From: Bradyrhizobium guangdongense | GTDB taxonomy: Bacteria > Pseudomonadota > Alphaproteobacteria > Rhizobiales > Xanthobacteraceae | Assembly: GCF_004114975.1 (NCBI RefSeq) | Contig: NZ_CP030051.1 | Span: 2,728,001-2,792,000 of the forward strand | Direction: 5' to 3' | DNA length: 64,000 nucleotides | In this document: one piece after another, positions 1-64,000 of the stretch | Numbering within the stretch: the first letter of the stretch is position 1 | Layout: the number at the start of each line of letters is the position of its first letter | Translations under genes and position numbers: made by a program | Notes under the pieces: model-generated | Database searches by the model: none | What the model saw: only the letters and a program-made list of their open reading frames with translations | What the model was told of the DNA's origin: nothing

Positions 1-1576
1 CCTGGTCCGGTTCCTGACCGCTTACAGGGGGCCGGACGCCGGTCGCGCCGAACTCGATGCGCGTATCAAGGGGACCAGCGACAATTTCGACTACCGGATA
101 GCTCTGGCCGAGCTTGATTTTGCCCAGAAGCGCTTCAGCGACGCGACGAAGAGTTTGAGAGATCTCGCGGACAACGCTGACAGTTCGGCTAGGAAAATCG
201 CTGCAGAGCTGAAGCTCGCAGAAATGACTGTTGCGCAAGGAGATCAGCAGGGAACACAGGCACTCGTGGCCGATATTCTCTCGAAAGACAAGCGCAACGG
301 TGGCGCACTACGCCTGCGTGCCGCCATGAACGTGGATAAGGGCCAGATCGATGCTGCGATTGCAGATCTTCGCGAAGCACTGAATGATCAACCAAAGTCT
401 CCGGAGCTTCTGATGCTCCTGGGCCTTGCCTACGAGCGAGGCGGCAAGAATGAGCTAGCTGATCGGCAGTATGCCGACGCGCTGAAAGCCTCGAACCTTA
501 ATCCAAACGTAGCTCTGCGATATGTCTCTTTCCTGCAGAAAAGGAACGATGCTGCGCGGGCTGAGGACGTCCTCGTTCAGGTCAATAATCGGAATCCGAA
601 TAACCTTCAGGTCTTGTCATCGTTGGCTCAAGTGCGACTGAGCCGTCAGAACTGGGCGGGGGCGCTTGCTGTTGCCGATTCTTTGCCGCGTAGCAAAGAA
701 GGACAAGTGCTGGCGGGTGAGATCAAGGCTGCTGCCCTCGGGGGGCAAAACAAGATTGATGGGAGCATTGCCGCGCTGGAGGAAGCGCACAAGCTAGTGC
801 CTGAGGCGGTCCAACCGGTAGTCGCGCTCGCCTCCGCCTACATTTCCAAGGGGCGTGCAGACCAAGCTACCGCCTTGCTGCAGGATATGAATCAGCGGTT
901 TCCAGACAATGCCAGGCTCCTGGTGCTGCTTGGGCAGGCGAAGCTAGCCCAGAAGAAGGACGATGAGGCCATCGCCGCCTTCAACGAGGCCATGGCAAAG
1001 CAACCGAAGGATGTGACGGGCTACACAGCGCTGAATGAATACTATATCCGGAGCAAGAACTACCCCGCTGCTGAGAAGGTGCTGCAGTCAGGGCTGAAAG
1101 AAATGCCGAAAGACCTGAACCTGCGCCTCTCGCTCGGTAGCCTCCAGATTCTGAAAGGCAACACCGAAGGCGCAATGGCTGAGTACGAAGCTATACTCAA
1201 GGAGCAGCCCACGTCGCAGGTGGCTGCCAATAACCTCGTCAGCTTGATTCTGGACAATCGTTCGGACAAGGAAAGCCTCGATCGTGCATTCTCGTTATCT
1301 GAGATACTGAAGGATTCCAGCCTGCCACAACTCCAGGACACTTTTGGGTGGGCTCGGTACAAACAGGGCGATCTAAAAGGTGCAATTTCTGTCCTGGAAA
1401 CCGCAGCCGCGAAGATCCCAAATGTCGCTGCCGTTCAATATCATCTCGGAATGAGCTACGCGGCCGCAGGAGAACGGGACAAGGCGGGGGGAGCGCTCAA
1501 GAAGGCGTTTGATCTGGAGCCGGAGGGCACGCGACTAAAGGAAACAATCCGTTCGGCAATGAAATCTAACGGTTAG
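1..1576 (+). CDS. prsT: TPR-repeat protein of the exosortase/EPS system (PrsT-like), 5' end outside window
   Basis: The reading frame is open from base 2, so the gene starts upstream; 524 codons are visible and a TTG at 155 is internal. The protein is almost wholly tandem tetratricopeptide repeats, with recurring A-x-Y-x-x-A/L patterns and DLNLRLSLG/NPNVALRYV-type helices. PrsT proteins are long TPR proteins (about 900 residues) encoded in PEP-CTERM/EPS loci and are thought to scaffold polysaccharide or protein export in the periplasm; no enzymatic motif is seen. The stop overlaps the stop of the convergent barrel gene by a few bases, so the two are tail to tail. Assignment to PrsT rests on the repeat content plus the neighbouring genes; another TPR protein is possible. 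Confidence 0.8.
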   Translation, partial: LVRFLTAYRGPDAGRAELDARIKGTSDNFDYRIALAELDFAQKRFSDATKSLRDLADNADSSARKIAAELKLAEMTVAQGDQQGTQALVADILSKDKRNGGALRLRAAMNVDKGQIDAAIADLREALNDQPKSPELLMLLGLAYERGGKNELADRQYADALKASNLNPNVALRYVSFLQKRNDAARAEDVLVQVNNRNPNNLQVLSSLAQVRLSRQNWAGALAVADSLPRSKEGQVLAGEIKAAALGGQNKIDGSIAALEEAHKLVPEAVQPVVALASAYISKGRADQATALLQDMNQRFPDNARLLVLLGQAKLAQKKDDEAIAAFNEAMAKQPKDVTGYTALNEYYIRSKNYPAAEKVLQSGLKEMPKDLNLRLSLGSLQILKGNTEGAMAEYEAILKEQPTSQVAANNLVSLILDNRSDKESLDRAFSLSEILKDSSLPQLQDTFGWARYKQGDLKGAISVLETAAAKIPNVAAVQYHLGMSYAAAGERDKAGGALKKAFDLEPEGTRLKETIRSAMKSNG

Positions 1577-2814
1577 TAGCTACCGGGTGGTACAAGCACG
1601 TAACTGTGCGTGAAAACGAAGAGCAGGCTGTGAGAGTCGGCAGGGCCCGTTCCTGAAACGGTCTGAATGCCCGTCAGCGGGTCGATCGTATTAAGTCCCG
1701 TGCTGGCAAAGCGGTGCTGGTAGCGATACGTGAACTGGCCAAGCCATTCGCGCGTAAAGTTGTAGCTGTAAGTGGCTGATGCAGACGCATAGTCTGTGGT
1801 TGTCGTCGATATCTGCCTGTTACCGCTAGCCGAAAGCGATAGGCTCGAGTGGCTGTTGATCGTGTATATGAGGTTCGCGCTTAGCGTGTCTCGCTTGAAG
1901 ATCGATCCCACTACGCTTGGTCCGACCGACTGACTTGCGAGGAATGTCAGTGTCGTATCTTTCATCATCTTGTAGGTGAGAACCGCGTCACCAATCCAAT
2001 CCAGAACGGAACTAGAAACTGCGCCGGTTGCTCCAGCCCCGCCGAAGGGCGAAGTAGGCACGCCATTCTCGGTCACGAGGAAGGCCGGACCGACATTCCC
2101 CCGAAAAGATAGAAGCGGCGAAAGTGTTGCATCCACGCCGACCTGTTCGCGGTAGATCTGGACGCGTGAGTTGAAAACATTGTCGTAGTCCAGCAACTCA
2201 GCCTCTGACGAGAGGTTCACTGCCACAATGGGGCTAAAGGAGTGGCGCCAGGAGCCTCGTGCCAAGGTGTCGGTGAAGGGCAGGCCGCCACTCGACGGCT
2301 CGTAGCTGGTGCGCGTCGATGTGGCAAAAAGGCTCACGAAGTCAAGGTGCGTGGGCGCGCGATCGATCCCGCCACTGGTCGTCAAGCGATCGAGAAATCC
2401 GCTTGTGCGGGTTGAAACACCAAGGTCGTTCAGGATGGCGAGCGCGGTGCTTTGCTGCCGCCAGGAGGCTTGAACAAATTCGCGATCGAAGTTTGTTTTC
2501 TCGTTCTGCTGGTAGCGTGCGGTGAAGCCGTAATTGAGAAACTCCGATGTTGAGCCATGGATGCCCGGCCCCCAGTATTTCTTGTAGGTCCCGTCGCCGT
2601 CAAAATCGAATTTTGAGGTTGGTGTTCGTGCTTCTGCATTTGCAGTCAGAGTTGAATATGAGCCAAGAGACCCCGCCTGATATGGCCGCAGAAGCAGATT
2701 ACTGTTGACTTCAACACTTTCGCTTTGGGTCGTATTGATGGACCAGTCGAACGCAAATGCAGCCGAGGGCGCTATGCAAAGGCATACCGAGACCGTGGCG
2801 GCAATTCTTTTCAC
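1573..2814 (-). CDS. PEP-CTERM/EPS-associated outer-membrane beta-barrel protein
   Basis: 413 residues from a GTG start preceded by AGAGG. Residues 1-22 are a signal peptide ending AFA. The rest alternates polar and hydrophobic residues with many Ser/Thr/Tyr and aromatic girdle positions (for example LGQFTYRYQHRF and LLFVFTHSYVLV near the C-terminus), as in transmembrane beta strands. The size and context fit the TIGR03016-type outer-membrane proteins found in exosortase/EPS loci, which probably act in polysaccharide passage through the outer membrane. It follows the Wza-like gene on the same strand after 35 bases, so both are probably one transcript. The functional role is inferred from context. 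Confidence 0.75.
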   Translation of the reverse strand: MKRIAATVSVCLCIAPSAAFAFDWSINTTQSESVEVNSNLLLRPYQAGSLGSYSTLTANAEARTPTSKFDFDGDGTYKKYWGPGIHGSTSEFLNYGFTARYQQNEKTNFDREFVQASWRQQSTALAILNDLGVSTRTSGFLDRLTTSGGIDRAPTHLDFVSLFATSTRTSYEPSSGGLPFTDTLARGSWRHSFSPIVAVNLSSEAELLDYDNVFNSRVQIYREQVGVDATLSPLLSFRGNVGPAFLVTENGVPTSPFGGAGATGAVSSSVLDWIGDAVLTYKMMKDTTLTFLASQSVGPSVVGSIFKRDTLSANLIYTINSHSSLSLSASGNRQISTTTTDYASASATYSYNFTREWLGQFTYRYQHRFASTGLNTIDPLTGIQTVSGTGPADSHSLLFVFTHSYVLVPPGSY

Positions 2815-2849
2815 GGCAGGTACTGCCTCTGACCAGCGTTAACGCGTTT

Positions 2850-3443
2850 TCAGTCGAACAAACCTCTTTCGGGCACAACAATGACATCGCCGCGCCGAAG
2901 CGTGATATTCCCTTCGAGGTCTGCGCCGGCCTCGTACGCGCGGTAGTTGAACACAAAGATCGTCTCGTCACCTCCTGGCGCGCGCCTGCGGACCTGAATG
3001 CGCTTCTTCGATGCATAAGGTCCAAACCCGCCGGCCAAGGCAATGGCCTGCATGAGCGTGGTCGGCTGTCGCACGACGTAAGAGCCGGGCCTTAGAACCT
3101 CTCCGGTGACGAAGACCTTTGGCTTTAGATCCTCTTCGGGCACTTCTTCTTTCGGAGCGTTCGCGATCGCGACAGTCACGTCCAGCGTGTCATCCTTGTA
3201 ATTCGGCTTGAGCTTGGCCTTGAGGATATTTTCCAGCGCAACGGGAGTGAGACCTCGCGCGCGGATGTGGCCAGCGAGGGGAAACGCGATCTCACCCAGC
3301 GGATCCACCACTACAGTACGGTCAAGCTTCGGGTCCTGCAGGACGGTAATCGAGAGCGTATCACCCGATTTGAGGGTCTGGGCGTCGGCAGCGGAAATCA
3401 GCCAACCAAAACAAAACAAAACGAGCAGGATCCGCATGTCCAT
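2850..3443 (-). CDS. Polysaccharide export outer-membrane protein (Wza/EpsA-like)
   Basis: 197 residues with a signal peptide (cleavage near ADA-QT, residue 21). Residues about 23-95 form a Poly_export domain (LKSGDTLSITVLQDPKLD; DPLGEIAFPLAGHI), followed by a SLBB domain (VFVTGEVLRPGSYVVRQP; MQAIALAGGF) and a final RRGDVIVVPE. Proteins of this family form the outer-membrane or periplasmic conduit for capsule and exopolysaccharide export. It is short, with one SLBB domain and no lipobox, as in exosortase-linked members. GGGGGA lies just before the ATG. It is upstream of the barrel gene in the same orientation, and the Wzz-like and BY-kinase partners are across the divergent promoter region. 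Confidence 0.88.
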   Translation of the reverse strand: MDMRILLVLFCFGWLISAADAQTLKSGDTLSITVLQDPKLDRTVVVDPLGEIAFPLAGHIRARGLTPVALENILKAKLKPNYKDDTLDVTVAIANAPKEEVPEEDLKPKVFVTGEVLRPGSYVVRQPTTLMQAIALAGGFGPYASKKRIQVRRRAPGGDETIFVFNYRAYEAGADLEGNITLRRGDVIVVPERGLFD

Positions 3444-3559
3444 TCCCCCAAAACCGTTAAACCAAAGCCAACTGTCGCGATGCCATCACCCGGATGGTCG
3501 ATGTCATCGCGCCGCGGCAAACCCCGAGTCTCGAGAGGAAAGTAATGCTCTTCAGCTAC

Positions 3560-4396
3560 TTAGGGAACGGCAGGCGACTGTCTGACGGGAAAAATGCTGT
3601 ACTGTTGCTTGTCTGCAATAACGTCGCGCACCAGATGTTCGGAGATCACGTCCTGATCATTCGCGAATCCATAGACCAGCGACGTATCGCATAACACGTT
3701 GATAATACGAGGAATTCCGCCGCTTGCCGACGCGATAAGCGAGCAAGCTTCCGGAGTGAAGAGTTGCCGCTGGGCTCCCACAGCGCGAAGGCGAAAATCG
3801 ATGTAGTTTGCGACCTCCGATCGGTCGAGTGGCCTAAGGTGGAAGTCGGACGAGATGCGTTGGGCGAATTGATGCAACTGCGGCATTAGCAATAGATCCC
3901 GCAACTGGGGCTGTCCCACCAGGATAAGCTGAAGGATCTGAAACTTGTCCGCGTTGATGTTAGACAGCATCCGGAGATGCTCTAATGCTTCGGGTTCTAG
4001 ATTTTGGGCCTCATCGATAATAAGGATCGTCCTTCGCCCGCCAGCATATTGTCCATACAGGTAATCCTGGAAGCGTTTGAAAAGGTTGGCATAATCCCCT
4101 TCGAATGGCTGGTTCAGGGACATCAGAATCCATTGCAGCAGCTCTTGGCGCCCCTGCGGTGAATTTGAGATCAGTCCAATGGTAATTCCGGCGTTCACCT
4201 TTTTCAGGAGGTGCCGTACCAAGGTGGTTTTTCCCGAGCCGATTTCGCCGGTAATTACGGTGAACCCCGCGTTGTTCATGACGCCGAATTCCAGCATCGT
4301 GAACGCCATGGAGTGCATTTTACCCCAGTAGATGAGATCGGGATCGGGAAGAATTGAGAACGGCTTCTCCCGAAGGTGATAGAATGCCTCGTACAT
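3560..4396 (-). CDS. ExeA-like AAA ATPase of the exosortase/EPS locus
   Basis: The chosen ATG gives 278 residues; a start 12 codons upstream exists, but AGGAA sits correctly before this one and the protein then begins MYEAFYHLREKPF, typical of the family. Walker A is GEIGSGKT (residues 50-57) and Walker B is TILIIDEAQ (near residue 130), followed by QLILVGQPQL and HLRPLD sensor regions. ExeA/GspA-type ATPases linked to PEP-CTERM loci (TIGR03015) are thought to energise or control envelope assembly of the exopolysaccharide machine. The gene is divergent from the Wzz-like gene and shares its 260-base upstream region, which carries an AT-rich palindrome. Confidence 0.88.
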   Translation of the reverse strand: MYEAFYHLREKPFSILPDPDLIYWGKMHSMAFTMLEFGVMNNAGFTVITGEIGSGKTTLVRHLLKKVNAGITIGLISNSPQGRQELLQWILMSLNQPFEGDYANLFKRFQDYLYGQYAGGRRTILIIDEAQNLEPEALEHLRMLSNINADKFQILQLILVGQPQLRDLLLMPQLHQFAQRISSDFHLRPLDRSEVANYIDFRLRAVGAQRQLFTPEACSLIASASGGIPRIINVLCDTSLVYGFANDQDVISEHLVRDVIADKQQYSIFPVRQSPAVP

Positions 4397-4519
4397 TGAT
4401 GTTCCTTGACCGCTGGCGGTCAATATAAACACAATTAGCTAAGAGTACTTCGGTTACAGGCTAGATTTTGCGAGCTACGTAAACGCGCTCCTGCAAAGGT
4501 TCAAAGAGCGGAACCCGTT

Positions 4520-4540
4520 AAGGAAAATTTAAATTTCCTT
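4520..4540. promoter_or_regulatory. AT-rich near-palindrome in the divergent ATPase/Wzz promoter region
   Basis: AAGGAAA and TTTCCTT arms flank an ATTTAAA core, so the site is palindromic apart from one extra A. It lies between the two divergent EPS genes, 123 bases from the ATPase start and 118 bases from the Wzz-like start, where an operator for both would be expected. No protein binding is known; the role is inferred. Confidence 0.35.
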
Positions 4541-4658
4541 TCCGCAGGACAACAATTCGTAAGTTCCGTCGAAATTTGATGCTAGAATTAATAAGTGGCA
4601 GTTCTTTATCGCTTTCCAGCGCGTTGCTGCCGCCTCGTTTCATTGAAGGCTTCGCTCC

Positions 4659-6059
4659 ATGCTGCAAAAGCTTAATTTCGAGGACGATTTTCAGGCGACC
4701 GAACAGGAGGATCGAGGCCACCTCCTGAGACCCGGCTTCTACTGGAGCGTGTTCAAGAGACGGTGGCCCTATTTCGTTCTTCCGTTCATGGTGATCGCGT
4801 CCGCGGGTGTTGCCGGAGCGCTGCTCTGGCCCGCGACTTATCTGTCGGAAGGGAAGATACTGGTTCAGACTCAACAGATTCCATCTGATCTCGTCAGGCC
4901 GACGGTTACCAATGCTGCTCAAGAACGCATTCAGGTGATCGAGCAGCGAACCATGACCCGCGATAATCTGATCGCCATTGCGGACAGATTCCAGCTTTTC
5001 CCCGAAAAGCGAACATTGATGTCTCCGACAGAGCTTGTCGAGCTGATGAGGAAGAGCACGAAGATCGAGCCAGTCGATCTTCACCTGGATTTCAAGCAGC
5101 GAACTCGCGCCGCGCTGGAGAACCCAACCATCGTCTTTTCGGTGGGCTTTTTGTACAATGATGCTGCTGTGGCCACGCGTGTGGCCAACGAACTAATGAC
5201 GCGCATCCTGAATGAGGATTTGCGCGACCGTACAAGTCGCGCAACTGACACCACCAAGTTCTTGGAGCGTGAAGTTCAACGTCTTCAGGCCGAAAATGTC
5301 GCCCTTGACGCCAAAATCGCGCAGCTAAAACTTGTGCAGCAGGCGAGGCCGTCTCCGCTGGCTTCCGGTCCCGACGCCCCCGCGGGGACACTTGGGCAGC
5401 TCAAGGCTGAGCTGATCCAAAAAGGCGCACTCTACTCGGAGCGCCATCCTGCCATTCAGTCGCTGAAGCGCCAGATCGAGGCGATGGAAAAGGCCACAAC
5501 AACGCCCGTGGCCCCAGCGGCAGGTAGCAGCAACACGGCCTCGAGTAACGGCAATGATCCTGCGGTTCTCGCGGCAAGCCTGGAGGCCCTTACCGCCCAG
5601 CAGGAAGGCTTGCAAAAGAATCTCGAGACTGCAACCGCCAAGCTGATGGCCGCGCGCCTTGGTGAGAATCTTGAAAAGGATCAGCAGTCTGAAAAGCTCG
5701 AGGTGATTGAACAGCCAACGGTGCCGCAGGAGCCAGTCAAGCCCAATCGTCCGAAGGTTGCAGCCCTTGCCTTCGCTCTCGCGTTCGCGGCGGGTGCCGG
5801 CCTGACATTTCTGATGGAGTTTTCCGACAAGGCCATTCGTCGTAGCTCTGATATGTTCTCGGTTGTCGAGTTTCCGCTCATCGTTTCGATCCCGTACATT
5901 ACAACGGTTACAGAGACACGCAGTCACCGGAGGCGCATTATAGCTGCCTCTGTCATGGTCATTGCAGCTGTGGTCGGCTTGGCAGCGATCGCATTTTTCG
6001 TCCTACCGCCGCTCGATCTGATGTTTGCCAAGGCCCGTGTCGGCCTCTTCCGCCTTTAG
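4659..6059 (+). CDS. Wzz-like polysaccharide chain-length determinant (exosortase/EPS type)
   Basis: 466 residues from an ATG preceded by GAAGG. It has an N-terminal Wzz segment with a transmembrane helix (residues about 35-58), a long periplasmic coiled-coil part (residues about 170-350, with LEREVQRLQAENVALDAKI), the P-x-x-P-x-x-P membrane-proximal motif VPQEPVKPNRPK, and a second membrane helix. A further C-terminal hydrophobic helix is present. It matches the PEP-CTERM-linked chain-length family (TIGR03007), which sets polymer length at the inner membrane together with a separate BY-kinase. That kinase follows 10 bases downstream, so the two form an operon. Confidence 0.9.
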   Translation: MLQKLNFEDDFQATEQEDRGHLLRPGFYWSVFKRRWPYFVLPFMVIASAGVAGALLWPATYLSEGKILVQTQQIPSDLVRPTVTNAAQERIQVIEQRTMTRDNLIAIADRFQLFPEKRTLMSPTELVELMRKSTKIEPVDLHLDFKQRTRAALENPTIVFSVGFLYNDAAVATRVANELMTRILNEDLRDRTSRATDTTKFLEREVQRLQAENVALDAKIAQLKLVQQARPSPLASGPDAPAGTLGQLKAELIQKGALYSERHPAIQSLKRQIEAMEKATTTPVAPAAGSSNTASSNGNDPAVLAASLEALTAQQEGLQKNLETATAKLMAARLGENLEKDQQSEKLEVIEQPTVPQEPVKPNRPKVAALAFALAFAAGAGLTFLMEFSDKAIRRSSDMFSVVEFPLIVSIPYITTVTETRSHRRRIIAASVMVIAAVVGLAAIAFFVLPPLDLMFAKARVGLFRL

Positions 6060-6069
6060 GAGTTCGCAA

Positions 6070-6882
6070 GTGGATTCGATCAAGCACGCAGTCGAGTTGG
6101 CACGTTCAGCTGAACAGGGCGCTCGAATTGTCCAACCCCATTCTGTTGGACCGCAGGGCAACGCTTCAGATGCAATCCGGGAGATCCGACTTAATTCCGC
6201 GCATCTCGAGAAAAATCGTATTGTGGCGCACGGCGGTATTTCGGGGCAGCCTGGGCGCTACTACGATATGCTCAGAACGCAAGTTCTGCAGGAGATGGAC
6301 AAAAAGGGATGGCAGTTCCTCGCGGTCACGTCTCCAACGCCAGGATGCGGTAAGACGGTGACGGCTTGTAATCTCGCCATGAGCATCGCGAGACTTCCTG
6401 AGCGCTCGGTCCTTCTTGTCGACCTTGATCTGCGTAAGCCTACGCTTGCCACATATTTGGGTTTCAAGCCCGAGCATGACATCATTGACGTGCTTGAGGG
6501 GCAAGACGCTCTGGCGTCGGCTGTCGTGGAAGCCGCGATTGGCCCAACCAAGATGCTCGTTTTGCCGGGGTCGACAACTTCTCACAATTCATCGGAGTGG
6601 ATGGCCTCGCAGACTATGGCGACGCTGCTTGAGCGGATCAAACGGGATTTCAGGTCCCGCACGGTGATCTTCGACTTGCCGCCGATGCTGCTCGGCGATG
6701 ATGTTATTTCCATTCTGCCCCGTATGGATGCGGTTCTCTTGATTGCAGCTGTCGGAAGCACCTCGGTTGCGGACATCAAGGAGTGCCAAAAGCACCTTCA
6801 GCGAACGCCCGTCGTCCGCGTCGTCGTCAACAAAACCGCTGGCGCCGCCGAGGAGGGTTTTTACGGCTACGGCTATTACTAG
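6070..6882 (+). CDS. Tyrosine autokinase (BY-kinase, CpsD/EpsG type)
   Basis: A GTG start with an ideal AGGAG gives 270 residues; the longer frame from 6025 lies inside the preceding gene. The cytoplasmic kinase domain has Walker A (PTPGCGKT, about residues 97-104), Walker A' (LLVDLDLRKP) and Walker B (VIFDLPP). It ends in a short tyrosine tail, FYGYGYY, with four Tyr, the usual autophosphorylation cluster. Proteins of this type (TIGR03018) form a split Wzz/kinase pair with the chain-length protein encoded just upstream and control polymer length and export. No transmembrane helix is present, as expected for the split form. Confidence 0.9.
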   Translation: MDSIKHAVELARSAEQGARIVQPHSVGPQGNASDAIREIRLNSAHLEKNRIVAHGGISGQPGRYYDMLRTQVLQEMDKKGWQFLAVTSPTPGCGKTVTACNLAMSIARLPERSVLLVDLDLRKPTLATYLGFKPEHDIIDVLEGQDALASAVVEAAIGPTKMLVLPGSTTSHNSSEWMASQTMATLLERIKRDFRSRTVIFDLPPMLLGDDVISILPRMDAVLLIAAVGSTSVADIKECQKHLQRTPVVRVVVNKTAGAAEEGFYGYGYY

Positions 6883-7192
6883 AAACGTGTCCTCTGCCGA
6901 GGCGGGCGGAGCCTCGATGAAAGTCGATCCGAGCAGTCAGACTCTGCTCAAACGCCAGAGCGTGCCGATTGCCCAGGGGGGGCATCGCGCAGCGCCAAGT
7001 TGAACCCGGTCGTCTACTCGGATCGGGAGATGTCACCTTACACTTGCCGTGGAAGTTGCGCCTGAAGAGGCTACGACCAGCCCTGTTCAAATCGGAATCA
7101 AAAAGGGACAGCCGCCGCAACAAGGCGGCGTGAGATCATAAGGACCTTTACCAGTGGTTGGATTGCGCAAATCTTGCGCGCGATACTGATCC
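6883..7192. other. Non-coding stretch after the BY-kinase gene
   Basis: No gene is supported here. A GC stem-loop with GCCGCC/GGCGGC arms and a 7-base loop lies at 7111-7129 and could end the Wzz/kinase transcript, although no T-run follows. Confidence 0.5.
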
Positions 7193-7222
7193 TTGACTCT
7201 TTGTCAAGGCGCTTTTTATACT
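7193..7222 (+). promoter_or_regulatory. Sigma-70-like promoter of the first PEP-CTERM gene
   Basis: TTGACT and TATACT are separated by 18 bases and lie 47 bases before the start codon. The -35 box overlaps a perfect inverted repeat, TTGAC-TCTTT-GTCAA (7193-7207), which could be an operator. The promoter is read from consensus match only. Confidence 0.5.
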
Positions 7223-7268
7223 TATGCTGTTTTTATTGTAAATAACCAAATTAACAGTGGAGGATGGA

Positions 7269-7970
7269 ATGAAATTCAATCCCCTCTTTAAGACGGCGCT
7301 TCAGCTTCCCATTGCCATCGGCCTGATCTGCTACAGCTGCGGTGCGCAGGCGGCGAGCTATAACATCGACATCTTCACAGGCTACTCGAGCTCCAATCCA
7401 TTCGGCGGGTCGACATTCCTGGGTGGTGGCAGTCCAAGTCCTGATACGGGCTTCGCGGAGGTGGTGAATAATGGTCCCACGACGTTCACTGGTTCCGTGA
7501 GCACTACGGCCGTTTCGAATAGTGCGGGAGATTTGTCCAGTACGTTCCTCGGGCTAACCCTGGCTCCTGGTCAAGCTGTAAGTTTCGCAATCGGCACGGA
7601 GTCCAGCAATGTGGGTGGATTTAACGGACCCTTCGGCAGCCCGCAGCCCGGCGTTATCATTACCCTGAACGGGCTGTTCAATGGCCAGTCAGCATTATTG
7701 AGCGTGAACGATTCGAACATTCACTCGGGGGTATTTAGAACCAACCCCTTTGGGGTGACGCTCGACAACTACGTTCTCCAAGGCGGAGATCCGCTGGGTA
7801 GGGATACTGGCGACGGTTTCGAAGAATCCCAGGCCCAGGGACACGTCAACTTCTCTTCAGTGGGCGCCGTGCCCGAACCCTCCACGTGGGCGATGATGAT
7901 CCTCGGCTTCTTCGGGCTCGGTTTCCTTGCCTATCGTCGCAAGGAGCAAGTCTCACTGACCGCAACCTGA
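7269..7970 (+). CDS. PEPxxWA-CTERM sorting-domain protein
   Basis: 233 residues; the ATG at 7269 follows a strong GGAGG, whereas the upstream in-frame GTG is part of that ribosome-binding site. A signal peptide (cleavage near AQA, residue 26) leads into a Gly/Ser/Asn-rich extracellular part with no recognised enzyme motif. The C-terminal sorting signal starts at about residue 201: [10 protein letters not shown], a hydrophobic helix, then YRRK and nine more residues. Such proteins are exported by Sec and processed at the motif by an exosortase, here probably the one encoded at 13109. A strong terminator follows. The fold of the mature protein is not recognised. The 3' end is duplicated in degraded form near 9.98 kb. 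Confidence 0.9.
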
Positions 7971-7996
7971 TCATCCGCTTCACCTACGAAACTGCG

Positions 7997-8024
7997 AGAC
8001 CGCCTTCGGGCGGTCTTCGTTTTT
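7997..8024 (+). terminator. Rho-independent terminator after the first PEP-CTERM gene
   Basis: An 8-bp perfect stem (AGACCGCC/GGCGGTCT) with a TTCG tetraloop is followed by TCGTTTTT. It starts 27 bases after the stop codon. A degraded copy of this hairpin exists at about 10073-10108. Confidence 0.9.
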
Positions 8025-8042
8025 GGTTTAGCCTCGGAGCAA

Positions 8043-8400
8043 TGTGATCGATCGGGGCGGGAGGGAAGACGCGGTCTCGCGGCAGAAGCCAATCTATTTG
8101 CGATGTCGCAAAAATCGTTTTGTCGGCCGATGCGGCGCCTGACTGATCTTCCGGCTCATGATGCCGGGTGCTTCACGTCGAATATGCTCGATCCGGCACT
8201 TCCAGTCCGAGCGATGTGCTTGATTGCCGTGCCGAAGCGCCCATGCCGTACCGGGAGCGCGCGTTTAGGCGCAACAGTCTGCGCTCTGCGGGCCAGTGCG
8301 CATGCGCCGCGCTGCCTCCCCCCAATCGCCTCGTCCCATCTTGATCAGAGACAGCGAGCCATTCTGGCAGTTGGCCGGATTCCAAGTGACTTGGAGAATG
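8043..8400 (-). pseudogene. Relic of a trypsin-like serine protease
   Basis: The minus strand here aligns by eye with the 3' part of the intact protease gene at 10235-10936, in DNA and in translation. The active-site segment of the intact protein, RTGNSGSGVFDV, appears here as RTGSAGSSIFDV, so the catalytic Ser is Ala. An in-frame stop follows shortly afterwards where the intact protein has GIMSRK, and indels shift the frame. The N-terminal half is not recognisable. It faces the PEP-CTERM gene at 7269 across a terminator, the same arrangement as the decayed PEP-CTERM tail and intact protease at 9.95-10.9 kb. The 145-aa forward ORF here is antisense to this relic and is not called. Confidence 0.7.
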
Positions 8401-8643
8401 GTCACTTGAACCATGGAACGCCGGAAGCGAACTCAGTTGTTCATCACGCGCGGGAGAGAATGAGGGCGTGCGTAGCTGGATCGGACGGAGGCTGGGGTCG
8501 CACAGGGCACGCGTGGAAATGGTGCGACGTCGACGAATGAGATGGCACCGCTCTGCGGGCCGCCAAGCGGGCCAAGTTGGAATTTCGATCTGGCTGCTGG
8601 CGCTTGCGCAACAGCACCGCGTGTGATCGCGTTCTGACCGCGC

Positions 8644-8672
8644 AAAAAAAGGCCGCCTCGCGGCGGCCTTTC
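8644..8672 (-). terminator. Rho-independent terminator of the minus-strand PEP-CTERM gene
   Basis: On the minus strand an AAAGGCCGCC/GGCGGCCTTT stem with a small loop runs into a T-tract (seen as A7 at 8644-8650). It lies about 20 bases after the stop codon at 8692. Confidence 0.9.
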
Positions 8673-8691
8673 GAACTCGTCGTGTTACAGC

Positions 8692-9300
8692 TCAGGCAAA
8701 GCGGAAGCTGGTCCCACTTCGCCGGCGATATGCGGCGAAGCCCACGCCCATGAAACCAAGCAGCATCATTGCCCAAGTGGATGCCTCAGGAACCGCGGGT
8801 GCGGCGGGACCCTGCACCGACAGGTCATCAAAGAAGTTGTAAGACGGGTCGTTTCGGCTGGTGATCACGAAGGAATCAGTGCCGTGTCCAATGAAAAAAC
8901 CGGTGAACGGTAGCCAACCACCGGTGGGGGGAACTGTCGGCGGACCCAATGTCAAGCTGGCGGTGCCGCCCACGTTGATCCCGAGGTCGGCCGGGGTGCC
9001 GCCGTAGCTGAAAGCCCAACCCGAGAAGGTGTACAACGCGCCCACGACATCATGGAACGTCTGCGTCAAGATGCCATCGCTGCCGACTGGGCCGCTGAAG
9101 AAAGAGTAATTACCGCTATGGACAGGGGAGGTGCCCACACCGGTGAAACCGCCATTCCCCGTCAATGTCCAGCCGGGGGCGAGACTGCCGCTTTCAAAGC
9201 CGCCATTTTGGAGCAGCTCAACCGCCTTGGCGGAAGTACCAAGGCCGATCGACATGACTGCCGCTGTGCCGACCGCAATTAATGTTTGACGTATATTCAT
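8692..9300 (-). CDS. PEPxxWA-CTERM sorting-domain protein
   Basis: 202 residues from the ATG at 9300, preceded by AGAGGAG; the frame opens 11 codons earlier without a better site. The signal peptide MNIRQTLIAVGTAAVMS... is cleaved near AKA (residue 26). The mature part starts LLQNGGFESGSLAPGWTL, a pattern typical of PEP-CTERM proteins with a jelly-roll, carbohydrate-binding-like (DUF642-type) fold. The tail from about residue 170 reads VPEASTWAMM, a hydrophobic helix, YRRR and eight further residues. It should be exported by Sec and processed by the exosortase. It lies between the protease relic and the second copy of the duplicated module. Confidence 0.9.
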   Translation of the reverse strand: MNIRQTLIAVGTAAVMSIGLGTSAKAVELLQNGGFESGSLAPGWTLTGNGGFTGVGTSPVHSGNYSFFSGPVGSDGILTQTFHDVVGALYTFSGWAFSYGGTPADLGINVGGTASLTLGPPTVPPTGGWLPFTGFFIGHGTDSFVITSRNDPSYNFFDDLSVQGPAAPAVPEASTWAMMLLGFMGVGFAAYRRRSGTSFRFA

Positions 9301-9333
9301 TTGATCCAAACTCCTCTGCGCAGGTTTTACCAA

Positions 9334-9949
9334 TTATTTACTACCATTCAATCGCAGGGGATTCAAGGGCTCCCGATTTTTTTATTCCGAAAGCCAAAAG
9401 CCCAAACTCTAAGCATCAGAACTGGCAATTAATTCGCCTACGATTGCGGGCCTGAAGGCCCACATGATAGGATGAAGATATCGCTTCTGACCAAATTGTC
9501 CTGCGTTCCGACGAGAATTTAACGCAAATTAAATGTTATGTCTTGGGGCCGGCTGTCGGTGACCTGCAATATTGGCGTCCTAACCTCTTGAAATTATGTT
9601 CTTAGCTGGTGAAAGCCGCAGGCCTTATCCGGGTCCATCACACGGCGGTCACAGACTTCTTTAGCCCGTTTGGCGGCTTTTGCGGTCGCAAGCCCGCTCG
9701 GCACGACTTGTTGAGCGCAATCCTCGACCGTGCCGAGGCTTTGGGCATTCCATGACTTTTCCGATCAACACCGGAGTTAAGCAGTGTTGCAAATTTAAAG
9801 GAGCATACGGCCGCCACCATCCCCTTGAACGGCTGATTCCATGGCATGCAGCCCTCATGAGTTTGGCCGATTCAAATATACCCATTCCTGGTCGTAGGCG
9901 GCCGGGCTATTCAGAGACACCAGAGATGCCTGCGAGGTCGCCTAAGCGC
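9334..9949. other. Long non-coding gap
   Basis: I see no supported gene. The part next to 9300 holds the AT-rich leader of the minus-strand PEP-CTERM gene (TTGAAT, 17 bases, TAGTAA on the minus strand). The rest has only short frames without credible starts. Confidence 0.45.
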
Positions 9950-10130
9950 AAAGACCGCGTTCGTGAGCCACCGGCTGTGCGATGATGATCCTGGCCTTCT
10001 TCTGACCTCGGTCCTTGGGGGTATCGCCGTACGGACAGATCACACTCGCTGCCGTCCGGTCGCAACCTCGTACGAGACCACGCAAACCGCCGTCGGGCGG
10101 TCTCCTGTTTCGGCCAGAACTCCGATAATC
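9950..10130 (+). pseudogene. Relic of a PEP-CTERM gene 3' end plus its terminator
   Basis: GCGATGATGATCCT at 9979 matches the WAMMIL codons of the gene at 7269. The next bases follow that gene's codons for [12 protein letters not shown] with substitutions, a stop (TGA) after AFF and frameshifts. A GTGAGCCACCGG segment just before corresponds to a shortened VPEPST region. An ACCGCC/GGCGGT hairpin at about 10086-10108 corresponds to the terminator at 7997. The rest of the gene is not recognisable. Together with the protease that follows, this is the second copy of a duplicated module. Confidence 0.65.
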
Positions 10131-10234
10131 TGTTTAGCCTCACAGTATCGCCTCGCATCGGGAACTGGCCCCAACTCAGGCATTGTCTAGATTCGTCGGG
10201 CAATGCCCTATTTGCGTCGTGCCAAACCCTGTCT

Positions 10235-10936
10235 TCAGAGGCCGGGAGGCAGAAAGGCCGCGATCTCGCGCGCAGGCACGAAGTATTTGGCGACGTCGCG
10301 ATTATAATTCTTGCCCATAGAGAGAGGCGATCGCGCTTGAGTGATCTTCCGACTCATGATCCCCAGCAGGCAACGCTGCTGCACATCGAACACGCCTGAC
10401 CCGGAATTTCCGGTCCGAGCGACATCCTCAATTGCTGTGCTGAAGCGCCGCAGGCTTATCGGGATCCGCTCGGGCGATATCACCCGCGACGGGACTACGC
10501 CTTCAGGCACAACTGTCACAACGGGCTCACCCGCGACCGGTTGGTGGCGGCACACTTCCATGTGGCGAAGACGGAGCCGCATCGGAAGCAGCTTCTCGTC
10601 TACAGACAAGAGGGTGAGGTCAGTCGATTCGAAGCTTCCTTCCCTGACGATCTCGGTCGGGTACTCGACGCCCGCAACCACCACTTTCGGCCAGGTTAAC
10701 CATCCCCGACCTACTACATGGGCGGCCGTTATGAACAAGCCCTTCCCCAGGTAGATGCCATAGCCTGTCCACGTCTGTGTCGGGGTGCGGTGAATATTGA
10801 CCGCATAGGGGAGCAGCGTCTCCTCGGCGACTTGCAGACTATCTTGGGCCAGCTGGAGCGCCGTGGGCAATGGCGCAAAGCCAAGACCTAACGCGGCAAG
10901 AACTAGCGCTCGGCTAAGGTGCAACAGGCGTCCCAT
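10235..10936 (-). CDS. Trypsin-like serine protease, secreted, in operon with epsI
   Basis: 233 residues from the ATG at 10936 (GGTGG upstream); a TTG start at 10978 would add 14 residues. The N-terminus is a hydrophobic signal or anchor (residues about 10-30). The S1 triad is complete: His73 in FITAAHVV, Asp106 in STDLTLLSV and Ser178 in TGNSGSGVF. The gene starts within 50 bases of the epsI stop on the same strand, so the two are probably co-transcribed. S1 proteases of this kind act in the periplasm or outside the cell. Linkage to epsI suggests work on sorted proteins or quality control, which is inference. A decayed paralogue lies at 8043-8400. Confidence 0.85.
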   Translation of the reverse strand: MGRLLHLSRALVLAALGLGFAPLPTALQLAQDSLQVAEETLLPYAVNIHRTPTQTWTGYGIYLGKGLFITAAHVVGRGWLTWPKVVVAGVEYPTEIVREGSFESTDLTLLSVDEKLLPMRLRLRHMEVCRHQPVAGEPVVTVVPEGVVPSRVISPERIPISLRRFSTAIEDVARTGNSGSGVFDVQQRCLLGIMSRKITQARSPLSMGKNYNRDVAKYFVPAREIAAFLPPGL

Positions 10937-10980
10937 GCGCCACCATTGCAGGAGGCGACCCTGCAGCAATGTTCCCAACG

Positions 10981-11682
10981 TTACGATGCGCCAGTGAAAA
11001 ATCTCAGCTCCTGGGCGGGGACCGCTGATAAGAGGTCGTGGATAAATTGATCCTGCAACTGGAATGAAGCTTCTTTTGGCAGACCGATTGTAGAAACTCT
11101 GATGAGCGCCCCGTCCGGGATCAGCCCGCGCAACCCATACTTGAGGCGACTTAGCTGGTAACTGACCACGCCATTTGTCACATCATTGCCGATCCTAATC
11201 CAATAGGTCACCGGCTCGTACCGCGACTCTCGCTCCGCGATGAGGCGCGTGGCCAAGATCGGCGACGCCCCATTTCGAAAACTCACGGGTGCATCAACCT
11301 TGTCCGAGATCCTAAAGCCGTTGGCGGTATAGCAGATTTCGGGGCGATGAGCTTTGAGCCGGTAATTCTGAACTGGCCCGTAGGCCACCATCAACATCAC
11401 GATATGGCCCTGACCGTCCGAATAGCCGCGGCCGACTTCCTGACTGTAGACCTTGGCAGACTGCGGATCGGGCTGGACATACGCCTCGGGATCGACCGGC
11501 TGAACCGGGCTAATTTCAGGAACGATCTTCCAAGTTCCAAACTGGCGCGGGATCACGGTCTCCAGGCTTGGAGCAGCCGAGGTTCGCGCCATAAGCTCGC
11601 GCGGGGCGAGCACATTGGCCATGACGGCGGAGCCCACAATGGCTACCGAAGCGAGCACAAAATGAATACGGGACAAATGCAT
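10981..11682 (-). CDS. epsI: Exosortase-associated protein EpsI
   Basis: 233 residues with an N-terminal membrane anchor (residues about 7-25). The DUF3485/EpsI domain is recognised by VIPRQFGTWK near residue 44, the conserved AHRPEICYTANGF segment with its Cys, and YWIRIGNDV further on. EpsI proteins occur with, or fused to, exosortases and are needed for exopolysaccharide or PEP-CTERM function, though their biochemical role is not settled. The gene is divergent from the foldase/accessory protein/exosortase set and shares a roughly 235-base promoter region with it. A trypsin-like protease gene follows directly. The free-standing form together with the small accessory protein points to the alphaproteobacterial XrtV-type system. 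Confidence 0.9.
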   Translation of the reverse strand: MHLSRIHFVLASVAIVGSAVMANVLAPRELMARTSAAPSLETVIPRQFGTWKIVPEISPVQPVDPEAYVQPDPQSAKVYSQEVGRGYSDGQGHIVMLMVAYGPVQNYRLKAHRPEICYTANGFRISDKVDAPVSFRNGASPILATRLIAERESRYEPVTYWIRIGNDVTNGVVSYQLSRLKYGLRGLIPDGALIRVSTIGLPKEASFQLQDQFIHDLLSAVPAQELRFFTGAS

Positions 11683-11918
11683 GTCTTCAAATATACCGGT
11701 CTCAATTGCCTAAGAAAAGCCGGCTCTGGAACAATTTAATGCGAGTGAGAGATTTTAGGCTGTTAACATAAACCAGCCAAATCCCGGCGCCAGACCGGAC
11801 GTTCGGCTCGACGCGAGGCGGCCAAGCCGATAGTGATCGTAGTACGCTTTTTTGAAGTGGTGCTCCTGACGCTTTGCTCGCCAAGATTATTCATTCAACT
11901 CGCTCTCGGGGTTCGCCT

Positions 11919-12785
11919 ATGAGGAACTGGCCGAACTGGCCTTATCACTCCATTGCCGTCGTCCTTTGTTCCGCTGCTTTGCTGGCCGGGTGCGGCAAGA
12001 AAGAGCAGGCCACAGCCCAGCGCGGCCAGGTCGTTGCCCACGTCGGCGACGAGGTGATCACCAATCAGGAGCTCGAAAACGAGTTTCGTTTGGCCAACAT
12101 CCCGCCGGACAAGCAGAAGGATCCTGAAATCGTCAAGCAGGTGCTGGGGCAGCTGGTCACGCGCAAATACTTGTTACAGCAGGCGCTCAATGCCAAGCTC
12201 GATCGAGAGCCAGGTGTCCTCCTGGACCTTTTACGGGCGCGCGAGCAGGTGCTCGAAAATGCCTATCTGCTCCGTCGGGTGATGTCCAAGCCGCCGACCA
12301 AGGCCGATATCGATCGTTATATTGCGGATAACCCGGCGAAGTTCTCAAATCGGAAGCTTCTGCAGGTCGACCAGATCGCGTTTCCATTAGGTCCGGCAGC
12401 TCAATCGGTCGTCGAATCCAGCCGCGAGGCAAAGTCGCTTGATGAACTCGACCAGCAGCTGACGGCGGCCTCCATACCGCACGGTCGCCAGAGCGGTGTG
12501 CTCTCGAGCGGCGATGTCGGCCCGGAGCTGTTTGACAAGATCGAAGCCAAAAAAGCGGACGACGTCTTCTTCGTTCGTTCCGGTCAAAACGGGATTTTCT
12601 TCAAGGTCCTAGGCGAAGAGACGCGTCCGCTGGAGGGACAGGCGGCGGCCAATCAGGCGCGGCAGCTGATGCGAAATGACGCGCTCAAGGGAGAGATCGG
12701 CATTGCGACCTATTCGGCCAACATGGAGGCCAAATTTGAGGGCGAATATCAGCAAATCATGCAAGGGCAGGGGAAGGGCCAATAG
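11919..12785 (+). CDS. epsD: EpsD-family peptidyl-prolyl cis-trans isomerase lipoprotein
   Basis: 288 residues from the ATG at 11919; the frame opens earlier at a TTG without a ribosome-binding site. A lipoprotein signal ends in LLAGCGKK. The rest resembles SurA/PpiD-type parvulin chaperones: an N-terminal SurA_N-like helical region (VAHVGDEVITNQELENEF), then a rotamase-like part (KLLQVDQIAFPL). EpsD proteins (TIGR02925) are encoded beside exosortases and probably help fold or deliver exported PEP-CTERM or EPS proteins at the membrane surface. It is the first gene of a run with the 73-aa protein and the exosortase. Confidence 0.85.
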   Translation: MRNWPNWPYHSIAVVLCSAALLAGCGKKEQATAQRGQVVAHVGDEVITNQELENEFRLANIPPDKQKDPEIVKQVLGQLVTRKYLLQQALNAKLDREPGVLLDLLRAREQVLENAYLLRRVMSKPPTKADIDRYIADNPAKFSNRKLLQVDQIAFPLGPAAQSVVESSREAKSLDELDQQLTAASIPHGRQSGVLSSGDVGPELFDKIEAKKADDVFFVRSGQNGIFFKVLGEETRPLEGQAAANQARQLMRNDALKGEIGIATYSANMEAKFEGEYQQIMQGQGKGQ

Positions 12786-12824
12786 GTCCTACGGCTAGGC
12801 TCAGCTAAAGGATCGCGACATTTC

Positions 12825-13046
12825 ATGACGACCGTGTTCGATATTCTCACCGTGACGTGCTTTATTGGTTTGGTGGTCGCCTTCTTCCAGTTTACGGATC
12901 GAGAGCGCTCGACGCTTTTGCATTTTCTGCTGGCTGGAGTCGTTTTTGCCGTCGCCAATCAAATCGGAAACAACGGCCACTTCTATTTGGCAGCCATCCT
13001 TGTGCTGGCAGGCATTGGATATGCAGCGCTGGGGGCCCGCAGATAA
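12825..13046 (+). CDS. Small membrane protein, probable XrtV sorting-system accessory protein
   Basis: 73 residues with two or three predicted helices: TVFDILTVTCFIGLVVAFF, then a Phe/Ala-rich stretch with VANQIGNNGH, then LAAILVLAGIGYAAL. It sits 39 bases after epsD and 62 bases before the exosortase on the same strand. Its size, the T-V-F-D-x-L-T-V start and the central A-N-Q-x-G-N motif match my recollection of small proteins annotated as accessory to exosortase V in alphaproteobacteria; I cannot confirm this by search. Its function is unknown. It probably sits in the inner membrane beside the exosortase. Confidence 0.7.
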   Translation: MTTVFDILTVTCFIGLVVAFFQFTDRERSTLLHFLLAGVVFAVANQIGNNGHFYLAAILVLAGIGYAALGARR

Positions 13047-13108
13047 TTGATTGTTACGGGATTTTTCCGATGCTAACCTATTGAGCATTCAGCACAGCGG
13101 ATTAATGC

Positions 13109-14029
13109 ATGACATATTCCCAGGTGGTGCAATCAGCAGAAGCTCGGCCCTTGTCCAAATTTTTCTGGCCGGCGCTCCTCTTTGGTTCCGTGTTGGCCGG
13201 CTATTTTCCCACTCTCCTCTCCTTGATTGATGGTCCCTGGCAGACCGAGCAGGAGGGGCATGGGCCTCTCATCATGGCGGCCTCGTTGTGGTGGGTCTGG
13301 CAGTCTCGTGCCCGTTTGAAGGCGGTTGAATTATCGCCAGCACCGATTGCCGGCTGGGTGATTCTCCTTTGCGGCCTGATCCTGATGTATCTTGCCAGAA
13401 TTCAACAGGGACTGGTGACGATCGAAATGGCGTCTCTGCTGCCGGTGATCGTGGGATGCATCCTGCTCACGGCAGGCTGGCCGACGTTGCGCATCTTGGC
13501 ATTCCCGATAGGCTTCCTCATCTTCGCCGTGCCGATGCCTGACTGGCTGATTGACGCCGCGACCGTGCCGCTAAAGGTCTTCATCTCGAACATGGTCACG
13601 AAGGTACTGTATGCAGCGGGTTACCCGGTGGCGCAGAACGGTGTGATGATCATGATCGGCTCATATCAGCTCCTGGTGAAGGATGCCTGCTCGGGCATGA
13701 ACTCAATTTTTGCCCTTTCGGCAATTGGCGTTTTCTACGCATACGCGTTCCGCTGGGAGGAGAAGCTGCGCAGCGTGCTGCTGTTGCTGGCGATCGTCCC
13801 GATCACGATTCTTGCCAATTTCGTGCGGGTCTTCACGCTCGTCCTCATCGCTTATTACGCGGGGCCGGACCTTCTTGAGGGGATCGTGCACGATATGACC
13901 GGCATTGGCCTGTTCATCGTCGCGGTCGTTCTCATGTTCATGTTTGACGCGGTGCTGGGTTTGGCGTTCGGTCTGGTCAGCCGTCTTCGGAGGCGAAGTT
14001 TGCCGGAAGCTCACCCCCATACGGCCTGA
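13109..14029 (+). CDS. xrtV: Exosortase (EpsH family, probably XrtV type)
   Basis: 306 residues with about eight transmembrane helices. The exosortase catalytic residues are present: Cys194 in DACSGMNS, Arg240 in NFVRV and His261 in GIVHDMTG. Exosortases are inner-membrane transpeptidase-like enzymes that cleave PEP-CTERM tails and are thought to pass the protein on to another acceptor. Eight intact candidate substrates with VPExSTW(A/I)M tails are encoded in this window. The type assignment rests on the separate EpsI, the 73-aa neighbour and the PEPxxWA form of the substrates, and is less certain than the family. It is last in the epsD-accessory-exosortase run. Confidence 0.92.
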   Translation: MTYSQVVQSAEARPLSKFFWPALLFGSVLAGYFPTLLSLIDGPWQTEQEGHGPLIMAASLWWVWQSRARLKAVELSPAPIAGWVILLCGLILMYLARIQQGLVTIEMASLLPVIVGCILLTAGWPTLRILAFPIGFLIFAVPMPDWLIDAATVPLKVFISNMVTKVLYAAGYPVAQNGVMIMIGSYQLLVKDACSGMNSIFALSAIGVFYAYAFRWEEKLRSVLLLLAIVPITILANFVRVFTLVLIAYYAGPDLLEGIVHDMTGIGLFIVAVVLMFMFDAVLGLAFGLVSRLRRRSLPEAHPHTA

Positions 14030-14633
14030 GCCTCAGTCGCAGCGATTTCCTTCAGAGCGCATCTCGCTCCGCTGGTGAGATCAATTGTCTTGTTGACTCG
14101 GTCTAATCTTAGTTGCGTCTGAGTGGCGCATCAAATCGGTTTGCCGCAGTGCGCGAATGGGGCTTCTTGTTGCGGCTGGCGCGCCTTTCCACAAGGCGAA
14201 CGTCAAGTTAATTCCCATCCAGGCGCTTAGACCTATCTTCAGGATCGACCGCTGCGGGCTGAGGCTCAGCCCTTTTGCGGTAGGCGCCAATAGAAGCAAC
14301 GCTGCGCCGCGGACCCAACATAGTCGGTCGTGCAGACTGGTTGAACTGCGGTTTGGTGCGACGCGATAATGGGAAGGTCAAACTCGCTGAGGTGGGGCGT
14401 TGGCCTACTCAGGCTCTGTTTACGAGCTCTCGTGCGGTTGCCCATCGAGCCGAATCGCCACAGGCCGGTGCATGTCGCCAAACTGGGCTTTGCGGCTCCT
14501 CGTCGGCATTGCTTGTTCGGTGAGCTGCGGTCAACGGCTCGTGAGCACCCGGCCCTCAATCGGAAAGTGCTTGTCTGTGTTATATCATCCGCCAAGCCGC
14601 TGCATCCGATGACTGTTTCAGTGGAGCTACGCC
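14030..14633. other. Non-coding gap after the exosortase gene
   Basis: I see no supported gene, repeat or terminator. Several overlapping frames exist on both strands, but none has a credible start or recognisable protein. Confidence 0.45.
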
Positions 14634-14873
14634 ATGAGATTTGCATTCGCTCTCCTCTTCCCGGCCGCGCTGCTGCACGTCGGTCCGGCCGATGCTCAAG
14701 CGACCCGACTGCGGGTAGAGCACGGAAAATTCATTGTCGCGCAGTCGTACTGCGGCATGTGCACGGACGTGCGAACGGCTTGCGTCCTCAAGTGCAATGG
14801 GGCGGGCGGCTGCATTCAGAGATGCGACGACGAGTTTCTCTACTGTCGTGAACAGAATTGTGGGCGTCGCTGA
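14634..14873 (+). CDS. Small secreted cysteine-rich protein
   Basis: 79 residues from an ATG with GGAG upstream. Residues 1-22 are a Sec signal peptide ending ADAQ. The mature part holds eight cysteines in 37 residues: Cys40, 43, 50, 54, 60, 64, 71 and 76. Two C-x3-C pairs (50/54 and 60/64) lie on either side of a short Asn-Gly-rich turn, which would suit a disulfide-pinned helical hairpin. An even number of Cys in an exported protein suggests four disulfides. I do not recognise the family. It stands alone between the exosortase and a PEP-CTERM gene, which share its orientation. Confidence 0.65.
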   Translation: MRFAFALLFPAALLHVGPADAQATRLRVEHGKFIVAQSYCGMCTDVRTACVLKCNGAGGCIQRCDDEFLYCREQNCGRR

Positions 14874-15202
14874 GAGGAATTCTGCGCAAAAAAATTCGAT
14901 GCTGTAGGCGACGGGTGAATAGAGAAAGCCGCCTACGAGGCTGCTGCGACTTCGTCGTGTTGCGCGTTCGGAGCGGCGCCGTTCTCCACCTCCTCGTCAA
15001 TTGGCCTCTCCCCGGCCTAATTCTCGAGCCTGGGCGAGACGATGGACCACAAACGCGTACCCCCTTGCAGGTTCACAGCTCGTCAAAAATGCACGTTCCA
15101 CGAGAATGAGCCGGCGGGCTGATTGAATGTTGGGGGAGCTACGACCCTAAGCGGCATTATTTGCTCTCAATACGTGGCTGCGGCAACAACCTTTAAGATG
15201 CT
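14874..15202. other. Non-coding gap before a PEP-CTERM promoter region
   Basis: No gene is supported. The end of this stretch leads into the operator-like repeat and promoter of the next gene. Confidence 0.4.
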
Positions 15203-15221
15203 GTGATTACTGGGTAATCAC
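15203..15221. promoter_or_regulatory. Perfect inverted repeat upstream of a PEP-CTERM promoter
   Basis: GTGATTAC-TGG-GTAATCAC is a perfect 8-bp inverted repeat. A third half-site, GTGATTA, follows at about 15234. The -35 box starts at 15261, so the set lies where an activator or repressor would bind. I did not notice the same repeat before the other PEP-CTERM genes. The regulator is unknown. Confidence 0.5.
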
Positions 15222-15260
15222 GGCAGCTGTATCTGTGATTAACATGAGTTAGGGATTTTT

Positions 15261-15289
15261 TTGACATTCCTTTGACTGAAGGATATATT
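15261..15289 (+). promoter_or_regulatory. Sigma-70 promoter of a PEP-CTERM gene
   Basis: TTGACA and TATATT are separated by 17 bases, close to full consensus. The start codon is 43 bases after the -10 box. Confidence 0.65.
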
Positions 15290-15331
15290 TTAAAAATATT
15301 TCTTGCGTATTTGATTGTTGGAGTGAGTCAC

Positions 15332-16021
15332 ATGGTGCGATTTAATTCGTTTTTGGCGACGGCGGCTGCACTTATCCCAGGTGCTCTGTTGGCAACGGCG
15401 CTTTCGTGTACGGCAGCCAATGCCTCGCTGGTCCTTACGTCCAGCAATGTTGGGGGAGTGACTGACCAGAACGTGCTCTTCCAGAACGTCGTTGGAGACA
15501 ACACGATGTCGCTGACGGCTGATACCAATTCAAGTCCCAGAAATAGAATTACATTTACCAGCAACGAGAATTTGACTGGTACCACATCGTCAGGCCAAGC
15601 GAAAATCTTCGACACCGCAGCAGATGGGTTCAATTTGCTAGGTTGGCACATGGCCAATCCGAGCCTCGGCTTCACGGCGAACGTTTTCAATATCATCGAT
15701 GCGACAGCCACCTTAGCAAACATCACGGTGGTGACGAACGACCAGACGGAGACGTTTCACAACGTCGCCATCAGCACGCACGGCGATAACTTTTTCACTC
15801 TGCAGTCTGGGAGCGGCGAAATCATCGAGAGCGTTTCGATTGCGGCACTCAATGGTGGTCTGTTCGATGAAGTAAGGCAGGAGCGCCTCGGCGGCGTTGG
15901 GCCGGTTACGACCGCCGTTCCGGAGCCGTCGACTTGGGCGATGCTGCTACTGGGTTTCGCTGGCGTCGGCTTCGTGGCCTATCGCCGGAAAACCCAAGGG
16001 ACGGCACTTCGTCTCGTCTGA
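15332..16021 (+). CDS. PEPxxWA-CTERM sorting-domain protein
   Basis: 229 residues from the ATG at 15332 with GGAGTGAG upstream; the frame opens at a TTG inside the promoter, so the later start is chosen. The signal peptide is cleaved near ANA-SL (residue 31). The mature part is rich in Asn, Thr and Ser with alternating beta-like segments and no enzyme motif. The sorting tail starts at about residue 196: [14 protein letters not shown], then YRRK and ten more residues. It has a near-consensus promoter and its own terminator, so it is probably a single-gene unit and a strongly expressed exosortase substrate. Confidence 0.9.
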   Translation: MVRFNSFLATAAALIPGALLATALSCTAANASLVLTSSNVGGVTDQNVLFQNVVGDNTMSLTADTNSSPRNRITFTSNENLTGTTSSGQAKIFDTAADGFNLLGWHMANPSLGFTANVFNIIDATATLANITVVTNDQTETFHNVAISTHGDNFFTLQSGSGEIIESVSIAALNGGLFDEVRQERLGGVGPVTTAVPEPSTWAMLLLGFAGVGFVAYRRKTQGTALRLV

Positions 16022-16045
16022 CGCGATCGGGCTCGAACGAGAGAG

Positions 16046-16075
16046 GAAAAGCCGCCCCCGGGGGCGGCTTTTCGC
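16046..16075 (+). terminator. Rho-independent terminator after a PEP-CTERM gene
   Basis: AAAAGCCGCCCCC and GGGGGCGGCTTTT form a near-perfect long stem ending in a T-run, 25 bases after the stop codon. The symmetric A and T runs could make it act in both directions. Confidence 0.9.
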
Positions 16076-16116
16076 GTCTGTTGAGTTGGTTGAGCGGAAG
16101 CTGGATGGAGGCGGCC

Positions 16117-16422
16117 ATGACGCCGATAGAGCTCGATACATGCTCGACGGATGAACTTTGGACGCTCTATGAGGCGATCGTCGGTATTCTCCAGCGCCGC
16201 CTCGAAGGGGAGATGCGTCAGCTGGACGAGCGTCTTGTCGCGCTACGCGGCAGGTTTCAGGCCGGCTCCGACAAGGCGAACCGCTCGCCGAGATTCAGGA
16301 ATCCGGGCGATCCATCCCAGACCTGGAGTGGCCGCGGCAAACGGCCTCGCTGGGTCACCGAGCTGCTCAAGACCGGGGTGGAACTCGAAGAATTGCGAGC
16401 TCAGCAATCCCAATCGGGTTGA
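16117..16422 (+). CDS. H-NS family (HvrA-like) nucleoid-associated protein
   Basis: 101 residues from the ATG at 16117, preceded by GGAGG at 16107-16111; an ATG at 16105 has only GGAAG, and the frame upstream lies in the terminator. The N-terminal half is a coiled-coil oligomerisation region (LWTLYEAIVGILQRRLEGE...). The C-terminal DNA-binding motif is NPGDPSQTWSGRGKRPRWV (residues about 67-85), the classic H-NS/HvrA signature with the GRGKRP AT-hook-like loop. Such proteins silence AT-rich or acquired genes. The nearby AT-rich PEP-CTERM leaders are possible targets, which is inference. It differs from typical members mainly in its acidic N-terminus. Confidence 0.88.
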   Translation: MTPIELDTCSTDELWTLYEAIVGILQRRLEGEMRQLDERLVALRGRFQAGSDKANRSPRFRNPGDPSQTWSGRGKRPRWVTELLKTGVELEELRAQQSQSG

Positions 16423-16495
16423 TCACGGCTTTAAAGATCTGCAGCAGCGTCCCCTGCAGCCGTGCAGGAGAGGCCAGGTCGAGATCTTTTGCGCA

Positions 16496-17716
16496 TCAAC
16501 GGCGCGACCTGGTCGCCGTTCGCTCGAACAGGCTGACGAGTCTTGCTGCTTCCCGATCGATATCGTGGCGCTCCAGAACTCGAACTCGCGCGTTCGCGCC
16601 CATTTCGTTGATCACCTCGGGGCGTACGCCGAGGCACTCCTCCATGGCTGCGGTGAGGGCCTCAACGTCGCCGGCGGGCACGAGCCAGCCATGCTGAGTA
16701 GGGACCACTAGTTCTGGAATTCCGGCGACGAAGGTACTGATCACCGGTCTCCGGAGCGCCATTGCCTCCATGAGAACGACCGGTAGCCCTTCAGCGAAAC
16801 TGGGCAACACCAACGCGCGCGATGCGAGAATTTCCTGCCGGACTTGATCGCTGGAAATCCAACCTGTGATCCGCACGCTTCTTTCGAGCTTGTACCGGCC
16901 GATCAGCCGTTCGATCTCGGGACGCATTTCTCCATCGCCGGCGAGCACGAGTTCGAACTCGATGCCGCGTTGGACAAGCCGGTAGGCAGCATCAAGCAGC
17001 AGAAGCTGGCCCTTTTGCTCGCACAGGCGCCCGACGCAGACCAGGCGCTGGCTTGCGCTGCTCGCACCGGCCGGCACGGTCTGGTGAAAGCCGGGCTCGA
17101 GCCCACAATGGACCACTTCGATCTTGCTCCACTCGTTGTGTGGGACCTGCCGATAAAGCTGACTTCGGCCGAATGAACTGATCGCCACGACGAAATCGGC
17201 GCGTGCGATCTTTTCAGGGAGGGCTATCATTGCCGGCTTGTCGAATTCCTCGGGGCCGTGAACGGTAAAGCTCCAGCTCGGTCCGCCAAGTTCGCCTACC
17301 AGCATGGCAACCTGTGCGGAATTCGTTCCGAAGTGGGCGTGAAGATGTTCGATCTTCTCGGCGCGCAGCCAGAGAAGCGTGCGGCATGCTTCGAGCAGGT
17401 AAATGAGCTGGACGGCAAGCGGCCGCTCAGCGGGACGACGGGTCTTCCAGACCAGCGCGGCGGCGCCCGCAAGGCGGGCGGGGTTGGTGGCGAGGAGTTG
17501 CAGAAAGGCCGCGATCAGCGCCACCGCTCCGCTTTGGAGGACGTACCTGGTTCGCTTTTGTTCGAGCTCGTCTTGCTGGCTCAGCTGTGGGTCCCGCCAT
17601 CCCCTGATCGCGATGCGCAGGACCTCATGGCCCTGCCGCTCGAGCGCCAGGATCTCCCGACGGATGAAGCTATGGCTCACGGCTGGGTATTGGTTGACTA
17701 GATATGCAATCCGCAT
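16496..17716 (-). CDS. Family 4 glycosyltransferase
   Basis: 406 residues. It begins MRIAYLVNQYPAVSHSFI, a common start of GT4 colanic-acid or EPS transferases. The C-terminal GT-B domain has VCVGRLCEQKGQLLLLDA, LAGDGEMRPEIERLI and the E-x7-E-type motif SFAEGLPVVLMEAMA, which binds the nucleotide sugar. It should add one sugar to a lipid-linked repeat unit in the cytoplasm; donor and acceptor are not evident. It is divergent from the deacetylase/GT2 operon. Confidence 0.88.
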   Translation of the reverse strand: MRIAYLVNQYPAVSHSFIRREILALERQGHEVLRIAIRGWRDPQLSQQDELEQKRTRYVLQSGAVALIAAFLQLLATNPARLAGAAALVWKTRRPAERPLAVQLIYLLEACRTLLWLRAEKIEHLHAHFGTNSAQVAMLVGELGGPSWSFTVHGPEEFDKPAMIALPEKIARADFVVAISSFGRSQLYRQVPHNEWSKIEVVHCGLEPGFHQTVPAGASSASQRLVCVGRLCEQKGQLLLLDAAYRLVQRGIEFELVLAGDGEMRPEIERLIGRYKLERSVRITGWISSDQVRQEILASRALVLPSFAEGLPVVLMEAMALRRPVISTFVAGIPELVVPTQHGWLVPAGDVEALTAAMEECLGVRPEVINEMGANARVRVLERHDIDREAARLVSLFERTATRSRR

Positions 17717-17986
17717 GCGTGAGTATCTTGTCTGTTAGCGAGGAGGCGCATTCACCTTGTCATCGCCTGACGCTTCAAATATTGCTCTAAAGCATTGTAG
17801 ATGGCTGACTTATCGAGGAAAGACCAGAGTTCAACTGTATATTTGTGGGCACGGTTAACTCAAGCACTGGTGTTAACTGAAAGACTGTGCGCCTCGTGCG
17901 ATCACTTAAGAGACCCTCGCTTGCCCCTGCGATCCGGAGCCGAAGCCGCCGTGAACGATGCTAGCAAAGCCGGAACGGATTGATTG

Positions 17987-18937
17987 ATGGTCGGTCGTTC
18001 AACCGTTTTTAACACCGGGCTCAGGGCGGTCCTGTTCCATCATTTTTTCTTCGATGGCGAGAGCTCCGATGATGCACGGGAGAGACTGAAGCGTCAGTGC
18101 GATTGGTTGTGCCGTAACTTCAACCTTGTCACGCTCGGACAGGTGCAACGAGGCCTCGCAACAGACGACCTTCCGCCGAACGCGTTGCTGGTGACGATCG
18201 ACGATGCCAAAATCGAAATCTTGAGCGTTCTGGATATCTTTCAGAGTTTCGACGTGCCTATCGGCATATTTGCGTGTGTGGGTTGGTCCGCCCGAGAGAA
18301 CTCTGGTCCAGTCAGCCCGGACATCGCGCTTGCGACCTTGGTGACGAATATCCAATGGTACCAGGGCGCGGCGCTCGAGTTGAACATCAAGGGGCAGATT
18401 TTTGGAATTGGCGGTGACCGGGATCAGCGAACTCGTGCAATCGATTCAATCCTGACCTGTGCCGATTGGAGTAAGCTCGCCATCCCGCCGGAGCTGGACT
18501 GGAAGCGGCAAGGACGAGGTGCTCGCGTGTGCTGCTCGATTGACGAGTTAGCCGATATTGCTTCGGAGAGGGTTGCCATCGGCGGTCACTCCGTCACCCA
18601 CATCAAGCTCGCCACCGCGAGCTCCACCAGGCTCCACTATGAAGTCGGCACGACGCAGAAGATATTAACCGATGCAATTGGCCATTGCGGGTCATTTGCC
18701 TATCCTTATGGGATGCAGGGAACGCACGACGATGCCACCCATCGAGCTGTCCGGGAAGCTGGTTTTGAGCTCGCCTTCTTGACCCACTCAGGTCTCATAG
18801 CCGCCCGGACCGATCGCTTTAGGCTTCCGCGGATATCGATGCCCGACCGGGCGATGTCGCAGCCGGAATTTCGGGTGCGGGCGGCGGGAGCGGGAATTGC
18901 ATATCGCAAGCTTAAAAGCTTCTTTTCGGTTGGCTAG
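17987..18937 (+). CDS. Polysaccharide deacetylase family protein (NodB-like)
   Basis: 316 residues from ATG at 17987. The NodB-fold motifs are present but divergent: motif 1 is TIDDAKIE (Asp-Asp where TFDDG is usual), motif 2 is GGHSVTH (both metal-binding His kept) and motif 3 is FAYPYG. There is no signal peptide, so it is probably cytoplasmic or membrane-associated. Family members remove N- or O-acetyl groups from sugars; those in exosortase loci accompany EPS synthesis. It is first in an operon with a GT2 synthase 11 bases downstream and a membrane protein. The altered first motif leaves some doubt about activity. Confidence 0.8.
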   Translation: MVGRSTVFNTGLRAVLFHHFFFDGESSDDARERLKRQCDWLCRNFNLVTLGQVQRGLATDDLPPNALLVTIDDAKIEILSVLDIFQSFDVPIGIFACVGWSARENSGPVSPDIALATLVTNIQWYQGAALELNIKGQIFGIGGDRDQRTRAIDSILTCADWSKLAIPPELDWKRQGRGARVCCSIDELADIASERVAIGGHSVTHIKLATASSTRLHYEVGTTQKILTDAIGHCGSFAYPYGMQGTHDDATHRAVREAGFELAFLTHSGLIAARTDRFRLPRISMPDRAMSQPEFRVRAAGAGIAYRKLKSFFSVG

Positions 18938-18948
18938 GCGGGAATGTC

Positions 18949-20145
18949 ATGGTGCTAGGTAATTTGCTCGCCGTCCTCGCTGGTCTCCTTGCCGTGCCCG
19001 TCATGATGCTGCTTGTCGAGGTGCTCGCCTCATTGGCCATCTTCCGCGATCAGCTGGCCGAACATCGAGGTGTTGGAAATGCGACGAGTGCAGCGGTTGT
19101 CGTTCCAGCGCACAATGAGAGCTCGGGGCTGCTGCCGACGCTTGGAGACCTGATGCCTCAATTGGGACCTCGGGATCGGCTGATTGTGGTCGCAGACAAT
19201 TGTTCGGATGATACGGCTGCGATGGCGACCGCGGCAGGCGCCGAAGTCATTGAGCGCAACGATCTGTCTCGCATCGGCAAGGGATACGCGCTTGCTCATG
19301 CATTGGCGCATCTTAGACAAGATCCCCCGGACATGGTGCTGTTCGTCGATGCGGATTGTCGGGTGCAAGGCGACATGCTTGTGCGCCTGAAGGATGCCTG
19401 CGCGTACGCATCGCGCCCTGTGCAGGCTTGTTTTCTGATGACAGCGCCGGAGAAGTCCTCTGTCGACCACAGGCCCGCTGAATTCTTCTGGCTCATACGA
19501 AATTGGGTTCGGCCGCTCGGTCTCTGTGGCCTCGGACTTCCTGTGCAATTAATGGGGACTGGGATGATGTTCCCCTGGCGATTGATCCGGGATCTGCGAA
19601 TGGACGGAAATCTGGTCGAGGATTTGAAGCTTGGTTTGGATGCGGCCGCGCTCGGCTTTCCACCATGTTTCTACCCGTCTGTGGTCGGGACGAGCGAGTT
19701 TCCTGAGACGCAGGGCGGCACCGAGACGCAGCGTCAACGCTGGATTCAGGGGCACCTTCAGATGATTCTGCGGCACTTGCCGAGATATTTTCTGCGGGCA
19801 TTGGTGACCCGCAATCTGGGCCTGCTCGTGCTGGTTCTCGATATGACCGTGCCGCCATTCTCGTTGCTTGTTCTCCTGATTGTATTGTTGCTGTTTGCAA
19901 CTCTGGCATGGTTTCTTATTGCGGGCACGGCCGTTCCACTCATTCTGTCGCTGATCAATTGCACGGCTATAGTTTTTGCTGTCTTGCTTGCTTGGATGAG
20001 GTACGGTCAGCAGATCATCTCATTACGAGAGTTGGCAGGCCTTGCAGCCTCCTTGCCGAGCAAGGTGTCGTACTATGGTCGAGTCTATTTCGGGCGAAAG
20101 GTAGCCTCTTGGATCCGTACCGATCGGACGAAGGTCGATCAGTAG
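18949..20145 (+). CDS. Membrane glycosyltransferase family 2
   Basis: 398 residues. An N-terminal helix is followed by a GT-A domain with AAVVVPAHNES, the DxD-type FVDADCRV and the processive-type QRQRWIQGH motif, then two or three C-terminal membrane helices. This layout matches cellulose/hyaluronan-synthase-like enzymes that polymerise and extrude a sugar chain across the inner membrane. GGCGGGAA precedes the ATG. It is translationally close to the deacetylase gene. Polymerase function is likely, but the sugar is unknown. Confidence 0.85.
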   Translation: MVLGNLLAVLAGLLAVPVMMLLVEVLASLAIFRDQLAEHRGVGNATSAAVVVPAHNESSGLLPTLGDLMPQLGPRDRLIVVADNCSDDTAAMATAAGAEVIERNDLSRIGKGYALAHALAHLRQDPPDMVLFVDADCRVQGDMLVRLKDACAYASRPVQACFLMTAPEKSSVDHRPAEFFWLIRNWVRPLGLCGLGLPVQLMGTGMMFPWRLIRDLRMDGNLVEDLKLGLDAAALGFPPCFYPSVVGTSEFPETQGGTETQRQRWIQGHLQMILRHLPRYFLRALVTRNLGLLVLVLDMTVPPFSLLVLLIVLLLFATLAWFLIAGTAVPLILSLINCTAIVFAVLLAWMRYGQQIISLRELAGLAASLPSKVSYYGRVYFGRKVASWIRTDRTKVDQ

Positions 20146-20173
20146 ACAGGATCGGCCGAAGCGGGACAGAGCG

Positions 20174-20773
20174 ATGAGCTACACATCGGACAGGCTTGTA
20201 TCGACGCTCGCGACCCGGCCGAACAGGTGGGCCTTCCGGGGGCTAGCCTATGTTCTTCTCCCGATCATTGCATTCGCGAATACCCAACTCGGCGGGGTAA
20301 GCTGGGTCTCGTATCTGGGAGTCTTCGTCATAGGTTGCTTAGCAACCTACATCTTGCCGTCAACCACGCCTGTGGGGGCGGTACGAGCTCAGGTGGTGGC
20401 GCTTCTCACCCGCCTCTATTCATGGCCGCTGCGCTATCAAATGGCGGCCGCAGTCGTGATCTTCGTGGCAATTGAAATACTCGACCATTACGCGGGAGGT
20501 TTCAAGCTTGGCCGAATTTTCAACATCTACATGGCTGCAGTGTTCTCGCACGCTTTGGTTTTCGGATTGCGCAGTTCGCTGTTGATGTGGCTTCTGGCGA
20601 CACTCACAGTTTATTACGCAGAAGTCCCCCCCGAATATTCTTTCAAGCTGGAAACAATAGCCGAATTCGCCGAGATTTTCGTATTCATGTATCTCGGTCT
20701 GTTAGCGCTGGCCAGCGCGTACTTTTTTCGCATCAGCTCCATTATCGGCGATGGCCTGGACGAGCGTCGCTGA
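20174..20773 (+). CDS. Hypothetical multi-pass membrane protein
   Basis: 199 residues with about five transmembrane helices (GLAYVLLPIIAFA, YLGVFVIGCLATYIL, AAAVVIFVAIEIL, SLLMWLLATLTVYYA, FMYLGLLALASAYFF). It lies 28 bases after the GT2 gene in the same orientation, so it is probably the third gene of that operon and a partner in synthesis or export. The pattern recalls membrane segments of DUF4118-type sensor proteins, but no signalling domain follows. Family not recognised with confidence. Confidence 0.65.
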   Translation: MSYTSDRLVSTLATRPNRWAFRGLAYVLLPIIAFANTQLGGVSWVSYLGVFVIGCLATYILPSTTPVGAVRAQVVALLTRLYSWPLRYQMAAAVVIFVAIEILDHYAGGFKLGRIFNIYMAAVFSHALVFGLRSSLLMWLLATLTVYYAEVPPEYSFKLETIAEFAEIFVFMYLGLLALASAYFFRISSIIGDGLDERR

Positions 20774-21089
20774 CGTCAGGCCGGTCATAGAGATCTGCGG
20801 AGACTTGTTGCCTTGCGAAAGCCGAGCGTATGCCGGCTTCGCTGCGGCGGAACGGCAGGCGCACCCCGGGCGCAAGGGCCGCAGAGGCTGGGGTGAGCTT
20901 TTCTGCTCATTCGGGGGGCGCGAAAATTGCGAGTGCGTCACACTTTTATCTGCTAGTCGACGTGTCACGCGAGCGTTATTAAACCCCGCAGGGTCGGCGT
21001 TTGACCCAATTGCAGAAGCATACGTGTGCAAACTATGTTTGGCATGCGACTTGCTCGATTTGATCGTATTTCAGAGCAGGGGATAGCAA
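20774..21089. other. Non-coding gap
   Basis: No supported gene is seen. The last 50 bases are AT-richer and may hold the promoter of the following small gene. Confidence 0.4.
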
Positions 21090-21254
21090 ATGAAGAACAA
21101 TATTTCCGAGACAAGGCAGTCCCGTTCGAAGCCCAAGAAGTCAAGCAAGCCAGCCAGGAAGCTCGCGCTTGCGAATATCTCCCAGCGCTATGGGGAAGTT
21201 CTTCGCCTGCGGCAGCGCCTGTCGGAGGCTGAAGCCAAAATGGCGCCCCGATGA
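21090..21254 (+). CDS. Small basic protein, paralogue of the 27498 protein
   Basis: 54 residues from an ATG preceded by AGGGGA at good spacing. The N-terminal half is Lys/Arg/Ser-rich (KPKKSSKPARK). The C-terminal half, ISQRYGEVLRLRQRLSEAE, is an amphipathic helix. It aligns with IAERYLEVLQLRRRVLEAD of the 55-aa protein at 27498. Paired conservation of start, size and helix supports a real gene. I do not know the family. A basic tail with a short helix suggests nucleic-acid or membrane contact, but that is guesswork. Confidence 0.55.
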   Translation: MKNNISETRQSRSKPKKSSKPARKLALANISQRYGEVLRLRQRLSEAEAKMAPR

Positions 21255-21587
21255 ATAGCGGCGTGGGCCGCAAGCTCGCAGCATCGCTCTACGCGGCTGC
21301 GTGTTAGCTTGGCTGGCTGGCTCTGGGCGTTTTTTTCGCGTCCTTACATCGATGGGAACGTGAAGGGCTGCTGCTAAGCGCCTTTGAGGGCTTAGATTGG
21401 GCCCCGATGCGCAAGTTTCGCCGCACTGGCGAAGGCGACTTCCCGTGCCGGAAAGCTTCGTGCGCTGTCCAGGCGCCCACAGTTGTGGGCAGACATCGTT
21501 TTTGGCAACTACCCCGCCTTACGCTCGACGCGGAACGATGCTATTGCGCATTCCGGCAGTGGGCGAAAACCATTTCGAGAAAATCTA
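21255..21587. other. Non-coding gap, possible relic of a tiny membrane peptide
   Basis: After the small gene comes a 17-codon frame ended by TAG, then GGCTGGCTCTGGGCG, which resembles the GCCTGGCTCTGGGCG of the 30-aa membrane peptide after the paralogue at 27498. This may be a decayed copy of that peptide. Nothing else is seen. Confidence 0.3.
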
Positions 21588-21815
21588 ATGTCGAACTCCT
21601 TTACGAGCGCCTTGCTCGCGGCATTGAACGCGTCAGTTGAAATCATGCTGGACGATGAACCTGTCGCCAAAGATCGCAAGGAGCCGATCGTCAGCGATCC
21701 ACCCGTGAACAATCCCACGGCAAGTTTGCCGGCGCGCGGAGACCGCGAAAACAGGTACGCAGTTACCGTCGGCTTCGGAATGGCTAAAATCCGATCCTCA
21801 GGGCAGGGCGCTTAG
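21588..21815 (+). CDS. Hypothetical small protein
   Basis: 75 residues from an ATG with only a weak ribosome-binding site. It begins MSNSFTSALLAALNASVEI and continues Asp/Glu/Pro-rich, looking disordered. No motif or family is recognised. It lies between a small basic protein and a PEP-CTERM gene on the same strand. It could be a chance frame. Confidence 0.3.
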   Translation: MSNSFTSALLAALNASVEIMLDDEPVAKDRKEPIVSDPPVNNPTASLPARGDRENRYAVTVGFGMAKIRSSGQGA

Positions 21816-22051
21816 CCGGCAGCTGAGTTTTCCGTCGGCATAATGGCGCTAAATTCGCCAGTAGCTTGCATTTTACGCCATCGGTGTCGACGGGCGTCTT
21901 ACTTGAGCGCAGCAGGTATAGCGGCTGTGCCACAGCTCACGTTCATCGCTCGGGAAGTTAAGACAACATGTCTGACCTGTCTTGACGTGGAGCGATTCGC
22001 TGTTTATTGAATTTTGTTAAATTCCCTTTCGTCTTTTAAATGGGTCATTAA

Positions 22052-22711
22052 ATGTTCGGTCACTTGAAGGCACTCGGCTGTGCGGCGGCTTGCATCATCG
22101 GAGCTTTCGTCGCGGCAGCACCGGCGCAGGCCGCGGTTGTTCTGTCCGAAAACTTCAACAGCGTGCCTCAAGGCCTGAACGCATCCACTGTAGGGTCGAA
22201 CTTCAGCGTCACACAGGGCACCGTGGACGTTATTGGGGCCGGTGGTTCATTTAACTTCTATCCCGGCAATGGCTCCTACCTCGATCTCGACGGCTCGAGC
22301 TTTCAGCTCGGCACCATCAGCTCCGCGGCGTTCGGCTCGGGCACTTACACTCTGTCCTTCGATTTTGGCGCCTACACCTACGGTCATGGCTACATCACCG
22401 AAAACCTGCACTTCGCTCTCGCTGATTTCAGTCAGACGCTCACTCCAACCGTGGATTCGTCGGTCACGCCGGGAGCTTCGCTGCAGCACTATTCCGTCAC
22501 CTTCACGACTACCCAAGCCGGCGAGTTGACCTTCTCGGCTCTCAACCCCTTGCATCCCGGGGTCGGCACCAATGTGGGTCCGATCCTCGACAACGTGGTC
22601 TTGACGGCCGTACCTGAAGCATCGACCTGGGCAATGATGATTGTTGGCTTCCTGAGCGTCGGCTTGCTCGCCTATCGTCGGAGCTCGAGTGCGAGGCTGC
22701 GCATCGCCTGA
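22052..22711 (+). CDS. PEPxxWA-CTERM sorting-domain protein
   Basis: 219 residues. The signal peptide is cleaved near AQA (residue 27). The mature part begins VVLSENFNSVPQGLNAS and has the layout of a PEP-CTERM protein with a lectin-like jelly-roll fold (GSYLDLDGSS; LSFDFGAYTYGHG). The sorting tail from about residue 187 is VPEASTWAMMIVGF, then YRRS and eight residues. The leader is AT-rich, with TTGACG, 17 bases and TATTGA before it. A GC hairpin terminator follows. Probable exosortase substrate exposed at the surface. Confidence 0.9.
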   Translation: MFGHLKALGCAAACIIGAFVAAAPAQAAVVLSENFNSVPQGLNASTVGSNFSVTQGTVDVIGAGGSFNFYPGNGSYLDLDGSSFQLGTISSAAFGSGTYTLSFDFGAYTYGHGYITENLHFALADFSQTLTPTVDSSVTPGASLQHYSVTFTTTQAGELTFSALNPLHPGVGTNVGPILDNVVLTAVPEASTWAMMIVGFLSVGLLAYRRSSSARLRIA

Positions 22712-22736
22712 TGCACCTCCGTTCATGACCTTTGAG

Positions 22737-22758
22737 AGCCGCCGCAAGGCGGCTTTTC
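22737..22758 (+). terminator. Rho-independent terminator after a PEP-CTERM gene
   Basis: AGCCGCC/GGCGGCT stem with a GCAA loop followed by TTTCTC, 26 bases after the stop codon. Confidence 0.85.
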
Positions 22759-23393
22759 TCTTTGGTTTGGTTCGGCGCGGGCTAACTGATCTCGGGTTGC
22801 TGCCGCGTTGGAATTCCAGATGCAAAGCGTTCCTGGAGTTGGGTGGGGCTCGTTTCATGGGAGCGGCTTTGTCGATGCGTGATCGGACGCGTCGGCGCCT
22901 CCGGCGTTTTTGAAGGGCATCCATTCTTTTCCGAAATAGCGACGAATGACGGTCTTCTCCAAAGGAGCAATATTGTGGTCCGGGACCGACCGCGGCTTCT
23001 CATCTTCCGAGGTCTCGGAGCAGGCGGCGACACAATCGATTTTGCGGCTTCGAGAACCCGCTCATCCCGGGCGGATTTGCGCCTTCGGCAGACGAGCAGA
23101 CCTGCAACCGACATCTGCTCGCGGCGCTCCACTCGTGCCTCCGGGCAAATCGTGCCGGCCTCGTGCGCCGATGAGTGAAACGCCAGTCGCGAATGCATTG
23201 GCGAGCGCTTGCGGTGCGCTGTGGCCCTTCGCCCTAAGCAAATTCCAAGTTAGCGCTTTGTGAAAGTGACCCGCGCAATTAATCATCAGGGCGGATAGCA
23301 ACAACCGTTGATACGGGCCAAGTTGACCTGCTACGTCCAAGGTAATATTTAAATAAGCGCTCCTGATTTGCCTTCGGGAGCTGGAGTTCGGAA
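22759..23393. other. Non-coding gap between two PEP-CTERM genes
   Basis: No supported gene. TTGACC, 17 bases and TATTTA at about 23319-23347 form a weak promoter-like pair before the next gene. Confidence 0.4.
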
Positions 23394-24383
23394 ATGCCTG
23401 TTCGCCGACATCTGCTCACTGGATTTTTTGCCGTCTCGCTCGCACTTTGCCTTCAGCCGGACGGAGCGTCTGCTGCGCTCGTCAACGTGACGAGCTACGA
23501 CATGAACAACGGGAACGGTTCGACCCAGTTCACGTTCGGCTATAACTATTTCGACTTCAGTTACACAAAGACGGGTCAGGCCTCGCCCGATCCGAACGCC
23601 AGCAAGAACGGCTCAAATCAGTCCGTCCCTAACAACGCGGCGCCAAAGGATGCGCCGTTGAGCGGCGGCACGGGCATTCTGACCAATGGCGTCATAGCAA
23701 CGCAGGTCTATTCCCTTGTAAGCGGCCCGACCGGAAATGTTAGCAATGCCTTCTATACCGGGCCAAACCAGTACGTGGGTTGGAAGTACCAGGATCCCAC
23801 GATCACTTTTCACTTGGCGAGCGGGCAGTACGTCGGCTCGATTGCGCTTTACGTTGCCGCAAACAACCCGGCCATTGGCGATCTGAACGGTCTGGTTGCG
23901 GCACCAAAGGATGTGGTGCTCGACGTCAACGGAAAACCGATTTCGGCGACAATGAGCACGACGTCGCTCAACGCTTTTACTAGCGTGATCACTCTGAGCG
24001 GCTTCGGCCACATTTCATCCGATTCGCTGTTCAGCCTCACCCTTGATCGAGGTCCGTTACAGCAGGATGGCATCGACTATTACAATGACCACGTAAAGGG
24101 ATTCGATCCGGCCCATCCTTACGACACGTCGATGTGCGTTGGATGGTGCGATCCCGATACCGGTCCCTATAGCAGCGGCTTCCGCTACGAGGCTGCCGGC
24201 GGTCAGACTGGCGATTTGTTGGCCGGTTCAGGCCTAGAGCCCTGGATCATGCTGAGCGAAGTACAGTTCACCGCGGCCGTGCCTGAGTCTTCGACTTGGA
24301 TCATGATGATTGCTGGATTTTTTGGGCTTGGCTTCATGGCGTATCGTCGCCGGGGCCACACCGCGCAACTCGCTACGGTCTGA
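23394..24383 (+). CDS. PEP-CTERM sorting-domain protein with variant PESSTWIMM motif
   Basis: 329 residues with a signal peptide cleaved near ASA-AL (residue 27). The mature part is Asn/Gly/Tyr-rich with a C-x3-C (MCVGWCD) near residue 247 and a long beta-type region; no enzyme motif. The tail begins at about residue 296: VPESSTWIMMIAGFF, then YRRR and ten residues. The Ala after Trp, present in all seven other tails here, is Ile, and the fourth position is Ser. It should still be recognised as an exosortase substrate. No terminator is evident. Confidence 0.88.
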   Translation: MPVRRHLLTGFFAVSLALCLQPDGASAALVNVTSYDMNNGNGSTQFTFGYNYFDFSYTKTGQASPDPNASKNGSNQSVPNNAAPKDAPLSGGTGILTNGVIATQVYSLVSGPTGNVSNAFYTGPNQYVGWKYQDPTITFHLASGQYVGSIALYVAANNPAIGDLNGLVAAPKDVVLDVNGKPISATMSTTSLNAFTSVITLSGFGHISSDSLFSLTLDRGPLQQDGIDYYNDHVKGFDPAHPYDTSMCVGWCDPDTGPYSSGFRYEAAGGQTGDLLAGSGLEPWIMLSEVQFTAAVPESSTWIMMIAGFFGLGFMAYRRRGHTAQLATV

Positions 24384-25009
24384 CGCCATGGAGATCATCG
24401 GGACCTGCATCAGTTGCCTCCCAGCCTCTGCGAGCCTCCTTCTCAACCTGGGTGTCGCGGTTGCCGTGCTCGGCTTCGGCATATGGCAATCGGAGTAGGC
24501 GAACGGAGCGGCTGCCGCGGCTCAATCTCGGACAAGCTCTTGGTGGTCTGAGCGCCAGGCGCAGGCAATGTGTGAACGCTGAGCGAAGCCTCTGGTTTGA
24601 CGTTTCGTCGGATCGCTAACCAGGCTGGGTTCGCTTCAGTCAGACCACCGGAAAGAGGCCTTTGAACGCGGCTTTCTTTCAGAGGCCATATTGCAAATTA
24701 AGCAGCAGCAATCGACTTTTGTCGCTGATCATCATTGCCCAGACGGAGCGCTCAAGCACCGCGGAAGAATCGGGCTTAACCCTCCTGACAAGTCTGCGCT
24801 TGTGGTGGCTTTGCGAGGGGGCTGACCCATCTCCCGACACGCCGAGCAGGCGCGAATAGTGAGCGCATCGCTGCGATTGTGCAAGGCGGGGCCTGCGGCG
24901 CCTCCGACAAGCCCGTGAGCCACATGCGATAGGGTTAGCCTTCACAACCCGACCCCAAAGGAACTCCGCCCTGGAAGGGGGCTTCCAAGTCGATCCAGAG
25001 AGTGATTGG
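24384..25009. other. Non-coding gap between convergent PEP-CTERM genes
   Basis: A 36-codon frame at 24388-24498 encodes a hydrophobic peptide, but its start overlaps the preceding gene's end without a good ribosome-binding site, so it is not called. A TGGAAG-GGGG-CTTCCA hairpin at 24972-24987 may terminate the minus-strand gene. Nothing else is supported. Confidence 0.4.
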
Positions 25010-26302
25010 TCAGGCGGTTAATGGTGAGGGTTTCGACTTGCGACGATACGAGATGAAGCCCAGACCGCCAAATCCTACAATCAGCATCGCCCATGTGCTT
25101 GGCTCGGGAACTGCGGTAATCGCGGTCATCGTGCCGGTAAACGGACCATCTGCAGTAAAGGTAACTTGGGTTACGAATGCAGTCGAATTGTTCGGATCGA
25201 GACCCAGGCTTGGATCAATCCCCAAGATTTCGAATGTGCTGACGCCGCCTGGCGCAAACGTGAAAAGCGTGTTGGCGGCGAGATCCTGCGCAAAGGAGTA
25301 CCCCGACCCGTTCCAGAGATAGAGCCCGTAAGGATGGGACATTCCAAGGTCCGGCAGTCTTACCGACGCGAAGTTTGGATTCCCATTGCCGACCGAGAAA
25401 ATGTAACCGAGGGCGACGGCCGGATCCAGGTTTACGGACTGACCATGGCTCACGTCGATATTGAAGCTGTAAACCGTTTGGCCCACCGAGTTAACTGACG
25501 AGACAGGCACCTGAACTGCTCCGCTAAATTGCGAGACAGCATTTGGGTGAAAATCAAAAAAGCTTTGAGAGCTAGCGCCGGTTGTCGCAACGGTGGAGGC
25601 GATCCGATAGTCATCACGGATCACCACGCCGTAGTGGCCATTCGGATTTAGGTTGGCAGAGCTGGGGATCGTGAAGGTGGTTTGGCTTGACGGAAGATCT
25701 TGCCGAAAGATGGTCTGTCTGTTGTGGTCGAGATCAATGATGAAGATTTTTGTGTTCTGATGGTAGCCATTCGGCGGAGTGAACGCAGGCGCGTTCCACG
25801 AAAGGGTCGGAGTCGTTGTCGTGTTCGAGGTGCCGCTGATGGTGATACCGGTGATGAAAGGGGGTACGCCGATCGTCGGATCGATTGCAAGAGTATTGAC
25901 TTGCAAAGTATTCGTATAGCCGGGGTTGCTGACCGAAAGATGCCAAGAGCCGAGGAGGTTCGAGTTGTAAGCAATCGTCCTGTCGAACAAATTCGGATCA
26001 GGAATGGAGTTGCTATAAGGGACATTAAAAGAGACGGTGTTTGCTCCGACGGTTTGCGTTGCTGTTACCGTGGTGCTGCTACCAAAGGCGAGATCGGCAT
26101 TTGAACCGGACGGATGAAACCGTCCTCCAAATTCCAGAAACTGAGACCTAACGGGCTGGCCGAATGCCACGTTGCTGGAGTTGTATCCGATGAAATTGAA
26201 GGTTCCGGGAAAGCCCGACACACCGGAGTTCTCGACGATGGTGTCGGCTTGAGCAACTGCCGGAGCAACAATTAATGTCGCCATACAAATTGAACGCCAC
26301 AT
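25010..26302 (-). CDS. Large PEPxxWA-CTERM sorting-domain protein
   Basis: 430 residues from an ATG behind GGAGGGG. The signal peptide is cleaved near AQA-DT (residue 20). The central part has a fibronectin/Ig-like segment (ITISGTSNTTTTPTLSWNAP). The C-terminal part (SINVDPAV-type, ALGYIFSVGNGNPNFASVRL; LYLWNG) aligns closely with the protein at 47773, its paralogue. The sorting tail from about residue 398 is [16 protein letters not shown], then YRRK and eight residues. It has an AT-rich leader with TTGACA upstream. Probable surface or matrix protein handled by the exosortase. Confidence 0.9.
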   Translation of the reverse strand: MWRSICMATLIVAPAVAQADTIVENSGVSGFPGTFNFIGYNSSNVAFGQPVRSQFLEFGGRFHPSGSNADLAFGSSTTVTATQTVGANTVSFNVPYSNSIPDPNLFDRTIAYNSNLLGSWHLSVSNPGYTNTLQVNTLAIDPTIGVPPFITGITISGTSNTTTTPTLSWNAPAFTPPNGYHQNTKIFIIDLDHNRQTIFRQDLPSSQTTFTIPSSANLNPNGHYGVVIRDDYRIASTVATTGASSQSFFDFHPNAVSQFSGAVQVPVSSVNSVGQTVYSFNIDVSHGQSVNLDPAVALGYIFSVGNGNPNFASVRLPDLGMSHPYGLYLWNGSGYSFAQDLAANTLFTFAPGGVSTFEILGIDPSLGLDPNNSTAFVTQVTFTADGPFTGTMTAITAVPEPSTWAMLIVGFGGLGFISYRRKSKPSPLTA

Positions 26303-27497
26303 AGGTCCCCTCCAAAGAAGAAATTAACGCGTCGCGCAACTATTAAATTTTCATTAAAAGATGCGCCCAATTGCGACAATCTGTCAATTGTTGTTTCTGC
26401 TCACCTGTGCAGTCCTACGCAACCATGCCGAGCCGCCCGCGTCCGCAGTCCTGGGCAGTGCCAGCGTCTTGGCCAAGGCGCGTCCGGGGTATCAGATGGG
26501 TTCAAGCTTCCTCCAACTGGCAAACTCCCCTGGGCCGATTTGCGGGCCCGCGGCGCAAGGCACGGCCCGCTCAGCGCGGGACGCGGGAGTGCCCATGGGC
26601 ACACGTTCCGGAGATCCTGATCGAGAAGGAGCAGCTTGGGACCCCTTCAGTTCAGGCCTGAGCAGGTGGTTTGGCAGAGGGTGGTGATTTCGTTACCTCG
26701 ACGCAGGGGCAATTACCGACACACTCTGCATCGGGCCTGACAGGTCGCTGGCTGGGAGCCTTCACGGAGGATAATCGTTCGTCAATCCGCAGCCTGTCGC
26801 CTGCGAGAGGTGGATTTGTCCTCAAACGTTTCCTGCCGGCGTAAGAGGCAGAAAAACTGTCCCAGTTTTTTTTGAATTGTGATGAGAGCCGACCGAGCGC
26901 GACGTCGCGTGCGCCAGCAAAAACCGCGAGCGGCAGTGTAGTAAGGATCAGGAAGAGTTCCTCTTTGGGAACGCGTGCTACCGCTGTGCCATTGTCTTGA
27001 TGACGGGCGTGCGACCCACTCGCAATTTTCTGCATTGGAATTTCAGCTTGTGGCCTCGTGCGCCAACCGGACGCCATGCCGTACATTACACTTTCGTTGT
27101 AGTCGCTTTTCGCCCAGGCGTTTCTTTGTCTGCGTAGGGTGCCTCGTCAGCTTCGATCTATTCATCTTCGTAGACGATCGTTCTAATCGGCGCGCTCGCA
27201 ACGAATCGAATTGACGAAAACGCGACGAAGGCGCTACGATGCTTTGAGACAAATCTAAAAAGCTTATTCCGAAATTCGGGTTTTCCTTCGTGCAGTGGTC
27301 ACGAAGCTCTCATTGCTGTGGCCCGATTTCGTGGCGAGTGTTGGGTGATTAGCCCAACAAGGTCACGCGACCTTGATCGAACTAAGATCGAGCGCCGCGC
27401 GACCAACATTTGTTTCGACGGACACGATCTCGTGCGTCGAGAAGATTGACTTGCGCCGGCATGCGTTTTGCCAGCTGTGAGACGTTGGAGATTTTCA
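26303..27497. other. Long gap with no supported gene
   Basis: The first 60 bases are the AT-rich leader of the minus-strand PEP-CTERM gene. Frames on both strands up to 144 codons lack good starts and show no recognisable protein. One forward frame near 26500 faintly recalls an H-NS C-terminus, but not enough to call. Confidence 0.45.
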
Positions 27498-27665
27498 ATG
27501 AAGACCGCATTTCCGAAGGGGCGAAAGCCGCGTGAATTGAAGAAGACCAAAAGGATGTTGAAAAAGTCTCCGGTCGGCGTGACGATCGCGGAACGTTACC
27601 TTGAAGTCTTGCAGCTAAGGCGGCGTGTCCTTGAAGCAGATACTTCGCACGTCGGTCGTCACTAA
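27498..27665 (+). CDS. Small basic protein, paralogue of the 21090 protein
   Basis: 55 residues from an ATG with GGAG seven bases upstream. The N-terminal half is Lys/Arg-rich (PKGRKPRELKKTKRMLKK). The C-terminal helix IAERYLEVLQLRRRVLEAD matches the protein at 21090. It is followed after nine bases by a 30-codon membrane-peptide gene. The family is unknown to me; pairwise similarity within the window is the main support. Confidence 0.55.
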   Translation: MKTAFPKGRKPRELKKTKRMLKKSPVGVTIAERYLEVLQLRRRVLEADTSHVGRH

Positions 27666-27674
27666 GGATCGGGA

Positions 27675-27767
27675 ATGCGTTCGCTGTACGTTACGTCTCT
27701 TGTGGTCGGCATGGTTGCCTGGCTCTGGGCGATCACGACAGGCATTGTGTGGATGTTTGGCGCGTAA
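27675..27767 (+). CDS. Tiny single-helix membrane peptide
   Basis: 30 residues: a short polar start, then a hydrophobic helix with several Trp (VVGMVAWLWAITTGIVWMF). AAGGATCGGGA precedes the ATG. It follows the small basic gene by nine bases, so the two are probably co-transcribed. The stop codon TAA is also the first three bases of the target duplication of the insertion sequence that follows, so the original 3' end may have been preserved or slightly altered by the insertion. Function unknown. Confidence 0.45.
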   Translation: MRSLYVTSLVVGMVAWLWAITTGIVWMFGA

Positions 27768-27770
27768 GAA
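27765..27770. repeat. Left target-site duplication of the IS5-type element
   Basis: TAAGAA occurs immediately outside the left terminal repeat and again at 29294-29299 outside the right one. Confidence 0.75.
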
Positions 27771-29293
27771 GTCGTCCGTTAAGAAGCCGATTTGAGCGGT
27801 GAGCCGTCGCTGCTGGCGGCGATGAGGGTGGCCAGGAAGAGGCACCAGAGAGCTCTCAGCCATGCGAGGATGCGCCGGAAGTTATGGCCGACGGCGGAGA
27901 GGATGACGTTGGCCGCATCGCCGGCGCGGCCTTTGAGGTAGCAGCGGCCGAGGTGACCATCGGCCTTCAGGTGTCCGATGATGGGTTCGATGGCGGAGCG
28001 GCGGCGCAGCTCGCGCTTGATGACCCCGAAGACGCCGCGCTTCTGGCCGGAGATGAAGACACGGCGCGGGTTCTGCGCGTCATGGCCGCGGTATCCCTTG
28101 TCGACATAGGCCCGCTCGATCGCACAGCCGGTGAGTGTCTCGGTGCGGTCGATGACATCCCGCAAGGTGTGACCGTCGTACGGGTTATCCGGTAGCGCCC
28201 TGGCGTGCAGCACGAACAGGCCGCCGGGAGCCCGGCGGTTGTTGGTGACGATGGAGGCTTTGACCCCGAACTCGTAAGGGGCGGCTGCTTTGCCCTTGCC
28301 GATGCACTCGACCTCCGGAGCGTGGAAGGAATAAAGCTTCCAGCCGCGCTGGCGCTGCTGCTGCGAGCGGATCTGGGAGGCCCGGCTGAGCGGGAGGACG
28401 AAGGCGTTCTCGAGCACGGTCTGACCTTCGATCTTGCGGCGGATATCGCGGATGATCCGGCCCAGCCGGCTGCGCAGGATGCGCAACTGCCGCTGATGCC
28501 GCTTGAATTGCTTGGCATGGGCGTAGCGCCCCGCCATCATGGCCGCGGTCTTGGCAATGCGAAGATAGGACTGCCGCAGCCTGACCCCGTGCTTCCTCGC
28601 CAGACGGTTGAGCCCCTTGATCGCGGCGTGCAAGAGCTTGGCATCGGTCGGGAAGGTGATGGCCTTCGGCTGCACGGTGGTATCGACCGTGACCCGCTTG
28701 AGGTCCTGACTGCGCAACGCGCCGGCCTCGTGCGCCACCCGCAGGCTCTCGGCCAAGAGCAGCTCCAGCTTGTCGCCGAGCCGCTTGCGCCAGTGGCTCA
28801 GGTCCGAGCGCTCGTGCGGGAAGGCGTGCTGAAAGAACTCTTCGCCGGTGAAGTACTGGAAATACGGGTCGTGGACCCAGCGCTCGCACACCCCCTCATC
28901 GGACAGGCCGTAAATGTGCTTGAGCAGCAGCAGCCCGATCATGAAGCGGGTCGCGATCCCCGGCCGGCCGTTCTCGCTGTAGAGCGGCGCGATCTCGCCG
29001 TCGACCCAGTCCCAATCGACCTTGCCGGCGAGCTGAACCAGCTCGTGCTTCATGTTGATGATCTGGTCCAGTCTGGCCCGGAACAGATCGCCAGATCCCG
29101 TCGTCCTTTGCTTCTTCGGTCGCATCGCCACCTCCGATGCGACGACGGAATCATGACTGGCGATTCGACGGAATCCTGAAAATGAAATCGCAAGGTTCCG
29201 AGGCCCGAAGCATCAAATCCCTGCAATCCCAAAACAGCCCACAACGATAAATGCGATTCTACCTCAATCGCTTAGCCGCTCCTCACGGACGAC
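27771..29293 (-). mobile_element. Complete IS5-type insertion sequence, 1523 bp
   Basis: Both ends carry the terminal repeat GTCGTCCGT (left, reading inward; right, its reverse complement ACGGACGAC), which continues imperfectly for several more bases. TAAGAA flanks both sides. One transposase gene fills the element on the minus strand. The intact ends, intact gene and matching flanks suggest a recent and possibly still mobile insertion. Confidence 0.85.
27779..29125 (-). CDS. IS5-family transposase
   Basis: 448 residues from the ATG at 29125 with GGAGGTGGCG upstream. The N-terminal DUF772-type domain is clear (RPGIATRFMIGLLLLKHIYGL; YFQYFTGEEFFQH). The DDE domain has its first Asp in VTVDTTVQPKAI, the second in AYVDKGYRGHD and the Glu in RRRSAIEPIIGHLK. 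The stop lies nine bases from the left end of the element. No frameshift is seen. The long forward ORF opposite (28205-29179) is an antisense shadow. Confidence 0.93.
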   Translation of the reverse strand: MRPKKQRTTGSGDLFRARLDQIINMKHELVQLAGKVDWDWVDGEIAPLYSENGRPGIATRFMIGLLLLKHIYGLSDEGVCERWVHDPYFQYFTGEEFFQHAFPHERSDLSHWRKRLGDKLELLLAESLRVAHEAGALRSQDLKRVTVDTTVQPKAITFPTDAKLLHAAIKGLNRLARKHGVRLRQSYLRIAKTAAMMAGRYAHAKQFKRHQRQLRILRSRLGRIIRDIRRKIEGQTVLENAFVLPLSRASQIRSQQQRQRGWKLYSFHAPEVECIGKGKAAAPYEFGVKASIVTNNRRAPGGLFVLHARALPDNPYDGHTLRDVIDRTETLTGCAIERAYVDKGYRGHDAQNPRRVFISGQKRGVFGVIKRELRRRSAIEPIIGHLKADGHLGRCYLKGRAGDAANVILSAVGHNFRRILAWLRALWCLFLATLIAASSDGSPLKSAS

Positions 29294-29299
29294 TAAGAA
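29294..29299. repeat. Right target-site duplication of the IS5-type element
   Basis: TAAGAA, identical to 27765-27770. Confidence 0.75.
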
Positions 29300-29437
29300 A
29301 CGGCGATCCGAAGGCGGTAGGAAGCCTTGCCGGATCATGAGATCGCGCTGAACATTTGGCTGATTGTCACTTTGATGGGCCGAGCTTTTGTCTCGAATAA
29401 CGGTCGCGCCGCGCAGCCCATCTAGACGCCTGGCTGC

Positions 29438-32032
29438 TCAATAATTGATAGACGTTTGCGCGAAGATGCCCTCGGCGCGCTTGTCGCCGGCGAGCCTAAA
29501 TCGGTATTGCAATGTCAGCTCCCAGTAAGAGGGGGGCGCGATATATTTCGTCTCGCCAAACCAGTAGCGGATCGAGCCACCAAGGCCGGCGGAGTAAGCA
29601 TCGCGAACCGCGAAGGAATCGTCATAGCTCGCCGCAACGACAGCGTGCGGGAAGAACACCAGGTTTCTGCTGATCGGATCCAGCCGGAAACTGTGACCAA
29701 AGCGTCCCTCAAACAGCCCAACCAATTGAGTCTTCTCAAAGAAGCGGTCGACCTCAGCGTAAATGTACCATGTCGGCCAGTGCGTATCGATCGCCCGCAA
29801 GTCGGTCCCGACGGTGTAGGAATACGCTGCTCTGAGGAGCGTATCGTCGCGGGCTGCGTCGCCGAGCCTGAATAGCTTGTCAACCTCGAGTACGAGGTTG
29901 TGATCGGAGAACGGCTTCCACCGTGCGCCTGCCATGCCTTGCGTCGTGCGCAGCCCAGTTGGACCGCCTGCCTGGTCGTACAGCGTTTCGAACAGGCGGC
30001 CGAACACCTCGAACAGCGCGCCGTTTCGGTTTCCGAACTCCTCGGGCCGGTAGTAGATCTCCGATCCCAATTGCGAGGTGTAGGTGCTGGCTGGTGAGTT
30101 GATCGTCAAGAACGGATTGGGAGCGGACCCGACCTTGCCGTAGGAAATGGAGCTGTTGACGCCCCAGACGCGGGTCAGATCGGCAACGGTTCGCCGTGTC
30201 TCGAACAGTTTCTGATCATCGATATTGATGCGTCCGTCCGCCTTCGCATCGATCCCCTCCTTCAGATAGGCAATGGCTTTCGGATTCTGAAATTGCCGCA
30301 TCGCCGTGTAGCCAGCATCGATTGTTGCCCGGGGAGGGAGCGCACCATTGGCTTTCGCCCGATCGAACAGCTCCAGCGCCACCTTATCGTTGCCGACCGC
30401 GACGCCGATATAAGCCAGGTCTGCGTCCCTGATTGACCGGAGCTGGCCGGCCGCAATGGCCGTGTCGAACATCGCCCGTGCTTCGGGCTTGCGATCCAGC
30501 TCCAAGAGCGTGTTGATCTGCGCTTGGATGGCGCCGTCCCGCTGAACGTTGGTCACCGACAGGCGCTCGGCGGACCTGAAGTCGCGCAAGGCTTCTTCCT
30601 TCCGTCCCAGGGCTTGGTAGGCGTAGGCGCGCCGGACGGTAAATTCGTAATCCAGGCCCGCGCGGGGCAGCGAGCGCAGCGCCCGCTTCGGATCCTTGGT
30701 CTTCAGGGCGATATCGACCAGCGCCAGACGGACATTCCGCACTTGCTCGGCCGGGAGCCCTCGCGCAAGTGCGATCTCCCAGTCGGCCATCGCGCCTCGG
30801 TCATTGCCGTTGCGGCTCCGCGCAAACCCCCGCTGAGCGTAAATCTCGGCGTTGGCAACGCCTTCCGCGATGGCACGATCGGCTGTGGCTTCAGCGTCGG
30901 CCGGCCGGCCGGCCGTGAGCTGCAGATTGATCAGCAGCAGGCGGCTGCTTGCGATCTCGGGCGCATCCGCGATCGCTTTCTTGGCTTCTTCGATAGCCAG
31001 GCCATAGTTCTTGGCCCGGCTAGCCTCGTAGGCCTTTCCAGCCGCTTCGATACCCTCGGCCTTCTTGTCAATGGGGGTAGCAATGCTTTGAACAAGCGGC
31101 GCCTGCAGACTGCACACCGAGCCATATGGCGTATCGCGGCAATCCTGCACCGGCATCGGCATGAGCTTGCCGTCGCCTTTCAGCGTCGCCTTGCCTTCGG
31201 CGGCGGCATCAGCGTCGCCGATGCGTACGACAACCGATGGATCCGTTTTGGGATACGGTTGAAGCAGGCTCTGAGCCGTTCGGGCCTCACCTGACGCTAA
31301 GGCTGCGTCGGCCGCTATGAGACGGATCTGTTTTCTCTCAGAGCCGGTGAGATCGGGCAGAGCGAGTGCCGCCTTGAAGTCGGCGGCCGCCAGGGGGCGG
31401 TTGCCGAGCTTCTGGTAAATATACCCCCGCCAGACCATGGGCACGTAGTTGCCGGGATCGAGCTTTATGGCCTCCGATGCGGTCTCTGCGGCGGCTGCCA
31501 GACTGTTGTCGGCGAGTTGGGCCGCGAGCAAGAGCAGGCGGTAGGACATCACGTCCGGCCCATATTCGACAGCCTTGCGAGCAGCACGTATGGCTGCCTT
31601 GGTGTCACCCCGTTCGAGTGCCTTATAGCCATCGCCAGCCGGCTGTTGCGCGAGGCGCTGGCGAATGTTGGCCTGGCGCGACTCCAGCTCCTGGTTCGCG
31701 GAAAAGGTCGCAAGCGCCGCGGAAGTCGCTTGTTCAGCCGAGCCGAGATTTCCCGCAGCCAGGAGCGAGTCGATCAGCAGCAATCGCAGGCGGAGGATAT
31801 CAGGCCGCAGCGCGACGGATGTAGCAGCCTGGCCTGCAGCTGCTTGATAGTCCCCTCGTCCGAACGCCTTATAGGCCTCCTCGGCAGAGCTGTAGGCTTC
31901 GCCCTCGAGGGGACGGTCCGGATCGGCGGCTTGGGCGCCGGCCAGGCTGACCAAGACAAGCGAAAGCAAAAGACCGCCGATGGCGGTCCGCAACCTACGT
32001 CGCCCCGGACGTACAGCACCCCAAATGAACAT
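29438..32032 (-). CDS. TPR protein with C-terminal beta barrel (NfrA/PgaA/BcsC-like exporter)
   Basis: 864 residues from the ATG at 32032 after GGGGG. The signal peptide is cleaved near AQA-AD. Residues about 40-640 are TPR-like helical repeats (AYKAFGRGDYQAAAGQ; KALERGDTKAAIRAARKA). The last 230 residues look like an outer-membrane barrel and match the NfrA C-terminal type (SAPNPFLTINSPASTY; SIRYWFGETKYIAPP), ending with an aromatic residue. Such TPR-barrel proteins carry polysaccharides across the outer membrane. It is the last gene of the acetylation cluster on the same strand, 192 bases after the AlgX-like gene, so a role in exporting the acetylated polymer is likely. Confidence 0.78.
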   Translation of the reverse strand: MFIWGAVRPGRRRLRTAIGGLLLSLVLVSLAGAQAADPDRPLEGEAYSSAEEAYKAFGRGDYQAAAGQAATSVALRPDILRLRLLLIDSLLAAGNLGSAEQATSAALATFSANQELESRQANIRQRLAQQPAGDGYKALERGDTKAAIRAARKAVEYGPDVMSYRLLLLAAQLADNSLAAAAETASEAIKLDPGNYVPMVWRGYIYQKLGNRPLAAADFKAALALPDLTGSERKQIRLIAADAALASGEARTAQSLLQPYPKTDPSVVVRIGDADAAAEGKATLKGDGKLMPMPVQDCRDTPYGSVCSLQAPLVQSIATPIDKKAEGIEAAGKAYEASRAKNYGLAIEEAKKAIADAPEIASSRLLLINLQLTAGRPADAEATADRAIAEGVANAEIYAQRGFARSRNGNDRGAMADWEIALARGLPAEQVRNVRLALVDIALKTKDPKRALRSLPRAGLDYEFTVRRAYAYQALGRKEEALRDFRSAERLSVTNVQRDGAIQAQINTLLELDRKPEARAMFDTAIAAGQLRSIRDADLAYIGVAVGNDKVALELFDRAKANGALPPRATIDAGYTAMRQFQNPKAIAYLKEGIDAKADGRINIDDQKLFETRRTVADLTRVWGVNSSISYGKVGSAPNPFLTINSPASTYTSQLGSEIYYRPEEFGNRNGALFEVFGRLFETLYDQAGGPTGLRTTQGMAGARWKPFSDHNLVLEVDKLFRLGDAARDDTLLRAAYSYTVGTDLRAIDTHWPTWYIYAEVDRFFEKTQLVGLFEGRFGHSFRLDPISRNLVFFPHAVVAASYDDSFAVRDAYSAGLGGSIRYWFGETKYIAPPSYWELTLQYRFRLAGDKRAEGIFAQTSINY

Positions 32033-32224
32033 GGCCCCCAACAGGCAAAAAATTTACATCGCAAAGATTAGCTGAGCGGGCGATTTGACGGAACCGGAAT
32101 TTGATGTGCGACTTGCGACAAAGCCTTCAAAAAACAAGATTTTTCGCGATGTGTTGCGCAAATGCTTCGTCATTTTCTAAGTATTTTCAGGGGGCAAACC
32201 GCACGTCATGGAAAATTAAGCTTT

Positions 32225-33196
32225 TCATCGATTTTTCAAAGCTTCTCCGAGTTCGGCGAGCCATGCGGCCGGACTGGAAATACTAGGCGCAGCCCATTCG
32301 CCAACGGCGTCCGGCCCGTTCTGGATTTGCGCCTCGTTGAACTGCCAAACCAGATAGCTGACCGAAGCCGAGGTGAATTCGCTCGATTGGAGGTATTGCA
32401 ACAGTGTGGCCCAAGGCCCGAGGTCGCCGGGATTCCATTTCAAGGCAACGGGCCGGTCGACCCTGTTGGACAGGCGCTGCGGAAAGCCGAAATAAGGCTG
32501 TACGAAGCTGTTGCCGACGAGGGCGACTGGAGAGGGGTCTGCGTCGAGGAGGCCGGCCGCTGGCTTGATCGCAGCCCGGATGACGTAAGTTTCCGGTCCG
32601 ATGGCGCGCTTTCGCTCGGGAGGCAGGAAGTTGGCGGCAAGGTCACCGAGATGCCGATCACTCATCCATTCGCCGAGCTTTGCTCCGCTTCCGGTACGGC
32701 CAGGGAGTGGTCCTTGAGCGGTGATGACGTCCGCGATGAGATCGGCGGTCGCTTCAGCGGCGAATGTCGTCCAGTGAAAATCGGTGCGGTAAAAGACCTC
32801 CTTCTTGTCCGCCAAGACCGTCCTGAAGGCATCCCGAAGGTCTGGAGTGTTGACCCCGGCGGCGCGCAGCTCGATGAGTTCCCGATCATAGCGCCCCCGA
32901 ACGACGTCGGACATTGCTGATCCGTCCGGAAGCAGGCTTTCATAGTATCGCGGTTTAAGAGGGATGATTGCCACGACCAGTTTGATATTCTTCTGGGCCA
33001 GCAGGCGTCCGGCATCCGAAATGAGTTTGATGGACGCTCGCTCGGCCTCAGGTTTCGCCGCCGTGAGGCTTTCCCAGCCGGCAAAGAGCCAGTTGGATTT
33101 TCCTTCGAGAACTGCATCGTGGGCCATGGCGGATGGCGCGAAAGCAAAAAGCGCGGCTGCAATTGCCACGATCAAACGGATCACGTTCGGCCTCAT
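32225..33196 (-). CDS. AlgX/AlgJ-like SGNH acetyltransferase (second copy)
   Basis: 323 residues with a signal peptide (cleavage near AMA-HD, residue 26) and AAGGTGA before the ATG. SGNH-hydrolase-like catalytic elements are present: D-x-H in TDFHWTTFAAE and the nucleophile Ser in VALVGNSFVQ. AlgJ and AlgX transfer acetyl groups from the AlgI side to polymer sugars in the periplasm. The gene starts four bases after the previous one, a tight operon. It is shorter than Pseudomonas AlgX and has no obvious carbohydrate-binding module. Confidence 0.82.
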   Translation of the reverse strand: MRPNVIRLIVAIAAALFAFAPSAMAHDAVLEGKSNWLFAGWESLTAAKPEAERASIKLISDAGRLLAQKNIKLVVAIIPLKPRYYESLLPDGSAMSDVVRGRYDRELIELRAAGVNTPDLRDAFRTVLADKKEVFYRTDFHWTTFAAEATADLIADVITAQGPLPGRTGSGAKLGEWMSDRHLGDLAANFLPPERKRAIGPETYVIRAAIKPAAGLLDADPSPVALVGNSFVQPYFGFPQRLSNRVDRPVALKWNPGDLGPWATLLQYLQSSEFTSASVSYLVWQFNEAQIQNGPDAVGEWAAPSISSPAAWLAELGEALKNR

Positions 33197-33200
33197 GGGA

Positions 33201-34253
33201 TCACCTTGTTCGGCGCATGAAGTTTTTTTCGGCGTCGCTCGGCGGGAATACCAAGGATCGCATCGGCCACTCCCATATCACGGCCTTGACGTTCTCCAAG
33301 CTCCCCGCCCGCTTGTCGAGGGTCTCGAGGAGGGCGCCGGCGAAACCTCCGCCAGGCTGGCTGATCTGCGCCACCTCTCGAGAGAGCGAGGCTTGGAGGT
33401 ATTCTACAAACCCAGAGTTCAGCGAGAAGGAAGATCCGGCCAGAATGATCTCCGGTTCCGGAGTGTCGTCGAGGAGCCCGCCCGATCGAGAGACCTCCAG
33501 CTTCACCTCCCGCTCCTGTTCGGGCGCCGGCGCGAGCGACCGGGGCGCCTCGGTCAGTCCTGCCAGTCGTGCGAGGTCGCCTGAGCGCTGTCGTATGGAT
33601 CTATCGACCAGTCTGACCGCATCCTGTCCTGGGCCGAGCGTACGCGTGACCGCCTTTGCGATTTGTCTGGCAGCAAAATGCGCGCCGATCTGATCCCAAT
33701 GAGTGTCGGTCTTCCAGTAGCCCGGCTTCGGCCAGTCGTTGCGAAGATCGACGACAAAGGCCCCTTCGAGATGGTCGAGTTCGTTCCAAAATTGATCTCT
33801 TAACCGCGATTGCACGGCTGTGACCCCACAGAGCTCGGCCTCGACTTGCTCAGCCTTGTCGGGCACGGGCACGATGACAAGACGTGAGCCAGCCAGCCTG
33901 ATTGCTCGCGTCAACCGTCGGAGCAGTTCTGCACGCAGAGCCATGTTGTCGCGGTCATGGCGCTCAGCGCGAAGCTCTTCGATTGTATAGAGCCAGTCGC
34001 CACAACCGGCGCGGACTAGTGGCCCGGCGTCGCCGAGGACCCGGTACTCCAGCCCTGTCACGATGCCCTCCAATGCGGAGCTCCGTGGCACGGCGTTGAA
34101 GATCGCCTTGTCGACGTGCTTGGCAAACAGGCCATTCGTCAGATCGCTCACGGTTGTCGTTCTCAGCACATCCGCCAGTGAATCGCGACCTCTGGTCAGC
34201 ACCGCCGCCAGACCCGAGAAGATCACCGCAAGGACGAGAAGAGCCCTGATCAT
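33201..34253 (-). CDS. AlgJ/AlgX-like SGNH acetyltransferase (first copy)
   Basis: 350 residues with an uncleaved or late-cleaved N-terminal helix (residues about 3-20). Catalytic elements of the family are D-x-H in TDTHWDQIGAHF and Ser in IILAGSSFSLN. It probably accepts acetyl groups passed by the AlgI-like protein and places them on the exopolysaccharide in the periplasm. It lies 10 bases after algI and four before the second copy. The two copies are only distantly alike, so they may act on different positions or substrates. Confidence 0.84.
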   Translation of the reverse strand: MIRALLVLAVIFSGLAAVLTRGRDSLADVLRTTTVSDLTNGLFAKHVDKAIFNAVPRSSALEGIVTGLEYRVLGDAGPLVRAGCGDWLYTIEELRAERHDRDNMALRAELLRRLTRAIRLAGSRLVIVPVPDKAEQVEAELCGVTAVQSRLRDQFWNELDHLEGAFVVDLRNDWPKPGYWKTDTHWDQIGAHFAARQIAKAVTRTLGPGQDAVRLVDRSIRQRSGDLARLAGLTEAPRSLAPAPEQEREVKLEVSRSGGLLDDTPEPEIILAGSSFSLNSGFVEYLQASLSREVAQISQPGGGFAGALLETLDKRAGSLENVKAVIWEWPMRSLVFPPSDAEKNFMRRTR

Positions 34254-34263
34254 GCTGAGCCTT

Positions 34264-35643
34264 CTAAAATTGGAAATACAGGAAGGGGATTACGGTGCGG
34301 CTTTGCATCGTCCACAACGCGCAAAGCCACAGCAGCAGAGCCAATTCGAACGGCGGACGTGCGATGTAGCCTTGCACGCGATAGCTTGCCAGTAACGGCG
34401 CGTAGACCACCAATAGTCCGATGCATAGCGTCAGGAGTTCAGTTGGCCTAACCGCCGCCCTCATCGGTGACGACAGGGACAGCCCATTAAATCCAAGCAG
34501 GCCAGACATCATCGTTTGTGCAACCTGCCAGTCCTGGGCGCGAAACAGCAGCCACCCGATCATGACGAACATCATCGTCAGGATATGCGAGATGGGCGCC
34601 GGGATTGCTGGCGCACCGGCTGCACTCCAGAGTCGCGCCGCAATTAACCCTAGCCCGTGCCAAAGGCCCCAGACGAGGAAAGTCCAGTTCGCGCCGTGCC
34701 AGAGGCCGCCGAGGGCCATCGTCACCAGCAAATTGAAATAGGAGCGAACCTTGCCGGCGCGGTTTCCGCCAAGGGGTATGTAGAGATAGTCACGAAGCCA
34801 ACTCGACAGGCTGATATGCCAACGGCGCCAGAATTCGGTGATCGATTTGCTTAGATACGGATTGTCGAAGTTTTCCGGAAATTTCAGACCGACCATCAGG
34901 CCCAGACCAATGGCCATGCTGCTGTAGCCGGCGAAATCGAAATAGAGGTGCAGCGTGTAGGCCGCGACGGTCAGAGCGACATCGGCTGCGCCAGGATTCG
35001 GCAGCGCGTAGCCGGCGTCAACGAGTGGTGCCAGCGTATCGCCGAGCAGCACCTTCAGAGCAAAACCGAGCATGAAGCGGCGCCATCCCTCGGTGAACTC
35101 TGAGAGATTGAAGGAGCGCGACGTCAGCCGTTCCGCCACCGACTGGTAGCGCACGACGGGACCTGCGACGAGGTGGCCGAACATGGCCTGATAGGTGGCG
35201 TAATTCACGAGGTTCGGCTCTGCCGCGACGGTCTTTCGGAACACGTCCACCGAATAGGAGATTGCGCCGAACACGAAGAATGAGAGGCCAATGGGCAAAG
35301 GCACCGCCGTCCAAGATCCGATCGGTGCCCCGAGGGCCAACAGAGTTTCCGCGAGCAGGTTGGCGTATTTGAACCAGATTAGGCTTGCGAGAGGGGCACC
35401 GATGGCCGCGAGCAGGGCAATCCGACGCTCTCTTCCATCGCTTCGGACGATCCACAGACCCGTCGCCCAGGACCAGCAGGCGATGACGATGAGGAGGGGA
35501 AGAAAATCGAACCGCCACCAGCCATAGAAGATCAGGCTGAATACGAGGATCGTGGCATTCCGACAACGGGCGGGGACGATCGCATAGATCAGCAGAAAAA
35601 GAGGCAGGAAAAGAAAGACAAAGGAATCGCTGACGAACACCAT
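34264..35643 (-). CDS. algI: MBOAT O-acyltransferase, AlgI-like
   Basis: 459 residues with about ten membrane helices. It starts with the usual FLFLPLFLLIYAIVP. The MBOAT signatures are present: GYSSMAIGLGLMVGLKFPENFDNPYLSKS, split here as GYSSMAIGLG and FPENFDNPY, then SITEFWRRWHISLSSW and the catalytic-region His in TMALGGLWHGANWTF. AlgI proteins move acetyl groups across the inner membrane for O-acetylation of alginate and other polymers. It stands between AlgF-like and AlgJ-like genes in one operon. Confidence 0.92.
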   Translation of the reverse strand: MVFVSDSFVFLFLPLFLLIYAIVPARCRNATILVFSLIFYGWWRFDFLPLLIVIACWSWATGLWIVRSDGRERRIALLAAIGAPLASLIWFKYANLLAETLLALGAPIGSWTAVPLPIGLSFFVFGAISYSVDVFRKTVAAEPNLVNYATYQAMFGHLVAGPVVRYQSVAERLTSRSFNLSEFTEGWRRFMLGFALKVLLGDTLAPLVDAGYALPNPGAADVALTVAAYTLHLYFDFAGYSSMAIGLGLMVGLKFPENFDNPYLSKSITEFWRRWHISLSSWLRDYLYIPLGGNRAGKVRSYFNLLVTMALGGLWHGANWTFLVWGLWHGLGLIAARLWSAAGAPAIPAPISHILTMMFVMIGWLLFRAQDWQVAQTMMSGLLGFNGLSLSSPMRAAVRPTELLTLCIGLLVVYAPLLASYRVQGYIARPPFELALLLWLCALWTMQSRTVIPFLYFQF

Positions 35644-35654
35644 CGGCGTGCAGC

Positions 35655-36395
35655 CTATCGCTCGCGATAGGGCTCGGTCTCATCCAATTGACCGGTCAGG
35701 CGAAGCCGCTCGGCCTCTTTGCGAAGGAATAGGCTGTAGTAGTCGCCGGCGTGCAATTGTGGAAGCGTTAAAGAGGCGCTGGCCTCCTCGCAGGACCCTT
35801 CCAGCTTTGCGGTGACAGGATTGATCGTCCGAGAGGACACGGAGGCGAACGGGGCCTGCTGAAAAATGGTCGGCCCCTCCGCGATCTTCAGGGTGGCCGT
35901 GCACCCGGGCGCGAGGTTGAAGAAGCGCAGCTTGGCTTTCAAGCCGTCGCTGGAGTTCTGGCCCTCATCGATGGATTGGACGGTCCACTCCGAACTCGGT
36001 TTGGCGATCACCAGTGTGAGATAGGCGGCGGCGCCGGGCACGACATCCTTCGAAATCGTTGACCCGTTGACTACAAGGCTCAGAGGCTGGTTTCCCGGAA
36101 CAGCGCGGTAATAGCTTACCCCCGTCGCTTCATTGAGCTGCATGTTCTCCGAATTGACTTGAACCCGGGGCGGGGCTCCTTCGGATAGCGTGGCAATTCT
36201 GACGAAGGCATATCCAGGTGGCGGTCTTGTCGCATACAGGCGTCCGATCTCCTGTCCATGGCTTCGAGGCACCATGAGCATCGAGAGAGACGTCAAGACC
36301 GCGACAAGGCTCAACAGCCGTCGACACGAGCCGCCGCGCGAGGAGGAAGAAAGGGCCATGTTGGAATTGGGCATTGTTGAATCGCGCACAGACAT
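35655..36395 (-). CDS. algF: AlgF-like polysaccharide O-acetylation protein
   Basis: About 246 residues from the ATG at 36395; several in-frame starts (36374, 36359) are possible and none has a strong ribosome-binding site. A signal peptide ends near SHGQE. The mature part has the AlgF layout: LYATRPPPGYAFVRI, then beta-rich segments with SSRTINPVTAKLEG. AlgF is a periplasmic partner needed for alginate acetylation that takes part in acetyl relay. It is first in the operon algF-algI-two algJ/X-like genes. No alginate biosynthesis genes accompany it, so the polymer is probably not alginate. Confidence 0.8.
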   Translation of the reverse strand: MSVRDSTMPNSNMALSSSSRGGSCRRLLSLVAVLTSLSMLMVPRSHGQEIGRLYATRPPPGYAFVRIATLSEGAPPRVQVNSENMQLNEATGVSYYRAVPGNQPLSLVVNGSTISKDVVPGAAAYLTLVIAKPSSEWTVQSIDEGQNSSDGLKAKLRFFNLAPGCTATLKIAEGPTIFQQAPFASVSSRTINPVTAKLEGSCEEASASLTLPQLHAGDYYSLFLRKEAERLRLTGQLDETEPYRER

Positions 36396-36679
36396 AGCAT
36401 TCAACCCGGTGAGCTGAAATCCGCCCCGGCATGGCCGCTCCTCGCATGGCAAACGGAATTGGTTAGCGCGCTCCTTTTGGACGGTGGTTCATTCGGGTCT
36501 GTGGGACAGCTAAGGCCAAGGCTTTCCGGCCGCTGGAGGCCGATGTGGCAGATTGATCGCAACACTGACTTGGCTAAGGTTCAGACGGCCGACGCCGGTC
36601 CTTATGGTCTTGTCCTGCCGATGAGACACCATTAAGACTGTTGATCAACCTGAATTGGACTGATCCGGGGGACGCGACA

Positions 36680-36964
36680 ATGTTGAAACTGGCGGGAGCT
36701 TTCGCTGGTCTTTCTATGATCCTGGCAGGGGAGGCGTCGGCCGCGCCGCTTCTGGCTCAGACCACGGTCGCCCAGCCTGGCTTGCCGGTCGAGCAAGTCA
36801 AAGTCATCTGCAACGAGGCCGGACATTGCTACCGGCCCCCGGTCCGTAGACCCGTCGCGCGCTGGGTCTATGGAGACGGCAACTTCTACGGTCCGTATGA
36901 TGGGCCCGGCTACTATGGGGATCCTCGGTTGAAGTACAGGGTCTTCCCTTACTTCTGGTGGTAA
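36680..36964 (+). CDS. Small secreted Gly/Tyr/Pro-rich protein
   Basis: 94 residues from the ATG at 36680 with GGGGGA upstream. The signal peptide is cleaved near ASA-AP (residue 22). Mature part: a Cys pair in VICNEAGHCY, then RPPVRRPVARWVYGDG and GPYDGPGYYGDP. Small secreted proteins with this composition are common in Bradyrhizobium-like genomes, with unknown roles. It is divergent from the acetylation operon. Confidence 0.6.
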   Translation: MLKLAGAFAGLSMILAGEASAAPLLAQTTVAQPGLPVEQVKVICNEAGHCYRPPVRRPVARWVYGDGNFYGPYDGPGYYGDPRLKYRVFPYFWW

Positions 36965-37168
36965 TGTCTGGGCCCGTTGCCCGCATGATTGCCCGTGGAC
37001 GGACCGGCCGCAGCTCATCCATGTCCAACGCTCGGTGGAGGGGCCCTGGCGCACCTGGCCCGGGCGGCTCCTTCTGTTCTGGGCTAATTTGACCATCAAT
37101 CGCCGTCCCATCTATCTTCTCTTTAGCCGAAACCGCGCCCTCAACCGGTGAAAGAGCCGAAGAACGAG

Positions 37169-38161
37169 ATGAGCGATCGACCGACAGTCCTGGTCACGGG
37201 AGGCGCGGGCTATATCGGCTCGCACGCCTGTCGCGCCCTGACGACTGCCGGTTATCGCCCCGTCGTTTACGACAATCTCTCGACAGGTCATCGCAGCTTC
37301 GTTGCCGGTGAGCTGATCACCGGCGATCTGCTCGACGGTGCGAGGCTGGCGCGCGCCTTCGCCGACCACAAGATCACGGCGGTGATGCATTTCGCCGCTG
37401 CGAGCCTCGTCGGTGAATCCATGACCGACCCGCAGAAATATTACGTCAACAATGTCCAGGGGACGTTGTCGCTGCTGAAGGCGATGCGCGACGCTGGCTG
37501 CCAACGCATCGTGTTCTCTTCGACAGGCGCCGTCTATGGCAACGCCGATTCCAGGAAATTGCCGGAAGATTTTCCCTGCGCGCCGATCAACCCCTACGGG
37601 GCTTCGAAGTGGATGATCGAGCGCATGCTCGCCGACTACCGCACCGCTTACGGCTTCGGCGCGTTCTGTCTGCGCTATTTCAATGCCAGCGGCGCCGATC
37701 CGGCCGGCGGCATCGGCGAATTGCGTGACAACGAGACCCATCTCATTCCGCGCGCCATGATGGCGTTGCAGGGCCACGCCGATTTCGCCGTGTTCGGCGA
37801 CGATTACGATACCCCCGACGGCACCGCGATCCGCGATTACATCCACGTCACCGACCTCGCCGCTGCGCATGTCGCGGCGTTGAAGCTGCTCGAAACAGGA
37901 CATGCCGGCGGCAGCTTCAATCTCGGAACCGGTTCGGGCTTCTCGGTGCGCGAGATTCTCGACGCCATCAGGCAGGAGACGGGGCGCGAGGTGCCGCACA
38001 CCGTCAAGCCGCGCCGCGCCGGCGATCCCACCTATCTGGTCGCCGACGCCTCTGCCGCGCGAAAGGTCCTCAACTTCGCGCCGCGCCATTCCGACCTGCC
38101 GACCGTCATCCGGACCGCCTGGGCCTGGCACCAGAAGGCGCATCCGCTCAAGGTTCTCTAA
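37169..38161 (+). CDS. galE: UDP-glucose 4-epimerase
   Basis: 330 residues from ATG 37169; a GTG seven codons upstream is possible. The Rossmann NAD motif is TGGAGYIGSH, the catalytic pair is Ser in FSSTGAVYG and Y-x3-K in YGASK, and RDYIHVTDLA and NLGTGSGFSV are typical of GalE. It interconverts UDP-glucose and UDP-galactose, supplying galactose donors for exopolysaccharide (the ExoB role in rhizobia). Its place beside the acetylation operon supports an EPS function. High GC at third positions contrasts with the AT-richer PEP-CTERM genes. Confidence 0.95.
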   Translation: MSDRPTVLVTGGAGYIGSHACRALTTAGYRPVVYDNLSTGHRSFVAGELITGDLLDGARLARAFADHKITAVMHFAAASLVGESMTDPQKYYVNNVQGTLSLLKAMRDAGCQRIVFSSTGAVYGNADSRKLPEDFPCAPINPYGASKWMIERMLADYRTAYGFGAFCLRYFNASGADPAGGIGELRDNETHLIPRAMMALQGHADFAVFGDDYDTPDGTAIRDYIHVTDLAAAHVAALKLLETGHAGGSFNLGTGSGFSVREILDAIRQETGREVPHTVKPRRAGDPTYLVADASAARKVLNFAPRHSDLPTVIRTAWAWHQKAHPLKVL

Positions 38162-39321
38162 GGGAGCGACGATGATCAGGCGGGATGGGAGCCGCTGTCT
38201 TTTGTGCGGCGTTGGTCGCAACAGGCCTGGTAGGCGGTCAGGAATGGATCCTCCGCTGTGGCATCGACGACAACACCCCGTGCGCCTCCCCTCAAATGAT
38301 TTGCGCAGCCAGCTTGGCAGCGTCCGCCGCAGGCGCCTTGAGGGCGTTAAACGGAAGGATCGAGAGAAGGCGAAAACCATTTAATTCTTGTCCAAGCCGA
38401 AAGGCCGCCAAGCAGCAGGCTGACGAGATACACGCTCCGACCTGCCAGACTTTGGCTATGGTCCCGGGCAATGACGAGATCGCGAAGGCTGGCGCTCCTG
38501 CCTTTGGATACGCGACTACCCGACGTGCACATGCTGCGAGCGGCTCGCGCTAGAGAAGCGTTGGGACCAGAAACGTATGTAAAATGGTCGAGGCGCCGAA
38601 CCAGTCGGCAAAGGCCAGCGAAGTTCTATAGATGGTGCAGACTACAGGCGCGATTGCGCGGCCGAGGCGCTGGAGCTCGCAAACGCGGACAAAGTGGCGA
38701 GGGTCGTGTGCAATATCGCTTGCAATGTGAGAGGCGCGTTCGGAGGGGTGAAGCTCTTCATCCATAACCTTACGCCTCCGCAGTCATGAGTCTTATCGGA
38801 GCCTCTAGCTTGGGGCCGGGCCGGGGGTGGGATTGGCCGGCTTATAAGGGGCCTCGTCGTCACCTCGCCTGCCGGCGAGACCTTCATCTTGACTACGGCA
38901 ACAGTGGATTTCGGTACCCGAACCACTCTCTACTGGCGGCGCCGGTATTCTCGTCGACTGTCGCAGGTGAAAGCTTTGGAATTTGCGGTTCGCAAGAATT
39001 GTGACTCTTACGCGAACTTCTTAACTCAAGGCAGCGCTCGTGCCATGGAAGCGCTAAGAGGATGATCAGAACCGGGTTAAGCCCGGTGATCGTCTACTGA
39101 TCGGATCAATGCGTTCCGCGCCCTGCCTAGCGGATCGTATGACCCTTCAAAAGTGAAGGCCTACACCTAGACCGCCTTTGCATTTTCTCACTTTTGACGC
39201 GCATTCGCGCGCTGATCGACAAGTTCCTGCGGTACGAATCACTAGCGGCGCGGCCCAACGTACCCGGAACGATCGGGCCCAAGGCTCGTTTTGGCCGAGT
39301 GCGCGAAGGAAATGCAAGATC
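38162..39321. other. Long gap with no supported gene
   Basis: Several frames up to 122 codons exist but none has a convincing start or protein pattern. Structured sequence includes an ACCGGG-TTAAG-CCCGGT hairpin at 39071-39087 and a perfect 10-bp inverted repeat TCAAAAGTGA/TCACTTTTGA at 39147-39156 and 39188-39197. Confidence 0.4.
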
Positions 39322-39522
39322 GTGGATTGGTTACTGTTGCTCTCCTCTGTGCTGATTCTAGTTGTTGTGGCCGGGAGAGCTCACTCTCGCTATCTGGACG
39401 ATCTCGAAGCCGATCCGGAACGTCAGCTGATGCTAGGCATAAGTTTTGAGCAGCCGGCTGCACCAACGCAGCATCGCGACAGCTCACGGCCTATATCGGA
39501 TAAAACTGAGTTGCGCGACTGA
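39322..39522 (+). CDS. Hypothetical small single-helix membrane protein
   Basis: 66 residues from a GTG with GGAAATG upstream. It has one hydrophobic helix at the N-terminus (WLLLLSSVLILVVVAGR) and a polar tail of about 45 residues with acidic and Pro/Ser parts. No family is recognised. It could be real or the remains of a larger protein; the longer upstream frame to 39178 looks random. Confidence 0.35.
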   Translation: MDWLLLLSSVLILVVVAGRAHSRYLDDLEADPERQLMLGISFEQPAAPTQHRDSSRPISDKTELRD

Positions 39523-39570
39523 GGCAGTCGGCTGCGATCCAGGCTCTTTTTCTCGGTTCGCTTGCCCGCT

Positions 39571-39886
39571 CTAGCAGGCTGTTGAAGAAGTAGCCAATCT
39601 TCGGGCGAGGAAGGGAATGTCGTTGCCCGCTTTCGAGGCATATCTCACCTTCAAGCGAGCCATCGGCGAGCTCTTCTGCTCAGCCGCGGCCTCTTGCGGG
39701 CTCCATCTCGTCGCCGCCGTCCCACGTGAACTCGACGGTATCGCCTTTGCAACGGCCATGTATTGTCCCCGTGAGGCAATCCATGGCGAACTCGCCGCCT
39801 TCAGCTGCGAACAGGATGTAAGAACGGGCCCCAGCCGTGTCGTGATCGGGCGTTTCCACGACCCGCCATTTGCCCCGCAAGCTCAT
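39571..39886 (-). pseudogene. Dead copy of a small protein gene starting MSLRGKWRV (copy 1)
   Basis: The frame starts MSLRGKWRVVETPDHD and continues YILFAAEGGEFAMDCLTG and DTVEFTWDGGDE, then hits TGA where the other copy at 45218 reads TGG (Trp). Beyond it the family sequence resumes (AEELADGSLEGEICL) and then shifts frame. The DNA is roughly 90% identical by eye to 45218-45532, in inverted orientation. The 75 bases upstream also match, and there encode the end of a transposase in the other copy. The intact protein would be about 100 residues, function unknown. Confidence 0.75.
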
Positions 39887-39932
39887 GGCTGCACTACCAG
39901 CAGCTTGGCTCAGATTGTATGCAGGCGCGCGA

Positions 39933-41048
39933 TTAAGCTTGGTTCGGGGACGCGTGAAAGGGTCGGCTGCCGCATTCCTGCTTCCGTGATCGATACAGAA
40001 CGATGACACCCCGGCATGCCGCCACATCGAGCCGATTAAAATGCAGCTTCAACCGGTCGAGCTCGCCGGCCGTAATCCGGTAATTGGGCGCACCGAGGAA
40101 CAGAAGCGCCATCGTGGTCGGCCAGCAAAAGTCGAGCGATTTAGAGAGGATCAACACCGGCTCGCGATCCTTCTCAATCAATGCCCGCTCGACGATGTCG
40201 ACCGGCAGCGGGCATAGCAGCGAGAGCGCAACGGCCGTTTCATTGAACTTTAGAGAGTGGGCGAACTCAAAGACCTTGTCTTCGGTCAACTCGCCGCGCT
40301 CGTGCAGCTTTGCGACGGCTCGCTTAGCAGTGAAATAATCTCTGGAAGCCGGACCAAACCTGGCGTGGACGGTGCCGGTGACGTCGACGACCATCCGGTG
40401 GATCTGAGGCCCGATGTCGGGGCGCTCCCGCTCGAGCTTTTGGCGCACTTCTTCGGAGGCTTTGGCGATCAACTGATGGAACAGGTGCCGGGGAATATCC
40501 CTTCGAAGTCCCAGGGATTCAGCGAGGATCGAGTCTCCTTCCGAACGCCGCACCAAATGCAGAAACCCGGATTTCGAAAAGCTTGCACCGCCATTTGCGG
40601 CGACCGAAGCGACAACCTCCTTGGCGCCACGGATCACGAGAACGTCAGTTACCGCCTCCGGAACGCTCCGCCGCTTAGAGATCGCGAGCAAATGCTCCTG
40701 ACTCTTGGTCTTGGCGCAAGCAATCAACGTCTCTGCATTGAGGCGCTCCGAATCCTTGAGGATTGGCCCGGCTACATCAATGCAGTCGTCGGAAGCCAAT
40801 TGGCTTGTCAGGTTATACGGCGCCTTACTGCTCGCAGCGAGCTTTGTTGCCAATTGCGCACGCGCCGTTGTTTCGATCTCCTGGGCGAGCCGGCCAATGA
40901 TCTCGCCAAACGTCCAGATTTGGTCCTCGGAGTAGGATCCTGCGATCAAGAGATCGGTGGCGTGCCAAATCGCCCGCACGCAGCTCTCGGGATTTCCTCT
41001 TGCAACAGCCTCATCCAAATCATGCAAGAGTGACGCGGCTTCGGCCAT
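39933..41048 (-). CDS. DUF2336 domain protein
   Basis: 371 residues, mostly alpha-helical and built of HEAT-like repeats, with family features such as YNLTSQLASDDCIDVAGPIL, SKRRSVPEAVTDVLV and VARRF-like helices; SGDSILAESL-type segments follow. DUF2336 proteins are common in Hyphomicrobiales; their role is unknown, with some evidence linking them to signalling. The last 15 residues (QECGSRPFHASPNQA) run into the repeat region shared with 45.2 kb, so the natural C-terminus has probably been replaced. The HD-GYP gene lies upstream on the same strand. Confidence 0.85.
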   Translation of the reverse strand: MAEAASLLHDLDEAVARGNPESCVRAIWHATDLLIAGSYSEDQIWTFGEIIGRLAQEIETTARAQLATKLAASSKAPYNLTSQLASDDCIDVAGPILKDSERLNAETLIACAKTKSQEHLLAISKRRSVPEAVTDVLVIRGAKEVVASVAANGGASFSKSGFLHLVRRSEGDSILAESLGLRRDIPRHLFHQLIAKASEEVRQKLERERPDIGPQIHRMVVDVTGTVHARFGPASRDYFTAKRAVAKLHERGELTEDKVFEFAHSLKFNETAVALSLLCPLPVDIVERALIEKDREPVLILSKSLDFCWPTTMALLFLGAPNYRITAGELDRLKLHFNRLDVAACRGVIVLYRSRKQECGSRPFHASPNQA

Positions 41049-41449
41049 GGGCGCGCTCTTAACTTGAAAGCATCCAAAGTAATAAATGTAAGAAATGAGG
41101 CCACTTCACCGTCCCAGCCTTGAACAAGCGGTAAAGCGCCGGCGCACGCCTCGCACCAGACTTAACTGGCCCTTAACAGTCACGCTGAAATGTAAGCTCG
41201 TACTCCGGCGCGAGCGCAGGCACGCAGCAGTACTCGCATCTATGGGACGACTTAAGGAAGAACTCGGCCATCAGCCCTGGTGCTATTCTGCAAGCACCAG
41301 TATTCGCGCAATTTCCGCGCTGGACGCAAGGACGGACGCCCAAGGTGTCGCGCCATGGAAAACTGGCCCGCATTGGTCTTAGTCAGTCCCGGGTCGCGCA
41401 AAGCATCGCGGCACAGTCCATCGGTGGGTTCAAGACCCCCGGTGCGCGC
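41049..41449. other. Gap between the DUF2336 and HD-GYP genes
   Basis: No supported gene is seen on either strand. Short Cys-containing frames on the minus strand lack a credible start. The promoter of the DUF2336 gene is expected near 41050-41150. Confidence 0.4.
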
Positions 41450-42481
41450 TTACCTGATGAGGGCCACCTCCTTGAAAGAGGAGACCAAGGCCCGTTCGAG
41501 CTTTCCGTTCATTCCACAAAGAACAGTGTAGGCGTCCTCGCGAGACATGGTGGGCCTGTACGCGCGGTGCTCGATTAGCGCAGCGAAGATGTCGGAAATG
41601 GTCAGGATTCGGACAATATCAGAAATGCTTTCTGCGCAGAGAGCATCAGGATATCCGCTACCGTCGAGGTATTCGTGATGATGCCGGACAGCATCGAGGA
41701 TCTCGGCAGAAATCCCAGGCTGTCCCTTGAGCACGTTGTATCCCGTGATCGGGTGGGTCTCGATTAGCGAGCGCTCCCTGACATCGAGCTTTGCCGGCTT
41801 GTCCAGGACCTCGAGCGGGATGCTCGCCTTGCCGATGTCGTGGAACAAGGCGGCGGAATAGAGCCGCTCGAGATCCGCCTTGCTTACCCCGAGGCTCAGG
41901 CCGAAATCGATGGCGAGTCCTGTCACAAGCAGGCAGTGTTGGTATGTACCTTCGTGATGCCGTCTAACGGTCGTCAGCCATTCGGTGAGACCGTGCTCGA
42001 AAATGCAATCGGCGATCCTGCGGCCGGTCTCCTTCGCGCTGCCGACGTCGATTAGCTCGCCGAGCCTGGCCGCAGTGAACATTGAGGCAATCGCCCTTGC
42101 CCCGGCTCCAGCGGCTTCGACCGAGTGCGGCCCACTCGTGGAGGAACTTTCTGGCTCGGTTGGGTCAATCAGCGCGGCCAGTAGACGGTTTCGGTTGATG
42201 GCTCCAGGCAGGACGAGCGTGGCTCCGAGCGCATAGGCCTGCGAAATGCAGATGTGAGTTGGCTGCTCGACGAGAAAAATACGCTTGGCTGCCCTGTTGA
42301 TCCGCGCTGCTCGGGTTTTCAGCGCGGAAATATTCCCAACCGAGCGGAGGTCGGCGCGAACGACGACGGCATGAGGTGTCTGCGATAGCTTTGCATCGGC
42401 GTCGAGCCGCTCGGCGGCAACCGCAAATTTGCCTTCAACGATTGTGCAAACACCCGCCAGCTTGTCCGACGCATCAGCCAA
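41450..42481 (-). CDS. HD-GYP domain protein (c-di-GMP phosphodiesterase), 5' end disrupted by IS21
   Basis: 343 residues remain. The N-terminal part (residues 1-110) looks like a degenerate receiver-type domain. The C-terminal HD-GYP domain has FHDIGKASIP (HD near residue 213) and HHHEYLDGSGYPD (GYP near residue 275), so the metal-binding and signature residues are kept. Such enzymes hydrolyse cyclic di-GMP and so affect EPS and biofilm. The frame has only a TTG at its start and stays open into the IS21 end three bases upstream, so the original start is probably lost. Expression would then depend on the IS. Confidence 0.85.
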   Translation of the reverse strand: MADASDKLAGVCTIVEGKFAVAAERLDADAKLSQTPHAVVVRADLRSVGNISALKTRAARINRAAKRIFLVEQPTHICISQAYALGATLVLPGAINRNRLLAALIDPTEPESSSTSGPHSVEAAGAGARAIASMFTAARLGELIDVGSAKETGRRIADCIFEHGLTEWLTTVRRHHEGTYQHCLLVTGLAIDFGLSLGVSKADLERLYSAALFHDIGKASIPLEVLDKPAKLDVRERSLIETHPITGYNVLKGQPGISAEILDAVRHHHEYLDGSGYPDALCAESISDIVRILTISDIFAALIEHRAYRPTMSREDAYTVLCGMNGKLERALVSSFKEVALIR

Positions 42482-42597
42482 GATGTCGTTCGGCCTGCAA
42501 TATTGACCCCCTAAGCCGGGGGATCGGCGTCCAAAATTGACCCCCTACAGATTGGTCTGTTGCGTTGCCTGCTTTGGAACGAAGCAGGTGGTGGGGG

Positions 42598-44097
42598 ATG
42601 CTGATCGTGGAGACGATTGCCCGGATCCGGCGCGAGCACTTCATCAAGGGCAAGACGATCAAGGAGATCGCCCGTGACCTGAAGGTATCGCGGAACACGG
42701 TTCGGAAGGTGCTGAGGTCGGGAGAGACCTCCTTCGAGTACGAGCGGCAGGTGCAGCCGCGGCCAAAGCTGGGACGATGGGCAGCAGAGCTTGATGGATT
42801 GCTGGCGGCGAACGCGGCTAAATCGGCTCGCGAACAGCTGACGTTGATCCGGATCTTCGAAGAGCTGCGCGGCCGCGGCTATGACGGCGGTTACGATGCG
42901 GTGCGGCGTTACGCCAGGCGGTGGAGCAAAGAACGCGGGCAATCGACCGCGGCCGCTTATGTCCCGCTGAGCTTTGCCCCAGGCGAAGCCTACCAGTTCG
43001 ACTGGAGCCACGAGGTGGTCTTGCTGAGCGGCACCACGGTGATGGTGAAGGCCGCCCATGTCCGGCTCTGTCACAGCCGCATGCTGTTCGTGCGGGCCTA
43101 TCCGCGGGAGACGCAGGAGATGGTGTTCGACGCCCACGACCGGGCGTTCGCCCTGTTCAAAGGCACCTGCACCCGCGGCATCTATGACAACATGAAGACC
43201 GCCGTGGAGACGATCTTCGTCGGTAAAGGGCGTCTCTACAATCGCCGCTTCCTGCAGATGTGCAGTCACTATCTGGTCGATCCGGTCGCCTGCACGCCAG
43301 CGTCGGGCTGGGAGAAGGGGCAGGTCGAGAACCAGGTCGGGCTGGTGCGAGAACGCTTCTTCACGCCGCGGCTGCGGTTCAAAAACCTCGACGAGTTAAA
43401 CGCCTGGCTGCTCGACAAATGCATCGCCTACGCCAAGGCTCATCGCCATCCGGAGCTGGTCGATCAGACGATCTGGGACGTGTTCGAAGCCGAACGCCCC
43501 AATCTCGTTCCCTATGCCGGCCGCTTCGACGGCTTCCATGCGGTGACGGCATCGGTCTCGAAGACCTGCCTGGTGCGCTTCGACAACAACAAGTACTCGG
43601 TCGCAGCCAGCGCAGTCGGACGCCCCGTCGAGGTTCAAGCCTATGCCGATCGCATCGTGATCCGTCAGGATGGACGCATCGTTGCCGAGCACCCGCGATC
43701 CTTTGGCCGCGGCGATACCGTCTACGACCCCTGGCATTATGTGCCGGTGCTCGCCCGCAAACCCGGCGCCTTGCGTAATGGTGCTCCCTTCAAAGACTGG
43801 GTGCTGCCGGCCGCGATCGAGCGGATCCGGCGCAAGCTTGCCAGCACCGACGATGGCAATCGGCAGATGGTCGACATCCTCAACGCGGTGCTGACTGACG
43901 GTCTGCCCGCGGTGGAAGCGGCCTGTGCCGAAGCGCTCAGTCACAGCGTCCATTCCGCCGATGTCGTGCTCAATATCCTGGCCCGTCAACGCGAACCCGC
44001 CCCACCGGCCAACATCATGACGCCGGCCGCACTGACGCTCCGTCATGCACCGATCGCCGATTGTGCTCGCTACGACAACCTCCGGAGGACCATCTGA
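42598..44097 (+). CDS. istA: IS21 family transposase IstA
   Basis: 499 residues from the ATG at 42598 with GTGGGGG upstream. The N-terminal helix-turn-helix is [19 protein letters not shown]. The integrase-type catalytic core starts with [11 protein letters not shown] (first Asp), followed by IYDNMKTAV (second Asp) and [19 protein letters not shown] (Glu). The C-terminal part ends in the usual LDRYD-like segment (DCARYDNLR). The gene is intact and overlaps istB by one base in TGATG, so the two are translationally coupled. Confidence 0.96.
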
Positions 44098-44960
44098 TGG
44101 AACGAACCCAAATCTTCGACCTCATGGGCGAACTCAAGCTCTACGGCATGAAGGCTGCCTTCGACGAGATCATGGCGACTGCCGTCAAGCGCCAGCACGA
44201 ACCTCAGCGCATTGTCGGCGACCTGCTCAACGCCGAGATCAACGAGAAGCAAGCCAGGTCGATCAAATACCAGCTCACCATTGCCAAGCTGCCGCTCGCC
44301 AAGGACATCGCCGACTTCCAGTTCGACGGCACGCCGATCAATCAGACTCTCGTCAATGATGTCGCTGGCGGCGGCTTCATCGCCCAACAACGCAACGTCG
44401 TGCTGGTTGGCGGCACTGGCACAGGCAAAACCCACCTGGCCATCGCCATCGCCAGAAGCTGCATCCGATCCGGTGCCCGCGGCCGCTTCTTCAACGTAGT
44501 CGACCTCGTCAATCGCCTCGAGACCGAGACCCGCAACGGACGGCAAGGACGGCTCGCCGAGCATCTGACCCGGATGGACTTCATCGTGCTGGATGAACTC
44601 GGCTATTTGCCCTTCGCGCAGTCCGGTGGCCAGCTTCTCTTCCACCTCGTCAGCCGGCTCTATGAGCGCGCCTCCGTCATCGTGACCACCAATCTCGCCT
44701 TCGGCGAATGGCCGAGCGTGTTCGGCGACGCCAAAATGACCACCGCGCTGCTCGACCGATTGACCCATCACTGCGACATCGTCGAGACCGGCAACGATAG
44801 CTGGCGGTTCAAGAGTCGAGACGACGATCACGCCACCCGCGCTCGTCTCGCCTCCGCTATCCCGGCCAGCTCCGACGAGACGAGCGCTACCAGCAAAACC
44901 CGCCGCACGAAGGGGTCAAAATTGGACGCCGATGAGGGGTCAAATTTGCAGGCCGATTGA
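44097..44960 (+). CDS. istB: IS21 family helper ATPase IstB
   Basis: 287 residues from an ATG coupled to the istA stop, with CGGAGG upstream. AAA+ motifs: Walker [10 protein letters not shown], Walker [13 protein letters not shown], and sensor [10 protein letters not shown]; the ending [16 protein letters not shown] is typical of IstB. It assists IstA in target choice and transposition. The C-terminal 35 residues run into the right terminal repeats of the element, and the stop lies two bases before its end. Confidence 0.96.
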
Positions 44961-44989
44961 CAATCAAGAGTCCGCCGGTCTAGCCCCCT

Positions 44990-45094
44990 TTACGGAATAA
45001 TCTTGAGTTTCTCATCAGAGCTCCAGCGACGGCGACGGCCGGTCTCGAAAACCTCGAACCGTTCAATCTGAGCACTGAACTTATTGCTGTCCAT
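44990..45094 (-). pseudogene. 5' fragment of an IS66-type tnpA gene
   Basis: 34 codons beginning MDSNKFSAQIERFEVFETG and continuing RRRRWSSDEKLKII, the start of IS66 accessory protein TnpA, cut off by a stop. The remainder is missing and the IS21 element begins about 30 bases further on. Confidence 0.7.
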
Positions 45095-45149
45095 AAGGGC
45101 TGTTACACAGCACTCCTCTTAACCCGGCAAGACGGCCCTCACCGGAGGG

Positions 45150-45221
45150 AGACCCTTTACGTTGGCGCTCGCGGCTTACAATCTGATCCGTCTGCCCAAG
45201 CTGCTGGCGGTGCAGCCATGA
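45150..45221 (+). pseudogene. 3' remnant of a DDE transposase
   Basis: LALAAYNLIRLPKLLAVQP followed by TGA is the typical end of an IS5-like transposase. Only about 20 codons remain. The stop overlaps the start of the small dead gene in ATGA, which suggests the small gene belongs to the same mobile unit. A poorer copy of this end precedes the inverted copy at 39887-39950. Confidence 0.55.
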
Positions 45222-45532
45222 GCTTGCGGGGCAAATGGCGGGTCTGGAAACGCGCGATCACCGACATGGCTGGGGCGGGTTCTTACATCCTGTTCGCAGC
45301 TCTGAAGGCGGCGAGTTCGCCCCGGATTGCCTCACGCGGCAATACATGGCCGTTGCAAAGGCGATACCGTCGAGTTCACGAGGGACGGCAGCGACGAGAT
45401 AGAGCCGGCAACAGGCCGCCGCTGGGCAGAAAAGCTCGCCGATGGCTCCAGTGAAGGTGAGATATGCCTGAAGGCGCCGACGACATTCCCTTCATCACCT
45501 GCCGATTCGCTACTTCTTCAACCGCGTGCTAG
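45218..45532 (+). pseudogene. Dead copy of the MSLRGKWRV small gene (copy 2)
   Basis: It starts MSLRGKWRV and then loses the frame through a 1-base deletion after codon 9 and a 2-base insertion near codon 30. Beyond these the family sequence is readable (IHGRCKGDTVEFTRDG; RRWAEKLADGSSEGEICL). The Trp that is a stop codon in copy 1 is intact here. The two copies are inverted and enclose the DUF2336 gene, the HD-GYP gene and IS21. Confidence 0.75.
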
Positions 45533-45709
45533 ATCCAGGTCTGCAGCTCGCGATGCTCGACCTGTGAAACTCGGAATAGATAACTATTTTTTCGGCGCTC
45601 TAGCTTTGAGAAGCCCAAGGCGACGAGCATTCCCGCGAAATATCCAGCCATCATACGTCCTCCTCTTCAGCGAAGTGCAGCCTGTTTATAAAACATCGTG
45701 GAACATAAA

Positions 45710-46312
45710 TCAGGCGATCGCATCGCCCGAATTGCGGCGCCGATACGTGAAGAAGCTGATGCCGGCGAAGCCGAGAATCATCATTGCCCACGTAGATGGC
45801 TCAGGTACGGCCGTAATCGTGAAGACAAATTGTTCATCGGTGTAATTGTTGTCAGTCCAACCCGTCTGATGCAGGCTGAGATCTTCAAAGCCGACATAGG
45901 TGCCTTTGGGGATCGTCCCATCACCGTTGAAAGCAGTCGAATACACGTGGTTCACGCCATCAGAGTTCATCTTGATGTCGGAGTAGTAGGTGTAGCCGGT
46001 CGTCTTGACGTCGATGTAGAAGACGAGTGTGTCACCGATGGTGACCTTGCCGAAATCATACGACTGTCCGTACGCACTGCTTTGATTTTCTAGAGCAGTG
46101 CCTCGGTCCTGCCCGTTGACCAGCAACCCCAGGCTCTCGGTAAAGGAGGCGCCTGAACCATAAAAATATGCGCTCAGCACGCCGTTCGAGGTTGAAGTGA
46201 AGGTGTATGTCGTCGGGTTTTCCGTGCCCGGGTTCGGGTAGATGACGTCAGCTTCTGCAGGTGTAGCTAGAGCGAGTATCAGCCCGGCTGTGGCAACGTA
46301 CATTTTGATCAT
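45710..46312 (-). CDS. PEPxxWA-CTERM sorting-domain protein
   Basis: 200 residues from the ATG at 46312 (AGG upstream; the GTG at 46324 is also possible). The signal peptide is cleaved near AEA-DV (residue 22). The mature part is beta-rich with [19 protein letters not shown] and [19 protein letters not shown], like other PEP-CTERM proteins with a DUF4114-like end. The tail from about residue 169 is [16 protein letters not shown], then YRRR and seven residues. The leader is very AT-rich, with TTGACT upstream. Probable exosortase substrate outside the main cluster. Confidence 0.9.
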
Positions 46313-46490
46313 CGTTGACCTCACACATTAACTTTTAAATACGGATATTTAATAACATATTTAATTAAAGTCAATTCGGCGTATGCGCATGAGCATGAGT
46401 TTGCCGTCTCGTGAGTGGGAGATGGCAGGACGGCGCGGGCAAGCCAGCAGGGTGGTGGGAATTCGCCCCTGACCAGAACCAAAAGAGGAA

Positions 46491-46844
46491 TTAGGTCGAG
46501 CGGCGTTCGATAAGAACCTGGATAACTCTTGCGGCGCCGCAGCCGCTCACCGCTCCTACAACTTTCTCCATAGCGTCGATCAATCGGCCATGTCGGTCGG
46601 GCGTTAATCCCTGCATAGCCTCAAGTGCTAGGGCTACAACAATCACGAACATTAACGATCGGATCAATCGGGCTGGATAAGCAGCCCCGAACAGAAACGC
46701 CAAGAAGAAATAGGCGATAATTCGCTGCATCTCTGCCGAGCTTTCCACCGCGGCCTCTGGACGGAAGCGCATAGGCGACAGCGAGACAAAGCAGACGAAG
46801 GCAAGAGTGCCCCAAGCCGCTAGCGCCAAGAATTTTTTGAACAT
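46491..46844 (-). CDS. VanZ-like membrane protein
   Basis: 117 residues from the ATG at 46844; the frame extends further upstream but without membrane-protein features. Three or four helices are present, with the VanZ-type elements CFVSLSPMRFRPE, IAYFFLAFLFGAAYP and ALEAMQGLTPDRHGRLIDAMEKVVGAVSG, quoted here in parts (ALEAMQGLTPDRHGRLIDAM). VanZ-like proteins occur near EPS genes in many bacteria, with unclear function. It stands alone, facing away from the small gene at 47302. Confidence 0.78.
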   Translation of the reverse strand: MFKKFLALAAWGTLAFVCFVSLSPMRFRPEAAVESSAEMQRIIAYFFLAFLFGAAYPARLIRSLMFVIVVALALEAMQGLTPDRHGRLIDAMEKVVGAVSGCGAARVIQVLIERRST

Positions 46845-46952
46845 CCCGTGCGCATAGCGCGATTGGTGGGTCGTGCCAATGGGATGCTCGCATGACGACG
46901 GCGAGGTTGATGCGACCAAATTGGCTCCTTCTGAGCGGCCGTACTGACCCAC

Positions 46953-47301
46953 CAGAACGCCTCGCGGTTCGCGCGCCTCGGGCGATCGCCGCCAACGAAA
47001 CGCCTTCTAGGCTGCGCTAGGCAGATGCAGTCCTTCCATTTAATGGGCTATCGCCACCCTCGACGCGACTTAGTTAATCGTGTGCCCAGTCTATATAACT
47101 GGCTGCGGCATTTATTCCGCCATTGACTACTCTAAAGAAATCGAGAAAAATGGTTCTCATTTAAACTATGCTTGATTTTGTTCGGCGAGGAGATCGGGGG
47201 AGCCGGTGACTTGAGCAGACGTTCTGCATTGCGGTCCTGCCAAATGTCTCTTTAGACCACCGAGACTCTCTTCCTCGCCGAAACTGGTAGAGGGCCAGCC
47301 T
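46953..47301. other. Non-coding gap
   Basis: No supported gene is seen; it probably holds the promoters of the two divergent small genes. Confidence 0.4.
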
Positions 47302-47508
47302 ATGGACCGGGCAGAACGTCAGCTTTCCGATCTGCGGCGTCTTCAGCAAGCGCTAGAAAATATTGCGTCCGAACTCGACGAGATCGAAGGACGCTCCCAT
47401 GCGCGTCTTCGGTACTTGGCAAGCACTCTCTATGAAAGCCCGGTCCGGAGCCTCGAAGCCTGTATGTCCAACTTCGAGATCGCGGTCCGGGGCCGCCTGG
47501 CGAATTAG
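47302..47508 (+). CDS. Hypothetical small coiled-coil protein
   Basis: 68 residues from an ATG with AGAGGG upstream. The N-terminal half is a heptad-like helix (RQLSDLRRLQQALENIASEL) and the C-terminal half is also helical, with one Cys. No signal peptide. The family is not recognised. It is probably cytoplasmic. Confidence 0.5.
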   Translation: MDRAERQLSDLRRLQQALENIASELDEIEGRSHARLRYLASTLYESPVRSLEACMSNFEIAVRGRLAN

Positions 47509-47772
47509 GGCGTGTTCTCCTAAAAGCGTTATGTCGGGTTTGGGGTTCAAGCAGAAATCTTCTGCTCAGCCCGACTCTGAGGGGACCTTCAACTGTTCTC
47601 ATTCCGCGCTGGTCGCCGTTCGTTCGCTCAGTGGCCTACCTTGACAAGATGTCGCACTTTATTAACTATTCAGCTTAAAAGAACTGCAAATTGCAAAAAC
47701 TAAAGTCGCTCGGTTTTTTTGGTGTACGGGCGTTTCTTCGATTTATTTCTGCAATTATTCATGGAGGGGGCA

Positions 47773-49101
47773 ATGACTGGACGCTATTTGGCTAAACCAT
47801 GCGCTGCTTTGCTGGTGCTCGCGAGCACACTGAGTCAAGCCTCGGCTTCTTCGATTACTATCAGTGACCCCTTCATTCAATGGTTCAATGTGGGCCCGAA
47901 CAATTTGGGCTTCTCTAGCGGCGAGATCATTCGGTACGGGGCGGATAGTGTCGTACCCAACGGCGTATCGGGTGGCACGACGGGCGTGGCTACTACTATT
48001 AATGCAGCTACCGGCCAAACCATAACGCGAATTCTGACCGGCCAAACCAGTCCGGGCACTCCAAATTTTTTCCAAGGCAATCTAGCAATCTGCACGACAT
48101 CGTGCGGCTCGCTTGCAAATAACAATCCGGCCAACCTGACTAATCCGTGGACGCTGACTTTCAACAATCCAAATACCTCGCCTACGTCAGCGCACACGAC
48201 GGTTTCTCTAGCTGGACAAGGTGAGATCCCATTCGTTCAAAGCGTCACGCTTTCGGGTACCGGTCAGACTCCAACATTCAGTTGGGCACCTCCGCCTGGT
48301 ACCACCGTCGAAGGTTATCGGATTAATATTTATCAGAACAACTTGATAACTTTTTCGAACGGCCACGTTGTCAACAACGGATTGGTTGTCAGCACAAATC
48401 TAAGCCCCAGCATAACTTCTTATTCGGTTACTCCGTCGGATTTTACAATTCCTGGAACGTCACTGCAGTCCAATACGCAATATACGATCGAGATCAACGC
48501 CCTGCAGACGCGAAACGGATCATCGACAAACCTGCTCAACGGCAACGTTCAGGCGCTCTCGCGCGTCTATTCCAATTTTCAGATCCTACCAAACGGCACG
48601 CCGCCGGTGAATCTTCCCACCACTACCGTCTCGAATGGGCAGATCACCTACGGCTTCAACCTTACAGTCGCTCCGGGCGTGACGTACAATATCGATCCCG
48701 CAAGCGCGATTGGCTATATATTTAGAACGGGTCTTGGCGATCCCAATTTTGCCAGTGTGACTTTGCCGACGGGAAACTCCGGTCTTTACGAGTTACTGCT
48801 GTGGAACGGTACGTCGTGGGCGTTTGATGCGAATCTTGCGGGAGGTCAGCTGTTCAATTTTGGTGGCACCGGGGTCAGTGAATTCGAAGTGCTCGGTATC
48901 AATCCTGGTCTAGATCCCAACAATCCCGTGGCCTTTATCACTGCACTTACGTTCGAGGGGGCGGGTAATTTCACGGGTACGATGACGCCGGTCACGGCTG
49001 CAGTTCCCGAGCCTTCGACTTGGGCCATGATGATCCTCGGCTTCTGCGGTGTCGGCTTTATGGCATATCGCCGTCGCAACATCGCCGGCATCGTGAACTG
49101 A
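47773..49101 (+). CDS. Large PEPxxWA-CTERM sorting-domain protein
   Basis: 442 residues from the ATG at 47773 behind GGAGGGGG. The signal peptide is cleaved near ASA-SS (residue 27). An Ig/fibronectin-like part ([19 protein letters not shown]) is followed by a domain shared with the protein at 25010 ([29 protein letters not shown]). The tail from about residue 411 is [16 protein letters not shown], then YRRR and seven residues. The hydrophobic helix carries a Cys absent from the other tails. TTGACA occurs about 130 bases upstream. Probable exosortase substrate and paralogue of the 25010 protein. Confidence 0.9.
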
Positions 49102-49409
49102 TGCCGACTGCGAACTACAGAAAGCCCGCGACGCGTCGTCTTCTGTATTGCGCCACACTGACCGTGAATGTTGCCTTGTGGTCCAACTTGGACCTCAAGC
49201 AATGTCGGTTTCTGCGCCGCTGCTGGGGAGGGGACATTCCGGACTTATGAGTACACGCGCTAGACCAAGGCGCTCCTCGCTCTCCCCGCGAGAGCTTTAA
49301 GGCCTCGTTCGGGCAGTCAGGCTGGCTGAAGTTGAGAAGCCCCGAGAACGGTTCGCTTGCGCAGCGTCTGCGCACAAGTCGATCGTTCGTAAGCGTCGTT
49401 CTCAGATTC
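49102..49409. other. Non-coding gap
   Basis: No supported gene or terminator is seen between the PEP-CTERM stop and the IS66 remnant. Confidence 0.4.
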
Positions 49410-49580
49410 TCAGGCCACCGCTTTAAGTTCGTGACGGCCATAGACCCACGGAAGCAGTTCATCGATGTTGCTGTTTGGATGGCCGTTGACGATCCTGTGA
49501 GGGCATCGGTCAGATAGGCAAGCGGATCGACGCCATTCAGCTTACAGGTTTGTATCCGTTCGGCGTGCCGCCGCGTCACC
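49410..49580 (-). pseudogene. 3' remnant of an IS66 transposase (tnpC)
   Basis: CKLNGVDPLAYLTDALT is followed, after a frameshift, by IVNGHPNSNIDELLPWVYG and a stop, the characteristic end of IS66 TnpC. The rest of the gene is missing. Confidence 0.75.
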
Positions 49581-49827
49581 TTCTGAGCAGTTCGGGGTGT
49601 TCTTTGTAGAACTTGATGAGCTCGATCAGGTTCTCGATGCCGAAGTCGGTGAACGCCTGGACGCCATCTTCTCCGATGTCATAGACCCAGATGGGTATCG
49701 CTCCGGCGGAGACCGCCTTGCGCGGTTTGGTGGAGGATGCAGGCATAGGCATATGACTGACCATATGCCTATGCGAAGGTTTCCCGACTTGAAGTCGTCT
49801 CGACGGGCGCTCGACGCCGTTGGACAT
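49576..49827 (-). CDS. Hypothetical fragment between two IS66 remnants
   Basis: The last 40 codons (PIWVYDIGEDGVQAFTDFGI, then ENLIELIKFYKEHPELLRR) look like genuine protein with a helical, charged end. The N-terminal half is low quality and overlaps the IS66 tnpA remnant region. It may be the surviving 3' end of a gene broken by the insertions. No family is recognised. Confidence 0.3.
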   Translation of the reverse strand: MSNGVERPSRRLQVGKPSHRHMVSHMPMPASSTKPRKAVSAGAIPIWVYDIGEDGVQAFTDFGIENLIELIKFYKEHPELLRR

Positions 49828-50172
49828 TGGAAGAAAAGCAGCGGATCGTCACCGAGAGCTATGGCGGGCCAGGTCTGGTGTCGGTGACGGCACGACGTAA
49901 CGGGCTGTCGATAAGCCAATTGTTCACGTGGCGCCGCTCGGCGCGGGAAGGCAAGTTGAGCGGGGATGCCGCGCCGGTGCTTGTTCCGGTTGAGATCACG
50001 CCTGCGGCGGCTCCGAGCTCGAGTGGCGCGCGACAACCGTGTCTTCACCGCCTGCGCAAGGTGCGGGGCCGGCATTGTCGAGGTCGAGCTTGGCGGCGGG
50101 TGTCGCGTGCGCGTTGATCGGGACGTGGACACGGAGGCGCTGCAGCGGGTTCTTGAGCTTCTGAGACGGTGA
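49806..50172 (+). pseudogene. IS66 tnpA remnant with frameshift
   Basis: LEEKQRIVTESYGGPG and ARRNGLSISQLFTWRRSARE are typical of IS66 TnpA. After about 70 codons the frame shifts, and the family ending GIVEVELGGGCRVRVDRDVD continues in another frame to a stop. The start and the following tnpB and tnpC are missing. Orientation is opposite to the tnpC remnant, so the two are not one simple element. Confidence 0.75.
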
Positions 50173-50853
50173 TGATTCCGATCCGAGCGGCGTCAGGTTC
50201 CGCCGACGACCAGCTCCGGTGAAGACCTCAAGCCGCCGCACCGGCTCCGAGATAGCAGTATGCACTCTTTCCATTCTAAGCCTAACGATCGAAACCGAAC
50301 CGCAGACTCGCAGATCACCTCGTCATCCGGTAGGTGGCCGCTGAACAGCGCTTACGCTCGCTCCGAAGATCCGAAAAAGTCAGATCGCTTTTTGATGGCA
50401 ATTGGCGAACGGCGCAGCTTTTGATAAGCCAGTTCTTTGTCGGACCGGACAAAGGCAGCTGCGTGCCAACGATAAGATGAAGCGATCTAGCTCAGACTGG
50501 CATACTGTGTCAGTTTTTGAAGCGCATCCTCGGATAGCATTGTCATAGAACGCTCGTAATTGACGGTTCTTCACGCGTTCGCCTTAAAGCTGAGCATCTA
50601 TGGAATAGCGCGAGCAACTTCAAAGTGGAACGTGATTAGAGTGCGGGGACCGGCACGTTGCGTGTCTTTGGTGTGACAAATTGCTCCGGATTGCAAACAT
50701 ACATAAATACACGCATTCGATCCTTGTCGCAAAAATTTTGTGTACCATGCCACAATCTCGCTGCGTTCGGTCAACACCTTGTCTCGTGGGGTGAGGTGAG
50801 TCATTCAGCACGAGGATGAGCGGCAGGCCCACCCTCGACACGCAGAGGTTCGA
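50173..50853. other. Non-coding region upstream of the priming glycosyltransferase gene
   Basis: No supported gene. The last 200 bases are AT-richer and probably hold the promoter of the downstream EPS gene, although no clear box pair stands out. Confidence 0.4.
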
Positions 50854-52281
50854 ATGGGGGCTGCAACTTACGATTATGAAAGCGCGCGTGCGCTGTTGTC
50901 CGCGCGCGGCAGTGCTCTGCAGCGACCGTTTCAGTTCGTGATCGTAGCCGCTGATTTTTTGCTGATCCTGCTGAGCTATGTGGTCGGGGCGTCCCTTCGT
51001 GGTACTACAGTTGCTGCACCCGCCGACGGGTCAGTAGGAGCCGGTTTGTTTGTCGGGGGCGTTTTCGTAACGGTTGCCTATTTTCATGATGTGTACGCGA
51101 CCCACCGACTGCTCAATTTAGCTTGGCAGCTTCGGAAGGCGCTGTTGATCTGGTTGATGTCGCTGGCCGTCCTTGCCGTCGTCGCCTTCTTGTTAGACTC
51201 GACGGACAATCTCTCCCGAGGAACTGTCCTCGTCTTCGCTGCGTTCGGAGGCACTTGCCTGATCAGTCTCCGCGTCGTCTGGCAGGCCGTGTTTGAGACA
51301 AGCTTTGCGAGAAGTCGCCTGGTCGATCGCAAGGTAATCTTGCTGAGTCTGAGATCGCTCGATCTTACCTCTAGCCGCTTTAAGGATCTGGGGCGGAACG
51401 GGTTTGACGTCGTGCATCATCTTGTTCTCGGGGCCAATTGCGACGATGATCACTGGCAGCGCGCGATCCGCGACGTCATCCGTCAATCGCACACTGCTGA
51501 TGTTGATGAATATCTGCTCGCGATCGACTGGAATGAGCTCCCGCTGCTGCGTAAGCTAGCGCCCTTTTTGCGCGTTTTACCTCAGCCGATACGCTTGCTA
51601 CCCGACGATCCGATCGCAGATCTAGTGGCTCGTCCATTTCTCCCGGTCAGCGGAACCGTCGCGATCGAGATTCAGCGACCGCCGCTCAGCATCTTCGAGC
51701 GATTGCAAAAGCGCTGCCTTGATGTGGGAGTGGCGTTGTTTGCCCTCGTGCTCCTGATGCCCTTGGTGCTAACCGTTGCCGTTCTGATCAAGCTGGATTC
51801 GCCTGGACCGATCATTTTCCGGCAGTCGCGCCGCGGGTTTAATGGCAAGCCGTTCGAGATCTGGAAATTTCGCACGATGACCGTTTGCGAGGATGTTGCG
51901 ACGACCAGGCAGCCAACCAAAAAGGGTGTGCGGATCACTAGGATCGGGCGCTTCCTTCGCATGACGGGTATCGACGCGCTACCTCAGCTCTGGAACGTAT
52001 TGCTCGGCAACATGTCGCTGGTCGGGCCGCGCCCGCATGCGCTTGCCCATGACAACTTTTATGACGAGCTGATCAGTAAATATGTTTATCGCCATCATAT
52101 GAAGCCCGGTCTGACGGGCTGGGCCCAGGTGAACGGATTCCGCGGCGGAATACCCACTGTCGATCTGATGGAAAAACGGGTCGAGTACGACGTTTGGTAC
52201 GTCGGCAATTGGAGCATCTGGCTCGACCTCAAGATAATGGCGCGCACAGCCTCGGCTGTGTTGTTCCAAGAGGCTTATTGA
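50854..52281 (+). CDS. Undecaprenyl-phosphate sugar phosphotransferase (WcaJ/ExoY type)
   Basis: 475 residues from an ATG with AGAGG upstream. Four N-terminal helices with a CoA-binding-like central domain precede the C-terminal bacterial sugar transferase domain: KRCLDVGVALFALVLLMPLV, GPIIFRQSRRGFNGKPFEIW, KFRTM, the catalytic-region SLVGPRPHALAHD and the ending KPGLTGWAQVNGFRG. It transfers a sugar phosphate, probably glucose or galactose, to undecaprenyl phosphate at the inner membrane, the first step of EPS repeat-unit assembly. It stands apart from the other EPS genes, next to IS scars. Confidence 0.93.
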   Translation: MGAATYDYESARALLSARGSALQRPFQFVIVAADFLLILLSYVVGASLRGTTVAAPADGSVGAGLFVGGVFVTVAYFHDVYATHRLLNLAWQLRKALLIWLMSLAVLAVVAFLLDSTDNLSRGTVLVFAAFGGTCLISLRVVWQAVFETSFARSRLVDRKVILLSLRSLDLTSSRFKDLGRNGFDVVHHLVLGANCDDDHWQRAIRDVIRQSHTADVDEYLLAIDWNELPLLRKLAPFLRVLPQPIRLLPDDPIADLVARPFLPVSGTVAIEIQRPPLSIFERLQKRCLDVGVALFALVLLMPLVLTVAVLIKLDSPGPIIFRQSRRGFNGKPFEIWKFRTMTVCEDVATTRQPTKKGVRITRIGRFLRMTGIDALPQLWNVLLGNMSLVGPRPHALAHDNFYDELISKYVYRHHMKPGLTGWAQVNGFRGGIPTVDLMEKRVEYDVWYVGNWSIWLDLKIMARTASAVLFQEAY

Positions 52282-52326
52282 GCTCGCAACTCAAGACGTG
52301 TCAGCAGAGGACGCTTGTCTTCCGGC

Positions 52327-52608
52327 TCAGTTACGCGGCGGCTTTCGAAAGAAGCGAGCAATCGTATCGCCGAGTGCGATGAGTGGCGGCGCGAGGACAA
52401 AAAAAGCTCCTGTTGCGACCGCGACGATCACGTGACGAAGTAAGAGGGGTTCGTCCCGCTCTGCTTCTGTTTGACCGAGTTCGATCGGAGCCGGCGAGAG
52501 TTTTTTTCGAGGAGATATCGGCCGCGGTTTACGGGGGCGAACAACGAGCAAAACGAACAGGACGTTGAGCAGAACCCAAATAGCCAAAATTGTGAGGACG
52601 ATCCGCAT
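52327..52608 (-). CDS. Hypothetical two-helix membrane protein
   Basis: 93 residues from the ATG at 52608; the longer frame upstream looks random. A first helix (IVLTILAIWVLLNVLFVLLVV) is followed by a basic Pro-rich loop (RPRKPRPISPRKK) and a second helix (VIVAVATGAFFVLAPPLIAL). It is convergent with the priming transferase gene. No family is recognised. Confidence 0.5.
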   Translation of the reverse strand: MRIVLTILAIWVLLNVLFVLLVVRPRKPRPISPRKKLSPAPIELGQTEAERDEPLLLRHVIVAVATGAFFVLAPPLIALGDTIARFFRKPPRN

Positions 52609-53332
52609 CCAAGCCACCAAAAATATGCTAAGAAATAGCTCGAAATTTAACCGCTTGGAACTCTGAAGACAAGGTGCCTTATTCTTCAGCAGCAGAGGCG
52701 CCATCGTGCTGCAGGCTAGGGCACAAGTTGGAGCTGGCGAAACCCGGAGGAATACGGGGGAGGCGGAGCGCAGACCCGCGCGCCAGAGTCCATTCACCCG
52801 GCTTTGCTCGTTCGCGAACTTGCGTTGGCAATATTCCCAACCCAAGGACCTTGCACCCAGAAAACGCCGCAGGCATGCCAATCGGTGTTAACCGTGCCTC
52901 CTGACGAGGTCGGTCATGCCGGCTCAACTCGATGCGAAGTCAGCGATTGTCCAGGCAATCGTCGACAGCAGCAGGTCTGCGCAGAGCACCAGCAGCGCCA
53001 GCTTAAGCCATGGTGAACGCTTGCGGCGCAAGCGGACGCAACGTCCCTCCGACCGATTTGGCGGGCTCGAAACACCGATCGCAGAAATGGCTAACTGTAT
53101 CAAGGTAAGCGGACTCGATAGATGACCTTGAAGTATTTGAATATGAACTGACTGGCCGGGTCGGTTGTCAAGCATAAATCTCGCTGTGCTTCTAAGAAAA
53201 AAGGAGACTTCTCGGCTTAAGAAGAAGTCAGCTCTTAAGCGTAGCTGAACTCTTTCGCGCTGGACGACCGGAAATCTTGAGATGGCTCAGTCCCGATAGT
53301 CTCCGGTCTACCTGCTCCTGAAGACCAATGAT
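52609..53332. other. Non-coding gap
   Basis: No supported gene. Short overlapping frames on both strands are not convincing. Confidence 0.4.
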
Positions 53333-53527
53333 CTAAACCTTTGCCGGCCATTCAATCGGCTTATAGAAAAGCCCGCGGCGCTCGATTTCCTGTCTGAGTT
53401 GTTCGGCGCGCTCCTTGGCTGGCCCACTGAGCAGGCGAACGCCTGCTGCGGCCTCGGCGTGCACGTCGTCGCGGATGGCTTCATACATGTGAATGATGAA
53501 GTGATCAGAGACGTTCTCGAACGGCAT
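53333..53527 (-). CDS. Hypothetical small helical protein
   Basis: 64 residues beginning MPFENVSDHFIIHMYEAI. It is mainly charged helix (KERAEQLRQEIERRG) and ends YKPIEWPAKV. A weak GGGATG-type site precedes the ATG. The even charge pattern suggests a genuine protein. The family is not recognised. It lies just outside the conjugative-element genes. Confidence 0.45.
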   Translation of the reverse strand: MPFENVSDHFIIHMYEAIRDDVHAEAAAGVRLLSGPAKERAEQLRQEIERRGLFYKPIEWPAKV

Positions 53528-53991
53528 TGGCGCTTCATCCCAAGAGGTGGGGCCGCCAGAGTTTTGGGGGCGGTGTTGCTGGCGGCCCCGTACCGGACCA
53601 TTGAAATCGTGGTCTTGGGATTTCGGCTTGGGGAAAGACGAGTCCCATCCGGCCTGCGCATAATGCCATCGGCACCTCGCGCATCAAGCTGAGCTTCGAA
53701 TTAACCTCACTTCTAAACGTTAAGAAGGTCGAAGCGTCTGCGCGACAACGGCTGTTACGGCCGAGACTTCCAAAATGATCGACCTGTATTCGGACGAAGA
53801 AAACCGGTAGCACGACAGCTTCTTCGATCTCGTGCCGGGCATTACTGCATTTGCTGGCGGGAGGCTCATCAGGACGCACGCCACGAACTCGAGGTCAACG
53901 CAAGACGATTGGTGGAGCGCAATCTGAGCCACGCTTCCTCGAGGGCGAAGCGCTCGCCGGGCTTTAGCCCAGCTCGCGGGTTGGGGCTGCG
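53528..53991. other. Non-coding gap near the presumed edge of the conjugative element
   Basis: Broken, protein-like frames occur but no gene can be supported. No tRNA or attachment repeat is visible. Confidence 0.4.
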
Positions 53992-54222
53992 CTACTTGGT
54001 GCGAACCTTCTTAGCAGTCCGCTTTAGGAACTCATCAGGCTCGACTTCGAGTTTGTCGGCGAGGCGGCCGATGACCTTTATGCTGACGTAATAAACGCCC
54101 TGTTCAAGCTGGTTCAGATAGCTTCGGCTTATCTCAGCCTCCAGGGCAAGTTCGTCTTGCGACCATCCCCTAGCGTTGCGCAGACGACGCAGGTTGGTGG
54201 CAAATGTCTCCCGCAAATCCAT
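53992..54222 (-). CDS. XRE-family transcriptional regulator
   Basis: 76 residues that are essentially one Cro/CI helix-turn-helix: LRRLRNARGWSQDELALEAE, then ISRSYLNQLEQGVYYVSIKV, then LADKLEVEPDEFL. This is the short type that controls restriction or integrative-element genes. It is divergent from the DUF2285 gene, and the 96-base intergenic region holds a 10/11 inverted repeat that would be a natural operator for both promoters. Confidence 0.92.
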   Translation of the reverse strand: MDLRETFATNLRRLRNARGWSQDELALEAEISRSYLNQLEQGVYYVSIKVIGRLADKLEVEPDEFLKRTAKKVRTK

Positions 54223-54241
54223 GCGGATGAAGATGCCGCTT

Positions 54242-54272
54242 GTTCAGTATATTGCACCTCGATATACTAAAC
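54242..54272. promoter_or_regulatory. Inverted repeat between the XRE and DUF2285 genes, probable operator
   Basis: GTTCAGTATAT and ATATACTAAAC are 11-base arms with one mismatch, separated by nine bases. Each arm contains a TATACT-like -10 element, so the repeat could overlap both divergent promoters. Binding by the neighbouring XRE protein is inferred. Confidence 0.65.
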
Positions 54273-54318
54273 AAAATGCGATCCACGAACCCTTTGATAG
54301 TAAACTCCGCGACCGACC

Positions 54319-54609
54319 ATGCAGATGCCCCCTCTCGATCCTAACGTGGCTGACCTGGCTCCCAGCGGGCCGGTGCTGACATCTTACGACGATGAGCATG
54401 TTGTAACGTACATTCGCCTTCTGCAGGCCGAGGGTGAGGGAGCGGACTGGCGAGAAGTCGCTCGCCTCGCCTTGCACATTGATCCCGATCGGGAGCCGGA
54501 TCGAGCGCGGAAGGCATACCAGAGTCATCTTGCGCGCGCCAAATGGGTGACCGAGCACGCACGTTTGTTACGGGAGCGCGGTCCGAAAGAGACGAAGAAA
54601 GTCCTGTAG
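54319..54609 (+). CDS. DUF2285 domain protein of an integrative conjugative element
   Basis: 96 residues with the family pattern VLTSYDDEHVVTYIRLLQ, EGADWREVARLALHIDPDRE and SHLARAKWVTEHARLL. DUF2285 proteins are small DNA-binding-type proteins found in the regulatory and excision modules of rhizobial integrative elements. The ribosome-binding site is weak. Divergence from the XRE gene, with a shared operator-like repeat, supports a regulatory pair. Confidence 0.85.
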   Translation: MQMPPLDPNVADLAPSGPVLTSYDDEHVVTYIRLLQAEGEGADWREVARLALHIDPDREPDRARKAYQSHLARAKWVTEHARLLRERGPKETKKVL

Positions 54610-55253
54610 AGCCGTACGGGGGTGGTTAATTCTCTGGCTATCCTACAGTCTCATGAATCAGGTGCTGGCAAACCGCGCAGACTCCCGCCGCCGATGGCGT
54701 ATGGGTTGGTCTTGCCGCCAATCCGGCAAGGAAGGTGCGGTTTATCGAGAGGGTGTGCCACCACTCGATCCAGCGGCATTCGTGCGATCGTCGCGAACGG
54801 ATAGATGGTTAGCGCTCAAGAGGCTGAAGCCGGCGCCGCCTCCGCCTAGCAGAGGAATCAGCGGCGAACAGCGGCCTCCTTCGAGCGGCTGGAGCCTCAG
54901 ATGCAGAGGCTTGAGCGAGCGTTGGTTTGACGCTCGAGACCTTGGCTCTCTTCTTCCCGTTCTGTGACGATCACACCGCCAGTACCAAATGCCAAGGGGC
55001 TCCGCGGGGAAAAGACAGGGAGTGTTTCGAGGTTTTGTCGAGGTGCTTGGACGTCGTTTGCAAAGGGCATGGCATTCTCAGGCAGATTCCAAAAACGTCA
55101 GGAGCAAGCCAAAGAAACTCGAGTGGGCCATGTCGACAGACCGTTTCGCCGGTTCTTCTTTTACTACGCCAGCCTACGATCGCGCCGATTTATCCGAATT
55201 CACTAAAGCTGGCCGCGCTATCGGTTGCACGAGTTGATAGCAAGAGGACCAGC
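54610..55253. other. Non-coding gap between DUF2285 and MFS genes
   Basis: No supported gene. Basic frames up to 104 codons lack motifs. No trace of traG, which often precedes trbB in such elements, is visible. Confidence 0.4.
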
Positions 55254-56582
55254 ATGCAAATCTACCGGCCGTGGAGTCTCATCGCGCGCGTCTTTCTCCC
55301 GTTTGCTGCTGGATGTTATCTCTCGTATCTTTTTCGAACAATCAACGCTTTGATCGCGACTCATCTCAGTTCGGATGCCGAGCTTGGGACTGCCGACCTT
55401 GGATTGCTGACTTCAGTCTATTTCTTTGTTTTCGCGGCGGCTCAGATCCCAATCGGCATATTGTTGGATCGATTTGGACCGCGTCGTGTCCAGAGCGCTC
55501 TGCTCCTGCTCGCAGCAGGTGGCGCAGTACTGTTTGCGGTGTCGACCGGCTTCCTGTCACTCTTGATCGCACGTGCAATGATCGGGCTTGGCGTCGCGGC
55601 GTCGCTGACCGCAGGTCTGAAATCAGTCATCCTTTGGTTCCCTAGGGAACGAGGTGGCTTGCTTAACGGCTATTTAGTCATGCTGGGCTCGCTGGGAGCG
55701 GTGACTGCTACAGCTCCGGCCGAACATTTGCTCACCTGGATCGGTTGGCGGCAGCTCTTTGCGATCCTAGCGATCGCCACCGCCGCGACTGCCATCCTTA
55801 TCTATGTCGTCGTGCCTGATCGAGCCGTTCCCCCGACAACAGGGCGTGCCACTCTTCGTTCCGTATTCGGCGATCGGCGGTTCTGGCGAATGGCACCGTT
55901 GTCGGCGACTTGCGTTGGCTCGTCCTGGTCCCTGCAGGGATTGTGGGCATCGCCGTGGCTCACAGATGTCGAGGGGCTTGATCGCGCAAGTCTGGTCCGC
56001 CAGCTTCTTACGATGTCGATCGTCTTGAGCTGCGGGGCCTGGTTGTTCGGTACGACGGTCCATTACATCAAACGGAGAGGACTCGGGCCGGAGACGGTAT
56101 TAGCGATGGTAGCAATTCTGTTTGTCGCAGCTGAGCTGGCCTTGATCTTGCGAGCACCTGTGCCGTCCATTGTGCCGTGGTCCGTTGTTGCCGTTGTCGG
56201 AACGACAACTGTGGCGAGCTTCGCGGTAATAGCTGATCACTTTCCGCCTGAGCTAGCTGGTCGTGCCAATGGCGCTCTAAATCTCCTGCACTTCGGCTGG
56301 GCATTTTTGGCACAATTCGGGACTGGCCTGATCCTGGAGCAATGGTCTGTGAATGGTGGCCATAGGCCCGTCCAAGCCTATCAAATCGCGTTCAGTCTCA
56401 ACGTAGCAATTCAGATCGCGGCGCTGCTCTGGTTCGCGCTGCCTCCGGGCCGAGACCTAGCCTCACAGACGAGGCCGATTCCGTCCTTGGTGCCGGCTGA
56501 TGTTTTCGACGATGTCGAGTCGATAAGCTCATATGAGGATTGGGTCATTCTCCCGCCCTCGGAAGACGATGTGGCATGGTGA
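55254..56582 (+). CDS. Major facilitator superfamily transporter
   Basis: 442 residues from the ATG at 55254 with AGAGG upstream; the frame opens 109 codons earlier, but that part is not membrane-like. Twelve helices are expected, with the MFS loop signature GILLDRFGPRRVQ between helices 2 and 3 and GLGVAASLTAGLKSVILWFP in helix 4-5. The last 40 residues form an acidic cytoplasmic tail (DVFDDVESISSYEDW). The substrate is unknown. It sits between the regulatory genes and trbB, so it is probably cargo of the conjugative element. Confidence 0.85.
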   Translation: MQIYRPWSLIARVFLPFAAGCYLSYLFRTINALIATHLSSDAELGTADLGLLTSVYFFVFAAAQIPIGILLDRFGPRRVQSALLLLAAGGAVLFAVSTGFLSLLIARAMIGLGVAASLTAGLKSVILWFPRERGGLLNGYLVMLGSLGAVTATAPAEHLLTWIGWRQLFAILAIATAATAILIYVVVPDRAVPPTTGRATLRSVFGDRRFWRMAPLSATCVGSSWSLQGLWASPWLTDVEGLDRASLVRQLLTMSIVLSCGAWLFGTTVHYIKRRGLGPETVLAMVAILFVAAELALILRAPVPSIVPWSVVAVVGTTTVASFAVIADHFPPELAGRANGALNLLHFGWAFLAQFGTGLILEQWSVNGGHRPVQAYQIAFSLNVAIQIAALLWFALPPGRDLASQTRPIPSLVPADVFDDVESISSYEDWVILPPSEDDVAW

Positions 56583-56722
56583 GCAACACCTGGCCGTGGA
56601 CCGTACGATTGAGTAGCCGTCCAACATCAGTTCTCAGTCTTTCTTTTTCTACGCTAATCTACGATCACGGAAAGCCCCTGTTGCGCAACGTCCGTTGGTG
56701 CTCTTTCTAATCATCCCCATCT

Positions 56723-56745
56723 GAGGACGTTCTTTGGACGTCCTC
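56723..56745 (+). promoter_or_regulatory. Perfect hairpin just upstream of trbB
   Basis: GAGGACGT and ACGTCCTC form a perfect 8-bp stem with a TCTTTGG loop, ending 17 bases before the GTG start. No T-run follows directly, so it may be a weak terminator of upstream transcription or a 5'-leader control element for the trb operon. Confidence 0.5.
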
Positions 56746-56762
56746 TTCGGTGGGGGCGAACT

Positions 56763-57725
56763 GTGGCAATCCATTCCATCCAATCGGAGGCAAATTCGCG
56801 CGGTGCGCGAATGCTGCGCAGCGCGCTTGGCGCGGCGATTGCCGGCTACCTCGAAGATGAAGCGATCATCGAGGTGATGCTCAATCCGGATGGTAGGCTG
56901 TGGATCGACCGGTTGTCGAATGGTCTGATCGACACAGGTGAAACCATCTCGGCCGCGGATGGCGAGCGCATTGTTCGCCTGGTTGCGCATCACGTCGGCG
57001 CCGAGGTGCATGCGGGCGCGCCGCGGGTTTCGGCCGAATTGCCGGGGACGGGTGAGCGCTTCGAAGGACTCTTGCCCCCGGTCGTTGCGGCGCCGGCCTT
57101 TGCTATCCGCAAGCCCGCCGTGGCCGTCTTTACACTCGACGACTACGTCGCCAGGCGCATTATGACCTCGCAGCAGGCCAAGACCCTGCAGAACGCGGTC
57201 GCGGCGCGAAAGAACATCCTTGTCGCTGGCGGGACATCGACGGGCAAGACCACGTTGACGAGCGCGCTTCTGGCCGAGGTGGCGAAGACCTCCGATCGGG
57301 TCGTGCTGATCGAAGACACCCGCGAGCTACAGTGCAGGGCGCCCAATCTCGTTGCGTTGCGGACCAAGGACGGCGTGGCGACGCTGTCGGATCTTGTCCG
57401 CTCGTCCCTCCGACTGCGTCCTGACCGTATCCCGATCGGCGAAGTCCGAGGTGCCGAAGCACTCGACCTCCTCAAGGCCTGGGGCACCGGCCATCCCGGC
57501 GGCATCGGTACCATCCATGCTGGGACTGCGCTCGGCGCGCTGCGGCGGCTCGAGCAACTCATCCAGGAAGCCGTCATCACGGTTCCGCGCGCCCTGATCG
57601 CCGAGACCATCGACCTCGTCGCCGTGCTGGTGGGACGCGGCGCTGACCGCCGCCTGGCTGAGCTCGCCACCGTCTCAGGGCTGGGTGCCACCGGCGACTA
57701 CAGCCTTTCAACAGCAGGAGACTGA
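56763..57725 (+). CDS. trbB: Conjugal transfer ATPase TrbB
   Basis: 320 residues from a GTG with GGTGGGGG upstream. VirB11/TrbB secretion ATPase: the N-terminal domain has [18 protein letters not shown], Walker A is GGTSTGKTT (near residue 156), the Asp box is VLIEDTREL, Walker B is IPIGEVRG and the His box is [14 protein letters not shown]. It forms a cytoplasmic hexamer that powers pilus assembly and DNA transfer by the type IV secretion channel. It is first in a tightly packed trb operon. Confidence 0.97.
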
Positions 57726-57726
57726 C

Positions 57727-58050
57727 ATGCGTCAGCAATTTCGCTTTCTTCGCGGTGCATCGTTGGCTGCCTTCGGCACGATGTTTTTGGCAGTTCAGCC
57801 CGCATGGGCTGCTGGTTCGAACATGCCGTGGGAGCAGCCGCTCAATCAGATCTTGCAGTCAGTGGAGGGGCCGGTCGCAAAGATCATCGCGGTCATCATC
57901 ATCGTCGTGACCGGCTTAACGCTCGCATTCGGGGATTCCTCGGGCGGTTTCCGCCGACTGATCCAGATCGTGTTCGGTCTGTCGATCGCGTTTGCGGCCT
58001 CGAGCTTCTTCCTGTCGTTCTTCTCCTTCGGCGGCGGCGTGGTGATCTGA
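57727..58050 (+). CDS. trbC: Conjugal transfer pilin TrbC
   Basis: 107 residues from the ATG at 57727, one base after the trbB stop, with AGGAG upstream. A signal peptide (AWA-AG, residue 36) is followed by two membrane helices (IIAVIIIVVTGLTLAFG and IVFGLSIAFAASSFFLSFF), the layout of the VirB2-like pilin precursor. It would be the main pilus subunit. Its stop overlaps the trbD start in TGATG. Confidence 0.93.
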   Translation: MRQQFRFLRGASLAAFGTMFLAVQPAWAAGSNMPWEQPLNQILQSVEGPVAKIIAVIIIVVTGLTLAFGDSSGGFRRLIQIVFGLSIAFAASSFFLSFFSFGGGVVI

Positions 58051-58313
58051 TGGATGGACCTATCGCGGGCTTTGTCGTGCCTGTTCACCGCGCACTCACC
58101 GAGCCCATCCTGATGGGTGGCGCGCCGCGATCGGTTGCGATCGTCAACGGCACGCTTGCCGCAGCCTTGGGTCTGGGGCTGCGGCTCTGGATAGCGGGTC
58201 TCGTCCTCTGGTTCATCGGCCACATGGCCGCCGTCTGGGCCGCCAAGCGCGACCCCGCTTTTGTCGATGTGGTGCGTCGACATCTGCGCATCCCCGGTCA
58301 TCTCAACAGCTGA
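58050..58313 (+). CDS. trbD: Conjugal transfer protein TrbD
   Basis: 87 residues; the ATG overlaps the trbC stop. VirB3-like: a short N-terminus with VPVHRALTEPILMGGAPR, a pair of helices (IVNGTLAAALGLGL and LWIAGLVLWFIGHMAA) and a basic end. An inner-membrane part of the mating apparatus that works with TrbE. Expression by coupling to trbC is likely. Confidence 0.94.
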   Translation: MDGPIAGFVVPVHRALTEPILMGGAPRSVAIVNGTLAAALGLGLRLWIAGLVLWFIGHMAAVWAAKRDPAFVDVVRRHLRIPGHLNS

Positions 58314-58323
58314 GCTCTCGGTC

Positions 58324-60765
58324 ATGATGAACCTTGCCGAATATCGCCATTCCAACGCGCGGCTCGCCGACTTCCTGCCTTGGGCCGCCCTGGTTGACGA
58401 GGGAATCATCCTGAACAAGGACGGCTCGTTCCAGCGGACGGCCAAGTTCCGGGGGCCTGACCTCGACAGCGCAGTGCCGGCTGAACTTGTCGCCGTCGCC
58501 GGCCGCTTGAATAACGCCTTGCGTCGCCTGGGATCCGGCTGGGCCGTGTTCGTTGAGGCACAGCGCCATTTTGCAGGAGCCTATCCTCCGAGCACCTTTC
58601 CGGATGTAGCATCCGCGCTGGTCGACGCGGAGCGCAGAGCTCAGTTCGAAGAGGCGGGCACCCACTATGAGTCCAGTTATTTCCTGACCTTCCTCTACTT
58701 GCCACCGGAGGAGGGGGCTGCGAAGGCAGAACGACTTCTCTATGAGGGCCGGGATCGCACCTTTGGAGCAGACGCGCGCGAGGTTCTCCGCGGATTTATC
58801 GACCAAACCAGCCGCGTGCTTCAACTGGTCGAAGGATTCATGCCGGAATGCGCCTGGCTCAATGATCAGGACACGCTGACCTATCTGCACTCGACGATCT
58901 CGACCAAGCGTCATCGCGTTCGAGTACCCGAAACCCCCATGTACATCGACGCGCTGTTGGCGGACCAGCCGCTGACCGGCGGACTCGAGCCGATGCTGGG
59001 TTCGGCCAACTTGCGGGTCTTGACGATTGTCGGCTTTCCAGGAGCGACGACGCCAGGAATCCTCGACGACTTGAACCGCCTGGCCTTTTCGTATCGCTGG
59101 TCGACCCGAGCAATCATGCTCGACAAGACCGATGCGACCAAGCTGCTGACCAAAATCCGCCGCCAGTGGTTCGCCAAGAGAAAGTCCATCGGCGCCATCC
59201 TCAAGGAGGTCATGACCAACGAGGCGTCGACGCTGCTCGATACCGACGCTCACAACAAAGCGATCGACGCCGACGCGGCGTTGCAGGAACTGGGGTCGGA
59301 CCAAATTGGACAAGCCTTTGTCACGGCGACCATTGCCGTCTGGGATCGCGATCCCAATGCGGCCGACGAAAAGTTGCGGCTGGTCGAGAAGGTCATTCAG
59401 GGCCGCGATTTCACCTGCATGATTGAGACGGTGAACGCCGTCGAGGCGTGGCTCGGTAGCCTGCCCGGGCATGTTTATGCCAATGTCCGCCAGCCACCGG
59501 TCTCGACCCTCAATCTGGCCCACATGATACCGATGTCGGCGCTGTGGGCAGGCGAGGCGAGGGATCTGCACTTCGAGGGGCCACCGCTCCTGTTCGGCAA
59601 GACCGAGGGATCAACCCCCTTCCGATTCTCGCTTCACGTTGGCGACGTCGGCCATACTCTCGTGGTGGGACCGACTGGCGCCGGCAAATCTGTGCTGCTG
59701 GCGCTGATGGCGTTGCAGTTCCGCCGCTACCCGAATTCTCAGGTCTTCGCGTTCGATTTCGGCGGTTCGATCCGGGCGGCCGCGCTCGCCATGGGGGGCG
59801 ACTGGCACGATTTAGGTGGCGCCTTGTCGGATGGGGACGAAAACCCCGCTGCCCTGCAGCCGCTGGCCTGGATCGACGATCCTTCCGAGCGTGGTTGGGC
59901 GACGGAATGGATCGGCGCGATCCTGGCGCGGGAAAAGGTCGAGATCACCCCGGAGGTCAAGGATCATCTGTGGTCGGCGCTGACATCTCTCGCTTCGGCA
60001 CCGAGGGAGGAACGCACCCTCACGGGCCTGTCAGTTCTGCTGCAGTCGAATTCCCTGAAGCGCGCACTTCAACCCTATTGCCTCGGCGGTCCGTCCGGGC
60101 GCCTACTCGATGCCGAATTCGAGCGCCTGGGCGAAGCCTCGGTTCAGGCGTTCGAGACCGAAGGGTTGATCGGGACGAGCGCGGCCCCGGCCGTGCTGGC
60201 GTACCTCTTCCATCGTATCGGGGATCGCCTCGATGGCCGGCCCACACTCCTGATTGTCGATGAAGGTTGGCTTGCCCTTGATGACGAGGATTTTGCAGGG
60301 CAGCTCCGGGAATGGTTGAAGACGCTTCGGAAGAAGAACGCGTCCGTCATCTTCGCCACACAGTCGCTTTCGGACATTGATGTCTCCGCGATTGCACCGG
60401 CTATCATCGAAAGCTGCCCAACGCGATTGTTGCTACCGAACGAACGGGCGATCGAACCGCAGATCACTGCCATCTACCGCCGCTTCGGCCTCAATGACCG
60501 CCAGATCGAACTTCTGAGCCGGGCAACGCCAAAGCGCGACTACTATTGCCAGTCTCGTCGCGGCAACCGGATGTTCGAGCTTGGCCTTGGCGAGGTTGCG
60601 CTCGCATTCACCGCGGCCTCTTCCAAGACAGACCAGGCCGCCATCTCGCAACTCATCGCCGAACATGGACCCGACGGCTTCGTGCCTGCGTGGCTCCAGC
60701 ATCGTGGCGTCGCCTGGGCGACAGATCTGATCCCCCATCTCGTCAATCTGGAGAGATCGCTATGA
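58324..60765 (+). CDS. trbE: Conjugal transfer ATPase TrbE
   Basis: 813 residues from ATG 58324. The N-terminal CagE/TrbE/VirB4 domain starts NLAEYRHSNARLADFLPWA. Walker A is GPTGAGKS (near residue 448) and Walker B is TLLIVDEGW (near residue 640), with the later motif VIFATQSLSDI. The VirB4-type ATPase powers substrate and pilin transport at the inner membrane. The trbJ start overlaps its stop by four bases (ATGA). The sequence is intact, which suggests a functional transfer system. Confidence 0.97.
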   Translation: MMNLAEYRHSNARLADFLPWAALVDEGIILNKDGSFQRTAKFRGPDLDSAVPAELVAVAGRLNNALRRLGSGWAVFVEAQRHFAGAYPPSTFPDVASALVDAERRAQFEEAGTHYESSYFLTFLYLPPEEGAAKAERLLYEGRDRTFGADAREVLRGFIDQTSRVLQLVEGFMPECAWLNDQDTLTYLHSTISTKRHRVRVPETPMYIDALLADQPLTGGLEPMLGSANLRVLTIVGFPGATTPGILDDLNRLAFSYRWSTRAIMLDKTDATKLLTKIRRQWFAKRKSIGAILKEVMTNEASTLLDTDAHNKAIDADAALQELGSDQIGQAFVTATIAVWDRDPNAADEKLRLVEKVIQGRDFTCMIETVNAVEAWLGSLPGHVYANVRQPPVSTLNLAHMIPMSALWAGEARDLHFEGPPLLFGKTEGSTPFRFSLHVGDVGHTLVVGPTGAGKSVLLALMALQFRRYPNSQVFAFDFGGSIRAAALAMGGDWHDLGGALSDGDENPAALQPLAWIDDPSERGWATEWIGAILAREKVEITPEVKDHLWSALTSLASAPREERTLTGLSVLLQSNSLKRALQPYCLGGPSGRLLDAEFERLGEASVQAFETEGLIGTSAAPAVLAYLFHRIGDRLDGRPTLLIVDEGWLALDDEDFAGQLREWLKTLRKKNASVIFATQSLSDIDVSAIAPAIIESCPTRLLLPNERAIEPQITAIYRRFGLNDRQIELLSRATPKRDYYCQSRRGNRMFELGLGEVALAFTAASSKTDQAAISQLIAEHGPDGFVPAWLQHRGVAWATDLIPHLVNLERSL

Positions 60766-61490
60766 GACCTCTTGGCCTATTGGCGACCACGGCCGCCTTC
60801 GCGCTGTTGCTTGGTGTCACGGTGCCCGCACGGGCGCTGATCGTCTTCGATCCCACCAACTACGTCCAGAATGTCCTGACGGCCGCACGGGAACTGCAGC
60901 AGATCAACAATCAGATCACCTCGTTGCAGAACGAGGCACAAATGCTGATCAATCAGGCAAGGAATCTTGCAAACCTGCCGTATTCGTCGCTGCAGCAACT
61001 GCAATCATCGATCCAGCGTACCCAGCAATTACTGGCCCAGGCCCAGCGCATTGCCTACGACGTGCAGCAGATCGATCATGCCTTCTCGACAAGCTATGCG
61101 CCAGCGACCAGCAGCCAGTCGAGCCCGTTGCTGATCTCCAACGCTCAATCGCGATGGCAGAATTCCTATGCAGCGACGCAAGACGCGCTTCGTGTCCAGG
61201 CCGGCATCGTTGGCAACCTCGACAACAATCGCATCCAGACGTCTGCCCTCGTAACCTCGAGCCAGAGTGCCAGTGGCGCCTTGCAGGCAACTCAGGCCGG
61301 CAACCAGATCCTCGCGCTTCAAGCGCAACAACTTGCCGATCTCACAGCGGCCGCGGCGGCGCAGGGCAGGGCGCAGAGCCTCGAAGCGGCTCAGCGCGCT
61401 TCGGCTCAGGATCAGGGGCGAGAGCAGCTCAGGCGTTTTCTGACGCCAGGACAGGGCTATCAATCCTCCAATGTGCAGATGTTCCACTGA
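60762..61490 (+). CDS. trbJ: Conjugal transfer protein TrbJ
   Basis: 242 residues with a signal peptide (ARA-LI, residue 25). The mature protein is a long Gln/Ala-rich coiled coil (ELQQINNQITSLQNEAQMLI; QQLLAQAQRIAYDVQQIDH), as in VirB5/TrbJ minor pilus proteins that act in the periplasm or at the pilus tip. It overlaps trbE by four bases and trbK by one. Confidence 0.95.
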   Translation: MRPLGLLATTAAFALLLGVTVPARALIVFDPTNYVQNVLTAARELQQINNQITSLQNEAQMLINQARNLANLPYSSLQQLQSSIQRTQQLLAQAQRIAYDVQQIDHAFSTSYAPATSSQSSPLLISNAQSRWQNSYAATQDALRVQAGIVGNLDNNRIQTSALVTSSQSASGALQATQAGNQILALQAQQLADLTAAAAAQGRAQSLEAAQRASAQDQGREQLRRFLTPGQGYQSSNVQMFH

Positions 61491-61858
61491 TGACCGATGT
61501 AAGGGCATTCAAGGCGCTGTCGTTGCTTACGACAATCGGCCTGGTGGCCGTCGCGGCCTGCACGATTCAGCTGCGTGGCCGCGACGAATCTGGGGCGGCG
61601 CCGAAGGCTGAGCAGAGGACCGATGCAGCCAACGCCGACCTCGTACACTGCCGCGGTGTCATTCCAGAGCAGACGGCAGATTATCGCCACTGCCAGCAGA
61701 TTTGGGCTGAAAACCGGCGCCGCTTCCTCGGCAGGAGAGATGGCCTTGTAGCTCCCAGCCACAATGACTCAACCAGCTCGATACCTGTCCAAAAGGATCA
61801 AAGCCGGGTCCCGCAGGGATATTCGGACCTAGCGGCACCCGAGGCGAACAAGCCATGA
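61490..61858 (+). CDS. trbK: Putative entry exclusion protein TrbK-alt
   Basis: 122 residues starting in the TGATG overlap with trbJ. A lipobox-like signal (VAVAACT) suggests a lipoprotein. It contains VHCRGVIPEQTADYRHCQQIWAEN, read in parts as HCRGVI and YRHCQQIWAENRRRFLG, which is characteristic of the alternative TrbK found between trbJ and trbL in alphaproteobacteria. It would block redundant mating. The C-terminal 40 residues are polar. Confidence 0.88.
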   Translation: MTDVRAFKALSLLTTIGLVAVAACTIQLRGRDESGAAPKAEQRTDAANADLVHCRGVIPEQTADYRHCQQIWAENRRRFLGRRDGLVAPSHNDSTSSIPVQKDQSRVPQGYSDLAAPEANKP

Positions 61859-63084
61859 CTGGTACGGGGATCATTGACCAGTTCCTGGAAGCGTTCACGC
61901 GCTATATCGATAATGGCTTCGGGCTGCTGGGGAGTGATGTCGGATATCTCGCAACGACCCTTGCTGCGATCGACATCACGCTCGCCGCGTTGTTCTGGAG
62001 TTGGGGAACTGACGAAGACATCATCGCGCGCCTCGTCAAGAAGACGCTCTTCGTAGGGGTCTTCGCGTATCTCATCGACAACTGGAACAGCCTGGCGCGC
62101 ATCATCTTCGAGAGCTTTGCCGGTCTTGGACTGAAGGCATCCGGCGCAAGCCTGTCCGCATCCGACTTCCTCAGACCGGGTAAGATCGCCCAAGTCGGAC
62201 TCGATGCCGGCCGACCGCTACTCGATTCGATCTCGAACCTGATGGGCTACATCAGCTTCTTCGAGAATTTCGTCCAGATCGTTGTTCTCCTGTTCGCATG
62301 GGTCGTGGTCCTGCTCGCCTTCTTCACTCTGGCGATCCAGCTCTTTGTCACTCTAATCGAGTTCAAGCTCACAACGCTGGCCGGCTTCGTGCTCATCCCC
62401 TTTGGGTTGTTTGGCAAGACAGCCTTTGCGGCGGAGCGGGTGTTGGGCAACGTTATATCGTCAGGGATCAAAGTTCTGGTCCTTGCCGTCATCCTTGGCA
62501 TCGGCTCGACCCTGTTCTCGCAATTCACCGCTGGCTTCGGCGGTGGACAGCCGACCATCGAAGACGCGATGACGCTGGTGCTCGCGGCGCTCTCCTTGCT
62601 GGGCCTCGGCATCTTTGGTCCTGGAATCGCAAACGGCCTGGTCTCTGGCGGACCCCAACTCGGTGCCGGCGCCGCGATTGGAACGGGGCTGGCCGCTGGC
62701 GGCGTTCTTGCTGCCGGCGCAGGCCTCGTCGCCGGCGGTGCTGGTATCGCTGGCGGAGCGATGGCTGGTGCCGCGCGTGGTGGCGGTGCCGCCTTGAGAA
62801 GTGCATCCGTCGCCTATCGAAGTGGCGGCCTCGCCGGCGTCGCGGAGGCTGGCGGTGCGGCTGTCATGAGCCCGTTGCGCCGCGCTGGGGCTGCCCTCGG
62901 CAGTGGTGGGCAAGGGGGCGAGCAGGCCGCGAGCACTTCGACCGAAGCGCAGCCCAATTGGGCGCGCCGCATGAAGCGTGCCGAGACCATTCGGCATGCT
63001 GCGTCGGCAGCCGGGCAGGCGGTCCGCTCAGGCGATCACAGCGGCAGCGGCTCTTCGGTCGATTTGTCCGAAGGAGAGCGCTGA
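61855..63084 (+). CDS. trbL: Conjugal transfer protein TrbL
   Basis: 409 residues overlapping trbK by four bases. VirB6/TrbL-type: six or so helices in residues about 30-290 (FVQIVVLLFAWVVVLLAFFT; LTTLAGFVLIPFGLFGKTAF), then a Gly/Ala-rich low-complexity C-terminus (residues about 285-405). It spans the inner membrane and forms part of the transfer channel. A 95-base gap, unusually long for this operon, separates it from trbF. Confidence 0.95.
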   Translation: MTGTGIIDQFLEAFTRYIDNGFGLLGSDVGYLATTLAAIDITLAALFWSWGTDEDIIARLVKKTLFVGVFAYLIDNWNSLARIIFESFAGLGLKASGASLSASDFLRPGKIAQVGLDAGRPLLDSISNLMGYISFFENFVQIVVLLFAWVVVLLAFFTLAIQLFVTLIEFKLTTLAGFVLIPFGLFGKTAFAAERVLGNVISSGIKVLVLAVILGIGSTLFSQFTAGFGGGQPTIEDAMTLVLAALSLLGLGIFGPGIANGLVSGGPQLGAGAAIGTGLAAGGVLAAGAGLVAGGAGIAGGAMAGAARGGGAALRSASVAYRSGGLAGVAEAGGAAVMSPLRRAGAALGSGGQGGEQAASTSTEAQPNWARRMKRAETIRHAASAAGQAVRSGDHSGSGSSVDLSEGER

Positions 63085-63179
63085 CACGCGGGCAATGCGC
63101 GTTCGTCGCGCGTCACCGCACCGGAAATCCGGATACCGCACGACTTGAAACCGATCACTTGATCCCAGGGGCAATATCG

Positions 63180-63863
63180 ATGTTCAAACGACCATCCGTA
63201 CACTACGGGCGCATGCCCGAGCCGATCACGCCTTACCAAAAGGCGGCGCAGGTTTGGGACGAACGCATTGGATCCGCCCGTGTTCAGGCCAAGAACTGGC
63301 GATTAATGGCGTTCGGCTGCCTGGTGCTTTCAGCCGGTCTCGCAGGTGGCCTTGTTTGGCAGTCGAGCCAAGGCTCGATCACGCCCTGGGTGGTCGAAGT
63401 CGACCATCTTGGCCAAGCCCAGAGAGTTGCGCCGGCCAACATCGACTATCAACCAACTGATGCGCAGATCGCCTACCATCTGGCGCGCTTCATCGAAGAT
63501 GTCAGAGGCCTGCCGGCCGACGGCATCGTTCTGCGGCAAAACTGGCTCCGGGCCTATGATTTTACGACGGATCGTGGCGCGGCTGCGCTGAACGACTATG
63601 CGCGTAACAACGACCCTTTCGCCAAACTGGGCAAGCTCCAGATCTCTATCGATGTCTCGAGCGTCATTCGCGCCTCTTCGGAAAGCTTTCGGGTCGCGTG
63701 GACCCAGCGCACCTACGACAACGGCTCGTTGAGCTCGACCGAGCGCTGGACTGCAATTCTCTCGATCGTGATCGAGACACCGCGCGATGCCGAACGCCTG
63801 CGCAAGAATCCTCTTGGCGTTTACGTTTGCGCCATCAATTGGTCAAAGGAGTTGAGTCAGTGA
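63180..63863 (+). CDS. trbF: Conjugal transfer protein TrbF
   Basis: 227 residues from the ATG at 63180. VirB8-like: a cytoplasmic start (PEPITPYQKAAQVWDERIG), one membrane helix (LMAFGCLVLSAGLAGGLVW, residues about 42-60) and a periplasmic domain with AYHLARFIEDVRGLP and ending GVYVCAINWSKEL. It links the inner-membrane and periplasmic parts of the mating channel. Its stop overlaps the trbG start in GTGA. Confidence 0.95.
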   Translation: MFKRPSVHYGRMPEPITPYQKAAQVWDERIGSARVQAKNWRLMAFGCLVLSAGLAGGLVWQSSQGSITPWVVEVDHLGQAQRVAPANIDYQPTDAQIAYHLARFIEDVRGLPADGIVLRQNWLRAYDFTTDRGAAALNDYARNNDPFAKLGKLQISIDVSSVIRASSESFRVAWTQRTYDNGSLSSTERWTAILSIVIETPRDAERLRKNPLGVYVCAINWSKELSQ

Positions 63864-64000
63864 CCAAGACGCTATTTGACATTTATTCGAAGCGCGCCGT
63901 CCCGCGCGACGGTATCGGTCCCACTTGGCCCGAATTCTTGATCGCGAAGCGAGCACTTTTGTTTGCTCTCCTGCTTGGGTCCTCGGCCCTGGGTGGGTGC
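63860..64000 (+). CDS. trbG: Conjugal transfer protein TrbG, 3' end outside window
   Basis: 47 codons are visible from a GTG overlapping the trbF stop. The visible part is a polar start and then a signal sequence with a lipobox-like end (RALLFALLLGSSALGGC). TrbG is the VirB9-like outer-membrane-complex protein; identity is inferred from position, as the trb order requires it here, and the signal sequence agrees. Confidence 0.85.
   Translation, partial: MTKTLFDIYSKRAVPRDGIGPTWPEFLIAKRALLFALLLGSSALGGC

Follow-up and report, generated by a model that had tools for sequence, protein, structure and literature searches.

Described systems and the XrtV locus

In the accessible part of the paper that describes it, the PEP-CTERM/exosortase (EpsH) system (Haft et al., 2006; PMC1569441) resembles the locus analyzed here, a Bradyrhizobium XrtV/EPS (surface-polysaccharide) locus in which genes for XrtV, EpsI, an EpsD-like protein, a TPR protein, a kinase and PEPxxWA-CTERM proteins occur together. 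The model proposed in that part assigns cutting of the PEP motif to the exosortase, and a trypsin-like protease, present at our locus, is not mentioned there. This protease resembles the Trypsin_2 peptidases (PF13365), scoring above the gathering cut-off and possessing His, Asp and Ser residues, in trypsin-like order, which are conserved throughout the homologues (39 of 39) and which, as inferred from the family, are probably catalytic. It differs in having no NCBIfam family at E ≤ 0.001 and no meaningful solved relative by sequence, the single match (E = 0.28) being an unrelated enzyme, and a literature search on exosortases, PEP-CTERM, EpsI and XrtV returned no work on it among the best-ranked matches. 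The arrangement of the genes is further reminiscent of TDRL-like duplication which, in the portion of its literature available, shares with this locus the joint duplication of neighbouring genes, the loss of one copy of each and the reciprocal remnants left behind; it differs in that we are dealing here with a bacterial chromosome, a gene lying between the copies and a truncated protease copy.

We analyzed a window of 64,000 nt (the whole stretch of DNA), the relevant features of which are collected in Table 1. XrtV, presumed to be the processing enzyme for PEP-CTERM proteins, and the V-type EpsI both score above their family cut-offs, so that the locus qualifies as an XrtV exosortase system. 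The epsI gene is located directly upstream of the protease gene on the same strand. We conclude that a partial segmental, probably tandem, duplication within this locus, followed by the loss of redundant parts, is very probably the origin of the present arrangement.

Table 1. Position and assignment of features in the XrtV/EPS locus (window coordinates).
Feature	Position	Strand	Evidence
Tyrosine autokinase-like gene	6025..6882	+	NCBIfam TIGR03018, 139.1 bits, under cut-off 230.65
Copy 1 intact PEPxxWA-CTERM gene (PEP1)	7257..7970	+	NF035944, 35.8 bits vs cut-off 35
Copy 1 terminator-like hairpin, then T run	7996..8020	+	Fold z-score -4.0; sequence
Copy 1 protease 3' fragment (pseudogene)	8055..8256	-	Alignment and profile search
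PEP2, separate PEP-CTERM protein gene	8692..9333	-	Sub-threshold carbohydrate-binding match
Copy 2 decayed PEP1 paralogue	9705..10075	+	nhmmer with PEP1 profile, body-only profile
Copy 2 hairpin remnant	10080..10104	+	Hairpin profile; fold z-score -1.5
Copy 2 intact trypsin-like protease gene (Trypsin_2)	10235..10978	-	PF13365, 29.2 bits vs cut-off 27.6
epsI, V-type	10981..11682	-	NF045608, 233.8 bits vs cut-off 228
Exosortase XrtV	13109..14029	+	NF035943, 316.3 bits vs cut-off 313

The duplicated segment and its two copies

Judged from the sequence comparisons, the duplication is real and extends over ~7.5–8.26 kb and 9.7–10.46 kb, both copies containing the main part of a PEP-CTERM gene (body plus 3' end), a hairpin and the 3' end of the protease gene. 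The two copies are collinear and more similar than expected by chance. For the protease parts, 8055–8256 aligned with 10240–10464 (79% over 199 aligned columns) at a local score of 93, compared with a mean of 24.4 and a maximum of 32 in 100 dinucleotide shuffles. The alignment of two segments claimed in a preliminary description is thus borne out, although the starting points given there, 7860 and 9950, are too late, the shared part beginning upstream of both.

An nhmmer search with a PEP1 profile matched copy 2 at 9705–10117 (E=1.1e-24), and a gene-body profile devoid of the sorting motif matched 9705–9881 (E=1.9e-9) as well as the orthologous place in B. zhengyangense (E=9.7e-6). Homology of copy 2 to PEP1 is significant from 9705 and possible from about 9464. 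The shared PEP-CTERM 3' end had originally been recognized by its WAMMIL codons; we rejected this similarity as evidence of kinship, as the PEP1 motif is matched better at five further places in the window, in other PEP-CTERM genes, and on the profile evidence it is the gene body, rather than the motif, that carries the proof. The hairpin, likewise reported for both copies, was recovered in copy 2 as the best match of a hairpin profile after PEP1's own (10069–10119, E=6e-5); its fold there is weak (z=-1.5 vs -4.0 for copy 1), and it is partly deleted in B. zhengyangense.

In copy 1, PEP1 is intact, as originally described, with 237 codons from a GTG at 7257; an ATG at 7269 is an alternative and probably the actual start. 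Its C-terminal PEPxxWA sorting domain scores above the cut-offs of both NF035944 and PF07589. The protease part of this copy has suffered a change of the GNSG serine to alanine (GSAG), the loss of 10 bases, frame changes and stops, in agreement with the claim that it is dead. A full-length dead protease was rejected, since the whole-gene profile match is limited to the 3' part (8256–8060), and the first 509 of the 744 bases of the gene (10470–10978) have no second copy in the window. Copy 1 retains only a fragment, about the final third of the gene, with the 5' two thirds absent, and the copied stretch may already have ended within the protease when it arose.

In copy 2, the protease is intact and the PEP-CTERM gene is dead, both as had been proposed: the body of the latter reads LNG-stop-F, with a frame change before ADSN, and the Trp codon of the motif reads TGT and is not in frame with the EP before it. 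Ka/Ks values of 0.10 for PEP1 (against B. zhengyangense) and 0.150 for the protease show purifying selection on the two intact genes. For each gene, then, there is one disabled copy and one intact copy under such selection, consistent with the suggestion that duplicate parts were free to decay, one copy of each gene having been lost. The copies have the same orientation and are not directly head to tail. Between them lie PEP2, which is outside the repeat unit and has a Ka/Ks of 0.215, and 435 unexplained bases, so that no head-to-tail junction is visible; a search of the strain's own genome with these 435 bases, situated between the protease fragment and PEP2, matched only the bases themselves.

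Comparison with B. zhengyangense and origin of the fragment

PEP1 and the protease lie near each other in both this strain and B. zhengyangense, and the inner PEP copy is decayed in B. zhengyangense too; over 553 aligned bases, the dead copies of the two species are separated by 20 gaps. Behind PEP1 of B. zhengyangense, no protease fragment was found: homology stops at the hairpin, and the contig past it is taken for insertion-sequence DNA. A search of B. zhengyangense with 8021–8700 yielded 13 matches, namely the end of PEP2, the intact protease and 11 short matches (E 0.005 or worse). The age of the fragment has therefore to be judged from distances across some 200 bases. With blastn, the fragment scored 68.0 bits against the strain's own protease, 61.7 against that of B. 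zhengyangense and ≤48.2 against the other 37 compared, which argues for an origin of the copy within this lineage. In a nucleotide tree of the protease tail, the fragment fell into another group, with weak support (0.705); given its shortness and its long branch, we regarded this tree as uninformative and relied on the pairwise scores instead.

These comparisons also bear on the alternative that PEP1 and a protease tail were imported by recombination from the XrtV locus of another strain and placed beside a resident copy. The PEP1 body has a Ks of 1.18 between the two species, compared with 0.22–0.58 for 11 other genes of the locus, so that recombination probably also acted, and in its body the dead copy agrees with one PEP1 allele at 29 sites and with the other at 28. 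Such an import would also fit the tree placement of the fragment. However, the resident protease is the best-scoring of the 39 compared with the fragment, and the PEP1 family, the would-be cargo, was found in only two of 265 Bradyrhizobium genomes (family profile, E ≤ 1e-15, best ≤11 candidates per genome). We therefore consider import unlikely and retain duplication within the locus.

Distribution among relatives and the probable course of events

The protease was detected in 39 of the 265 Bradyrhizobium genomes, including all 35 with XrtV; given the rarity of PEP1, 33 of these 35 possess the protease without this PEP-CTERM gene. A single-sequence PEP1 search retrieved 51 of the 265 genomes at E ≤ 0.001. 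The two true copies aside, these were mostly motif matches, some longer at about 28–46% identity, and none reached E 1e-15 when the best ≤11 candidates per genome were scored against the family profile. Across the phylum, the PEP1 family was present in one of 398 genomes, the strain's own (best ≤7 candidates per genome). The protease was found in two of 297 genomes across the order (its own and one partial match, E=8.6e-4), and XrtV in two of 167 across the class (its own and one under the family cut-off); the protease profile matched nothing in the 19.9-kb stretch around the latter. We also fetched the 38 other genomes with the protease, each of which has one protease match, and both kinase and protease were readable in 31. 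The two genes were ≤150 bp apart or overlapping in 23 of these loci, with the protease gene adjoining the kinase 3' end, and about 2.1 kb apart in eight, and a PEP motif between them was seen in none of the 31 (one 2.1-kb locus being partly masked). A single PEP1-protease segment was found in no relative, neither among the 31 readable loci nor in the PEP1 search of the 265 genomes; this species pair excepted, the searched genus genomes are without a common module, an outcome that the preliminary description had itself named as speaking against its interpretation.

The preliminary description had seen in the reciprocal losses a substrate/protease unit, in which the protease matures PEP1 and selection has kept one working pair. 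PEP1 and the protease are indeed intact, under purifying selection and neighbours in both species, strain CCBAU 11434 appears in the homologue lists of both with contigs of equal length (42,221 bases), and two further contigs, from metagenomes, may carry both families to judge by their lengths (21,069 and 9,314). Set against this are the 33 XrtV genomes with the protease and without PEP1, the failure to find a PEP motif in the kinase-protease interval of any of the 31 readable relatives (one partly masked) and the missing first two thirds of the protease in copy 1. An obligate pair also fails on co-occurrence across genomes (PEP1 in 2/265, protease in 39/265), and we regard selection of the pair as a unit as quite improbable. 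By our reasoning, random loss of one copy per gene would itself produce the reciprocal look in about half of all cases. That the PEP remnant of copy 2 is the tail of an unrelated PEP-CTERM gene resembling PEP1 by chance would suit its unremarkable motif region, but is scarcely credible in view of the body-only matches in both species (the remaining ones, PEP1 aside, having E 2.7 and 4.6 in the window and the B. zhengyangense locus) and of the hairpin and protease tail that come next in the same order.

The case is one of ordinary gene duplication and loss, not of an inseparable gene pair. From the duplication and decay observed, we infer the following order of events, including the tandem mode. 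In the old layout, the kinase gene would have abutted a convergent protease-epsI pair, and a gene of a genus-rare PEP-CTERM family would have entered this interval in an ancestor common to this strain and B. zhengyangense. The stretch from this gene into the 3' end of the protease would then have been duplicated, presumably before the two species split; the inner PEP-CTERM copy would have been dead by the time of the split, and the outer protease copy, now a 3' fragment, is non-functional. The remaining genes would act separately, PEP1 as one of several XrtV sorting substrates and the protease as a hydrolase of the cell envelope that belongs to the XrtV locus. Duplication and loss may thus easily mimic a co-selected gene pair, a question which relatives are able to settle. 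We suggest, tentatively, that the protease could be a regular, hitherto undescribed part of the XrtV exosortase locus in Bradyrhizobium, trimming PEP-CTERM or polysaccharide-export proteins generally and not PEP1 specifically. Its occurrence alongside XrtV in 35 of 35 XrtV-bearing genomes (265 searched) makes it a testable partner for those working on exosortases.

Duplication and uneven decay of the segment

Both copies of the segment lie in an exosortase V/exopolysaccharide locus of the Bradyrhizobium chromosome, which contains XrtV, a V-type EpsI, an EpsD-like isomerase, the kinase and several PEPxxWA-CTERM genes. The PEP1 product shares 98% identity with a B. guangdongense protein.

Features of the two copies and their surroundings in B. 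guangdongense
Feature	Coordinates	Strand
Tyrosine autokinase-like gene (kinase)	6025..6882	+
PEP1, intact PEPxxWA-CTERM gene (copy 1)	7257..7970	+
Protease 3' fragment (copy 1)	8055..8256	-
PEP2, separate PEP-CTERM gene	8692..9333	-
Decayed PEP1 paralogue (copy 2)	9705..10075	+
Intact trypsin-like protease (copy 2)	10235..10978	-
epsI	10981..11682	-
Exosortase gene (XrtV)	13109..14029	+

The preliminary description regarded the two segments as duplicates, and our analyses bore this out. In a pairwise alignment, the protease tails (8055-8256 and 10240-10464) were 79% identical over 199 columns and scored 93, whereas 100 shuffled sequences reached 32 at most. A PEP1 body profile, built from the sequences of B. 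guangdongense and B. zhengyangense, matched 9705-9881 (E=1.9e-9), the next matches beyond PEP1 itself having E values of 2.7 and 4.6. The orthologous place in B. zhengyangense was also matched (E=9.7e-6), which is support rather than a fully independent test because the two dead PEP copies are orthologous. Resemblance in the WAMMIL motif is weak evidence of duplication, as a profile of the PEP1 motif region scored higher at five further PEP-CTERM matches in the window than at the dead copy. The PEP-CTERM kinship of the copies is settled by the gene body, not the motif. Downstream of the PEP part each copy has a hairpin; that of copy 1 is strong and that of copy 2 weak.

The decay noted in the copies is genuine yet uneven. 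In the protease fragment of copy 1, the Ser of GNSG is changed to Ala and the reading frames are broken; the PEP-CTERM gene of copy 2 is interrupted by an in-frame stop (LNG-stop-F), shifts frame ahead of ADSN and carries its motif out of frame, and a 101-codon open frame (9680-9985) crosses part of it without reading the motif. The proposed reciprocal decay is upheld for a dead protease in copy 1 and a dead PEP gene in copy 2, but the former is a fragment only. A full-length dead protease in copy 1 was rejected: the whole-gene profile matched only 8256-8060 there, and a profile search of the window found no second copy of the protease part at 10470-10978. Since 79% tail identity should have made it visible, either the gene was copied only in part or the missing portion was deleted. 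The 435 bases between the fragment and PEP2 (8257-8691) had no match elsewhere in the genome.

In our reading, the segment was duplicated and its redundant parts were then lost. By our reasoning, when two genes each lose one of their copies at random, reciprocal survival results half of the time, so this reciprocity is little informative. If copy 1 already broke off within the protease when it arose, the protease outcome was fixed and the PEP loss alone was open.

Comparison with B. zhengyangense

B. zhengyangense carries PEP1, PEP2, the dead PEP copy and the intact protease. The dead PEP copy is broken there too and therefore died before the species split; it differs between the two species by K=0.19, with 20 gaps in 553 aligned bases. 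No protease fragment was found in the B. zhengyangense draft genome G288, which breaks here; homology stops at the PEP1 hairpin, and the DNA beyond was taken for insertion-sequence material. Within that genome, only the intact protease matched the fragment with an E value below 0.005. The fragment scored 68.0 bits against the B. guangdongense protease, 61.7 against that of B. zhengyangense and at most 48.2 against the other 37 compared, a ranking that fits duplication within this lineage; a protease-tail tree sets the fragment elsewhere, with weak support.

Between the two species, Ka/Ks was 0.10 in PEP1, 0.15 in the protease and 0.22 in PEP2; nine further locus genes gave values of 0.02-0.18. 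Judged by these ratios, PEP1 and the protease are both maintained by selection. Purifying selection on each gene is uninformative about a pair. Within PEP1 (7269-7970), Ks was 1.18 in the body compared with 0.41 in the last 37 codons; 11 other locus genes ranged from 0.22 to 0.58, the PEP1 body being about twice their highest. This suggests that the PEP1 body was exchanged by recombination (allelic replacement), and counts against a purely vertical history.

The protease and the PEP genes in relatives

The proposal that PEP gene and protease form a selected unit was not supported in relatives. Of 265 genus genomes, 39 have the protease (E<=1e-3), compared with at least 2 of 265 for the PEP1 family (E<=1e-15, at most 11 candidates being scored per genome); among 398 genomes searched across the phylum, with at most 7 candidates scored in each, B. 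guangdongense alone had the family. Separately, many PEP1 relatives at ~43-63% identity, mostly from metagenomes, were seen among the best 120 of 1192 matches.

The protease belongs with epsI and XrtV. XrtV was found in 35 of the 265 genomes (E<=1e-60), all 35 among the 39 with the protease, a count drawn from non-independent genomes and a co-occurrence that may be partly due to physical linkage. The presumed catalytic residues are conserved in 39/39 homologues and no NCBIfam family matched the protease; together with the 35/35 count, this raises the possibility that the protease is a regular but undescribed part of the XrtV locus in Bradyrhizobium. A general rule for XrtV loci is disfavoured, because no such protease lay within the 19.9 kb fetched around one XrtV-like locus elsewhere in the class and four genus genomes have the protease without XrtV.

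The surroundings of the protease were fetched for all 38 other genomes, and both kinase and protease were readable in 31. The two genes overlap or lie <=150 bp apart in 23 of these and ~2.1 kb apart in eight. No undecayed module was found in these relatives: by a crude pattern, none of the 31 had a PEP motif between kinase and protease, although one partly masked ~2.1-kb gap (L076) could hide one. In the remaining seven, with the kinase outside the stretch, a PEP motif lay downstream of the protease in G288 alone; two of the seven end shortly past the protease (G108 after ~0.1 kb, G201 after ~1.4 kb). Two of the eight ~2.1-kb inserts (L068 and L076) hold what we take to be sugar-nucleotide genes, for GDP-mannose dehydratase and GDP-fucose synthase. 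The kinase/protease junction is therefore an entry place for cargo, of which PEP genes are one type, in one species pair.

In one of these four genomes lacking an XrtV match (L069, 5050-8864), the protease homologue is by our own reading flanked by type II secretion-like and sugar-nucleotide genes.
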